Under the pieces are notes generated by a model. That model made no database searches, was not told the origin of the DNA, and saw only the letters and a program-made list of their open reading frames with translations. 35,529 bases of DNA from Candidatus Woesearchaeota archaeon (GTDB lineage: Archaea > Nanobdellota > Nanobdellia > Woesearchaeales > GW2011-AR4), in the NCBI GenBank assembly GCA_016185805.1, contig JACPMW010000005.1, positions 1 through 35,529 on the forward strand, in the 5' to 3' direction. This document shows positions 1-35,529 of this stretch, piece after piece; position 1 is the stretch's first letter, and each line of letters begins with the position of its first letter. Made by a program: the position numbers and the translations under genes.

Positions 1-493
1 GCATAAAATAAAACAGGTAATAATAGCCTCTCCTGCCTTCTGGAAAGAAGACCTGATGAAAGAGCTTGATGACAATGAGTTAAGGCAGAAAATAATTCTT
101 GCCACTTGCTCTTCTGCAACTAAAAATGGCATTGAAGAGGTTATCAAAAGGCCGGAAGTAAGGGAAGCTGTAAAGCAGGAAAGGGCTGCAAAAGAGATGA
201 ATAAAGTGGAAGAGCTTTTTGTTGAAATTGCAAAGAGCAATCTTGCTGCATATGGGTTGAATGAGACGAAAAAAGCTGCTGAAATCGGCGCTGTAAAGGA
301 ATTGTTGATAACAGACTCCTTCATACAAAAATCAAGGAGTGAAAATTTTTATAATGAAGTTGACAAGGTCATGAAAACTGTTGACAGGGCAAAAGGCGAA
401 ATTGAAATAATAAGCAGCGAGCATGAAGGCGGCAAAAAACTTGACGGACTGGGGGGGATTGCTGCAATTCTGAGGTTCAAGATGAGTTACTGA
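1..493 (+). CDS. pelA: mRNA surveillance protein Pelota (Dom34 homologue), 3' part only
   Basis: The frame is open from base 2, so the window opens inside the gene; the ATG at 56 in the ORF track is an internal methionine. The visible part starts with IASPAFWKEDLM, matching the beginning of the C-terminal eRF1-like domain 3 of Pelota. It continues through a conserved stretch resembling LITDSF and ends with an HEGGKKLDGLGGIAAILRF block, typical of the family C terminus. Pelota resembles aRF1 and, with an EF1A-like GTPase partner, rescues ribosomes stalled on mRNA in the cytoplasm. The catalytic GGQ of aRF1 is absent from the family, but the domain that would show this lies outside the window. 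The next gene starts 185 bp downstream, so this is probably the end of a transcription unit. Confidence 0.9.
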   Translation, partial: HKIKQVIIASPAFWKEDLMKELDDNELRQKIILATCSSATKNGIEEVIKRPEVREAVKQERAAKEMNKVEELFVEIAKSNLAAYGLNETKKAAEIGAVKELLITDSFIQKSRSENFYNEVDKVMKTVDRAKGEIEIISSEHEGGKKLDGLGGIAAILRFKMSY

Positions 494-510
494 AACAATA
501 TAACTTTTTA

Positions 511-620
511 ATTAAATCAATCAACTTGAGACCCATGCACTGCATAGTATAATGGGTGCCCCTCACCCAATGGGTTACCTCAATCACAATTACTTTCAGA
601 GGTCATTAAAGATTGATTGA
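511..620 (+). other. Nested inverted repeats; possible structured RNA or MITE-like element
   Basis: Several perfect complementary segments nest inside 110 bp. TCAATCAA (about 519-525) can pair with TTGATTGA (about 612-620), TTGAG (526-530) with CTCAA (579-583), and ACCCAT (531-536) with ATGGGT (570-575). Inside these are ATGC-ACT-GCAT and TGGGTG-CCCCT-CACCCA hairpins. Together they could fold as a branched stem with two arms. The element lies before the likely acs TATA box, so it need not be part of the acs leader. It could be a small RNA, a pelA 3' structure or a transposon remnant. No known riboswitch consensus was recognised. Confidence 0.4.
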
Positions 621-639
621 AAAGTGTAAAGATTAGAAA

Positions 640-675
640 TTAATATAAGTACATAAACTATAGTAAAAAAAGAGG
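640..675 (+). promoter_or_regulatory. Probable acs promoter (TATA box) and ribosome binding site
   Basis: TTAATATAAG at 640-649 lies 30-39 bp before the acs ATG and fits an archaeal TATA box. It would place transcription start only about 10 nt before the gene. A short Shine-Dalgarno-like AGAGG lies at 671-675, unusually close (3 nt) to the ATG. Confidence 0.45.
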
Positions 676-678
676 CTT

Positions 679-2625
679 ATGACATACATCGACTCCATCC
701 TGAAGGAAAAAAGAATTTTCTATCCTAGCCATGAGTTCAGCAGGAAATCCCATATAAAAAATATGGCTGAATATTCAAGGCTCTACAAGAAATCTATTGA
801 ATCTCCTGAAAAATTTTGGGCAAAAAAGGCTGAAGAGCTTGACTGGTTCAAAAAATGGGACATTGTCTTGAGAGACGACATGGGATTTTTCAAGTGGTTT
901 GAAGGCGGCTATCTGAATGTGAGCTATAATTGCCTTGACAGGATTGTAAAGTCAGGCAAAAAAGACAAAATTGCATTGATTTGGGAGCCTGAAACAGGAG
1001 AAAGCAGGAAATTTACTTATGGGCAATTGCTGAAAGAAGTTTGCAGGTTTGCAAATGTGCTCAAGAAATTTGGTGTAAAGAGAGGGCATATTGTTGAGAT
1101 TTACTTGCCAATGATCCCTGAATTGATGATTGCAATGCTGGCCTGCGCAAGAATTGGCGCAATCCATTCTATTGTGTTTGCTGGATTTAGCTCTGACGCA
1201 TTAAAGGACAGAGTTCAAGACTCAAAAGCAGAGTTATTGATAACCGCCGATGGAAGCTTCAGGAATGGAAAAATTTTCCCGTTGAAAGAGAATGCAGACG
1301 CTGCGCTGAAAGAGTGCTCCACAGTCAAGAACGTGATTGTTGTAAAAAGAACTGGCAATAAAATCAATGTGATTAATGGAAGAGATAATTGGTGGCATGA
1401 ACTGGCAAATGAAAAAGGCATAGGGGATTTTTGCGAGCCTGAAAGCATGCACTCTGAAGACTCATTGTTTATACTTTACACTTCTGGAACAACTGGCAAG
1501 CCAAAAGGAATTCTGCACACGCAAGCTGGTTATTTGCTTTTTTGTTATCTCACTTTTAAATGGATTTTTGACATTAAAGACAATGACATTCATTTCTGCA
1601 CAGCAGACATTGGATGGATAACAGGCCATTCATACATAGTGTATGGACCTTTATCCAACGGAGCGACTTCTGTAATGTATGAAGGCTCCCCAAACTACCC
1701 AAGCCCAGACAGGTTCTGGAGAATCATTGAGAAGCACAAGGCAACAATATTTTACACTGCACCTACTGCAATCAGGGCTTTGGCAAAAGAGGGAAATGAA
1801 TGGCCAGAAAAATGCAATCTGGACAGCTTGAGATTGCTTGGAACTGTTGGCGAGCCGATAAATCCGGAAGCCTGGATGTGGTATTATAAAATGATTGGAA
1901 AGGAAAGATGCCCCATTGTTGACACATGGTGGCAAACCGAAACAGGAGGCATTTTGATAAGCCCGTTGCCCGGAGCAACCCCATTAAAGCCAGGCTCTGC
2001 CACAAGGCCGTTTTTTGGTATTATAGCGGATGTTTTAAGGGAAGATGGAAGCAAGGCTGATGTAAATGAAGGCGGCTATCTTGTAATAAAAAATCCATGG
2101 CCGGGCATGCTGCGGACAATATGGAATGATCCTCAAAGGTACAAAAGCTCTTATTTTGAGAGATATGGGGTTTATTTGACAGGAGACAGCGCAAGAATTG
2201 ATGAAGACGGCTATTTCTGGATCATGGGGAGGATTGATGACGTGATAAAAGTAGCCGGCCATAGAATTGGAAGCGCAGAGGTCGAAAGCTCTCTGGTAAG
2301 CCACGATGCTGTTGCGGAAGCTGCTGTTGTCCCGTATCCCCATGAAGTCAAAGGCCAAGCAATCTATGCTTTTGTTGTCCTGAATAAGGGTGTTAAGAAA
2401 AGCGAGCAGCTGAAAGAAGAATTAATAAAGCATGTTTCAGAGCATATGAGCCCGATTGCAAAGCCCGACAAGATTCAATTTGCTGATGACCTGCCAAAGA
2501 CAAGGAGCGGCAAGATAATGAGAAGGATTCTGAAAGCTATTGCAGAAAGAAGCAACGATTATGGCAATATAACGACTTTGGCTGATCCAAATGTTGTTAA
2601 TGTCCTTGCAAGCAACAGGGTTTAG
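679..2625 (+). CDS. acs: Acetyl-CoA synthetase, AMP-forming
   Basis: This 648-residue protein has the normal length of bacterial and archaeal Acs. It activates acetate with ATP to acetyl-AMP and then forms acetyl-CoA in the cytoplasm. The ANL-superfamily motifs are intact: [11 protein letters not shown] near residue 264 (phosphate-binding loop), WWQTETGG near 416, [16 protein letters not shown] near 498 and [15 protein letters not shown] at the hinge. RSGKIMRR near 610 holds the catalytic lysine that Sir2/Pat-type enzymes acetylate in other organisms. The full-length alignment pattern and the residues W-Q-T-E-T-G support acetate over longer acids, though a propionyl-CoA synthetase cannot be excluded. 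The gene stands alone between Pelota and a TrmB-type regulator that could control it. Confidence 0.95.
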
Positions 2626-2638
2626 CTATACTTTTCCA

Positions 2639-2800
2639 AAACCTTTAAATAGTAGTTGTGTATATACTGTAATAACTAGATAGTCATAATAATCAGTTGT
2701 TATTTTATAATGAAATTATCACTAACTGGTTAAAAATAACAACATTTTAATATTAGCGTTTTTTCATCCCCTTTCAATAATAAAAGGGGGGTGTGGTTGA
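2639..2800 (+). promoter_or_regulatory. Promoter and hairpin-rich leader of the TrmB-like gene
   Basis: An excellent BRE/TATA (AAACCTTTAAATAG, about 2639-2652) lies 150 bp before the gene, and a weaker TATA-like TTTTAATATTA lies at about 2745-2755. Between them a perfect 11-bp inverted repeat, GTTGTTATTTT at 2696-2706 and AAAATAACAAC at 2733-2743, encloses a smaller ATAAT-GAA-ATTAT repeat. Nearer the gene, CCCCTTT (2768-2774) can pair with AAAGGGG (2783-2789). This overlaps the purine-rich ribosome binding site GGGGGGTG (2786-2793). The inverted repeat could be an operator for autoregulation and the second hairpin could limit translation. Confidence 0.5.
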
Positions 2801-3619
2801 ATGATAGTTAAAGAAGAATTTTTGAGCAAACTTAGAAGGTTCTTTTCATTGAACCTCTATGAAGTGAAGATTTGGACAGCCTTGCTTAGCCGGGGAGTTT
2901 CCACAGCAGGCGAGCTTTCTGACATTGCGAATGTGCCGAGGAGCAGGAGCTACGACGTTCTTGAGTCACTTGAAAAGAAGGGATTTGTTATCATGAAGCT
3001 TGGCAAGCCAATAAAGTATATTGCTGTTCCTCCGAAGGAAGTTGTTGAACGAGTCAAGAAAAATGTGGAGCAAGGCGCAAAGGAAGAGATAAAGAAATTA
3101 ACAGACTTGAAGAATACTGAAGTGATTGATGAGTTGAGCACTTTGCACACGCAAGGCGTTGAGCTTGTCGAGCCTGCTGATTTATCGGGCTCATTGAGGG
3201 GGCGCCATAACTTATACAATCATCTTGAATTGACCATAAGGAATGCAGAAGAAAGCGTCACTTTGATGACAACTGCACAAGGCTTTTTGAGAAAGGTTGA
3301 GGGGTTCAGGCCTACATTTGAAAAATTGAAGAAAAGGGGTGTCAAGATAAGAATTGCAGCCCCTATCACAAAAGATTCCATGCCGGCATTGAAAGAGCTT
3401 CAGGGTCTTGCCGAGGTCAGGCACACAGACAACAAGGCAAGGTTTTGCATTGTAGACGGCAAGGAAATAGTGTTCATGGTGCTGGATGACAATGAAGTCC
3501 ATCCAACCTATGATGTGGGCATCTGGGTCAATACTCCATTTTTTGCAAGCGCACTTGAGAATTTGTTTGAGCTTGCATGGAAGAGCATGAAGCCGGCAGC
3601 AGAGGCTGTCAAGAGATAA
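2801..3619 (+). CDS. TrmB-family transcriptional regulator with PLD-like effector domain
   Basis: The 272-residue protein has an N-terminal winged helix of TrmB type (residues about 10-85), with NLYEVKIWTALLSRGVSTAGELSDIA followed by a recognition-helix region RSRSYDVLESLEKKGFV. A basic linker with heptad character covers about 85-115. The C-terminal half (about 140-260) resembles the phospholipase D-like TrmB effector domain, with GRHNLYNHLELTIRNAEESV and a C-terminal FCIVDGKEIVFMVLDD. The HxK catalytic motif of active PLD enzymes is not seen, which suggests ligand binding rather than catalysis. In other archaea TrmB proteins sense sugars and control sugar uptake or central metabolism. The ligand here is unknown. 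It may control its own leader, acs upstream, or the transketolase region downstream. Confidence 0.85.
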   Translation: MIVKEEFLSKLRRFFSLNLYEVKIWTALLSRGVSTAGELSDIANVPRSRSYDVLESLEKKGFVIMKLGKPIKYIAVPPKEVVERVKKNVEQGAKEEIKKLTDLKNTEVIDELSTLHTQGVELVEPADLSGSLRGRHNLYNHLELTIRNAEESVTLMTTAQGFLRKVEGFRPTFEKLKKRGVKIRIAAPITKDSMPALKELQGLAEVRHTDNKARFCIVDGKEIVFMVLDDNEVHPTYDVGIWVNTPFFASALENLFELAWKSMKPAAEAVKR

Positions 3620-3660
3620 TCCAATTATTTGTTTTTTATTATTTTTGATTTTTCAATAAA
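3620..3660 (+). terminator. T-rich archaeal terminator after the TrmB gene
   Basis: The plus strand between the two genes is strongly T-rich (TTTTTTATTATTTTTGATTTTT), which is the usual form of archaeal intrinsic termination. No hairpin is required or seen. Confidence 0.45.
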
Positions 3661-4275
3661 ATGAGTCACTATTCAGCCGATATAAAACAAGCTGAAGTTT
3701 CTGTTGTAAATTATTTTCAAAGAGCCGAAGGCAATATCGACAAAAGAAGAACTAACGAATTCTTAAATGCTTTTCAAAAAGCTTACAACCAGTGCCTGAT
3801 GTATGTCGACCATTATGATGTATCGGGACTACGCAATGTGTTGTTGCCAGAAGTCAGGGGTGAGTTTACAAGGTTGCGAGAAGAGATAAAAATAATAAAA
3901 CGACAAGAAGAGCTAAGAGAAAGAATAAGAAAAAGAATTGAGCAAAGAGAACACGCTGCGATAGAAAGCGCATATCAAAAATATGTGCATCCAAGTTTGC
4001 CGGAAAGCCTGGGGAGGGCATTCGGGAGCTTGATTTCTACTTTTAATATAGAGATACCATTGGAAGTGTTTCTTGGCCCTGAATTTCAAAACGCCGTAAT
4101 TTCAGATTTTGAGTTTACAAGAGAAGCGGCAGCAGAATTTTTGCCAAATTTGCAGACTGCTGTTCAGAGAAGAATGAAAGAGCCAGAAACCCAGATGGAG
4201 ATGGAGAAATGGCAAAAAGACGTCAGGCTTAGATTAGATATGTTTATGGTCAAAATTTATAGAATTCTGGGGTAA
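3661..4275 (+). CDS. Hypothetical protein with charged coiled-coil segment
   Basis: I do not recognise this 204-residue protein. It is helical and strongly charged. A central segment (about residues 65-100) is a run of alternating Glu, Arg, Lys and Ile, with RQEELRERIRKRIEQREH, consistent with a coiled coil. No transmembrane helix, signal peptide or cysteine cluster is visible. The C-terminal third is again amphipathic and rich in Glu, Met and Arg. No Shine-Dalgarno sequence precedes the ATG, and the T-rich stretch before it suggests a leaderless or poorly expressed transcript. Codon use resembles its neighbours except for more AGA/CGA. It may be lineage-specific. Confidence 0.6.
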   Translation: MSHYSADIKQAEVSVVNYFQRAEGNIDKRRTNEFLNAFQKAYNQCLMYVDHYDVSGLRNVLLPEVRGEFTRLREEIKIIKRQEELRERIRKRIEQREHAAIESAYQKYVHPSLPESLGRAFGSLISTFNIEIPLEVFLGPEFQNAVISDFEFTREAAAEFLPNLQTAVQRRMKEPETQMEMEKWQKDVRLRLDMFMVKIYRILG

Positions 4276-4305
4276 TTCCTATTTTATCTATTTTTTAATG
4301 CAAAA

Positions 4306-4314
4306 GTATAAAAG
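4306..4314 (+). promoter_or_regulatory. TATA box of the chorismate mutase-transketolase unit
   Basis: AAAAGTATAAAAGAG is a near-consensus archaeal TATA element centred about 27 nt before the ATG at 4337. That spacing predicts a leaderless transcript, consistent with no Shine-Dalgarno sequence there. Confidence 0.55.
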
Positions 4315-4336
4315 AGTATATTGATTCTGTTATGCC

Positions 4337-4588
4337 ATGGGCGAGCTTGACCATTACAGGAAAAGGATTGATGGCATAGATAAGAAGATTGCCAAGCTTT
4401 TAAACTCAAGGTTCTTGATTGCTGGAAAAATCTCAAGCTTCAAGAAAAGCAGCAAAATCATGGTTACGGACAAAAAAAGGGAATTGAAAGTGCTAAGCAA
4501 CATAAAGAAATACTCAAAAAGCCACCAAAAATTCTTGACAGTCATTTTCAAAAAAATCATAGCCTGCTCAAAAAAGCTGCAGAGATGA
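4337..4588 (+). CDS. aroQ: Chorismate mutase, AroQ class
   Basis: This 83-residue all-helical protein matches a monofunctional AroQ chorismate mutase, which converts chorismate to prephenate for Phe and Tyr synthesis. The family pattern is visible: LDHYRKRIDGIDKKIAKLLNSRF at the start gives the active-site arginine and the paired helix, R-x-x-L/I-A-G-K-I-S-x-F-K follows, and a later D-K-x-R-E-x-x-V/L block carries the second-helix catalytic residues. It is slightly short compared with the typical 85-95 residues. It sits 5.5 kb upstream of the main aro operon and one base ahead of transketolase. The prephenate-using enzymes tyrA and pheA in the main operon would depend on it. Confidence 0.85.
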   Translation: MGELDHYRKRIDGIDKKIAKLLNSRFLIAGKISSFKKSSKIMVTDKKRELKVLSNIKKYSKSHQKFLTVIFKKIIACSKKLQR

Positions 4589-4589
4589 T

Positions 4590-5435
4590 ATGGCAACTCA
4601 AAAGTTAATTCTTGGGTTAAAGCAAAAGGCCAAGGGCTTGAGGAAGGATATACTTAGTGTGATTTACAATGCCCAGTCAGGCCATCCGGGAGGCTCCTTA
4701 AGCGCGATTGATGTGCTGGTTGGCTTGTATTACTATAAGCTGAAAATTGATCCGAAAAATCCTTTATGGAATGATAGGGACAGGTTTATTTTAAGCAAAG
4801 GCCACTGCAGCCCTGCAATATATGTAGTTTTGGCTGACAAAGGTTATTTCCAAAAATCTGAATTGGATGGCTACAGAAAAATTGGCAGAATGCTGCAGGG
4901 CCATCCTGAATTAAACACGCCAGGAATTGATTTTGCCGGTGGCGCTTTAGGTCAGGGAATCTGCTTTGCTTTGGGCATTGCATTTGCCTGCAGGCTTGAC
5001 AAGAAAAACTGCAATGTGTATGCAATGATTGGCGATGGTGAATCACAAGAAGGTGCTGTGTGGGAAGCTTCAATGGCTGCCGCCTTTCACAAGATTGACA
5101 ATCTTGTCGTGATATTGGACAAAAACCAGGTGCAGCAAACGGGTAAAGTAAAGGACGTCATGGACATAGGGAATGCTGCCATGAAATGGAAGGCATTTGG
5201 GTGGAATGTCATTGAAATAAATGGCCATGATATGTCGCAAATTATCAAAGCTCTTGACAAGGCATCAAAAATGAAGAACAAGAAGCCAACCATAATAATT
5301 TCAAATACTATTAAGGGCAAGGGAGTTTCATTCATGGAGCTGAATCATAAGTTTCATGGAAAGGCTCCGAATGATGAAGAATATAAAAAAGCTATAGATG
5401 AAATTGAGAATATAGATGTTAAAAAGTTTAAGTAA
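4590..5435 (+). CDS. Transketolase, N-terminal (thiamine pyrophosphate-binding) subunit
   Basis: The 281-residue protein is the first half of a split transketolase, a form common in archaea and many bacteria. It binds thiamine diphosphate and moves two-carbon units between sugar phosphates, which makes erythrose-4-phosphate available. Visible motifs are the histidine-bearing SGHPGGSLSAIDVL near residue 29, SKGHCSPAIYVVL near 69, and the TPP motif GDGESQEGAVWEAS near 148, ending in LDKNQVQQTG. The gene starts one base after the chorismate mutase stop codon, so the two are probably co-transcribed. Its partner subunit follows directly. Confidence 0.93.
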   Translation: MATQKLILGLKQKAKGLRKDILSVIYNAQSGHPGGSLSAIDVLVGLYYYKLKIDPKNPLWNDRDRFILSKGHCSPAIYVVLADKGYFQKSELDGYRKIGRMLQGHPELNTPGIDFAGGALGQGICFALGIAFACRLDKKNCNVYAMIGDGESQEGAVWEASMAAAFHKIDNLVVILDKNQVQQTGKVKDVMDIGNAAMKWKAFGWNVIEINGHDMSQIIKALDKASKMKNKKPTIIISNTIKGKGVSFMELNHKFHGKAPNDEEYKKAIDEIENIDVKKFK

Positions 5436-5436
5436 A

Positions 5437-6375
5437 ATGGAACAACAAAAGGCTGCAACAAGAGACGGATATGGGAAGGCTTTGCTAGAATTGGGCAAAA
5501 GAAACCCCAATGTTGTCGCTTTGGACGCTGACTTGAGCGACAGCACAAGGAGCGAGTATTTTTCAAAGCAGTTCCCTGAAAGGTTTTTCTCAATGGGGAT
5601 TGCGGAGCAGAATATGATTGGTGCTGCGGCAGGATTGGCATTTTCCGGCAAGATTCCTTATGCAAGCACTTTTGCAATTTTCAGCGAAAGGGCATACGAA
5701 TTTGTGAGGAATGTTGTTTCAAGGAATAAATTGAATGTCAAGATTGCAGGCTCCCATGCGGGCATATTTACAGGGGAAGATGGAAAGAGTGCCCAGGCAA
5801 TTGAGGATATTGCCGCCTATAGGGCACTGCCGAACATGGTTGTTCTGCAGCCATGCGATGCAGTCGAATGTGAAAAGATGGTATTTGCATTAGCTGATTA
5901 CAAAGGACCAAGTTACATGAGAATGCACCGCAATCCAGTTCCTGCCATTCATGGCCAGGATTATAAATTTGAGATTGGAAAAGGTGAAATTTTAAAATCC
6001 GGAAAAGATGCTGTGATTTTCGCAACAGGTTCCTTGGTTCATGAAAGCTTGAAAGCAGCAGATATTCTTGAAAAGGAGAATGTTAAAGTTTATGTTGTAA
6101 ATATTCACACGATAAAGCCGCTGGATAAAAATCTGGTTATTGAGCTTGCTAAAAAAACCAATTGCGTTGTCACGGCAGAAGATCACAATGTAATTGGAGG
6201 GTTGGGAAGCGCGGTTGCAGAAGTTTTAGGAGAAAATTATCCATGCAAAATGAAGATGATAGGGATGCAAGACAGGTATGGCGAATCAGGCAAGCCAGAT
6301 GAATTATACAAGAAATACGGCCTCGATGCAGAGTCAATTGCAGAAGAAGCCATGAAATTTGTAAGTAAGAGATAA
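5437..6375 (+). CDS. Transketolase, C-terminal (pyrimidine-binding) subunit
   Basis: This 312-residue protein is the second half of transketolase. It supplies the catalytic glutamate of the pyrimidine-binding domain in the MGIAEQNMIGAAAGLA block near residue 57 and the C-terminal transketolase domain with its GGLGSAVAEVL motif near 260. The ORF track begins at 5416, but the ATG at 5437 is preferred. It follows the upstream stop codon by one base and yields the usual MEQQKAATRDGYGKALLEL start without a 7-residue extension. The two subunits should assemble as an alpha2beta2 complex. The transcription unit seems to end here. Confidence 0.93.
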   Translation: MEQQKAATRDGYGKALLELGKRNPNVVALDADLSDSTRSEYFSKQFPERFFSMGIAEQNMIGAAAGLAFSGKIPYASTFAIFSERAYEFVRNVVSRNKLNVKIAGSHAGIFTGEDGKSAQAIEDIAAYRALPNMVVLQPCDAVECEKMVFALADYKGPSYMRMHRNPVPAIHGQDYKFEIGKGEILKSGKDAVIFATGSLVHESLKAADILEKENVKVYVVNIHTIKPLDKNLVIELAKKTNCVVTAEDHNVIGGLGSAVAEVLGENYPCKMKMIGMQDRYGESGKPDELYKKYGLDAESIAEEAMKFVSKR

Positions 6376-6412
6376 AAATAATATTCGTTCAATAAAATAA
6401 ATCACGAGAGCG

Positions 6413-6464
6413 ACTTTTATAAGCAAAGTGATAAAAGTGAACCGCTTTGAATGTTATATTTTAA
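6413..6464 (+). promoter_or_regulatory. Candidate promoter(s) for the transaldolase gene
   Basis: Two TATA-like elements are seen: ACTTTTATAAGC around 6413-6424 and TGTTATATTTTAAG around 6451-6464. The second would put transcription start close to 6485 and give a short leader. The first would give a leader of about 55 nt. Between them a weak imperfect repeat (GCAAAG/CTTTG) is present. The sequence alone does not decide between them. Confidence 0.35.
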
Positions 6465-6501
6465 GAAAAGGTTAAAAACAACAACGTATTAGTTGAATAA
6501 A

Positions 6502-7152
6502 ATGGAGCTATTTTTAGACACGGCAATACTTGATGAAATTAAGCGTGGAGCAGAGACCGGATTGATATCTGGGGCTACCACAAACCCATCATTAGCTGCG
6601 AAGGCTGGAAAAGACTACAATGATGTCTTGAAGGAAATCTGCTCAATAATAAAAGGCCCTGTCAGCGCAGAGACTGTTTCTCCTGATGCAGATGGCATGG
6701 TAAAGGAAGGTGTTGAATTTTCTAAAATAGCCAAGAATATTATCATTAAAGTTCCGATGACAGTTGAAGGCATGAAAGCCTGTCAAAAGTTAACTAAAAA
6801 AAATATTAAAGTCAATGTAACTTTATGCTTTTCCGCAAATCAGGCTTTATTGGCGGCGAAATCAGGAGCTTTTATCGTAAGCCCTTTTGTCGGCCGCTTG
6901 GATGATATTGGGGAAGTCGGCATGGATTTGATAAAAGACATAAGATTAATTTATAACAATTATAAATTCACAACACAAATACTTGTAGCTTCTGTCCGAA
7001 ACCCGATACATGTCCTTGATGCTGCCAAAATCGGCGCAGACATCGCAACAATGCCATATTCTGTGTTTGAGCAATTGTTTAAACATACATTAACGGATGT
7101 CGGGATTAAAAAGTTCTTAGAGGATTGGGAAAAAGTGCCGAAGAAGAGATGA
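6502..7152 (+). CDS. Transaldolase-like fructose-6-phosphate aldolase
   Basis: The protein (216 residues from the ATG at 6502) belongs to the short TalC/FSA group of the transaldolase family. [39 protein letters not shown] with the Schiff-base lysine near residue 83, and the FVGRLDDIG block all match. The ORF-track start at 6493 is a TTG three codons earlier; the ATG gives the family's usual N terminus. The enzyme interconverts fructose-6-phosphate with dihydroxyacetone plus glyceraldehyde-3-phosphate, or acts as a transaldolase. Members of this subfamily are not separable by sequence alone. With transketolase upstream it completes the non-oxidative sugar phosphate interconversions. Confidence 0.9.
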
Positions 7153-7219
7153 GTTTTATATTTTATCAGAATTGTGCATATCAAACATATTGTATAATAA
7201 AAAAGGCTATTTTTTCGTT

Positions 7220-7762
7220 TTATCTTTGCATTAGGGGCACATAATTCCCTTTAGATCTCTTTTTTATAATCTCCCGCCTCTTCTCTACTTTATCCAACGT
7301 TTTGCTAATACAATCCAAATAATAAGGAAGTGCAATCATGTAGAATTGCTCGTATGAGTTCACAACAGGCGTCTCAAAAAATAAGCTTTCAATAATTTCA
7401 CCGCAATCAACTTCTTTCTCCATATAATGCGACTCTACTGATGCCTTTGTGTCTTTGTTATGCATGTATCTTTTTATAGGGTCGTGTCCTTTATATTTGA
7501 ACAGGCATGGGTGTATATTTATAAACTTATTTTTAATAAGCATACTTTCAGGCAGGATTTTCCTGCCGTGGCAGCAGATAAACAAGTCAAAATCTTTTAA
7601 GTTATCAAACGATGTTTCTTCCAAGTCAAAAATTTTTATTGCGTTTTTAATAATGTTGTCTTCAGGAATTACTGAAATCTTTTTTTCTTTTGCAAGTAAA
7701 TACAGCAATGCAATTAGTCCTACTTGAGTTCTCCCATAAAATACTATTTTGCTTATCGCCAT
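7220..7762 (-). CDS. Formyltransferase-domain protein
   Basis: The 180-residue protein has the glycinamide/methionyl-tRNA formyltransferase fold. FINIHPCLFKYKGHDP near residues 80-94 carries the catalytic Asn82 and His84, and the later VDCGEII carries Asp119, giving the Asn-His-Asp set that transfers formyl from 10-formyltetrahydrofolate. It lacks the C-terminal anticodon-arm-binding domain of methionyl-tRNA formyltransferase and is shorter than purine-pathway PurN. A sugar-nucleotide amine N-formyltransferase or a similar small-molecule enzyme is therefore more likely. Its ATG overlaps the stop of the upstream zinc-ribbon microprotein by 10 bases, so the two are translationally coupled. It is convergent with the transaldolase gene. 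Confidence 0.75.
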   Translation of the reverse strand: MAISKIVFYGRTQVGLIALLYLLAKEKKISVIPEDNIIKNAIKIFDLEETSFDNLKDFDLFICCHGRKILPESMLIKNKFINIHPCLFKYKGHDPIKRYMHNKDTKASVESHYMEKEVDCGEIIESLFFETPVVNSYEQFYMIALPYYLDCISKTLDKVEKRREIIKKRSKGNYVPLMQR

Positions 7763-7929
7763 GTTTCTTTATAGCCGCAGTCTGGGCAAGGCTTGTCTAA
7801 ATCTTTCATATTCTCGCATTTGCACAGCAATGGCAACAATGGTCTTAAAAACTTAAATTTCCACAATATCCTAAACGATGTTTTTTGTTTAATCATTGTA
7901 TTGTGGGCATTACGCAATTTGAGTTTCAT
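7753..7929 (-). CDS. 58-residue zinc-ribbon-like microprotein (not in ORF track)
   Basis: I translated this frame by hand; it is below the ORF-track cutoff. It begins MKLKLRNAHNTMIKQK, continues with a hydrophobic and basic middle (LWKFKFLRPLLPLL), and ends with CKCENMKDLDKPCPDCGYKETWR. The four cysteines, C-x-C and C-x2-C separated by nine residues, make a small zinc ribbon or knuckle likely. A stop codon lies six codons upstream in the same frame, and a purine-rich AGAGAAGAAGAG precedes the ATG. The last codons overlap the formyltransferase start, which argues for a real gene in that operon. The function is unknown; it may be a subunit or nucleic acid or lipid-carrier binder for the formyltransferase. 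Confidence 0.6.
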   Translation of the reverse strand: MKLKLRNAHNTMIKQKTSFRILWKFKFLRPLLPLLCKCENMKDLDKPCPDCGYKETWR

Positions 7930-7969
7930 GCGCTCTTCTTCTCTTTAAGGCAGTTTTTTGTCAAATCTA

Positions 7970-7995
7970 ATATCACACTAATATTAGTTTGATAT
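7970..7995. promoter_or_regulatory. 26-bp near-palindrome, probable operator between divergent genes
   Basis: The 26 bp reads ATATCA-C-ACTAATATTAGT-T-TGATAT, so it is a perfect palindrome except for one mismatched pair; the core CTAATATTAG is perfect. It lies between the minus-strand microprotein/formyltransferase pair and the plus-strand winged-helix gene. It is only about 5 bp upstream of the plus-strand TATA element and close to the expected minus-strand start site. The size and symmetry fit the binding site of a dimeric winged-helix regulator, most simply the protein encoded next to it. Confidence 0.6.
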
Positions 7996-7998
7996 ATT

Positions 7999-8024
7999 CA
8001 TATATAAATCTTACCAACTTTGGT
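7999..8024. promoter_or_regulatory. Shared divergent TATA region and second small dyad
   Basis: CATATATAAATC at about 8000-8010 is a TATA box for the plus-strand gene, with the ATG 8027 about 23 nt later, predicting a leaderless mRNA. Read on the minus strand the same bases give GATTTATATATG, a TATA box for the opposite unit. ACCAA-CT-TTGGT at 8013-8024 is a further dyad lying exactly where polymerase would start the plus-strand transcript. Confidence 0.45.
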
Positions 8025-8026
8025 GT

Positions 8027-8299
8027 ATGCACAGAAAAATTCCTTTAGACAACCCTGCCATATTTGAGAAAATATGCGAATTATCAAATATCAGTAAATT
8101 CAGGATAGTAGAATTAACACAAAACAAAGAGATAAATATAACCTTGCTAGCAAAAAAAGTAAATCTTGCATTTAACAAATGCTCAAATTACTGTACAGAA
8201 TTAGCAAATCTTAACATTATAATGAAAGAAAAAAGAGGCAAAAATGTTTTTATAAAAAGTAAAGTTAATCTTAGTAAAATAGATTCAGTCTTAAGCTGA
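8027..8299 (+). CDS. Small winged-helix (ArsR-like) transcriptional regulator
   Basis: The 90-residue protein has the pattern of a one-domain winged helix: an N-terminal helix FEKICELSNISKFRIVELT, a second helix with NITLLAKKVNL, a recognition helix region AFNKCSNYCTELANLNII, and a basic beta wing MKEKRGKNVFIKSK. Two cysteines spaced C-x3-C (52 and 56) fall in the recognition helix and a third is at 17, so thiol or metal sensing is possible but not shown. The length and lack of an effector domain fit ArsR/MarR-like dimers. The palindrome directly upstream is a likely autoregulatory site shared with the divergent zinc-ribbon/formyltransferase pair. Confidence 0.65.
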   Translation: MHRKIPLDNPAIFEKICELSNISKFRIVELTQNKEINITLLAKKVNLAFNKCSNYCTELANLNIIMKEKRGKNVFIKSKVNLSKIDSVLS

Positions 8300-8370
8300 G
8301 TTTTTAGATATAACAAAATTTTTTCTTCTAAAGATAAAAAGCTAAAGAAGAGTTACTATCTCTTTATTTC

Positions 8371-8390
8371 AAACAAACCTTTTTATACAG
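8371..8390 (+). promoter_or_regulatory. Promoter of the DRG GTPase gene
   Basis: AAACCTTTTTATAC (about 8375-8388) gives a BRE-like AAACC plus a TATA box centred about 25 nt before the ATG at 8410. This predicts a leaderless transcript. The T-rich bases before it (8300-8330) may terminate the preceding gene. Confidence 0.55.
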
Positions 8391-8409
8391 TTTTCTTTAA
8401 CTTCGTTCT

Positions 8410-9558
8410 ATGGCTCAGCAATATAGCAGGCAGTACAACATAAAGGATGCAAAGCACCATGAATCTGCTTATGACAGGAAGGTAAAGGAATTGGAGGAAG
8501 AGCTTTCCACCACAAAATACAACAAGAAGACGCAAGGCCATATTGGGTTAGTCAAGGCAAAGCTAGCCAAAATCAAGGAGGAATACCAGAGAAAAGCCGC
8601 TTCAAAGGGAAAAGGCGAGGGATTCTCTATAAAAAGGACAGGGGATGCAACTGCAATTATTGTTGGCTTTCCTTCTGTTGGAAAATCAACTCTGTTAAAC
8701 GCAATCACAAACGCAAATTCTCCTGTAGGGGCTTATGCATTCACTACATTGACATGCATTCCCGGCTTGATGGAATACAACCATGCAAAGATACAGGTTT
8801 TGGATGTGCCCGGCATTGTGGAAGGCGCTGCAACCGGCAGGGGAAGGGGGAAGGAAGTTTTGGCATGCGCCCAAAGCGCAGATTTGGTTATAATTCTATT
8901 GGATGTCTTCCATCCTGAGCATATTGATGTCGTAAAAAAAGAAATATTTGAGACAGGATTAAGGATAAACCAAAAGCCACCCCAAGTGAAGATAGCAAAA
9001 AAGCTGAGGGGTGGAATTGACCTGGGATTGACTGTCAAGCTTACAAAGATAAATGAAGAGGCAATAAAAAGCATACTGAAGGAATTAAGGCTGGACAACT
9101 CAAGCGTTGTCATAAGGGAGGACATCACAGACGACCAGCTGATTGACGCCATAGAAGGCAACAAAAAATACGTGCCGGGAATAACTGTCCTGAACAAAAT
9201 AGACATGGTTGACAAAGACGAGCTGGAAAGAGTAAAAGATACTGTAAACCCCGATATCTGTATCTCAGCCGAGGATAAGCTGAACACAGAAGCTTTAAAG
9301 GGATTGATTTTTAAAAAGCTGGAATTCATGAGGATTTATTGCAAGGAGCAGGGTAAAAAGGCCGATATGGGTGTGCCGCTGATAATGAGGAAAGGCAGCA
9401 CATTGAGGGATGTGTGCATGAAGCTTCACAAGGATTTCGTAAATAAATTCAGGTTTGCAAGGATATGGGGCAAAAGCGTGAAGTTTGAAGGCATGGTCCT
9501 AAGGAAGCTTGAGCATGTTGTGCAGGACAATGACATTGTAGAAATTCATGTAAGCTAG
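8410..9558 (+). CDS. DRG-family (Obg superfamily) GTPase with TGS domain
   Basis: The 382-residue protein matches archaeal/eukaryotic developmentally regulated GTP-binding proteins (Rbg). An N-terminal basic helical segment (about 20-70) precedes the G domain: G1 GFPSVGKST near residue 86, G3 DVPGIVEGA near 132, and G4 NKID near 261. An inserted S5D2-like segment lies between G3 and G4. The C-terminal TGS domain, GSTLRDVCMKLHKDFVNKFRFARIWG then VQDNDIVEIHVS, covers about 316-382. The family binds ribosomes and helps relieve elongation stalls in eukaryotes. The archaeal role is presumed similar. Pelota at the window start acts in a related process, but the two are not in one operon. Confidence 0.92.
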   Translation: MAQQYSRQYNIKDAKHHESAYDRKVKELEEELSTTKYNKKTQGHIGLVKAKLAKIKEEYQRKAASKGKGEGFSIKRTGDATAIIVGFPSVGKSTLLNAITNANSPVGAYAFTTLTCIPGLMEYNHAKIQVLDVPGIVEGAATGRGRGKEVLACAQSADLVIILLDVFHPEHIDVVKKEIFETGLRINQKPPQVKIAKKLRGGIDLGLTVKLTKINEEAIKSILKELRLDNSSVVIREDITDDQLIDAIEGNKKYVPGITVLNKIDMVDKDELERVKDTVNPDICISAEDKLNTEALKGLIFKKLEFMRIYCKEQGKKADMGVPLIMRKGSTLRDVCMKLHKDFVNKFRFARIWGKSVKFEGMVLRKLEHVVQDNDIVEIHVS

Positions 9559-9606
9559 TATTTATTTGCCATATTTACATAATAAGCGTTATATGCATTT
9601 TGCCGC

Positions 9607-9618
9607 AACCTTTAAATA
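9607..9618 (+). promoter_or_regulatory. Strong BRE/TATA promoter P1 ahead of the Phe/Tyr-rich leader ORF
   Basis: AACCTTTAAATA is the same BRE/TATA form seen ahead of the TrmB-like and eL34 genes. It is centred about 32 nt before ATG 9646, so the leader ORF would be the first thing transcribed and nearly leaderless. Confidence 0.65.
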
Positions 9619-9645
9619 TTACTTCATCTTACCTAGCGTCTTAAA

Positions 9646-9744
9646 ATGATGAAAAGGATAGAAAATTTGATGGCCCAGATTGGGTTCGCTTTCTACAGGC
9701 TGTTTTCAAGCTTCAGGTATTTCTTTTTTTACTTTAAATTTTGA
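9646..9744 (+). CDS. Phe/Tyr-rich 32-residue leader peptide ahead of the aromatic operon (not in ORF track)
   Basis: I translated this by hand: MMKRIENLMAQIG, then F-A-F-Y-R-L-F-S-S-F-R-Y, F-F-F-Y-F-K-F and a TGA stop. Nine Phe and three Tyr fall in the last 19 codons, and Trp is absent. The downstream operon makes Phe and Tyr and encodes PheS/PheT, so the codon content matches the products. The cluster RYFFFYF resembles the bacterial PheM leader of pheST (FRFFFYF). The ORF has its own BRE/TATA, its stop overlaps the 5' arm of a hairpin, and its Phe codons create a T-rich tract. This looks like an attenuator leader; a small aromatic membrane peptide is the alternative. A possible second start is 9649. 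Confidence 0.6.
   Translation: MMKRIENLMAQIGFAFYRLFSSFRYFFFYFKF
9721..9741 (+). terminator. T-rich tract within the leader ORF, possible archaeal terminator
   Basis: TTCTTTTTTTACTTTAAATT consists of the Phe/Tyr/Lys codons 26-31 of the leader ORF. Archaeal RNA polymerase terminates at oligo-T tracts without a hairpin, so the codons sensed and the termination signal may be the same bases. This is inference from base content. Confidence 0.35.
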
Positions 9745-9773
9745 TTAGCTAAATTTTCTAAAAATGGCTAATC
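9743..9773 (+). promoter_or_regulatory. Hairpin overlapping the leader ORF stop codon
   Basis: GATTAGCTA at 9743-9751 can pair with TGGCTAATC at 9765-9773 (nine pairs including one G-U), with a 13-nt loop rich in T then A. The 5' arm begins inside the TGA stop codon (9742-9744), so a ribosome at the stop would mask it while one stalled far upstream would not. A competing pairing joins GCTTCA (9710-9715, inside the leader ORF) with TGAAGC (9780-9785). Confidence 0.5.
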
Positions 9774-9789
9774 TTGTGTTGAAGCATGA

Positions 9790-9839
9790 TAAATTTATAA
9801 AAAATGGCAAAAACTGACAATATGGAAACAAAAAGGTGG
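9790..9839 (+). promoter_or_regulatory. Possible second promoter P2 and Shine-Dalgarno sequence of the DAHP synthase gene
   Basis: AAATTTATAAAAAATGG (9791-9807) is also a fair TATA box and would start transcription near 9822, giving a short leader. AGGTGGG (about 9834-9840) is a good Shine-Dalgarno sequence 5 nt before ATG 9845. If P2 is used strongly, the leader ORF would control only readthrough from P1. Confidence 0.45.
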
Positions 9840-9844
9840 GAAAT

Positions 9845-10858
9845 ATGATTGTTGTGATGAGAAAAAATGCAAATGAAAGGCAGATTGCAAAAGTAATCGG
9901 GAAGATAAAATCCAGTGGCCTGAAATCGCATATTTCAAAGGGGGAGGTTTTGACAATCATCGGAATAATAGGCGATGAGAGAAAAGTCCCTGAATCCCAG
10001 ATTAGGGCAATGGAAGGCGTTGAAAAGATTATGCCTGTTCTCTCTCCGTACAAGCTTGTGAGCAGGGATTTTCATCCGCACAATAGGATAGTGGCTGTCA
10101 ATGGTGTTAAGATAGGAGGCAATGATATTGTAGTTATGGCCGGCCCATGCTCTGTTGAGAGCAAAGAGCAGATAATAGAAACTGCGAAACAAGTCAAAAA
10201 AGCTGGAGCAAAGATACTAAGAGGAGGGGCTTTCAAGCCAAGAACATCCCCATATTCTTTTCAAGGTTTGGGTGAGGAAGGCTTAAAATTGCTGAAAAAG
10301 GCAAAGGAAGAAACAGGAATGCCTATCATCACAGAGGTGATGGACACAAGGAATGTTCCTCTGGTTTGCAGATACGCTGATATTCTCCAGATAGGCGCAA
10401 GGAACATGCAGAATTATGATTTGCTCAAAGAAGTCGGAAAATGCTCACACCCTGTTTTGCTGAAAAGGGGATTGTCAGCCACCATAAATGAGTGGCTTAT
10501 GAGCGCCGAATACGTCATGTCAGAGGGCAACCATGATGTCATTCTGTGCGAAAGGGGAATAAGGACATTTGAGAATTACACAAGGAATACCCTTGACTTG
10601 AATGCAGTTCCAGCGGTAAAGGAATTGACCCATTTGCCGGTTATTGTTGACCCAAGCCACGGCACAGGCAGATACACTTTAGTAAATCCTATGAGCAGGG
10701 CAGCTGTGGCAGCAGGCGCAGACGGCTTGCTGATAGAAGTCCATCCTAATCCTGAAAAATCTGTCAGTGACGCTGACCAGACCATAAGCACAAAGAAGTT
10801 TGCAAAGCTTATGGATGAGCTGAGATTGGTGGTAAAGGCAATCGGAAGAAATATATGA
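9845..10858 (+). CDS. aroF: 3-deoxy-7-phosphoheptulonate (DAHP) synthase with N-terminal regulatory domain
   Basis: The enzyme joins phosphoenolpyruvate and erythrose-4-phosphate in the first step of the shikimate pathway. It is 337 residues and resembles the Thermotoga-type DAHP synthase along its length: an N-terminal ferredoxin-like domain (about 1-70, with [20 protein letters not shown]) is followed by the TIM barrel with AGPCSVES near 98, [19 protein letters not shown] near 122, [11 protein letters not shown] and [13 protein letters not shown]. In the Thermotoga enzyme that N-terminal domain binds Tyr/Phe for feedback inhibition, so allosteric control is likely here too. The track start at 9836 is GTG; ATG 9845 has the better ribosome binding site and gives the family's MIVV start. 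The gene overlaps the next by four bases. Confidence 0.95.
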
Positions 10859-11469
10859 AATTTGTAATAGTAAGGCACGGCCAAACTTCGTGGAATGAGA
10901 AAAAAAGGTTCCAGGGAAAAACTGACACAGGATTATCAAAAAATGGGCTTAAGCAGGCTGAAATGCTTGCAAAAAAATTGTCAAAGGAAAAAATTGATGC
11001 CATTTACACAAGCATGCTAAAAAGGGCGATAGTGACAGCGGAAAAAATCCAGAAATTCCACAAAGAAGCCAGGATCATAAAGGCAAAAGAGCTGAATGAG
11101 CTGTCATGGGGGATTTGGGAAGGCATCAAGTTAAGTGAAGTCAAGAAAAGGTATCCTGAGCTTTATGAAAAAAGGGAAAAAAACAGGTTTAATTTTAGGA
11201 TCCAAAAAGGCGAGAGCCTGAAAATGGTGAAAAAAAGGATAAAAAAAATTTTAAGCAGCATAAGGAAAAAAGGCAATGGGACTGTTTTGATTGTCGGCCA
11301 CCTCAATGTCAACAGGGCTATAATTGGAACATTGATGGGCTGGAAAGATAAAAAAACATCATCCATAAGCCTGCATAATGCATCGGTAGTGGCCATAGAG
11401 GTAAATAAAAGCAGGGCTAAAATTTTGCGCGCTTCAAGCAGCATTGAAAATGGAAATTTGCCGTGTTGA
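10855..11469 (+). CDS. Histidine phosphatase (phosphoglycerate mutase-like) in the aro operon
   Basis: The 204-residue protein has the RHG signature ([11 protein letters not shown], residues 4-14), the following [16 protein letters not shown] segment, the catalytic glutamate region ELSWGIWEG and a second histidine in [14 protein letters not shown]. These define the histidine phosphatase superfamily branch that includes phosphoglycerate mutase, alpha-ribazole phosphatase and metal-independent phosphoserine phosphatase. Its start overlaps the DAHP synthase stop (ATGA) and its end overlaps aroB by about 20 bases, so it is firmly inside the operon. No shikimate step needs it, so its substrate is an open question. 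Candidates are a phosphoglycerate or phosphoserine, or a sugar phosphate of the pathway. Confidence 0.85.
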
Positions 11470-12538
11470 TTTAAAGGAGGAAACTGGCAATTCATACGAC
11501 ATTATCATAGGCGCTGGCTTAATAGGCAATCTAGCCATAGAATTAAAGCAAAAGCCTGTTGCAAATGCCTATGCGATAATCACCGACTCCAATGTTAAAA
11601 GGCTTTATGGAGAAACGCTGCTGAAAAATTTTCAGGCTAAAAATCTGCATGCCCATCTCATCTCTTTTCCAGCTGGGGAAAAAAGCAAGAGCAGGGATAC
11701 AAAAGAAAAGGTGGAAAATGAGATGCTCAATCTTGGCTTCGGAAGGGACTCGTGCATCATTGCCCTTGGAGGTGGCGTTGTTGGCGACTTGGCAGGCTTT
11801 GTTGCAGCTACATATATGAGGGGCATTCCCTGCATTCAAGTTCCTACTACATTGCTTGCGATGGTTGACAGCTCCATAGGGGGCAAAGTTGCTGTCGATA
11901 CAATGCATGCAAAAAATGCGATAGGGGCTTTCCATCAGCCAAAAAAAGTCATTATAGATATGAATTTTCTGAAAACCCTGCCTAAAAAGGAGCTGGCAAA
12001 CGGCCTGGCAGAGATGATAAAGCATGCGCTAATCAGCGACAGGGATTTTTTCCATTTTTTAGAGAAGAATATTGATAAAATATTAAACTGTGATTTGGAG
12101 ACGCTTGAACAAGCGGTAAAAAGAAGCTGCGAAATAAAAATCCATATTGTTGAGGAGGATGAAAAAGAAAAGGGATTGAGAAAGCTCCTGAATTACGGCC
12201 ACACCATAGGGCATGCAATTGAATCGGCATTAAAATACAAAATAAGCCACGGTCAGGCAATATCCATCGGGATGAGCTATGCCGCAAAGCTCTCTGCAAA
12301 AAATGGATTTTTGGATGAAGGCTCTGTGATAAGGCAGAATAATCTGCTTGAATACATTGGATTGCCCCATAAGCTAAGCCACCGCAAGCTTAAGCCAAGG
12401 GAAATTTTAGAGCATATCCAATATGATAAAAAAATAATAAATAAAAAATTGAATTTTGTGCTGCTGAATTCCATAGGGGATGCATTTGTTTCTGATGATG
12501 TTTCAATGGAAGACTTAAAGGGAATACTTGGGGAATAA
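11450..12538 (+). CDS. aroB: 3-dehydroquinate synthase
   Basis: The 362-residue protein converts DAHP to 3-dehydroquinate using NAD and a divalent metal. The NAD-binding GGGVVGDLAGFVAATYMRG lies near residue 103, followed by the substrate loop PTTLLAMVDSSIGGKVAVD and the metal-binding GHTIGHAIES, whose histidines with GLAEMIKHALI complete the site. The length is standard for AroB. This is the classical enzyme, not the archaeal AroB' (DHQ synthase II) used by methanogens with a different first step; that agrees with the DAHP synthase upstream. The ATG at 11450 is preferred over the TTG at 11444. It overlaps the phosphatase gene by 20 bases, and aroD starts one base after its stop. Confidence 0.95.
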   Translation: MEICRVDLKEETGNSYDIIIGAGLIGNLAIELKQKPVANAYAIITDSNVKRLYGETLLKNFQAKNLHAHLISFPAGEKSKSRDTKEKVENEMLNLGFGRDSCIIALGGGVVGDLAGFVAATYMRGIPCIQVPTTLLAMVDSSIGGKVAVDTMHAKNAIGAFHQPKKVIIDMNFLKTLPKKELANGLAEMIKHALISDRDFFHFLEKNIDKILNCDLETLEQAVKRSCEIKIHIVEEDEKEKGLRKLLNYGHTIGHAIESALKYKISHGQAISIGMSYAAKLSAKNGFLDEGSVIRQNNLLEYIGLPHKLSHRKLKPREILEHIQYDKKIINKKLNFVLLNSIGDAFVSDDVSMEDLKGILGE

Positions 12539-12539
12539 A

Positions 12540-14027
12540 ATGCTTGCAGCAGTCGTATTGGAAAAAACCGCAGAAAAAGCTATGAAAGCTGCTGAGAGAT
12601 GCAAAAAAGCTGACTTGATTGAGTTAAGGCTTGACAGCATAAGGGATTTAGGCCCTGCAACGCTGAAGGAATTGATAGAAAAATGCGGTAAGCCCGTTAT
12701 CGCAACCAACAGGAAAAGTAATGAGGGTGGATTTTTCAGGGGCAATGAGAAGAAAAGGGTTGGCCTATTAAAAACGGCGATTGATTTGGGGGCTGATTAT
12801 GCGGATATTGAGTATTCAAGCCAAGCTTCCTCAAAATTCCTGATTAAAAATAAAAAAAACACGAAAATCATTGTTTCTTACCATAATTTTAAGGAGACTC
12901 CGGATAGCATAAAAAAGACATACGGCAACATTAAAAGCTTAAATCCTGACCTGATTAAAATCGTGACACGGGCAAATTCTGCAGCTGACAATTTCAGGAT
13001 TTTTGATTTAATAAATAAAGCAAATGATGAAAAAAGAAAAATTGTTGCTTTCTGCATGGGACACTATGGGCAGTTTGGCAGGATTTTGGGCATTATACTC
13101 GGCTCCAAAATAGCTTATGCCTCAATTGAAGAGGGGAATGAGTCTGCAAGCGGGCAATTGACGCTAAATGAATTGATAAGTCACTACAAGCTAAGGAAGT
13201 TAAATAAAAACACGAAAATAGCCGGCTTGATAGGAAATCCAGTTGCACATTCCTGGTCCCATATAATGCACAATGAGGGCTTTGACAAGTTAAGGATAAA
13301 TGCAGTCTATCTGAAGTTTCAGGTTGACAAATTAAGGGAATTTATTGATTATTTTAAAAATTTGAACTCTCTTGGCTTTAGCGTCACAATACCTTATAAG
13401 ATTGAGGTTATGAAATATTTGGACAAGATTGATGAGAAAGCAGAAGAGATTGGCGCTGTCAACACAATAGTCATGCGAAACAAAAAATTGATTGGGTATA
13501 ATACAGACTGCCAAGGCGCAGTAATGGCATTAAAGGAAAAAGTAAGTCTAAAAGGAAAAAGGGCTGTTCTTTTAGGCGCAGGCGGCTCAACAAGGGCTAT
13601 TGCTTATGGATTAATGGAGGAAAACATGAATAATATAACCATATTGAACAGAACAATAAAAAAGGCAAAAGACATTGCGAATGATTTTGGCTGTGGTTAT
13701 GGCTCTTTGAGTGATTTGAAAAATGTTGATTATGATATGTTGATCAACACAACTTCAGTCGGCATGCATCCAAACGCTGATGAGTCAATAATACCTTCAA
13801 ACCTGATAAAAAAAAACTCTGTTGTCTTTGATATTGTTTTTAACCCTTCCAAGACACGGCTCCTCAAAGATGCTGAAAAGAAAAGCTGCACAATAATTCC
13901 AGGATTCGAGATGCTTGTTCAAGGTGCGATGCTCCAGTTCAGGCTCTGGACAAGCAAAAATGCGCCTGAAAAGGCAATGAAAAGAAAAGTTTTGGACTAT
14001 TTGAAAAATGCTGGCAATAAAAACTAG
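12540..14027 (+). CDS. aroDE: Bifunctional 3-dehydroquinate dehydratase/shikimate dehydrogenase
   Basis: The 495-residue protein is a fusion of type I dehydroquinase (about residues 1-215) and shikimate dehydrogenase (about 220-495). In the first part ELRLD, the catalytic histidine in IIVSYHNF and the Schiff-base lysine in PDLIKIVTRA are visible. In the second part GNPVAHSWSHIMHN binds shikimate, TIPYK contributes the catalytic lysine, NTDCQGA the aspartate, and VLLGAGGSTRAIAYGL is the NADP-binding glycine loop. It performs steps three and four of the pathway. The same order of fusion occurs in plants and some bacteria. ATG 12540 is preferred over the track's TTG at 12528; it follows the aroB stop by one base. 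Confidence 0.94.
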   Translation: MLAAVVLEKTAEKAMKAAERCKKADLIELRLDSIRDLGPATLKELIEKCGKPVIATNRKSNEGGFFRGNEKKRVGLLKTAIDLGADYADIEYSSQASSKFLIKNKKNTKIIVSYHNFKETPDSIKKTYGNIKSLNPDLIKIVTRANSAADNFRIFDLINKANDEKRKIVAFCMGHYGQFGRILGIILGSKIAYASIEEGNESASGQLTLNELISHYKLRKLNKNTKIAGLIGNPVAHSWSHIMHNEGFDKLRINAVYLKFQVDKLREFIDYFKNLNSLGFSVTIPYKIEVMKYLDKIDEKAEEIGAVNTIVMRNKKLIGYNTDCQGAVMALKEKVSLKGKRAVLLGAGGSTRAIAYGLMEENMNNITILNRTIKKAKDIANDFGCGYGSLSDLKNVDYDMLINTTSVGMHPNADESIIPSNLIKKNSVVFDIVFNPSKTRLLKDAEKKSCTIIPGFEMLVQGAMLQFRLWTSKNAPEKAMKRKVLDYLKNAGNKN

Positions 14028-15261
14028 AAGGCATGTAAATGCCACGATAGAAGCGCCCTCTTCTAAAAGTTACACGCAAAGAGCTTTAATAGTTGCATCC
14101 CTTGCAAATGGGAAGTCCGTAATAAAAAATCCGTTGTTTAGCGAGGACACGTTTTATATGATTTCTGCGCTGAAGCAGTTTGGCGTCAGCATAGTTAAAA
14201 AAGGCAGAAATTTGATTGTGCACGGGACTAATGGAAACTTAAAATCCCCTGACAAGCCTGTTTTTGTCGGAAATGCCGGCACTGCAATGCGGTTTTTGTC
14301 GGCATTTGCTTCCCTTGCGAAGGAAAAAATAACAATAACTGGAGATAAAAGGATGCAGCAAAGGCCGCTTCAAGATTTGATAGATGCTTTGAAGCAATTA
14401 GGCGTGAAAGTTGAAAGCAATGGCGGCTGCCCCCCTGTGGATATTTATGGAAATTTTGCAGGCGGGAACGCCCGATTGAAGAGTGGCATAAGCAGCCAGT
14501 ATTTGTCATCTATATTGATGTGCGCCCCCTACGCCAAAAAAGATGTTGCAATAAGCATAGCTGGCAATTTGACCTCAAAGCCGTACATAGACATTACATT
14601 GGATGTTATGAAAAACTTCGGAGTTAACGTAAAAAACCATGATTATAAAAAATTCACAATAAGAAATACCGAAAAATATAAGCCAAGAGTTTATAAGGTT
14701 GAGGGAGATGCCTCGAGCGCGAGCTATTTCTTTGCAGCAGCTGCCATAACAAAAGGGAAGGTTATGGTAAAGAATATAAACCCGCGCAGCAAACAAGGCG
14801 ATATAAAGTTTTTGGACACACTTAAAAGAATGGGGTGTGGTGTAAGGAAAGGAAATGATTTTGCTGAGGTTAAGGGTGAAAGCCTCAAGGGCATTGACGT
14901 TGAAATGGGTAATATGCCTGACATTGTGCCCACGCTGGCTGTCACAAGCATATTCGCTGATGGCATGACAATAATAAGGAATGCTTCAAATTTAAGGTAT
15001 AAGGAGACTGACAGGCTGAAGGCATTGGCATTTGAGCTTAGAAAGATAGGCGCAAATGTTGAGGAAAGACAGGATGGCCTGGCAATAAAAAGAAAAAGGC
15101 TTCAAAAGGCTGTAGTTGAGACTTACAACGACCACAGGATGGCGATGAGCTTTGCAATAGCGGGGTTGGCAATCAGCGGAATCAGGATAAAAAACCCGAA
15201 TTGCGTTGCAAAATCCTTTCCTGATTTTTGGGAAAAATTCAGCTTGCTTTATAAGAAATGA
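14008..15261 (+). CDS. aroA: 3-phosphoshikimate 1-carboxyvinyltransferase (EPSP synthase)
   Basis: The 417-residue enzyme transfers the enolpyruvyl group of PEP to shikimate-3-phosphate. Family landmarks are in order: PSSKSYTQRALI (residues 18-29), GNAGTAMRFLSAF near 88, KRMQQRPLQDLIDALKQLG near 114, SSQYLSSILMCAPYA near 160, MPDIVPTLAV near 303, RYKETDRLKAL near 330 and NDHRMAMSFAIAGL near 372. The length is close to the usual 420-450. It overlaps aroDE by 20 bases and shikimate kinase by four (ATGA), which indicates tight translational coupling. Confidence 0.95.
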   Translation: MLAIKTRRHVNATIEAPSSKSYTQRALIVASLANGKSVIKNPLFSEDTFYMISALKQFGVSIVKKGRNLIVHGTNGNLKSPDKPVFVGNAGTAMRFLSAFASLAKEKITITGDKRMQQRPLQDLIDALKQLGVKVESNGGCPPVDIYGNFAGGNARLKSGISSQYLSSILMCAPYAKKDVAISIAGNLTSKPYIDITLDVMKNFGVNVKNHDYKKFTIRNTEKYKPRVYKVEGDASSASYFFAAAAITKGKVMVKNINPRSKQGDIKFLDTLKRMGCGVRKGNDFAEVKGESLKGIDVEMGNMPDIVPTLAVTSIFADGMTIIRNASNLRYKETDRLKALAFELRKIGANVEERQDGLAIKRKRLQKAVVETYNDHRMAMSFAIAGLAISGIRIKNPNCVAKSFPDFWEKFSLLYKK

Positions 15262-15770
15262 ATATTGCATTGATAGGGTTCAGGGGCGCGGGAAAAACCA
15301 CAATCGCTAGGCTGCTGGCTGCAAGGCTTGATAAGAAGCTAGTCTCTACAGATGAAGAGATTGCAAAAAAAACAAAAATGCCGATTGCAAAGTTTGTCAA
15401 AAGCTACGGCTGGGACAAGTTCAGGGAAGTGGAATCAGATGTGGTGGAATCCATAAGCGATTTTGATGAATGCATCTTTGACACAGGCGGCGGCATTGTG
15501 ATGAGGAATGAGAATATTATAAATCTAAAGAAGAGTTCCCTGATTGTGCTGCTGACCGCAGATGTGAACACTATAAAAAGCAGGATAAAAAACAGCAAAA
15601 GGCCTCCGTTGACAAACAGAGGGAATTGCATCGATGAGGTAAAGGAAGTTCTTCAGGAAAGGGAAGCAAGATACAAGAGGGCTGCCGATTACACTATTGA
15701 TACCTCAAGGCTGACTGCCGAGGAGGCTTGCGACTTGATAATGCATTATGCGCAAATGGAGCTGCAGTAA
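15258..15770 (+). CDS. aroK: Shikimate kinase, bacterial AroK type
   Basis: The 170-residue protein phosphorylates shikimate with ATP. It is a P-loop kinase: Walker A GFRGAGKTT (residues 7-15), the shikimate-binding aspartate in STDEEI near 32, arginine in KFREVESDV near 54, the GGG loop FDTGGGIVM near 75, and lid residues in KRPPLTNRG near 112. Most archaea use an unrelated GHMP-family shikimate kinase, so a bacterial-type enzyme here suggests the operon or this gene was gained from bacteria. It starts within the aroA stop (ATGA) and is followed one base later by aroC. The length matches the family. Confidence 0.93.
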   Translation: MNIALIGFRGAGKTTIARLLAARLDKKLVSTDEEIAKKTKMPIAKFVKSYGWDKFREVESDVVESISDFDECIFDTGGGIVMRNENIINLKKSSLIVLLTADVNTIKSRIKNSKRPPLTNRGNCIDEVKEVLQEREARYKRAADYTIDTSRLTAEEACDLIMHYAQMELQ

Positions 15771-15771
15771 T

Positions 15772-16848
15772 ATGAACACCTTCGGCACTTTGTTCAGGAT
15801 AACTACATGGGGGGAGAGCCACGGCAAGGCCATAGGGGTTGTGGTGGATGGGTGCCCTGCCGGGCTTGAGATTGATGAAAAAGATATACAAAAAGAGCTT
15901 GACAAAAGGGCGCCTGGGCAAAGCGAGGTCATGAGCCCGAGGAAAGAAACTGATAGGGTGGAGATTTTGAGCGGAATTTTTGAGGGTATGACAACTGGAA
16001 CTCCAATCTCGATGATCATCTACAACAAGGATGCAGACTCCTCAAAGTATGAAAAGATAAGATACTTGCTGAGACCCGGGCACGCTGACTTTTCTTATCA
16101 AGCAAAATACGGCCACAGGGACTATAGGGGAGGCGGGAGGAGCTCTGCCAGAGAGACGGCTGCAAGGGTTGCCGCAGGGGCTATTGCAAAAAAATTGCTG
16201 GAGTTTCATGAAATAAAAATCATAGCTTATGTCAAGGAATTGGCTGGAATAAAATCGAGCAGGATGGATTATAGCCAGATATATGGAAATAATGTGAGGT
16301 GCCCTGACAAGAATGCCGCGAAAAAAATGGAAAAGGCAATCCTAAAGGCAAAAAATGAAGGTGATTCAGTCGGTGGGATTTGCGAGATTATCGCAATGAA
16401 TGTGCCTGCAGGGCTAGGCAAGCCAATTTACAGCAAGCTTGAATCTGATTTGGGGTCTGCAATCCTTGGCATCAATGCAGTCAAGGGAATTGAATTTGGC
16501 ATGGGATTTGAACTGGCAAGAATGAGGGGCAGCCAGTCAAATGACGAATTTATTGTAAAAAATAATAAGATTGCAACAAAAACAAACCACCATGGCGGCA
16601 TTTTAGGTGGTATATCAACTGGAATGCCAATCATTATGAGGGCTGTCGTAAAGCCTGCATCAAGCATATTGAAAAAGCAAAAAACAGTCAATTACAAGAC
16701 GATGAAGCGGGAGATAATTTCAGTTGAGGGGAGGCATGACCCTGCAACTATAGTCAGGTTCCCGCCGATTGCAGAGGCCATGGTTGCTATAGTGCTGGCT
16801 GACCACATGCTCATGGCCGGCAGGATAAATCCTGATAAGATGGGATGA
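15772..16848 (+). CDS. aroC: Chorismate synthase
   Basis: The 358-residue protein completes chorismate by eliminating phosphate from EPSP with reduced FMN. The signature blocks are present: the start [22 protein letters not shown] with the catalytic histidine, [22 protein letters not shown] near 122, [17 protein letters not shown] near 272, and [25 protein letters not shown] near 322 with the second histidine. The ORF-track start at 15748 is upstream; ATG 15772 comes one base after the aroK stop and gives the usual N terminus. It overlaps tyrA by four bases. Confidence 0.96.
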
Positions 16849-17690
16849 ATTCTATGAAAAGAGTTTCAGTTGGAATTATTGGCGGCACTGGAAAAATGGG
16901 GAGATTCTTCAAAAAATTTTTCGAAAAGAACAAATGCAAAGTCTTGGTTTCATCAAGAAGAACAAGGCTAAAACCAACAGAGTGCGCAAAAAAAAGCGAT
17001 GTCGTTCTTGTCTCTGTACCGATAGGCGCCACTTTAAAAGTCATCAGGGAAATAAGCCCTTGTATAAATAAAAAATCCTTGCTGATTGATACAACCTCCA
17101 TTAAAAAAGAGCCTGTCAATGCAATGCTGAAATATTCCAAATGCGAGGCTATCGGCATGCACCCTGTTTTCGGGCCTAATGTCGGTTCAGTAAAAAACCA
17201 GGCAATTGTATTGTGCCCGGCCAGAGGAAAAAAGTGGCTCAGGTGGATTGCCAATATTTTTGAAAAGAATGGGGCAAAAATCAGGATTGTGACTGCAAAA
17301 AAACACGATGAGATGATGTCCATAATTCAGGGGCTTAATCACTTCAGCACTTTGGCTGTCGCTCATGCGATGAAGCGGTCCGGAATAGCCATAAATGAAA
17401 GCCTTGAATTCGCAAGCCCTGTTTACAGGCTAAGAATGATGATGGTTGGGAGAATCCTAAACCAGAATCCTGAGCTGTATGCCGACATTGAAATAATGAA
17501 TTCCAAGAACAGGGAAATGTTGGACCTGCTGGAAAAATCCTCACAGCAGCTTAAAAAAATAATAGAATCAAAAAATAAAAGGGAGTTTGTGAAATACTTC
17601 AATGAATGCTCGCAGTTTTTTGGGGGTTTCAGGAAAGATGCTGAAAGGACAAGTGACTATCTCATAGAAAAGATGGTGGAGATGGAATGA
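16845..17690 (+). CDS. tyrA: Prephenate dehydrogenase
   Basis: The 281-residue protein oxidatively decarboxylates prephenate to 4-hydroxyphenylpyruvate, the tyrosine precursor. A Rossmann loop GIIGGTGKMGRFF lies at residues 9-21. The domain continues with VVLVSVPIGATLKVIREI near 62, LLIDTTSIKKEPVNAML and the substrate-site histidine in GMHPVFGPNVGS near 104. IQGLNHFSTLAVAHAM near 160 begins the helical dimerisation domain. No chorismate mutase domain or ACT domain is attached, consistent with the separate AroQ upstream. ATG 16845 overlaps the aroC stop, while ATG 16854 would drop three residues. It overlaps pheA by four bases. Confidence 0.9.
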   Translation: MNSMKRVSVGIIGGTGKMGRFFKKFFEKNKCKVLVSSRRTRLKPTECAKKSDVVLVSVPIGATLKVIREISPCINKKSLLIDTTSIKKEPVNAMLKYSKCEAIGMHPVFGPNVGSVKNQAIVLCPARGKKWLRWIANIFEKNGAKIRIVTAKKHDEMMSIIQGLNHFSTLAVAHAMKRSGIAINESLEFASPVYRLRMMMVGRILNQNPELYADIEIMNSKNREMLDLLEKSSQQLKKIIESKNKREFVKYFNECSQFFGGFRKDAERTSDYLIEKMVEME

Positions 17691-18496
17691 GAATAGCAAC
17701 TTTGGGCCCGGAAGGCACTTTCAGCCATGAAGCATCCTTAAAATACGGAAAAAGCTCGCCAATCTCATTTGCAAACACCATCAGGGATGTGTTCGGGCTT
17801 GTTGCTGACGGCAAAGCGGACATCGGAATTGTTCCTGTTGAGAATTCAATTGCAGGCACAATAGGTCAAACCCTTGATTTGCTGTTGGATTATAAGCTTA
17901 TGATTAAGGCAGAGGAGATTATGCCGATAAGCCATAATCTGGTGGGGTTTGGCAGGGCTAGCGAGATAAAAGTTCTTTACCTCCACCCGCAAACTTACGA
18001 GCAATGTGAGATTTTCATCAAAAAGAACTTTCCTAAGGCAGAGATATTGCAAACCTCCAGCAATGGGAGGTCTGCAGAGATTGTCGCAAATGCGAAAGAC
18101 AAATCAAAGGCATCCATAATCCCAAAGATTGCAGCCAGCATTTACAAGCTGAAGATATTGAAGAGAGATGTCCAAGACAGCAGGTTCAATGTCACAAGAT
18201 TCTTTGCCATTGGCAGGAATGATGGGAAAAAAACAGGCTATGACAGGACCAGCATTGCAATTTATCCCCAGGCTGACAGGCCAGGCCTGCTGCATGAAAT
18301 GCTTGGGGAGTTTGCAAAAAGAAGGATAAATTTGACAAAGATTGAGTCCAGGCCTTCAAAGGGCAAGCTTGGCGATTACGTTTTTTTTATTGATTTCCAG
18401 GGGCATAGGGCAGAAAAGAACTCTGCAGATGCTCTTAAAAATCTTGAAAAGAATTTTTTTGTCAAAATATTGGGGAGCTATCCGAGGAAATACTGA
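17687..18496 (+). CDS. pheA: Prephenate dehydratase with ACT domain
   Basis: The 269-residue protein turns prephenate into phenylpyruvate. Type 2 periplasmic-binding-like dehydratase lobes span about 1-180: GPEGTFSHEAS at residues 8-18, GIVPVENSIAGTIGQTLDLL near 54, and the catalytic threonine in FNVTRFFAIG near 169. A C-terminal ACT domain (about 188-265) carries RPGLLHEMLGEFAKRRINLTKIESRP, whose GLL and ESRP motifs bind Phe for feedback inhibition. It is monofunctional. Its ATG overlaps the tyrA stop, and pheS starts 2 bases after its own stop, which joins synthesis and tRNA charging in one transcript. Confidence 0.95.
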   Translation: MRIATLGPEGTFSHEASLKYGKSSPISFANTIRDVFGLVADGKADIGIVPVENSIAGTIGQTLDLLLDYKLMIKAEEIMPISHNLVGFGRASEIKVLYLHPQTYEQCEIFIKKNFPKAEILQTSSNGRSAEIVANAKDKSKASIIPKIAASIYKLKILKRDVQDSRFNVTRFFAIGRNDGKKTGYDRTSIAIYPQADRPGLLHEMLGEFAKRRINLTKIESRPSKGKLGDYVFFIDFQGHRAEKNSADALKNLEKNFFVKILGSYPRKY

Positions 18497-18498
18497 AT

Positions 18499-20016
18499 AT
18501 GGAGATTAAAAAGCTGGCAGAAAGCCTTAACCCTGTTGAAAGAAAGGTTTTGAAAGTTCTTGATAATTTTGATTACTTTCATGACATCATGAAAGCCACA
18601 AATCTCAAGGATGTCGAGGTTTCAAGAGCATTGCAATGGCTGCAGAACAAGAATGTTGTCGAGCTGAAAGAGCAGCAGAAAGAAATGGTGTTATTGGATG
18701 AGAATGGCCTGAAATATCTGAAATCTGGTCTGCCTGAAAGAAAATTCCTTGATGCCATTGAGAGAAAAACATCAGTTTCCGAGATAGCAAAAAAGGCTGG
18801 ATTGAGCAATGAGGAAATTGCAATTTCCCTTGGCGCTTTGAAATCAAAAGCTGCAATTGAAATGGAAAAGGGCAAGGAGCTTCTGGTTTCAATAACTGGC
18901 AATGGAAAGCATTTGCTGAAGCATGGATTTCCTGAAGAGCAGTTCCTAAGGGAAATCTTTCCGAAGGAATTAAGCTCTTTGAATGAAGAGGAAAAGTCTG
19001 TCCTTGAAAATCTAAGAAAAAGAAAAAAAATCATCAGGGTTGAGCTGTCCAAAATAATAAATGTTGAGCTGACAGAAACAGGAAAGAAGCTGCTGAAGGA
19101 AAAAATTGAAGATGATTTGATTGAGAAATTAAGCCCTTCACTGGTAAAGGCAAGTGCGTGGAAGGGCAAGAAATTCAGGCGCTTTGATGTAAAAATCAAT
19201 GTGCCCTCAATTTTCGGAGGCAGAAAGCAGCACTACAGAAGATTTCTTGATGAGGTCAGGCAGAAATTTGTTGCGCTTGGCTTCAAGGAGATGACAGGCC
19301 CGATTGTCGAGACTGATTTTTGGGATATGGATTCCTTATTCATGCCGCAGTTCCACTCTGCAAGGGAAATTCATCAGGCTTATTATGTAAAGGAGCCGAA
19401 ATACGGAAAATTGGATGAAGCTCTTGTCAAGAGAGTGAAGGAAGCTCATGAAAATGGATATGAAACAGGCTCAAAAGGCTGGCGCTATGAGTTTGATGTG
19501 AAAAGAACGCATAGGCACATGCTAAGGACCCAGGGAACTGCATCTTCTGCTAGGATGCTTGCATCAAAAGAGCTGCAAATTCCGGGAAAGTATTTTGCGA
19601 TTTCAAGATGTTTTAGGTATGATATTATTGATGCAACCCACTTGTCGGATTTTTTCCAGACAGAGGGCATTGTTGTCGAGGAAAATCTGAATTTCAGCCA
19701 TTTGAAGGGTTTGCTTAAGATGTTTGCAGAGGAATTTGCAGAGACTGATCAGATAAAGATAACACCGGGCTATTTTCCATTCACAGAGCCAAGCGCAGAG
19801 CTGCATGCAAAGCATCCGGATTTGGGATGGATTGAGCTGGGAGGCTCGGGAATTTTTCGCCCGGAAGTTGTAAAACCCCTTCTTGGAAGGGAAATGCCTG
19901 TGCTTGCATGGGGCATCGGTATAGACAGGATTGCGATGTTCAAGCTCGGAATCAGGGACATTAGGCAGTTATTCAGCCATGACTTGGAATTTTTGAGAAG
20001 TGCAAAAATAGTTTAA
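18499..20016 (+). CDS. pheS: Phenylalanyl-tRNA synthetase alpha subunit, archaeal type
   Basis: The 505-residue protein is the catalytic class II subunit that charges tRNA-Phe. The first about 215 residues are tandem winged-helix modules, as in archaeal and eukaryotic cytosolic PheS. The catalytic core follows: motif 1 near 240-275 with FVALGFKEMTGPIVETDFWDMD, motif 2 FAISRCFRYDIIDATHLSDFFQTEG near 368, the Phe pocket FTEPSAELHAKHP near 427, and motif 3 PVLAWGIGIDRIAM near 473. Its place at the end of the Phe/Tyr synthesis operon is notable, because charged tRNA-Phe is exactly what an attenuator leader would read. Confidence 0.95.
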   Translation: MEIKKLAESLNPVERKVLKVLDNFDYFHDIMKATNLKDVEVSRALQWLQNKNVVELKEQQKEMVLLDENGLKYLKSGLPERKFLDAIERKTSVSEIAKKAGLSNEEIAISLGALKSKAAIEMEKGKELLVSITGNGKHLLKHGFPEEQFLREIFPKELSSLNEEEKSVLENLRKRKKIIRVELSKIINVELTETGKKLLKEKIEDDLIEKLSPSLVKASAWKGKKFRRFDVKINVPSIFGGRKQHYRRFLDEVRQKFVALGFKEMTGPIVETDFWDMDSLFMPQFHSAREIHQAYYVKEPKYGKLDEALVKRVKEAHENGYETGSKGWRYEFDVKRTHRHMLRTQGTASSARMLASKELQIPGKYFAISRCFRYDIIDATHLSDFFQTEGIVVEENLNFSHLKGLLKMFAEEFAETDQIKITPGYFPFTEPSAELHAKHPDLGWIELGGSGIFRPEVVKPLLGREMPVLAWGIGIDRIAMFKLGIRDIRQLFSHDLEFLRSAKIV

Positions 20017-20017
20017 A

Positions 20018-21673
20018 ATGCCGACTATAACTTTTTCACTGAAGGATTTGCAACATCTTGTAGGCAAAAAAATATCCGTTGAGGAGCTGCAGGAACTGGC
20101 CCACTACGGCAAGGGCGACTTTGAAGGCTATGACAAAGAAACAGATGAAGCCAAGATTGACTTCGGGGACACAAACCTTCCATATCTCTGGAGTGTTGAG
20201 GGTGTTGCACGCTTGATTAAGGGAATTCTTGGATTGCAGAAAGGCATTCCTGAAATAAAAGTCAGCAAAGGAGGTTACCAAGTTGTTGTTGACAAGTCTG
20301 TAATCAAATACAGGCCATATATTGCATGCTTCGCTGCAAAAGGCAAAAAGATGGATGATTATTTGATAAAGCAGATGGTGCAGCTGCAGGAGAAATTCTG
20401 CGAGAGCTATGGCAGGAGAAGGCAGAAAGTTTCAATTGGGCTGTATTCCTACAAAAGATTGAAATTTCCGGTGCATTACAAGGCTATTGAGCCATTGTCG
20501 ATAGAGTTCGTGCCTTTGGAATTCAAGGCAAAGATGAACTTAAAGGAGATTTTGGCAGAGCATCCAAAAGGAAGGGATTATGCATGGGTGCTTGAGGGAT
20601 TTGACAAATATCCTGTATTGATGGACGACAAGAATGAAGTGATGAGCTTCGTTCCAATAATCAATTCCAATTTTACAGGAAAGCTCGAGATTGGGGATGA
20701 AGACTTATTTTTTGAAGCTACTGGAATTGACGAGGAAGCTGTCAACCTAGCTGCAAGCATATTTGCTTATGCCCTGCATGACAGAGGCTTCCAGATTTAC
20801 TCTGTTGAGGCAAAATATCCTGACAAAAAAGTTATGATGCCAAATCTGAAGAATGAGTCTATACAGATAAAGAGCGAGCAGATAAAGCATTTGTTTGGAT
20901 TGGAATTAAAAGAAAATGAAATAAAGCAATTACTTGAGAAATCCCAATATGACTTTGCCAATTGGAAAGTGAAAATTCCTGTTTACAGGAATGACATCCT
21001 GCACCCTTATGATATAATAGAAGATATTGGCATAGCCTATGGCTTTGACAAAATAAAAGAATTGCCATTGACAACATTTACGCATGGCTCGACTTTCAAA
21101 TTGAATGAGTTCATTGACAAGGTAAGGGAAATCATTGTGGGGCTTGGCTATCAAGAGATTTTGAGTGCAATATTGGCCAACAAGGAACTGCTTTACAGGA
21201 AGATGAACATCAAAGATTTTGGCACTATTGAGATAGACGACTACATGTCCGAGACTTATTCTGTTGTAAGAAGCTGGATTTTGCCGAATTTGATGGAAGT
21301 TTTTTCAAAAAACAAGCATGTTGAATTTCCCCAGAAGATTTTCGAGCAGGGGCTTGTGAATTCAAGAAAAGGTGATGAAATTTTCGAAAGCCATAGGATA
21401 GCAATTGCTTCTTCCCATGAAAATGCAAACTACACAGAAATGAGGCAGATTTTGGATTATATAATGAAATGCTTTGGCTTGAGCTGTGATATAGAAGAAG
21501 CAGAGCATGATTCTTTCATTGAAGGCCGAGTTGGAAGGGCTATAGTGAAAGGCAAGAAGGTGGCTTATTTGGGAGAAATTTCGCCTGTTGTAATTACAAA
21601 TTGGGGCCTTGAAATGCCAGTTGTCGCTTTGGAGCTGAATTTGAGCGAATTGTGGGAAGTGATGGAAAGGTAA
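20018..21673 (+). CDS. pheT: Phenylalanyl-tRNA synthetase beta subunit, archaeal type
   Basis: The 551-residue protein is the non-catalytic beta subunit; the length is that of archaeal PheT rather than the roughly 800 of bacteria. An N-terminal region (about 1-100) is followed by the B3/B4 editing-type domain (about 110-260, YRPYIACFAAKG to ATGIDEEAVNLAASIFAYAL). The B5 domain with ENEIKQLLEKSQYDF and PVYRNDILHPYDIIEDIGIAYGF lies near 300-360, and the inactive synthetase-like core covers the rest. It starts one base after the pheS stop, so the subunits are made together. The final part AYLGEISPVVITNWGLEMPVVALEL is the conserved C terminus. Confidence 0.95.
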   Translation: MPTITFSLKDLQHLVGKKISVEELQELAHYGKGDFEGYDKETDEAKIDFGDTNLPYLWSVEGVARLIKGILGLQKGIPEIKVSKGGYQVVVDKSVIKYRPYIACFAAKGKKMDDYLIKQMVQLQEKFCESYGRRRQKVSIGLYSYKRLKFPVHYKAIEPLSIEFVPLEFKAKMNLKEILAEHPKGRDYAWVLEGFDKYPVLMDDKNEVMSFVPIINSNFTGKLEIGDEDLFFEATGIDEEAVNLAASIFAYALHDRGFQIYSVEAKYPDKKVMMPNLKNESIQIKSEQIKHLFGLELKENEIKQLLEKSQYDFANWKVKIPVYRNDILHPYDIIEDIGIAYGFDKIKELPLTTFTHGSTFKLNEFIDKVREIIVGLGYQEILSAILANKELLYRKMNIKDFGTIEIDDYMSETYSVVRSWILPNLMEVFSKNKHVEFPQKIFEQGLVNSRKGDEIFESHRIAIASSHENANYTEMRQILDYIMKCFGLSCDIEEAEHDSFIEGRVGRAIVKGKKVAYLGEISPVVITNWGLEMPVVALELNLSELWEVMER

Positions 21674-21684
21674 ATTGAGCAAAA

Positions 21685-21900
21685 ATGTCTAATTATCTTG
21701 TTGGTGTTATTTTCTTAACAATTGGGCTAGTGATTATTTTAATTAATGATAAGTTAATAGACTGGAACAGAAAATACTATGGCAAATTTTTATCAATTAA
21801 AGTTAAGAAAAGGAAATTTTTCTATTATTTTCATAAAATTGTGTATTATTTAGGAGGATTATTTGCAATCGTATTCGGAATAAAAAATTTAATAAATTAA
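21685..21900 (+). CDS. Small two-helix membrane protein
   Basis: I do not recognise this 71-residue protein. Residues about 4-20 (YLVGVIFLTIGLVIILI) and about 48-67 (IVYYLGGLFAIVFGIKNL) are clear transmembrane helices. A basic loop between them, KVKKRKFFYYFHK, fits an inside-facing loop. It begins 11 bases after pheT, which puts it in the operon, but it could also be a separate short gene. It is convergent with the eL14 gene, 11 bases away. A DUF-type integral membrane protein is the most that can be said. Confidence 0.5.
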   Translation: MSNYLVGVIFLTIGLVIILINDKLIDWNRKYYGKFLSIKVKKRKFFYYFHKIVYYLGGLFAIVFGIKNLIN

Positions 21901-21911
21901 AAAAATAAAAT
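21880..21911 (-). terminator. T-rich stretch ending the eL14 transcript
   Basis: On the minus strand the bases just after the eL14 stop are ATTTTATTTTTTTAATTTATTAAATTTTTT, a typical archaeal oligo-T terminator. They also code for the C terminus of the convergent membrane protein. Confidence 0.4.
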
Positions 21912-22403
21912 TCACTCCTTTTTCTTCGGAGCAGCTTTCTTCGGCTTTGATTCTTTGGCTGGTTTCTCAGTTTCCTCTTCTGCTGTTGTTTCTGTTTTCT
22001 CCTCAGCCAGTCCTGCCTTCTCTTCAAGTGAAGTTTCCTCAGCTTTTTCTTCCTTTTTCTTTGGCTTAAAGAAGTCCCTCAGCTTTCTTTTCTCTTCCTT
22101 CTGCACCCTCAATTGCTCTGGTGTTTTTCTTTTTGCTCTTGGTCTTTCTGTTTTTGGTTTCGGCTTTGAAACTCTTGCCTTCAACCCAAATTCATCAAGT
22201 GCTTTGGCAACTTCCTCATGGGAAGCATTCTTTTCTATCTTTAGGACTTGGTTTAATGGCTCCAAATGAAGGATATTCACTTTTCTCCTTCTTGTCTCTC
22301 CATCCAAAAGCACAAATTTGTCATCGAGAATGTCTATTAGGATTCCTTTCTTGCCGGCATCTCTTCCTGCAATCTTAACACATACTCTTCCAATCTCAAT
22401 CAT
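21912..22403 (-). CDS. rpl14e: Ribosomal protein eL14 with charged C-terminal tail
   Basis: The 163-residue protein begins with the KOW-type eL14 core, MIEIGRVCVKIAGRDAGKKG then FVLLDGETRRRKVNILHLEPL, ending near residue 75. It assembles into the large ribosomal subunit. The rest, about 90 residues, is a Lys/Glu/Pro-rich low-complexity tail with KTERPRAKRKTPEQLR and a run of Glu-Lys and Thr-Glu repeats, ending KKAAPKKKE. Typical archaeal eL14 is only 80-100 residues, so the tail is an unusual extension. A GGAGG ribosome binding site lies 6 nt ahead of the ATG. The neighbour upstream is eL34. Confidence 0.88.
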   Translation of the reverse strand: MIEIGRVCVKIAGRDAGKKGILIDILDDKFVLLDGETRRRKVNILHLEPLNQVLKIEKNASHEEVAKALDEFGLKARVSKPKPKTERPRAKRKTPEQLRVQKEEKRKLRDFFKPKKKEEKAEETSLEEKAGLAEEKTETTAEEETEKPAKESKPKKAAPKKKE

Positions 22404-22407
22404 TTTT

Positions 22408-22456
22408 TCCTCCGATCACTCAATTTAAAGTGGTGTCACCATCCACTCAAGTGATT
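22408..22456 (-). promoter_or_regulatory. Hairpin leader and ribosome binding site of eL14
   Basis: On the minus strand ATCACT and AGTGAT (22450-22455 and 22415-22420) can pair, enclosing AGTGG/CCACT (22443-22447 and 22429-22433). The ribosome binding site GGAGG lies just 3' of the outer arm. A TATA-like ATTTTAAATC is farther upstream. The structure may be a translational operator or chance symmetry. Confidence 0.3.
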
Positions 22457-22515
22457 TCTTTGTTGTTTATGTTATTAATTTTGAATTGTTTGATTTAAAA
22501 TATTAGTTTAAATTT

Positions 22516-22782
22516 TTATTGCCTTGCCTTGTCTATTATTTTTTGCCTCATGCATCTGCTGCATAAGATTCCTCCAAACGGCCTCTCTGGTCTTTTTTTT
22601 GTCTTGGCCATGCTTCTCATCCTGAAGGGCAATTCTCTTGGGATTCCTTTTAGCACAGCGCCGCAGTTGCCGCACCTTGCAGCTGGTGGCTTTCTTTTTT
22701 TATAGTGAAGGCTAACCCTGTTGCCTGGTACTTTTCTGAAAATCCTCCTTAAGCTTCTGCTCCTTAATCTTGGCGCTGGCAT
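22516..22782 (-). CDS. rpl34e: Ribosomal protein eL34
   Basis: The 88-residue protein is the large-subunit zinc-ribbon protein eL34. The start MPAPRLRSRSLRRIFRKVPGN is the family N terminus, and two cysteine pairs, CGNC near 37 and CSRC near 76, form the zinc site, with KIIDKARQ at the end. The ORF track extends it 46 residues upstream, but those residues (MHILNSISKYSYLK...) are not eL34-like and overlap the promoter. ATG 22782 is the better start. It would be leaderless, with its TATA box about 26 nt ahead. Confidence 0.93.
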   Translation of the reverse strand: MPAPRLRSRSLRRIFRKVPGNRVSLHYKKRKPPAARCGNCGAVLKGIPRELPFRMRSMAKTKKRPERPFGGILCSRCMRQKIIDKARQ

Positions 22783-22802
22783 GCCTTTTAGGAAGGCCAA
22801 GC

Positions 22803-22815
22803 TATTTAAAAAGGT
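22803..22815 (-). promoter_or_regulatory. eL34 promoter (BRE/TATA)
   Basis: On the minus strand AACCTTTTTAAATAG is a strong BRE plus TATA element, with its centre about 26 nt before ATG 22782, predicting a leaderless transcript. Confidence 0.6.
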
Positions 22816-22868
22816 TATGAAATCTTTAAAGATTTCATAGCCCAGGAAAAACTTTGTTTTTCCGCTGG
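22813..22868. promoter_or_regulatory. Two tandem perfect inverted repeats between divergent promoters
   Basis: A 24-bp perfect palindrome occupies 22816-22839; its half site is TATGAAATCTTT. The flanks GGT and GCC extend it in RNA. It directly abuts the eL34 BRE. A second repeat, GGAAAAAC-TTT-GTTTTTCC (22845-22863), with outer CCA/TGG, follows at once. The pilin TATA box is about 15 bp beyond. The arrangement fits an operator for one or both genes or a structured RNA. Confidence 0.5.
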
Positions 22869-22875
22869 TTAGCAT

Positions 22876-22889
22876 AATCTTTAAATAGG
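22876..22889 (+). promoter_or_regulatory. Promoter of the type IV pilin-like gene
   Basis: AATCTTTAAATAGG is a TATA element whose centre is about 32 nt before ATG 22915. The transcript would be leaderless or nearly so. Confidence 0.5.
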
Positions 22890-22914
22890 AATACTTTGAA
22901 ATGGAGTTAAGTAT

Positions 22915-23403
22915 ATGCAAATATTTTTTCGCTTAAAAAGAGGAGTGTCTCCGTTGATAGCCACTATTCTTTTGATAGCTTTTGCTGTTGCACTCGGCTC
23001 GGTTGTCATGAATTGGGGCTTGAGCCTCAGCCTTGGAAAATCAGAAGACGGGTGCAGGAATGTTGAGATTAAAATAAGAAGCCCGGATTCATCTGATGTT
23101 TGTTTCGGCGGCTTCGGGCAAAATGGGTATATAAACTTCATAGTCGACAACACCGGCAATGCTGATATAAGCGGCTTGGCAATATGGATTGTGGGCGACA
23201 AGGGCACGAGGCTTTTTGACCTTGACAATATCCTGATAAAAAAAGGCTCTTTGTACGACAAAAAGGACAAGGAAGTGGGCTATGACTTCACACAATTTGG
23301 CAACATAAAGCAAGTGCAATTCATTCCAAAGGTAAAGGCTGAAACGCAAGAGATATGCCCAAAGAATTCCATAAAAGCTGAAAAAATCGGAGTATGTCAA
23401 TAA
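22915..23403 (+). CDS. Archaeal type IV pilin-like protein
   Basis: The 162-residue protein has a class III signal peptide: a short basic leader FFRLKRG, then VSPLIATILLIAFAVALGSVVMNWG, a hydrophobic helix. PibD-type peptidase should cut after the glycine (KRG|V) and the helix would pack into a filament core or anchor the protein. The mature domain has four cysteines, CRNVE, DVCFGG, EICPK and GVCQ, that could pair. The family is archaeal surface appendage or secreted pilin-like proteins, with no clear role here. It is alone on its strand and its last bases overlap the minus-strand EMC3-like gene by seven bases. Confidence 0.8.
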   Translation: MQIFFRLKRGVSPLIATILLIAFAVALGSVVMNWGLSLSLGKSEDGCRNVEIKIRSPDSSDVCFGGFGQNGYINFIVDNTGNADISGLAIWIVGDKGTRLFDLDNILIKKGSLYDKKDKEVGYDFTQFGNIKQVQFIPKVKAETQEICPKNSIKAEKIGVCQ

Positions 23404-24146
23404 ACTTTCATGATTTTCCTTAATATCATTGTGAATGCCAAAGAGAAGATGATGTAAGTTCCAAGCCAGCCAAACCAGTCTTTATACCCAACCGGCAAAA
23501 CCACCCTTTTTTTATGATTTGTCTGTATAGATTTTATTGAGCCGTTTGTTTTTTTGATTGGGTTGGGGTATTTATTTTCATTTGTTATCAATACGCTGTG
23601 CTGCTGCTTCTCATTGCCATAGATAATCTCCAAGAGATGCTCTCCCTCTTCCCCTTTCAATGCCCATGCTGCCTGGGAATTTTCTATTTTCTTTGTTTTA
23701 CCGTCCACTATGATGATTTCGTCAGGCACCTCCAGCTCAACGTTCCCCTGTGCGTTTTTATCAAAATTTGCTGTGACTGAAAATTCCTGCTGCGGCTTTA
23801 TGCCTTCATATGCAAATGTCGAGCTCATCCATCCGAATATCAGGATTATTGGGATGAATGTAATCAGCGTGGGCTTCAGCGAATGGGTCATGTACTTCAT
23901 GTTGACTTCCATTGCCTTTTTCTGCAGCGCCATTGCCCTTGCAGGCTCATTTTTTGCTTCCTTGATTTGCTTCTGGTAGCTTTTGATTTCGTCCTTGAGG
24001 TTTTTCATCAGGGATTGGTTGGTTGTGTATTTTGTTATCAGCATTATTATTAAGGATACTATCAATGAAAGTATTACTATTGCCCACAATGCAGGCAGCT
24101 TGAGCAGAGGCGCAAACACCACATTCAAAAAATCGTAGTATGCCAT
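23397..24146 (-). CDS. EMC3/DUF106 membrane insertase (YidC/Oxa1 superfamily)
   Basis: The 249-residue protein has a transmembrane helix near 14-38 (LPALWAIVILSLIVSLIIMLI) and a cytoplasmic coiled-coil (about 45-85) with SLMKNLKDEIKSYQKQIKEAK. Two or more further helices cover about 90-112 and 225-245. This is the layout of archaeal DUF106, which is related to YidC/Oxa1 and eukaryotic EMC3. A soluble middle domain (about 115-200) is rich in beta strand. It sits directly after secY, one base away, in line with a role in membrane protein insertion. The Shine-Dalgarno GGGAGGT is inside the end of secY. Confidence 0.82.
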   Translation of the reverse strand: MAYYDFLNVVFAPLLKLPALWAIVILSLIVSLIIMLITKYTTNQSLMKNLKDEIKSYQKQIKEAKNEPARAMALQKKAMEVNMKYMTHSLKPTLITFIPIILIFGWMSSTFAYEGIKPQQEFSVTANFDKNAQGNVELEVPDEIIIVDGKTKKIENSQAAWALKGEEGEHLLEIIYGNEKQQHSVLITNENKYPNPIKKTNGSIKSIQTNHKKRVVLPVGYKDWFGWLGTYIIFSLAFTMILRKIMKVY

Positions 24147-24147
24147 T

Positions 24148-25434
24148 TTAACCTCCCATAAATTTTCTCAACATTGGATTCATGTCCATCATGTGCTGCC
24201 TTGCTATGTCTTCATACAGCCTGTAAACTATCATGACTGTAAGCAGCAGTCCTGTGCCGCTTGTTAATGCTCCTGTCAAATCTGCGAATGCAGCCAAAAA
24301 TCCCACTGTGATCCCTCCCATTATAGTCAATGGCCATATATACCTGCTCAGCAATCTTTCAAGCACCCTCTCATCTTTCCTGAAGCCGGGAATCTGCAAT
24401 CCGCTTGAAATCATCTGCTTCGCTTGGCTTTTTGCATCCATGCCGGCAGTCTGCACCCAAAAAATGCTGAATATTATGCTGCCCAACATAAAAAATAAGA
24501 TATAAAACAAGGCCTGCAGGTATGGTGCGATTCCTATGAATAGTGTGTGCTGCTGTATGACACTTCTTATTATGTGAGGTCCCTGGAGCCAGTATACAAA
24601 TCCTGAAATTGGCTGGTTACTTGAAGAGCTGAATGCTCCTAGCAGAGGGTAGCCGATATTCTGCAATAACCTTCCCCACAGCTGGAAGTTGGCAATCAGG
24701 GCTGCTACAAGTATAACTGGAATATTTGATGTATAAATAAAAGACAGTGGCCATCTTATGCCGTGTCCCCTTACAATGCCGAAAGAAAGCGGAATCTCAA
24801 CCTTCATAGATTGCGCATATACTGCAATCACAAAAACAAGAAGTGTTGATAAAACAGCAGATATCATGATGAGCGCTGTTGTCACATCCCCATTGACAAG
24901 GCTTTGGAAAAATGCCGGGACTGCACCAGATGAATACGTGATGCCAGCCAGCCCTGAAGGCCCGGGCAGCCAGTTGAATGCCCGCAAAAAAAGGCTTTTG
25001 CTGACCCCTGCTGCGATAAATAAGCTTATCCCTGAGCCAAAGCCCCACTTGCTGACCACTTCATCTAAAAATAGGATTAATAGCCCTCCCAAGAACAGCT
25101 GGAAAATCATGATAAGTTGCAGCTGGAAATAAAATGTTGAACCCCTAAACTGCTCCTGTGGTGCCAATCCGCCCATAAAAACAAAAATTGAGCTTTCGAA
25201 AAGTATGAAGAATAATGATAAAAATTTTTGAGTGCCTTGAAAAGCCCTTTTGCCTTCAGGAGTTGTCAAGTCAAATTTCCATATTCCTGAACCGTTAAGC
25301 AGTTGAAGTATGATGGATGCCGTAACTATGGGGCCTATGCCCAGCGAAATAATAGACCCAAATTCTGCCCCTAATATCACAGAGTATATTTCAAATGTCT
25401 GCAAGGCATTTTTCCCCATGCCAAACAGCGGCAA
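24148..25434 (-). CDS. secY: Protein translocase subunit SecY, N-terminally short
   Basis: The 428-residue protein is the channel subunit of the Sec translocon. The plug and TM2 segment IYSVILGAEFGSIISLGIGPIVTASIILQLL is followed by the rest of the usual ten-helix layout: FDLTTPEGKRAFQGTQKFLS, FLDEVVSKWGFGSGISLFIAAGVS, VYAQSMKVEIPLSFG, YTSNIPVILVAALIANFQLWG, FWVQTAGMDAKSQAKQ, and GTGLLLTVMIVYRLYE at the end. The frame begins MPLFGMGKNALQTFEI, with TTG as start (ATG 25419 is next). PLFGM resembles the end of TM1 in other SecY proteins. The cytosolic N terminus and most of TM1 (about 45 residues) are missing, and uL15 stops only 56 bases upstream. Confidence 0.88.
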   Translation of the reverse strand: MPLFGMGKNALQTFEIYSVILGAEFGSIISLGIGPIVTASIILQLLNGSGIWKFDLTTPEGKRAFQGTQKFLSLFFILFESSIFVFMGGLAPQEQFRGSTFYFQLQLIMIFQLFLGGLLILFLDEVVSKWGFGSGISLFIAAGVSKSLFLRAFNWLPGPSGLAGITYSSGAVPAFFQSLVNGDVTTALIMISAVLSTLLVFVIAVYAQSMKVEIPLSFGIVRGHGIRWPLSFIYTSNIPVILVAALIANFQLWGRLLQNIGYPLLGAFSSSSNQPISGFVYWLQGPHIIRSVIQQHTLFIGIAPYLQALFYILFFMLGSIIFSIFWVQTAGMDAKSQAKQMISSGLQIPGFRKDERVLERLLSRYIWPLTIMGGITVGFLAAFADLTGALTSGTGLLLTVMIVYRLYEDIARQHMMDMNPMLRKFMGG

Positions 25435-25490
25435 CGGACATTTTATAGGATGGTATTCAGTTTGTTTTTAAATTTATTGAATGGGATAAA

Positions 25491-25943
25491 TCATTTTGCT
25501 ATCATGCCAAGGACTTCGCCGCCGGCCTCTTTCACTTTTTCAACAGCAATTTTTGATGCATAAGGCGTTGTTATCCTGAGCTTGACAGAAACCCTTCCAT
25601 CGCCAAGCAGCTTGTTGAATCCCAATTTTCCCAGTTCGAGCGAGTAAGAATCTTGTTCTTTTTTTGCCAAGCCGCTGGAAACAAATTTTTCCATGTGCTG
25701 CTCTATGTAGCTTATGTTGACTGCGTTTATCTTTATTTTTGGGGTTTTGCTTACAAAGCCGTGTTTTCCAAAATAATTCTTATCTTTCCATATGCTGGGT
25801 TTTTTCGCATCAGATCTTTTGCCGGAACTTGCCATGCCAGCTCCTCCCTGATGCCCTTTTCCCCTGTGCTTTTTCTTTGCGCCCCATCCATGAGTTTTGC
25901 TGCCTCTCTGCCTCTCGTTTTTCTTGCGCTTGTTAACAGTCAT
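25491..25943 (-). CDS. rpl15: Ribosomal protein uL15
   Basis: The 150-residue large-subunit protein carries the archaeal uL15 pattern: a basic glycine-rich N terminus with SKTHGWGAKKKHRGKGHQGGAGMASSGKRSDAKKPS, then YFGKHGFVS and the C-terminal KIAVEKVKEAGGEV. The length matches the family. Its ATG lies within the uL30 stop (TAATG), so the two are coupled. SecY follows after 56 bases. Confidence 0.95.
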   Translation of the reverse strand: MTVNKRKKNERQRGSKTHGWGAKKKHRGKGHQGGAGMASSGKRSDAKKPSIWKDKNYFGKHGFVSKTPKIKINAVNISYIEQHMEKFVSSGLAKKEQDSYSLELGKLGFNKLLGDGRVSVKLRITTPYASKIAVEKVKEAGGEVLGMIAK

Positions 25944-26374
25944 TATAGCATCCTCCTTATCAGGTCGTTGATTGCCCCTCCCCTGTAGCCAAGTGCCCCT
26001 CCATCTTTAAACGTGTGCTTCAGGCCCTTTCTTCCAAATCCTTTTCTGGGTGCATTGAGCCTGAAATATTTTTTTATTTTTTTGCCGTCTGCAGTTATGA
26101 AATCGTTGTATCTTATTTTTCCTGCTGCATCAGTCTCTCTGTCTTTGAATTCCTCTCCCCTCTTGCCCACAAGGGCATTGAAGGTTTCTTCATTGATCTC
26201 GCCCCAAGTGACGTAGTCCTTTACTTTTTTAAGCATTCCAACGCAAGAGGGGTTGCCTGAAATTACCGTGCAATAATTTTTCCGGTAAAGTTTCAGCATG
26301 GACAGGGTGCTCTCTACTCTTTGGTTCATTCCCACAATTCCCCTCACTCTGATTGCCGCGAGTTTTGTTTCCAT
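25943..26374 (-). CDS. rpl30: Ribosomal protein uL30
   Basis: The 143-residue protein is the long archaeal/eukaryotic uL30: IRVRGIVGMNQRVESTLSMLKLYRKNYC, VKDYVTWGEINEETF, then the C-terminal RLNAPRKGFGRKGLKHTFKDGGALGYRGGAIN. Bacterial uL30 is only about 60 residues, so the length marks the lineage. The start is one base after the uS5 stop. The end overlaps uL15 by one base. Confidence 0.95.
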   Translation of the reverse strand: METKLAAIRVRGIVGMNQRVESTLSMLKLYRKNYCTVISGNPSCVGMLKKVKDYVTWGEINEETFNALVGKRGEEFKDRETDAAGKIRYNDFITADGKKIKKYFRLNAPRKGFGRKGLKHTFKDGGALGYRGGAINDLIRRML

Positions 26375-26375
26375 T

Positions 26376-27254
26376 TTATATCCTTGCTGTCACAGTGCTT
26401 CCTTCAATTATATGCAGGGTTTCGGCGCTCTTTTGGCTCATTTTGAATTGTATTATCTTTTTAAGTGCGCTGAAGCACGCATATAGCACATTCAGCTTGC
26501 TTCTTGTTTGTCCTTCCGCCTTTGCCCACACGTCTTTAATCCCAGCCAGCTTCAGTATTTTCTGGCACTCCTTTTCAATAATCAGCCCAGTTCCTTTTGG
26601 TGCAGGTATTAGTGTCATCACCACGGAGCCTGCTTTGCCGCTGACTTTGAAGGGCACGGTATGCGCGTCTCCGCAGCCGCATCTCCAATTTCCGCAGCCT
26701 CTCTTTATTTTTATTAAGTTGAGTTTTGCCTGCCTTATGGCTTTTTCTCTCGCTGGAACTGTTTCTTTTGATTTGCCGTATCCTACGCCAACATGCCCGT
26801 CCTCATCTCCAACAACGGCAAATGTCGCGAATTTCGGCTTGTTTCCTTCTGCAGTTTTCTTTTGCGTTTGCTTGAATATTCTTTTCTGGCCTCCTCCAAA
26901 CTTTCCTTTTGACTGGCCGACCATCAGGAGTTCTGTAGCAAGTTTAGGCAGCAGCGCATCCACTATTTCAGGCTCGAGGATTTTTATTCTGTGGTCAAGC
27001 GCATAGTCAATATCCGACAATTCGCCTTTCTTAACCTTCATGCCAAGTGACGTCTTGGGCTTCCATGACTCCTTCTCAAAAGCGTCTTTCTTCTTTACCT
27101 CTTCTACTATGACCTCTTCAATCTCCTTTACTTCGCCAAGCTCCACAGCTAATCCCTCTGCTGGCTTTTCTATTATGGCTTCTTCCTGCATATCTGCTTC
27201 CTTGACTTCCTCTTTTTTCTCTTCAGCTGTTTCCTTTTGTTTTTTCTTAGCCAT
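26376..27254 (-). CDS. rps5: Ribosomal protein uS5 with acidic N-terminal extension
   Basis: The 292-residue protein has the uS5 core from about residue 65: SDIDYALDHRIKILEPEIVD, FAVVGDEDGHVGVGYGKSKE, RGCGNWRCGCGDAHTVPFKVSGKAGSVVMTLIPAPKGTGLI and a helical C terminus. Before it lies a low-complexity Lys/Glu/Ala region of about 60 residues starting MAKKKQKETAEEKKEE. Typical archaeal uS5 is about 210-235 residues, so this extension is unusual and is probably disordered. It begins eight bases inside the end of uL18 and ends one base before uL30. Confidence 0.94.
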   Translation of the reverse strand: MAKKKQKETAEEKKEEVKEADMQEEAIIEKPAEGLAVELGEVKEIEEVIVEEVKKKDAFEKESWKPKTSLGMKVKKGELSDIDYALDHRIKILEPEIVDALLPKLATELLMVGQSKGKFGGGQKRIFKQTQKKTAEGNKPKFATFAVVGDEDGHVGVGYGKSKETVPAREKAIRQAKLNLIKIKRGCGNWRCGCGDAHTVPFKVSGKAGSVVMTLIPAPKGTGLIIEKECQKILKLAGIKDVWAKAEGQTRSKLNVLYACFSALKKIIQFKMSQKSAETLHIIEGSTVTARI

Positions 27255-27822
27255 GTATTTTTCCCTTTACATCATTAAAATGCTTCACTATATCCTCAGG
27301 ATTGAGCCCGTTTTTTAGATAAGTATAAAACTGCTTTTCATATCTTGGCCTGTCGTTTTTTATCGATTGGGCATATTGCGAGATGTGCTCTCCTGAAACC
27401 CTTTCCTTTGGCGGCAGCACTTCCGTGTTTGAGGGTATTTTCATGCCTGCATCAAGTGCGCCGGCAAGTGCCGCATAAAGCCTTGATCCCTTGGTGGAGT
27501 TATTCAGCCCTATGTCCAGTATGGCTTCTTTGATTCCGCTTTGGACTGCTTTCTTCCCTGCTATCATTCCGGTCAGATACGCGCTAGGCAGATTTCCCGT
27601 GTTTCCCTTCCATCCAAATTTTCCCAAAGTTTTTGAGTCTACTGTAAATATTATTTTATCTCCCTTTGGGTTGTACTCCACTATCGAGGCCTTTATGCCG
27701 TTAAGTGATTTCCTCACCACGAGCCTGAATTTATTTGAAAGCAGTATTTTCAGTCTTTTTTTGTAGTGGGTTTTCCCTTCTCTCTTACGTTTGAATGAAA
27801 GAGAAATATTAATTTTTTTCAT
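27247..27822 (-). CDS. rpl18: Ribosomal protein uL18
   Basis: The 191-residue protein matches archaeal uL18, a 5S rRNA-binding protein: YKKRLKILLSNKFRLVVRKSLNGIKASIVEYNPKGDKI, then GWKGNTGNLPSAYLTGMIAGKKA, ILDIGLNNSTKGSRLYAALAGALDAGM and PKERVSGEHISQYA. The C-terminal extension with a final KHFNDVKGK is normal in archaea. Its start overlaps eL19 by 14 bases. Confidence 0.94.
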   Translation of the reverse strand: MKKINISLSFKRKREGKTHYKKRLKILLSNKFRLVVRKSLNGIKASIVEYNPKGDKIIFTVDSKTLGKFGWKGNTGNLPSAYLTGMIAGKKAVQSGIKEAILDIGLNNSTKGSRLYAALAGALDAGMKIPSNTEVLPPKERVSGEHISQYAQSIKNDRPRYEKQFYTYLKNGLNPEDIVKHFNDVKGKIHG

Positions 27823-28264
27823 TTTTTAAAAATCCTCTTTCTTGGGTGTATGTCTTCAAGTGCCTTAAGCTCCTAAAAAATCCGCCCTTGCTTTTAAAAT
27901 AAAGCTCATGGTACGCTGCGCTTGTTATTGTATTCTTAACCCTGAGCAGCTTTATGAAATTCCTCTGCAGCCTTATGTTGTTTATCCACCTTCTCTTTGG
28001 CTCCAGCCTTGCTGTTTTCTTGCCTTTCCTTGAGCCTGGTCCTTTTTGCTTGCCGAGGCTCTTTTGGCCTTTTGATTTCCTCGCCCAAAACCGTGAAGTG
28101 TTGAGCAGCCTTCTTTTTGTGATTGCTCCGTTGCTGATCAATGCCCTTATATCGCTCTTCGTTATGGATTCCTTTATATCGTCAGTCCTGCCTGGGTCAA
28201 ATCTTACCCTGTTTTCGCCGCATTTCAGGATGCTGGCTGCCAGTCTTCTTTGTACGTCGAGCAT
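27809..28264 (-). CDS. rpl19e: Ribosomal protein eL19
   Basis: The 151-residue protein is eL19, absent from bacteria. LDVQRRLAASILKCGENRVRFDPGR begins it, then a basic stretch with SKGQKSLGKQKGPGSRKGKK and NNIRLQRNFIKLLRVKN in the middle. It ends in SKGGFFRSLRHLKTYTQERGFLK. The length is typical. It sits between eL32 and uL18 as in most archaea. Confidence 0.95.
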   Translation of the reverse strand: MLDVQRRLAASILKCGENRVRFDPGRTDDIKESITKSDIRALISNGAITKRRLLNTSRFWARKSKGQKSLGKQKGPGSRKGKKTARLEPKRRWINNIRLQRNFIKLLRVKNTITSAAYHELYFKSKGGFFRSLRHLKTYTQERGFLKNEKN

Positions 28265-28266
28265 TT

Positions 28267-28836
28267 TTATACCTTTTTTGTGAGCAATTTGTCTTTTTCT
28301 TTTTTATCAATCTCCTTTTTTTTATCTTCTGTTAATTCAGCAGGTTTTTGCCCATGCTCTTTTGCTTCCGGTTTTTCCTTTGAATCTTTTTTAGTTTCTT
28401 TCTGCTTTTTTTTGGTGTTCATGAACTCCTCAATGTTTTTGATTTGCTCATCTATATTGAGGTTTAGTGCGGTTATGCCAAGCTCTTTGGCTTTTTTGAG
28501 TATTTCTGCTTTTTTCCTTATGCCAACTTGACTTGAGATTATCATTCCCTCATTTTCTTTTTTGACATTGTTTACATCGCTGACTGAGTGCACGTGTATT
28601 ATTTTCAATCCTGTAGCGTGAAGCCCAAAAACTTTTGATGGTGATTTGTAGCCTGGAGACGGCATTTTCCTCCTTCCTTTGAGGTGATGCCTGATTTTTG
28701 AATGTATTCCTTTTGGTTTTCTCCACTTAATTTTCCTCCCAAGCCGCTTTCTTCTTTGGTAGTCTTGTCTTATGAATGCCGGCTTCCCGTCTTTAAGTTC
28801 CTTCCTTGCATCCAGCAATTCTTTGAGTTCTCTCAT
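28267..28836 (-). CDS. rpl32e: Ribosomal protein eL32 with charged C-terminal tail
   Basis: The 189-residue protein has the eL32 core KPAFIRQDYQRRKRLGRKIKWRKPKGIHSKIRHHLKGRRKMPSPGYKSP, followed by GLKIIHVHSVSDVNNV and EILKKAKELGITALNL (about residues 17-125). After about 130 comes a low-complexity Lys/Glu tail (KKKQKETKKDSKEKPEAKEHGQ) ending KDKLLTKKV, so it is longer than a plain eL32. The start overlaps the uL6 stop by four bases. Confidence 0.93.
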   Translation of the reverse strand: MRELKELLDARKELKDGKPAFIRQDYQRRKRLGRKIKWRKPKGIHSKIRHHLKGRRKMPSPGYKSPSKVFGLHATGLKIIHVHSVSDVNNVKKENEGMIISSQVGIRKKAEILKKAKELGITALNLNIDEQIKNIEEFMNTKKKQKETKKDSKEKPEAKEHGQKPAELTEDKKKEIDKKEKDKLLTKKV

Positions 28837-29381
28837 TTCAGCTCTTTACCATCTTTATTGATGACATATATTCCGTCTTGAAAAACGCGAGTGTCATATC
28901 CCGGCCTTCTTGTAAGCTGCTCTATGTCAGCGCTCACTTGCCCGGCTGTCTCCTTGTTCGGGCTAGTCACATATATCAGCTCGCCTTCCACTTTTACGCT
29001 GGCCTCATTTTTTAGTTCCAGTTCTCTTGGGATCTTTTCCCCGAGGAAATTTTTGACAATCAGCCTCTTGTTTGCCACGCTTACATTAATGGGAAAGTGC
29101 CCGGAGCACACCTTCAGCACATATGTGTGGTTTTGCGCGCTTCCCTTTATCATATTTTTGATATGGGCTGCCAAAGAGCCCATGATTTTTTTATCTTTTT
29201 TTGTCTCTCCTTTTGACTCGAGTATGATTTTTGTGCTATCGGCGAGTATCGAAACGTTCCGCTGCTTGATTTCTCTCCTGACTTCACCTTTTGCTCCTTT
29301 GATTTGCAAAGTGCGTCCGGTCATAGATGCCATTACTCCGTTAGGCAATTCAACGATTTTTGTTATTCTTTCTTTTCCCAT
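28833..29381 (-). CDS. rpl6: Ribosomal protein uL6
   Basis: The 182-residue protein is uL6. Its two alpha/beta domains are seen, with GVMASMTGRTLQIKGAKGEV in the first and the C-terminal RRPGYDTRVFQDGIYVINKDGKEL. The ORF track starts at 29393 (TTG), four codons upstream, but ATG 29381 follows the uS8 stop by two bases and gives the usual start MGKERITKIVELP. Confidence 0.94.
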   Translation of the reverse strand: MGKERITKIVELPNGVMASMTGRTLQIKGAKGEVRREIKQRNVSILADSTKIILESKGETKKDKKIMGSLAAHIKNMIKGSAQNHTYVLKVCSGHFPINVSVANKRLIVKNFLGEKIPRELELKNEASVKVEGELIYVTSPNKETAGQVSADIEQLTRRPGYDTRVFQDGIYVINKDGKELK

Positions 29382-29383
29382 CT

Positions 29384-29773
29384 TCAATAGCAATAGGCCA
29401 AAAGCCTTCCTCCTATCTTCTTAGCCTTCGCATCATAATGTGTCATTATCCCCCTTGGCGTTGAAATAAACAATATTCCGATATCCTTGGCTGGCAGATA
29501 TCTTTTCTCAAACTTCTCAAAATCTTTGGCCTTAACGCTGTACCTTGGCTTGATGACGCCGCATTTGTTGACATTTCCACTCAGCACAAGCTTAATATGA
29601 TTGCCCCGGCTATCTTCTATCTCCTTGAATTCGCTGACATAGCCGTTTTCTTTCATCACCCTCAAAAGTTCTTTTATCATTTTTGAGCTTGGCTTTACCA
29701 GGCATTCCTGTCTTCCGACAAGTTCATTGTTGAGTATTAATGACATCATGTTTGCCAGTGGATCGTTGAGCAT
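29384..29773 (-). CDS. rps8: Ribosomal protein uS8
   Basis: The 129-residue protein is archaeal uS8. MLNDPLANMMSLILNNELVG, the middle IKELLRVMKENGYVSEF and C-terminal STPRGIMTHYDAKAKKIGGRLLAYCY match the family; this part binds helix 21 of 16S rRNA. The length is standard, and uS14 ends 11 bases upstream. Confidence 0.95.
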   Translation of the reverse strand: MLNDPLANMMSLILNNELVGRQECLVKPSSKMIKELLRVMKENGYVSEFKEIEDSRGNHIKLVLSGNVNKCGVIKPRYSVKAKDFEKFEKRYLPAKDIGILFISTPRGIMTHYDAKAKKIGGRLLAYCY

Positions 29774-29784
29774 TTTTTCACCTT

Positions 29785-30015
29785 TCAGCTGTATTTTTTG
29801 AATCCTAGACTTATCGCGGTTTCCCTAAAGCATGTCCTGCAAAGGCCAAGTCCGTACTTGCGTATATACCCCCCGGGCCTGCCGCATCTTCTGCATTTTT
29901 TTGTTGACCTGCCGTGCTTTCTCTGTTTTGGTGCATTGTGTTTTATGTACTTCTGCATTTTGACGGGTTTTGATTTCAGTTGCTTGAATGCTTTTCTGTA
30001 GTCGCTGTACGTCAT
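29785..30015 (-). CDS. rps14: Ribosomal protein uS14, zinc type, with N-terminal extension
   Basis: The 76-residue protein ends with the uS14 block: a zinc site CRRC followed by CRTC, and [28 protein letters not shown]. Archaeal uS14 is usually about 50-56 residues. Here 19 extra residues ([19 protein letters not shown]) come first if the start at 30015 is right. That ATG overlaps the uL5 stop (TAATG) and has a purine-rich GTGGGGG ahead of it. The internal ATG at 29958 would give the normal length but lacks any such signal, so the longer form is preferred with some doubt. Confidence 0.88.
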
Positions 30016-30527
30016 TACTCTGCCCCCACTTTCGTCTTGAAATTATCTGCCATGAAGATAATCGCTTCCTGTTTTGTTATCCTGTGTCTTGCTGGTATTT
30101 TTCGGGCCAGCAGCCTTCTTTTTTTGATTCTGTAGCCTGGTCTTTCTAGCGTAATACAGACCTGAAGTCCCATAATTCCTATCTTTGGGTCGTACTTCAC
30201 TCCAGGTATCTCTATGTATTCCTGAATTCCGAATGCTATGTTGCCGTTCTCATCAAATTGCCTTTCGTCCAATTTGTTTTCCATTGCTTCGAGCAGCCTT
30301 GGGAGCAGCTTGATTGCTTTGTTTTTCCTCAATGTCAGCTTGCATCCTATCGGCAGGCCCGGCCTTAAACCCCATTCCTGTATTCTTTTGTTTGTGATTG
30401 TTTTGACTGGGGTTGACTCTGCAATAGCGGCAAGCAATGCCACTCCTTTTTCAAGCCTTGGCTGGTCCTTTCCCGCCCCTATATTCAATGTTACTTTCTC
30501 TATTCTGATGCCCTTCATTTTGCTCAT
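30015..30527 (-). CDS. rpl5: Ribosomal protein uL5
   Basis: The 170-residue protein binds 5S rRNA in the central protuberance. Archaeal uL5 features are visible: [84 protein letters not shown] and the C-terminal AIIFM. The start overlaps the eS4 stop by four bases and the end overlaps uS14 by one base. Confidence 0.95.
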
Positions 30528-31219
30528 GTTTCGCGAATCGTTACCAATGGCTTGTCGTCTCCAATAACAAATGCATATTTTTTTGACGTCTCAACCAACT
30601 CTCCATTCGGGTTTTTGTAGATTATCTTGTTTCCGGATATGTCCTCAACATGGCCTGTTTCTCCCATGTGCTTTCCTCCCGTCAGGAGGATAGCTGATTT
30701 TTTGTCCAGTTTCAGGTGTTTCGCTATCTTTTTGCCCGGCAGTTCAAGGAGAAGGGTGTCCCCAACTTTGTATGACTTGTTATCGGTCAGTATGTTGTTC
30801 CCGTCAAACAGGTTCAGTTGAATCTTGCCCCTGACTGGAGTTTTTCCTATGATTTTGCATGGCTTTAGCGAAGCTTCCTCTTTTTTTATTTTGGCAAGCC
30901 CTATTTTGCCATTTTTGTCCGCAATGACTCTGAAATTCTCATTTATATTTGAAAATTCTATGGTATCAAAAATTCCCACCGGAAACCTGAAATCCTTCCT
31001 TGCTTTCCCGTCAATCTTTATTTGATGGGTGTTTATTATTTTCTTGGCTTCTCTGCTGGAATTTGCATAGGAGAGCATCTCCTTCAAAAGTGTTCCAAAC
31101 GAGATTCCTTCTTTCGGGCTGTGGGTGCCTGAAGCAGGCTTTATTATGAATTTGAATTTTTTCCTTGCGACTTGCCATGTTCTTGGCGCTGCCAGCCTTT
31201 TTAGGTGTTCCTTTCCCAT
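30524..31219 (-). CDS. rps4e: Ribosomal protein eS4
   Basis: The 231-residue protein is eS4, found only in archaea and eukaryotes, with an S4-like RNA-binding domain and a central beta domain. MGKEHLKRLAAPRTWQVARK, KDFRFPVGIFDTIE, LNLFDGNNIL and the C-terminal KYAFVIGDDKPLVTIRE are landmarks. The length matches the family. uL24 lies 18 bases upstream. Confidence 0.95.
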   Translation of the reverse strand: MGKEHLKRLAAPRTWQVARKKFKFIIKPASGTHSPKEGISFGTLLKEMLSYANSSREAKKIINTHQIKIDGKARKDFRFPVGIFDTIEFSNINENFRVIADKNGKIGLAKIKKEEASLKPCKIIGKTPVRGKIQLNLFDGNNILTDNKSYKVGDTLLLELPGKKIAKHLKLDKKSAILLTGGKHMGETGHVEDISGNKIIYKNPNGELVETSKKYAFVIGDDKPLVTIRET

Positions 31220-31237
31220 TTTATATTTAGTCCTCCA

Positions 31238-31615
31238 TTATTTTCTCTCAAGTATTTTCTGCCTGAGCTTGTCATCTAGATTCAATTCAATTATCATTAC
31301 ATTTGATGGATGCATGGCCAGCATCTTTTTTGTACCGTCTCTTTTTGTAGTTTCAATCCCATTGACAAACACGTTTGCTTCCTTTAGATTGATTTCTTCG
31401 ATTTTTCCTTCGTGTTTCGTGAATTTTCCTGCAATTACCATGACTTTGTCGCCTTTTCTCATGCCAACGCTCCTCTTCCCGTATTTTTTCCTCAAGTCCT
31501 TTGAGAGATGGGCATGTATGAATTTTTGCCTGATGTGCAGGGGCGCGGCTATCTTGTATTTTCTCTGCTTTCTTGGCTTGCTGCTGCCTTTCCACGCATT
31601 TGAAAAATTCGACAT
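31238..31615 (-). CDS. rpl24: Ribosomal protein uL24
   Basis: The 125-residue protein is uL24, which initiates large-subunit assembly near the exit tunnel. The archaeal N terminus KPRKQRKYKIAAPLHIRQKFIHAHLSKDLRKKYGKRS is followed by the KOW motif KGDKVMVIAGKFTKHEGKIEEINLKEANVFVNG. The length is standard. It starts one base after the uL14 stop. Confidence 0.95.
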   Translation of the reverse strand: MSNFSNAWKGSSKPRKQRKYKIAAPLHIRQKFIHAHLSKDLRKKYGKRSVGMRKGDKVMVIAGKFTKHEGKIEEINLKEANVFVNGIETTKRDGTKKMLAMHPSNVMIIELNLDDKLRQKILERK

Positions 31616-31616
31616 T

Positions 31617-32018
31617 TTAAACCACTATGCTTGCTATTTTTGCGATGCCGGGCCATCTTTCGCATGCTTCTTTGGCTATTGCCCCCTTGAAAATTGTCCC
31701 TTTTGGGTTTCCTTTGTCATCCTTCAAAACCACTGCGGAATTGTCCTCAAATTTTATTCTCATTCCATCCTGCCTTCTGAATTCTTTCCTTTGCCTCACT
31801 ATAACCGCATATACGACTTGTTTTCTCATGTCAGGCTTGCCGCTGACAACAGAAGCCTGGACTATGTCCCCCACCCCGCAGCTTCCTATCCTCCCCTTTG
31901 TAGTTTTTAGCCCGACAACTGTAAATATTTTTATTATCTTGGCTCCAGAGTTGTCGCAGGTTTCTACCCTGCTGCCTACTGGCAATGACCGTGTTACATT
32001 CGCTTTTAATGGCTGCAT
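31617..32018 (-). CDS. rpl14: Ribosomal protein uL14
   Basis: The 133-residue protein is uL14. VETCDNSGAKIIKIFTVVG, GRIGSCGVGDIVQASVVSGKPDMRKQVVYAVIVRQRKEFRR and a C-terminal KGTIFKGAIAKEACERWPGIAKIASIVV match. It faces the subunit interface. uS17 ends one base upstream. Confidence 0.96.
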   Translation of the reverse strand: MQPLKANVTRSLPVGSRVETCDNSGAKIIKIFTVVGLKTTKGRIGSCGVGDIVQASVVSGKPDMRKQVVYAVIVRQRKEFRRQDGMRIKFEDNSAVVLKDDKGNPKGTIFKGAIAKEACERWPGIAKIASIVV

Positions 32019-32019
32019 T

Positions 32020-32493
32020 TTATCCTGTTTCCTCAGCCTTGTCCTTCTCTTTTTTTATAACCTTGGCCGCTTCTCTTGCTTCCATTCTTCCCTTAAACTT
32101 TTTTTCAATGCCTAGTTTCTGCACAATTACAAAATTTTTTGTCTTGCTTAAAGGCCTGCACTCAATTATATTTACAACATCTCCATCCTTTGCACTGATG
32201 CAGTCTGGATTGTGCGCCTTGAGCCTTGTCCTTCTCTTTTCGTACCTTTCATATTTTTTAAGATAGTTAATCCTCTCAAATTCTATGACTGCCGTCTTTC
32301 TCATTTTTGTCGATGCAACTATGCCGATGAATTGCCTGCCCCTGGCGCTTAATTTGCCGTGAAAAGGGCATTTTATGTCGTGGCACTCCTGTTTCGGCGC
32401 CTCGAATGTTCCTATATTTCTCGCTTCTATTGCTGTCATTTTGTGGTTTATTTTGTAGCCTGCCGTGTGTTTTTTTGCCTCTTTAAGCTGCAT
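32020..32493 (-). CDS. rps17: Ribosomal protein uS17, extended at both ends
   Basis: The 157-residue protein has the archaeal uS17 core: ARNIGTFEAPKQECHDIKCPFHGKLSARGRQFIG near 23-58, then IVASTKMRKTAVIEFERINYLKKYERYEKRRTRLKAHNPDCI and GDVVNIIECRPLSKTKNFVIVQ. Before it are about 18 extra residues (MQLKEAKKHTAGYKINHK) and after it a basic tail. Typical archaeal uS17 is about 105-115 residues. The start at 32493 lies two bases after the aIF1 stop; an internal ATG would give the standard length. Confidence 0.9.
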   Translation of the reverse strand: MQLKEAKKHTAGYKINHKMTAIEARNIGTFEAPKQECHDIKCPFHGKLSARGRQFIGIVASTKMRKTAVIEFERINYLKKYERYEKRRTRLKAHNPDCISAKDGDVVNIIECRPLSKTKNFVIVQKLGIEKKFKGRMEAREAAKVIKKEKDKAEETG

Positions 32494-32495
32494 TC

Positions 32496-32804
32496 TTATT
32501 TTATCTCGACGCTGCTTGGCGCAAAGCCGTGCTCAATCAAAATTTTCCTCGTCTTCTGCTTGTGCTCGCCCTGAAGCTCTATCTTCCCGTCTTTTATTGT
32601 GCCGCCGCATGCAAGCGCTGACTTGAGCTTTTTTGCCAAATCTTTAAGGTCTATCTCTTTTTGGTCTATGCCTTCTACAATTGTGTAGTTTTTGTTGAAT
32701 TTTTTCTTCTCAGTATAAACCAATATCTTTTGGCTTTCTTTTGCTATCGTCTCGCATACACACAGCTCTTTTACCAAGCCGCAAATCTGGCAGATTTCAC
32801 TCAT
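32496..32804 (-). CDS. Translation initiation factor aIF1 (SUI1)
   Basis: The 102-residue protein is the archaeal SUI1/eIF1 homologue, which helps choose the start codon on the small subunit. A zinc-ribbon N terminus CQICGLVKELCVC precedes the SUI1 fold with YTIVEGIDQKEIDLKDLAKKLKSALACGGTIKDGKIELQGEHKQKTRKILIEHGF. The start overlaps uL29 by eight bases. In many archaea the RNase P subunit Rnp1 follows, but here uS17 comes directly. Confidence 0.92.
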   Translation of the reverse strand: MSEICQICGLVKELCVCETIAKESQKILVYTEKKKFNKNYTIVEGIDQKEIDLKDLAKKLKSALACGGTIKDGKIELQGEHKQKTRKILIEHGFAPSSVEIK

Positions 32805-33018
32805 TCCTTTTTGATACCTCCGTTTTCTGTTTAGCTTTTTCCTGTTTAAGGGTCAATATTTTTGCGATTGTTCTCCTTATCTCCCTTGCCTTGCTTGGGT
32901 TTTTTGGGGACATCCCTATTGCGATCTGCGAGTTTGCTTTCATAAGCTCTTTTTTCAGATCGGCCATTCTGTTGTCCATGTCTGTTTCATTCATCAGCTT
33001 TAGTTCCTTTGTTTTCAT
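32797..33018 (-). CDS. rpl29: Ribosomal protein uL29
   Basis: The 73-residue protein is the helical hairpin uL29: KELKLMNETDMDNRMADLKKELMKANSQIAIG aligns with the usual two-helix pattern, and NPSKAREIRRTIAKILTLKQEK is the second helix. The start lies 32 bases inside uS3, giving unusually deep overlap between the two frames. Confidence 0.9.
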   Translation of the reverse strand: MKTKELKLMNETDMDNRMADLKKELMKANSQIAIGMSPKNPSKAREIRRTIAKILTLKQEKAKQKTEVSKRNE

Positions 33019-33724
33019 TTTTTTTCCTTCTCGTCTTTTTTGGCTTGCCTTCGGAAACTGCTTTGGTTTCCGTCATTTCTCTCTCATGGTTTGCTTCTCC
33101 CTTTAACTCCCCTGCTTTTACTTCTTTCTGCTCAATCAGCTCTATATCGTCCGGCAGCTTGATGTCTGGAGGCATTATCCTTACTTTGACTCCAATAATT
33201 CCTGTCTTCAGCTGTGCTTGAGCATCTGCTCTTTTGACTCCTGTTACTGCTATGTCGCCGCATTTCTTAAGGTAGCCTGTATAAAACCTCCACGATTTGG
33301 CCCTTGCACTCGGGACTTTGCCGCTTATCGTAATCTCTATACCTAAAGCGCCGGATTTCATTACATCTCCCATTATCTTGTGGCTTATTGCCTTGAATTT
33401 TTCTGAGCCGAATTTTTCCAGGGCATCAACTATCTTTTCCGCAACAATCCGTGCATCAAGATTTGGATTTTCCACCTCGCTGATTTCTATCTGCGGATTT
33501 TCCAAGTCAAATCTCTTTTTGAGCGTCTTTGTAAGCTGTTTTATGTTCTGCCCTTTTTTGCCAACTATCAGTCCAGGCCTCGATGTAAATATTATTATCT
33601 TCTCCCCCAGTGGCGTCTTTACCATCCTCGTATGGCTGTGCCCCACATTCTTCAGGCTTTGAGTTATATATTCCTGTATCTGAAACTCTTTGAATTTCTG
33701 CGCCACGAATTTCCTTTCTATCAA
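32987..33724 (-). CDS. rps3: Ribosomal protein uS3, TTG start
   Basis: The 245-residue protein is uS3 with its KH domain. IERKFVAQKFKEFQIQEYI begins it, the GXXG loop is in GLIVGKKGQNIKQLTK near 77, and SGKVPSARAKSWRFYTGYLKKCGDIA and IIGVKVRIMPPDIKLPDDIEL follow. A charged tail of about 40 residues (KPKKTRRKKNENKG) ends it. The first codon is TTG at 33724. GGGGTGGG five bases before it is a strong ribosome binding site and makes the TTG convincing. Confidence 0.94.
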   Translation of the reverse strand: MIERKFVAQKFKEFQIQEYITQSLKNVGHSHTRMVKTPLGEKIIIFTSRPGLIVGKKGQNIKQLTKTLKKRFDLENPQIEISEVENPNLDARIVAEKIVDALEKFGSEKFKAISHKIMGDVMKSGALGIEITISGKVPSARAKSWRFYTGYLKKCGDIAVTGVKRADAQAQLKTGIIGVKVRIMPPDIKLPDDIELIEQKEVKAGELKGEANHEREMTETKAVSEGKPKKTRRKKNENKGTKADE

Positions 33725-33773
33725 AATCCCACCCCGATTAGGATTTTGGGAGTTCCGAAAATTGAAATTTTCG
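33722..33773 (-). promoter_or_regulatory. Two hairpins covering the uS3 start codon and its ribosome binding site
   Basis: On the minus strand CAAAATCC (33748-33741) can pair with GGATTTTG (33729-33722), and the loop holds TAATCGGGGTG. The 3' arm ends with the TTG start codon itself. A second perfect repeat, CGAAAATT-GA-AATTTTCG at 33756-33773, lies just upstream. The gap of 58 bases between uL22 and uS3 is wider than its neighbours, which leaves room for such a control site. Confidence 0.45.
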
Positions 33774-33782
33774 AGACTATCA

Positions 33783-34265
33783 TTATCTATCCCCTCTCAT
33801 TTTTGTCTTTTCCTGCTTTCCCTCTTGCGCTTTCTTTTTCTCCTCAACTACTATCTCTACGTTTGTCCTTTTCATTTTTCTTCTGGTCTTTCTGCCAAAA
33901 TGCCATGTTTTGCCTGCTTTGTGCGCCGACACATGGGTAATTATGAGGTTTGAAGTATTTAACCCCTTGAACTGGGCGTTTGCCTCAACGCTCTCTATCA
34001 GCCTTATGAATTCCTTGGATGCTTTTTCCGGGTAACTCGCAGGACCAAGCTTCTTTTTGTGCCCCAAATCCCAGTTATATCTTTTGAAGGGGACTGCTGC
34101 TTTCTTTTCAGCGACATTATGCAGTATTTTTTTAGCCTCCTCAACGTTCCTGTTTTTGATAAACCTGCATATCTCGACGCTTTGCTTGAACGAGATGGGC
34201 AACGCTGTCCCAAGCGCCTTTGCCATATGTTCTTTGCTGTAATTAGTGTATGTGTATCCTTTCAT
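33783..34265 (-). CDS. rpl22: Ribosomal protein uL22
   Basis: The 160-residue protein is archaeal uL22, which lines the exit tunnel. KEHMAKALGTALPISFKQSVEICRFIKNRNVEEAKKIL at the start, KRYNWDLGHKKKLGPASYPEKASKEFIRLIESVEANAQFKGL and the tunnel-loop part HVSAHKAGKTWHFGRKTRRKMKRTN match. The tail is Lys/Glu-rich. The start is two bases after the uS19 stop. Confidence 0.95.
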   Translation of the reverse strand: MKGYTYTNYSKEHMAKALGTALPISFKQSVEICRFIKNRNVEEAKKILHNVAEKKAAVPFKRYNWDLGHKKKLGPASYPEKASKEFIRLIESVEANAQFKGLNTSNLIITHVSAHKAGKTWHFGRKTRRKMKRTNVEIVVEEKKKAQEGKQEKTKMRGDR

Positions 34266-34267
34266 TT

Positions 34268-34651
34268 TTATTTTACCGACAAGCTTGCGCTCGACCTTGT
34301 GGCGCCTATGCCAGGTGCGCTATGGGCAACTTTCTTTCTCGTCAATGCAAATTCCCCAAGATAGTGTCCTATCATCTCCGTCTCTATCGCAACTGGAACA
34401 AATTCCCTGCCTTGATGTACTTTTATTGTTACGCCAACCATCTCTGGAAGTATGATCATGTCCCTGCAATGAGTCTCTATGTTCTTCTCATTTGCCCTCA
34501 TTTTTTTTAGCAGTATTTTTTGCTGCTCGGTCATTCCCCTCTTTATTGTTCGCCTTTGCCTTGAGGTGAGTATCTGGGCCACCTCATTCGCATTCATTTT
34601 TTTGAGCTCTTCCAGTGTTTTTCCCTTGATTGTTGTTTCTTTTTTTGCCAT
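34268..34651 (-). CDS. rps19: Ribosomal protein uS19
   Basis: The 127-residue protein is uS19. [27 protein letters not shown] begins the archaeal-type N terminus, [63 protein letters not shown] is the conserved core. The length is normal for archaea. It starts 14 bases after the end of uL2. Confidence 0.95.
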
Positions 34652-34665
34652 CTTATCAAAAATAT

Positions 34666-35382
34666 TTACCTCTTACTTCTTCCTGTCCTCTTTGGGGCTA
34701 TCTTCCCAACTTTCCTTCCGGGCGGCGCGTTTCTTGAAGATTGTGTCGGAATTCCTTTTGCGTGCGAGCTCTTCCCTCCAAATGGATGATTTACTGAATT
34801 CATTGATGTACCGCTCACTATCGGCCACAATTTGTTTTTTGCCCTCATTGCAAAGGATTTTGTTCCTGCCTTCAGGAACGGCTTTTCAGGCCTGCCAGAC
34901 CCGGCTATAATCCCCACAACTGCCCTGCATTCCGGCAAAAATGTCCTTCTTTTGCTCGAGGGCAGCTCCACAACAATCCCATTGTCCATTTTTGTTATTA
35001 TTCTCGCAAATGTTCCGCTTGCCCTTACAAATTTTCCCCCATCTCCGGGATTTGCTTCTATGTTGTATATGGGTGTTCCTTCCGGAATATTCTTTAGTGG
35101 AAGCACGTTTCCTATCTTGGTTTCTATATCAACCCCTATCTCTATTTTATCTCCGGATTTTATACCCTCGGGAGCTTGCAGCAGTCCAGTCTCGCCGTTG
35201 CTGTACTCCAGTTCCATCAATGGGGCGCTGTGGCCGCTGCTGTGCAAAATGTCGGATATCGTGGCATTCATTGGCTTGTTCTCATACCTCGAGAAATTCA
35301 CCTTGCCCTTGTACCTGAAACTTGGCGCCCTATACCTTGGGCTTCCTTTGCCCCTTTTCTGTTGTATCAAGCTTTTTCCCAT
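34666..35382 (-). CDS. rpl2: Ribosomal protein uL2
   Basis: The 238-residue protein is uL2, next to the peptidyl transferase centre. [26 protein letters not shown] opens it, [44 protein letters not shown] and [30 protein letters not shown] follow, with the conserved histidine in the last block. The length is standard. The ribosome binding site GGTGA precedes the ATG, after the uL23 stop. Confidence 0.96.
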
Positions 35383-35394
35383 TTTAATTCACCA

Positions 35395-35529
35395 TCACAT
35401 TAGTCCTAATTGAGTAGCTATGTCTATTGCCGGGTTTTTTGAGGAAAATTTGACGTATGCTCTTTTCTCGCCGTCTGCATTTATGAAGGTATTCACCTTT
35501 TCTATCTTTACTTTAAACATCTCCTCTAC
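35395..35529 (-). CDS. rpl23: Ribosomal protein uL23, 3' end only
   Basis: The frame is open to the window edge and reads VEEMFKVKIEKVNTF, then NADGEKRAYVKFSSKN and AIDIATQLGLM before a TGA stop. This is the C-terminal half of archaeal uL23, which sits at the exit tunnel. The stop is 12 bases ahead of uL2, in the usual order uL23-uL2. It is below the ORF-track cutoff and incomplete at the 5' end. Confidence 0.92.
   Translation of the reverse strand, partial: VEEMFKVKIEKVNTFINADGEKRAYVKFSSKNPAIDIATQLGLM

Follow-up and report, generated by a model that had tools for sequence, protein, structure and literature searches.

Leader peptides in bacteria and archaea

Leader-peptide control by the supply of charged tRNA is textbook bacterial regulation, represented in E. 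coli by the attenuators pheL, pheM, trpL, leuL, ilvL and hisL. In leaders of the TnaC and erm type, a stalled ribosome shields or frees an adjoining RNA element. No characterised archaeal leader-peptide attenuator was found in the open-licence literature, subscription papers lying mostly outside the search. A review of archaeal coupling leaves attenuation and leader peptides unmentioned (PMC8116511), and a tool paper touches on archaea only in a passing general statement (PMC10219788).

The stretch of DNA analysed here (35,529 nucleotides, hereafter the window) comes from a Candidatus Woesearchaeota archaeon whose genome spans 0.94 Mb and is 86% complete. Ahead of its Phe/Tyr operon lies a short leader ORF, and comparative sequence analysis makes it probable (about 0.75) that the leader peptide controls this operon in cis through the progress of its own ribosome, as a member of a class that serves aromatic and branched-chain operons. 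As in the E. coli attenuators, a short ORF rich in codons for the operon's product is placed between promoter and first gene, with its own-amino-acid codons clustered and their identity dependent on the pathway, and a hairpin is found near the leader end. Unlike those attenuators, the archaeal leaders have a TATA promoter and probably a nearly leaderless start, carry cognate codons up to the stop and a single hairpin at the stop codon, and show neither an alternative structure nor a U-run terminator. With TnaC and erm leaders they would share a ribosome positioned at the leader end beside the RNA element under control, but the signal would be hungry cognate codons rather than a ligand or drug, and the archaeal leaders have no Rho site and no masked Shine-Dalgarno.

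The leader ORF and the operon downstream

The leader ORF (MMKRIENLMAQIGFAFYRLFSSFRYFFFYFKF; 9646-9744, forward strand, as are all features below) comprises 32 codons and ends in a Phe/Tyr codon cluster that occupies 12 of 19 codons up to the stop (9685-9741). Codons 14-32 contain 9 Phe and 3 Tyr, and Trp is absent; a second ATG at 9649 provides a possible alternative start. The TATA box of the leader promoter (TTTAAATA, 9611-9618) lies 35 bp 5' of the leader ATG. An earlier sequence-only reading had described both ORF and TATA box, correctly in detail. Another TATA-like stretch (AAATTTATAA, 9789-9798), located between the hairpin described below and the first structural gene and not conserved in close relatives, could be a bypass promoter.

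The first structural gene encodes 3-deoxy-7-phosphoheptulonate (DAHP) synthase (DAHPS; 9845-10858; NF006421, 538 bits). Its ATG at 9845 is 100 bp 3' of the leader stop and is preceded by a likely Shine-Dalgarno, GGTGGG, at 9835-9840 (by inspection). A histidine-phosphatase-like gene, aroB, aroD-aroE, aroA, shikimate kinase, aroC, prephenate dehydrogenase and prephenate dehydratase follow at 10855-18496, and archaeal-type pheS and pheT at 18499-21673. The complete Phe/Tyr operon that the sequence-only reading had placed about 100 bp after the ORF is thus present from DAHP synthase through pheT, ending at 21673. The histidine-phosphatase-family gene (10855-11469) sits between DAHP synthase and aroB. 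In all five close relatives as well, pheS lies about 8.6-9.5 kb 3' of DAHPS.

The same leader occurs in 5/5 same-genus genomes (L003-L007), whose DAHP synthases are 82-85% identical. A conservation check proposed with the sequence-only reading has now been run: the ORF is kept in the five nearest genomes, and 11 of the window's 12 Phe/Tyr positions are invariant in amino acid, with codon drift there confined to TTT/TTC and TAT/TAC. The last leader residue varies between F, H and Y within the genus. The mean dN of 0.06, set beside a mean dS of 0.83, indicates strong purifying selection and identifies the peptide as what selection keeps.

A class of aromatic leaders across the order

DAHPS was matched in 98 of 353 genomes of the order, where the absence of a gene is uncertain because the genomes are mostly metagenome assemblies. 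An upstream scan revealed a short ORF with an F/Y-cluster ending at most loci where DAHPS starts the operon. A detector accepting ATG-initiated ORFs of 12-60 codons with at least 6 F/Y among the last 12 was positive in 36 of 63 DAHPS upstream regions; dinucleotide shuffles predict 0.24 such regions, and control windows at his and trp loci 0.49. In the leader's own frame 6.6 of the last 12 codons were F/Y, and the other two frames gave 2.2 and 2.7. After removal of near duplicates, 39 independent leaders with Phe/Tyr(/Trp) endings remain, each ahead of a DAHP-synthase operon and together spread over 21 of the order's families, counts of independent events that are approximate, since family sampling is uneven and operons may be exchanged between families. 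Two further leaders (L178, L179) were found later and are additional to this set, and L079, which lacks a hairpin, was excluded as doubtful.

Between families the N-termini are mostly unrelated and the common part is the F/Y(/W) ending, as in ELSSFYFFGYYF (L008), FFYRFFGYYFW (L041), DVFFFRYFFR (L065), SFFSFYYYFN (L081) and MNSNFGFYSGFYYFF (L050), each directly before the stop. In 36/39 leaders no more than one sense codon separates the last aromatic codon from the stop. The likeness of the window's ending to E. coli PheM, pointed out in the sequence-only reading, is best read as convergence, given that even archaeal families mostly differ in the N-terminal part of the leader.

The leader tracks the 5' end of the operon, not DAHPS: in four genomes with transketolase-like genes ahead of DAHPS (L143, L144, L145, L149), it precedes the first of these genes. 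No convincing leader was seen in the upstream regions of pheS genes outside the aro operon, and none at the nine DAHPS loci of the same class outside the order. At L144, L145, L149 and L148 (genomes G213, G214, G344 and G342, respectively), the leader or DAHP synthase is preceded by a conserved gene whose product, about 270 aa long, begins MIVK(E/D)EFLSKLRRYF.

Bacterial DAHPS genes, mostly from gut Clostridia, also have F/Y-rich ORFs about 80-240 nt upstream (for example MKKQFYAFYFGYYFFRPYF; also L249, L210). Those at L215, L223, L230, L239 and L257 resemble the archaeal leaders in being short, F/Y-rich and placed about 80-160 nt ahead of a related DAHPS, but most end in RPY or KPY and their sequence is unlike that of the archaeal leaders; they possibly constitute a bacterial leader family. 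A joint bacterial origin of leader and DAHPS was considered and rejected: 12/72 bacterial relatives (52-62% identity) score, and the clear ones are mostly Clostridia.

Leader codons follow the pathway

Trp is present in 23/39 aromatic leaders. Set against trpE in the genome, 18 cases have both leader Trp and trpE, 5 leader Trp only, 4 trpE only and 12 neither (p=0.0013, from a post hoc test uncorrected for kinship or assembly gaps). Leaders of the window's clade are without Trp, yet trpE is found in G000, G004 and G005; in G004 it adjoins a second DAHPS.

Branched-chain operons are, in our judgement, the decisive control for such matching. An L/I/V leader stands at the operon start in 13/18 genomes with a full-score ilvB, and in at least 2 of the 5 leaderless ilvB genomes the locus is interrupted by a contig end. 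Examples are MESASKIGLLNVLLVLVVLLVLV (L332), MIKNSTITLSVVLVLVLVLL (L337) and MKNTTYNVNSVSVVVVVV (L310), and one comes from the window's own genus (MAHSNKSMLVLSVLVLVLFVVA; L314, G005). A class-wide search at leuA added 8 leaders, bringing the leu/ilv total to 21; 6 of the 8 belong to families that are not part of the order, among them L352, ending SLALLLLLL, and L355, and L358, ending TGLLLLLLLL, lies inside it. Tandem leucine-rich leader ORFs (MPNIINNKNLLLLLLL and MKNKQKQIIDFNSQISNSLLLLLLLQ) occupy -233 to -55 relative to leuA at L355 (G584).

Over the last 12 codons, aromatic leaders average 7.2 F/Y/W and 0.9 L/I/V, whereas the 13 leu/ilv leaders average 0.15 F/Y/W and 10.2 L/I/V, with no overlap between the sets. 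As the leu/ilv set was selected on L/I/V, the informative figures are its scarce F/Y/W and the scarce L/I/V of the aromatic set, which was unselected in that respect. At least 7 L/I/V arise by chance in 2.3% of shuffled leader regions.

No general His leader was found upstream of hisG. Candidate His leaders do occur before his genes, a good one at L087 (ending ASHHHH) and others at L091 and L099 (GCIHHK, GCIHHR), as do candidate Trp leaders before trpE at L118 and L130 (SSLWTWC, PYFWCFWE).

A shared layout around the stop codon

A TATA-like hexamer lies 26-37 bp 5' of the leader ATG in 32/39 aromatic leaders (4.4 in shuffles) and in 17/21 leu/ilv leaders (3.0 in shuffles). The usual archaeal TATA spacing places the transcription start at or just 5' of the leader ATG. 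A 5' end so placed, at most about 10 nt from the ATG, makes a nearly leaderless transcript probable.

A second common element, absent from the sequence-only reading like the leaders of other operons, is a hairpin at the stop codon. In the window it is GATTAGC...GCTAATC (9743-9773), its 5' arm beginning inside the stop codon, where folding energy peaks in the class. For aromatic leaders the mean over 32 nt is -7.3 kcal/mol directly 3' of the stop and -1.3 to -3 at distances of at least 15 nt; ordinary gene stops at the same loci (n=393) average -2.3 kcal/mol (p=2.5e-13 against the leaders). Leu/ilv hairpins average -7.2 against -3.75 in shuffles. The arms differ in sequence between families and pair within each. 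L003-L007 retain the hairpin as well, and there an outer-stem A-U pair has become G-U; it is weak or missing in the first 32 nt at L008, L010, L011, L307 and L310.

The top enriched 6-mer downstream is CATTGT, found in 12/60 leaders against 0.7 expected; the degenerate form CATYST occurs in 20/60 against 4.0 expected, mostly 19-38 nt 3' of the stop. The motif directly follows the hairpin and is common to aromatic and leu/ilv leaders (for example L144, L015, L358). In the window the corresponding position (9774-9781) has diverged to TTGTGTTG; CATTGTC is intact in the relatives L003, L004, L006 and L007. CATTGT is also seen 3' of the candidate His leader L087 and the candidate Trp leader L118.

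Possible mechanism and competing explanations

Codon clustering, pathway matching and position together make it very likely that the leader senses the supply of its cognate amino acid. Regulation as such, its sign and its output are what we infer from these features. A nearly leaderless transcript would be translated during its synthesis. With charged tRNA plentiful, the ribosome would complete the leader and depart, allowing the hairpin to form and RNA polymerase to pause or terminate near CATTGT, perhaps aided by FttA/aCPSF1, the archaeal terminator. With charged tRNA scarce, a ribosome waiting on the last cognate codons would cover the 5' arm of the hairpin with its leading edge, and transcription would continue into the operon. 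We favour the hairpin, together with CATTGT, as off-switch because the cognate codons reach the stop, and a ribosome there would touch the 5' arm with its leading edge; a stall at the first cognate codons would not cover the hairpin, so that the opposite sign is possible. A hairpin off-switch acting through termination is put forward tentatively, at somewhat less than even odds. FttA/aCPSF1 is a natural candidate for the terminator, found at full score in 19/25 relatives and as a partial family match in the window's own incomplete genome. It terminates transcription at U-rich RNA, which it binds 30 to 36 positions back from the RNA end (-30 to -36); that archaea police coupling in this way is so far hypothetical (PMC11616081).

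The output might instead be mRNA stability or translation: a ribosome stalled near the 5' end would protect the transcript from decay, and the hairpin would stabilise it or direct where it is cut. The ORF's place at the extreme 5' end of the nearly leaderless layout would suit this explanation, as would the lack of a recognisable terminator: neither a bacterial-type nor a known archaeal-type terminator was identified in the leaders, and their base composition as a class shows no U-run after the hairpin. Against it, the fixed hairpin position and CATTGT would go unexplained, and the first genes carry their own, unmasked Shine-Dalgarno, and we hold it to be unlikely. A translational attenuator of the ermC type was rejected: the mean unpaired probability of the first gene's Shine-Dalgarno is 0.42 free and 0.46-0.47 with a ribosome on the leader, and ribosome placement gives no consistent change in its unpairing.

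A classic bacterial-type attenuator, whose exclusive hairpins were missed since the partners diverge, is quite improbable. By inspection, AGATTGG (codons 11-13) can pair with the 3' arm in the window and in most of its close relatives, but across the class ORF/3'-arm pairing is no better than for codon-shuffled ORFs (mean z 0.11, n=39), and this pairing was rejected as a class feature. Either hairpin arm pairs with downstream sequence no better than chance, and mean z is near 0 for all alternative pairings, leaving no mutually exclusive antiterminator and terminator structures in the class. Rfam covariance models, T-box or other known families, gave 0 matches in nine loci. With no alternative pairing, bacterial terminator or Shine-Dalgarno masking, the design is therefore not the textbook bacterial one. 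Of the attenuation suggested by the sequence-only reading, the codon-sensing leader is now strongly supported, by 21 families and by the leu/ilv matching, while for attenuation in the bacterial sense neither exclusive structures nor a U-run terminator were found.

The U-rich run of Phe codons could itself be an FttA or intrinsic terminator that a stalled ribosome shields, considering that FttA binds U-rich RNA (PMC11616081) and that the F/Y tract near the stop is about 70% U. Yet the leu/ilv leaders have the same layout without a U-rich tract, and the maximum T-run (5.57) matches that predicted from codon use (5.47), which makes the tract unlikely as a terminator alone; third positions do carry a surplus of U, but not one peculiar to F/Y codons, and we rate this alternative as very improbable. 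A small membrane or trans-acting peptide unrelated to codon sensing, as hydrophobic C-termini and purifying selection in the genus might suggest, is hardly credible where leaders of different families are mostly unrelated apart from their pathway's own amino acids, and these differ between aro and leu/ilv.

Implications

The leaders at operon starts suggest that in Woesearchaeota-type archaea, as in bacteria, amino-acid shortage is sensed through the progress of the ribosome. Beyond this, we see an even chance that these archaea possess a general leader-peptide control of their own, covering aromatic, branched-chain and possibly His and Trp operons, built on nearly leaderless transcripts with a stop-codon hairpin and CATTGT, in which ribosome position would gate RNA polymerase or FttA without antiterminator switching. 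If true, this would be a second attenuation design, independent of the bacterial one, and the roughly 60 pathway-matched leaders would show transcription-translation coupling serving regulation in archaea. They would also offer a compact natural substrate for probing communication between the ribosome, Spt5 and FttA, a question that remains after the FttA structure study (PMC11616081).
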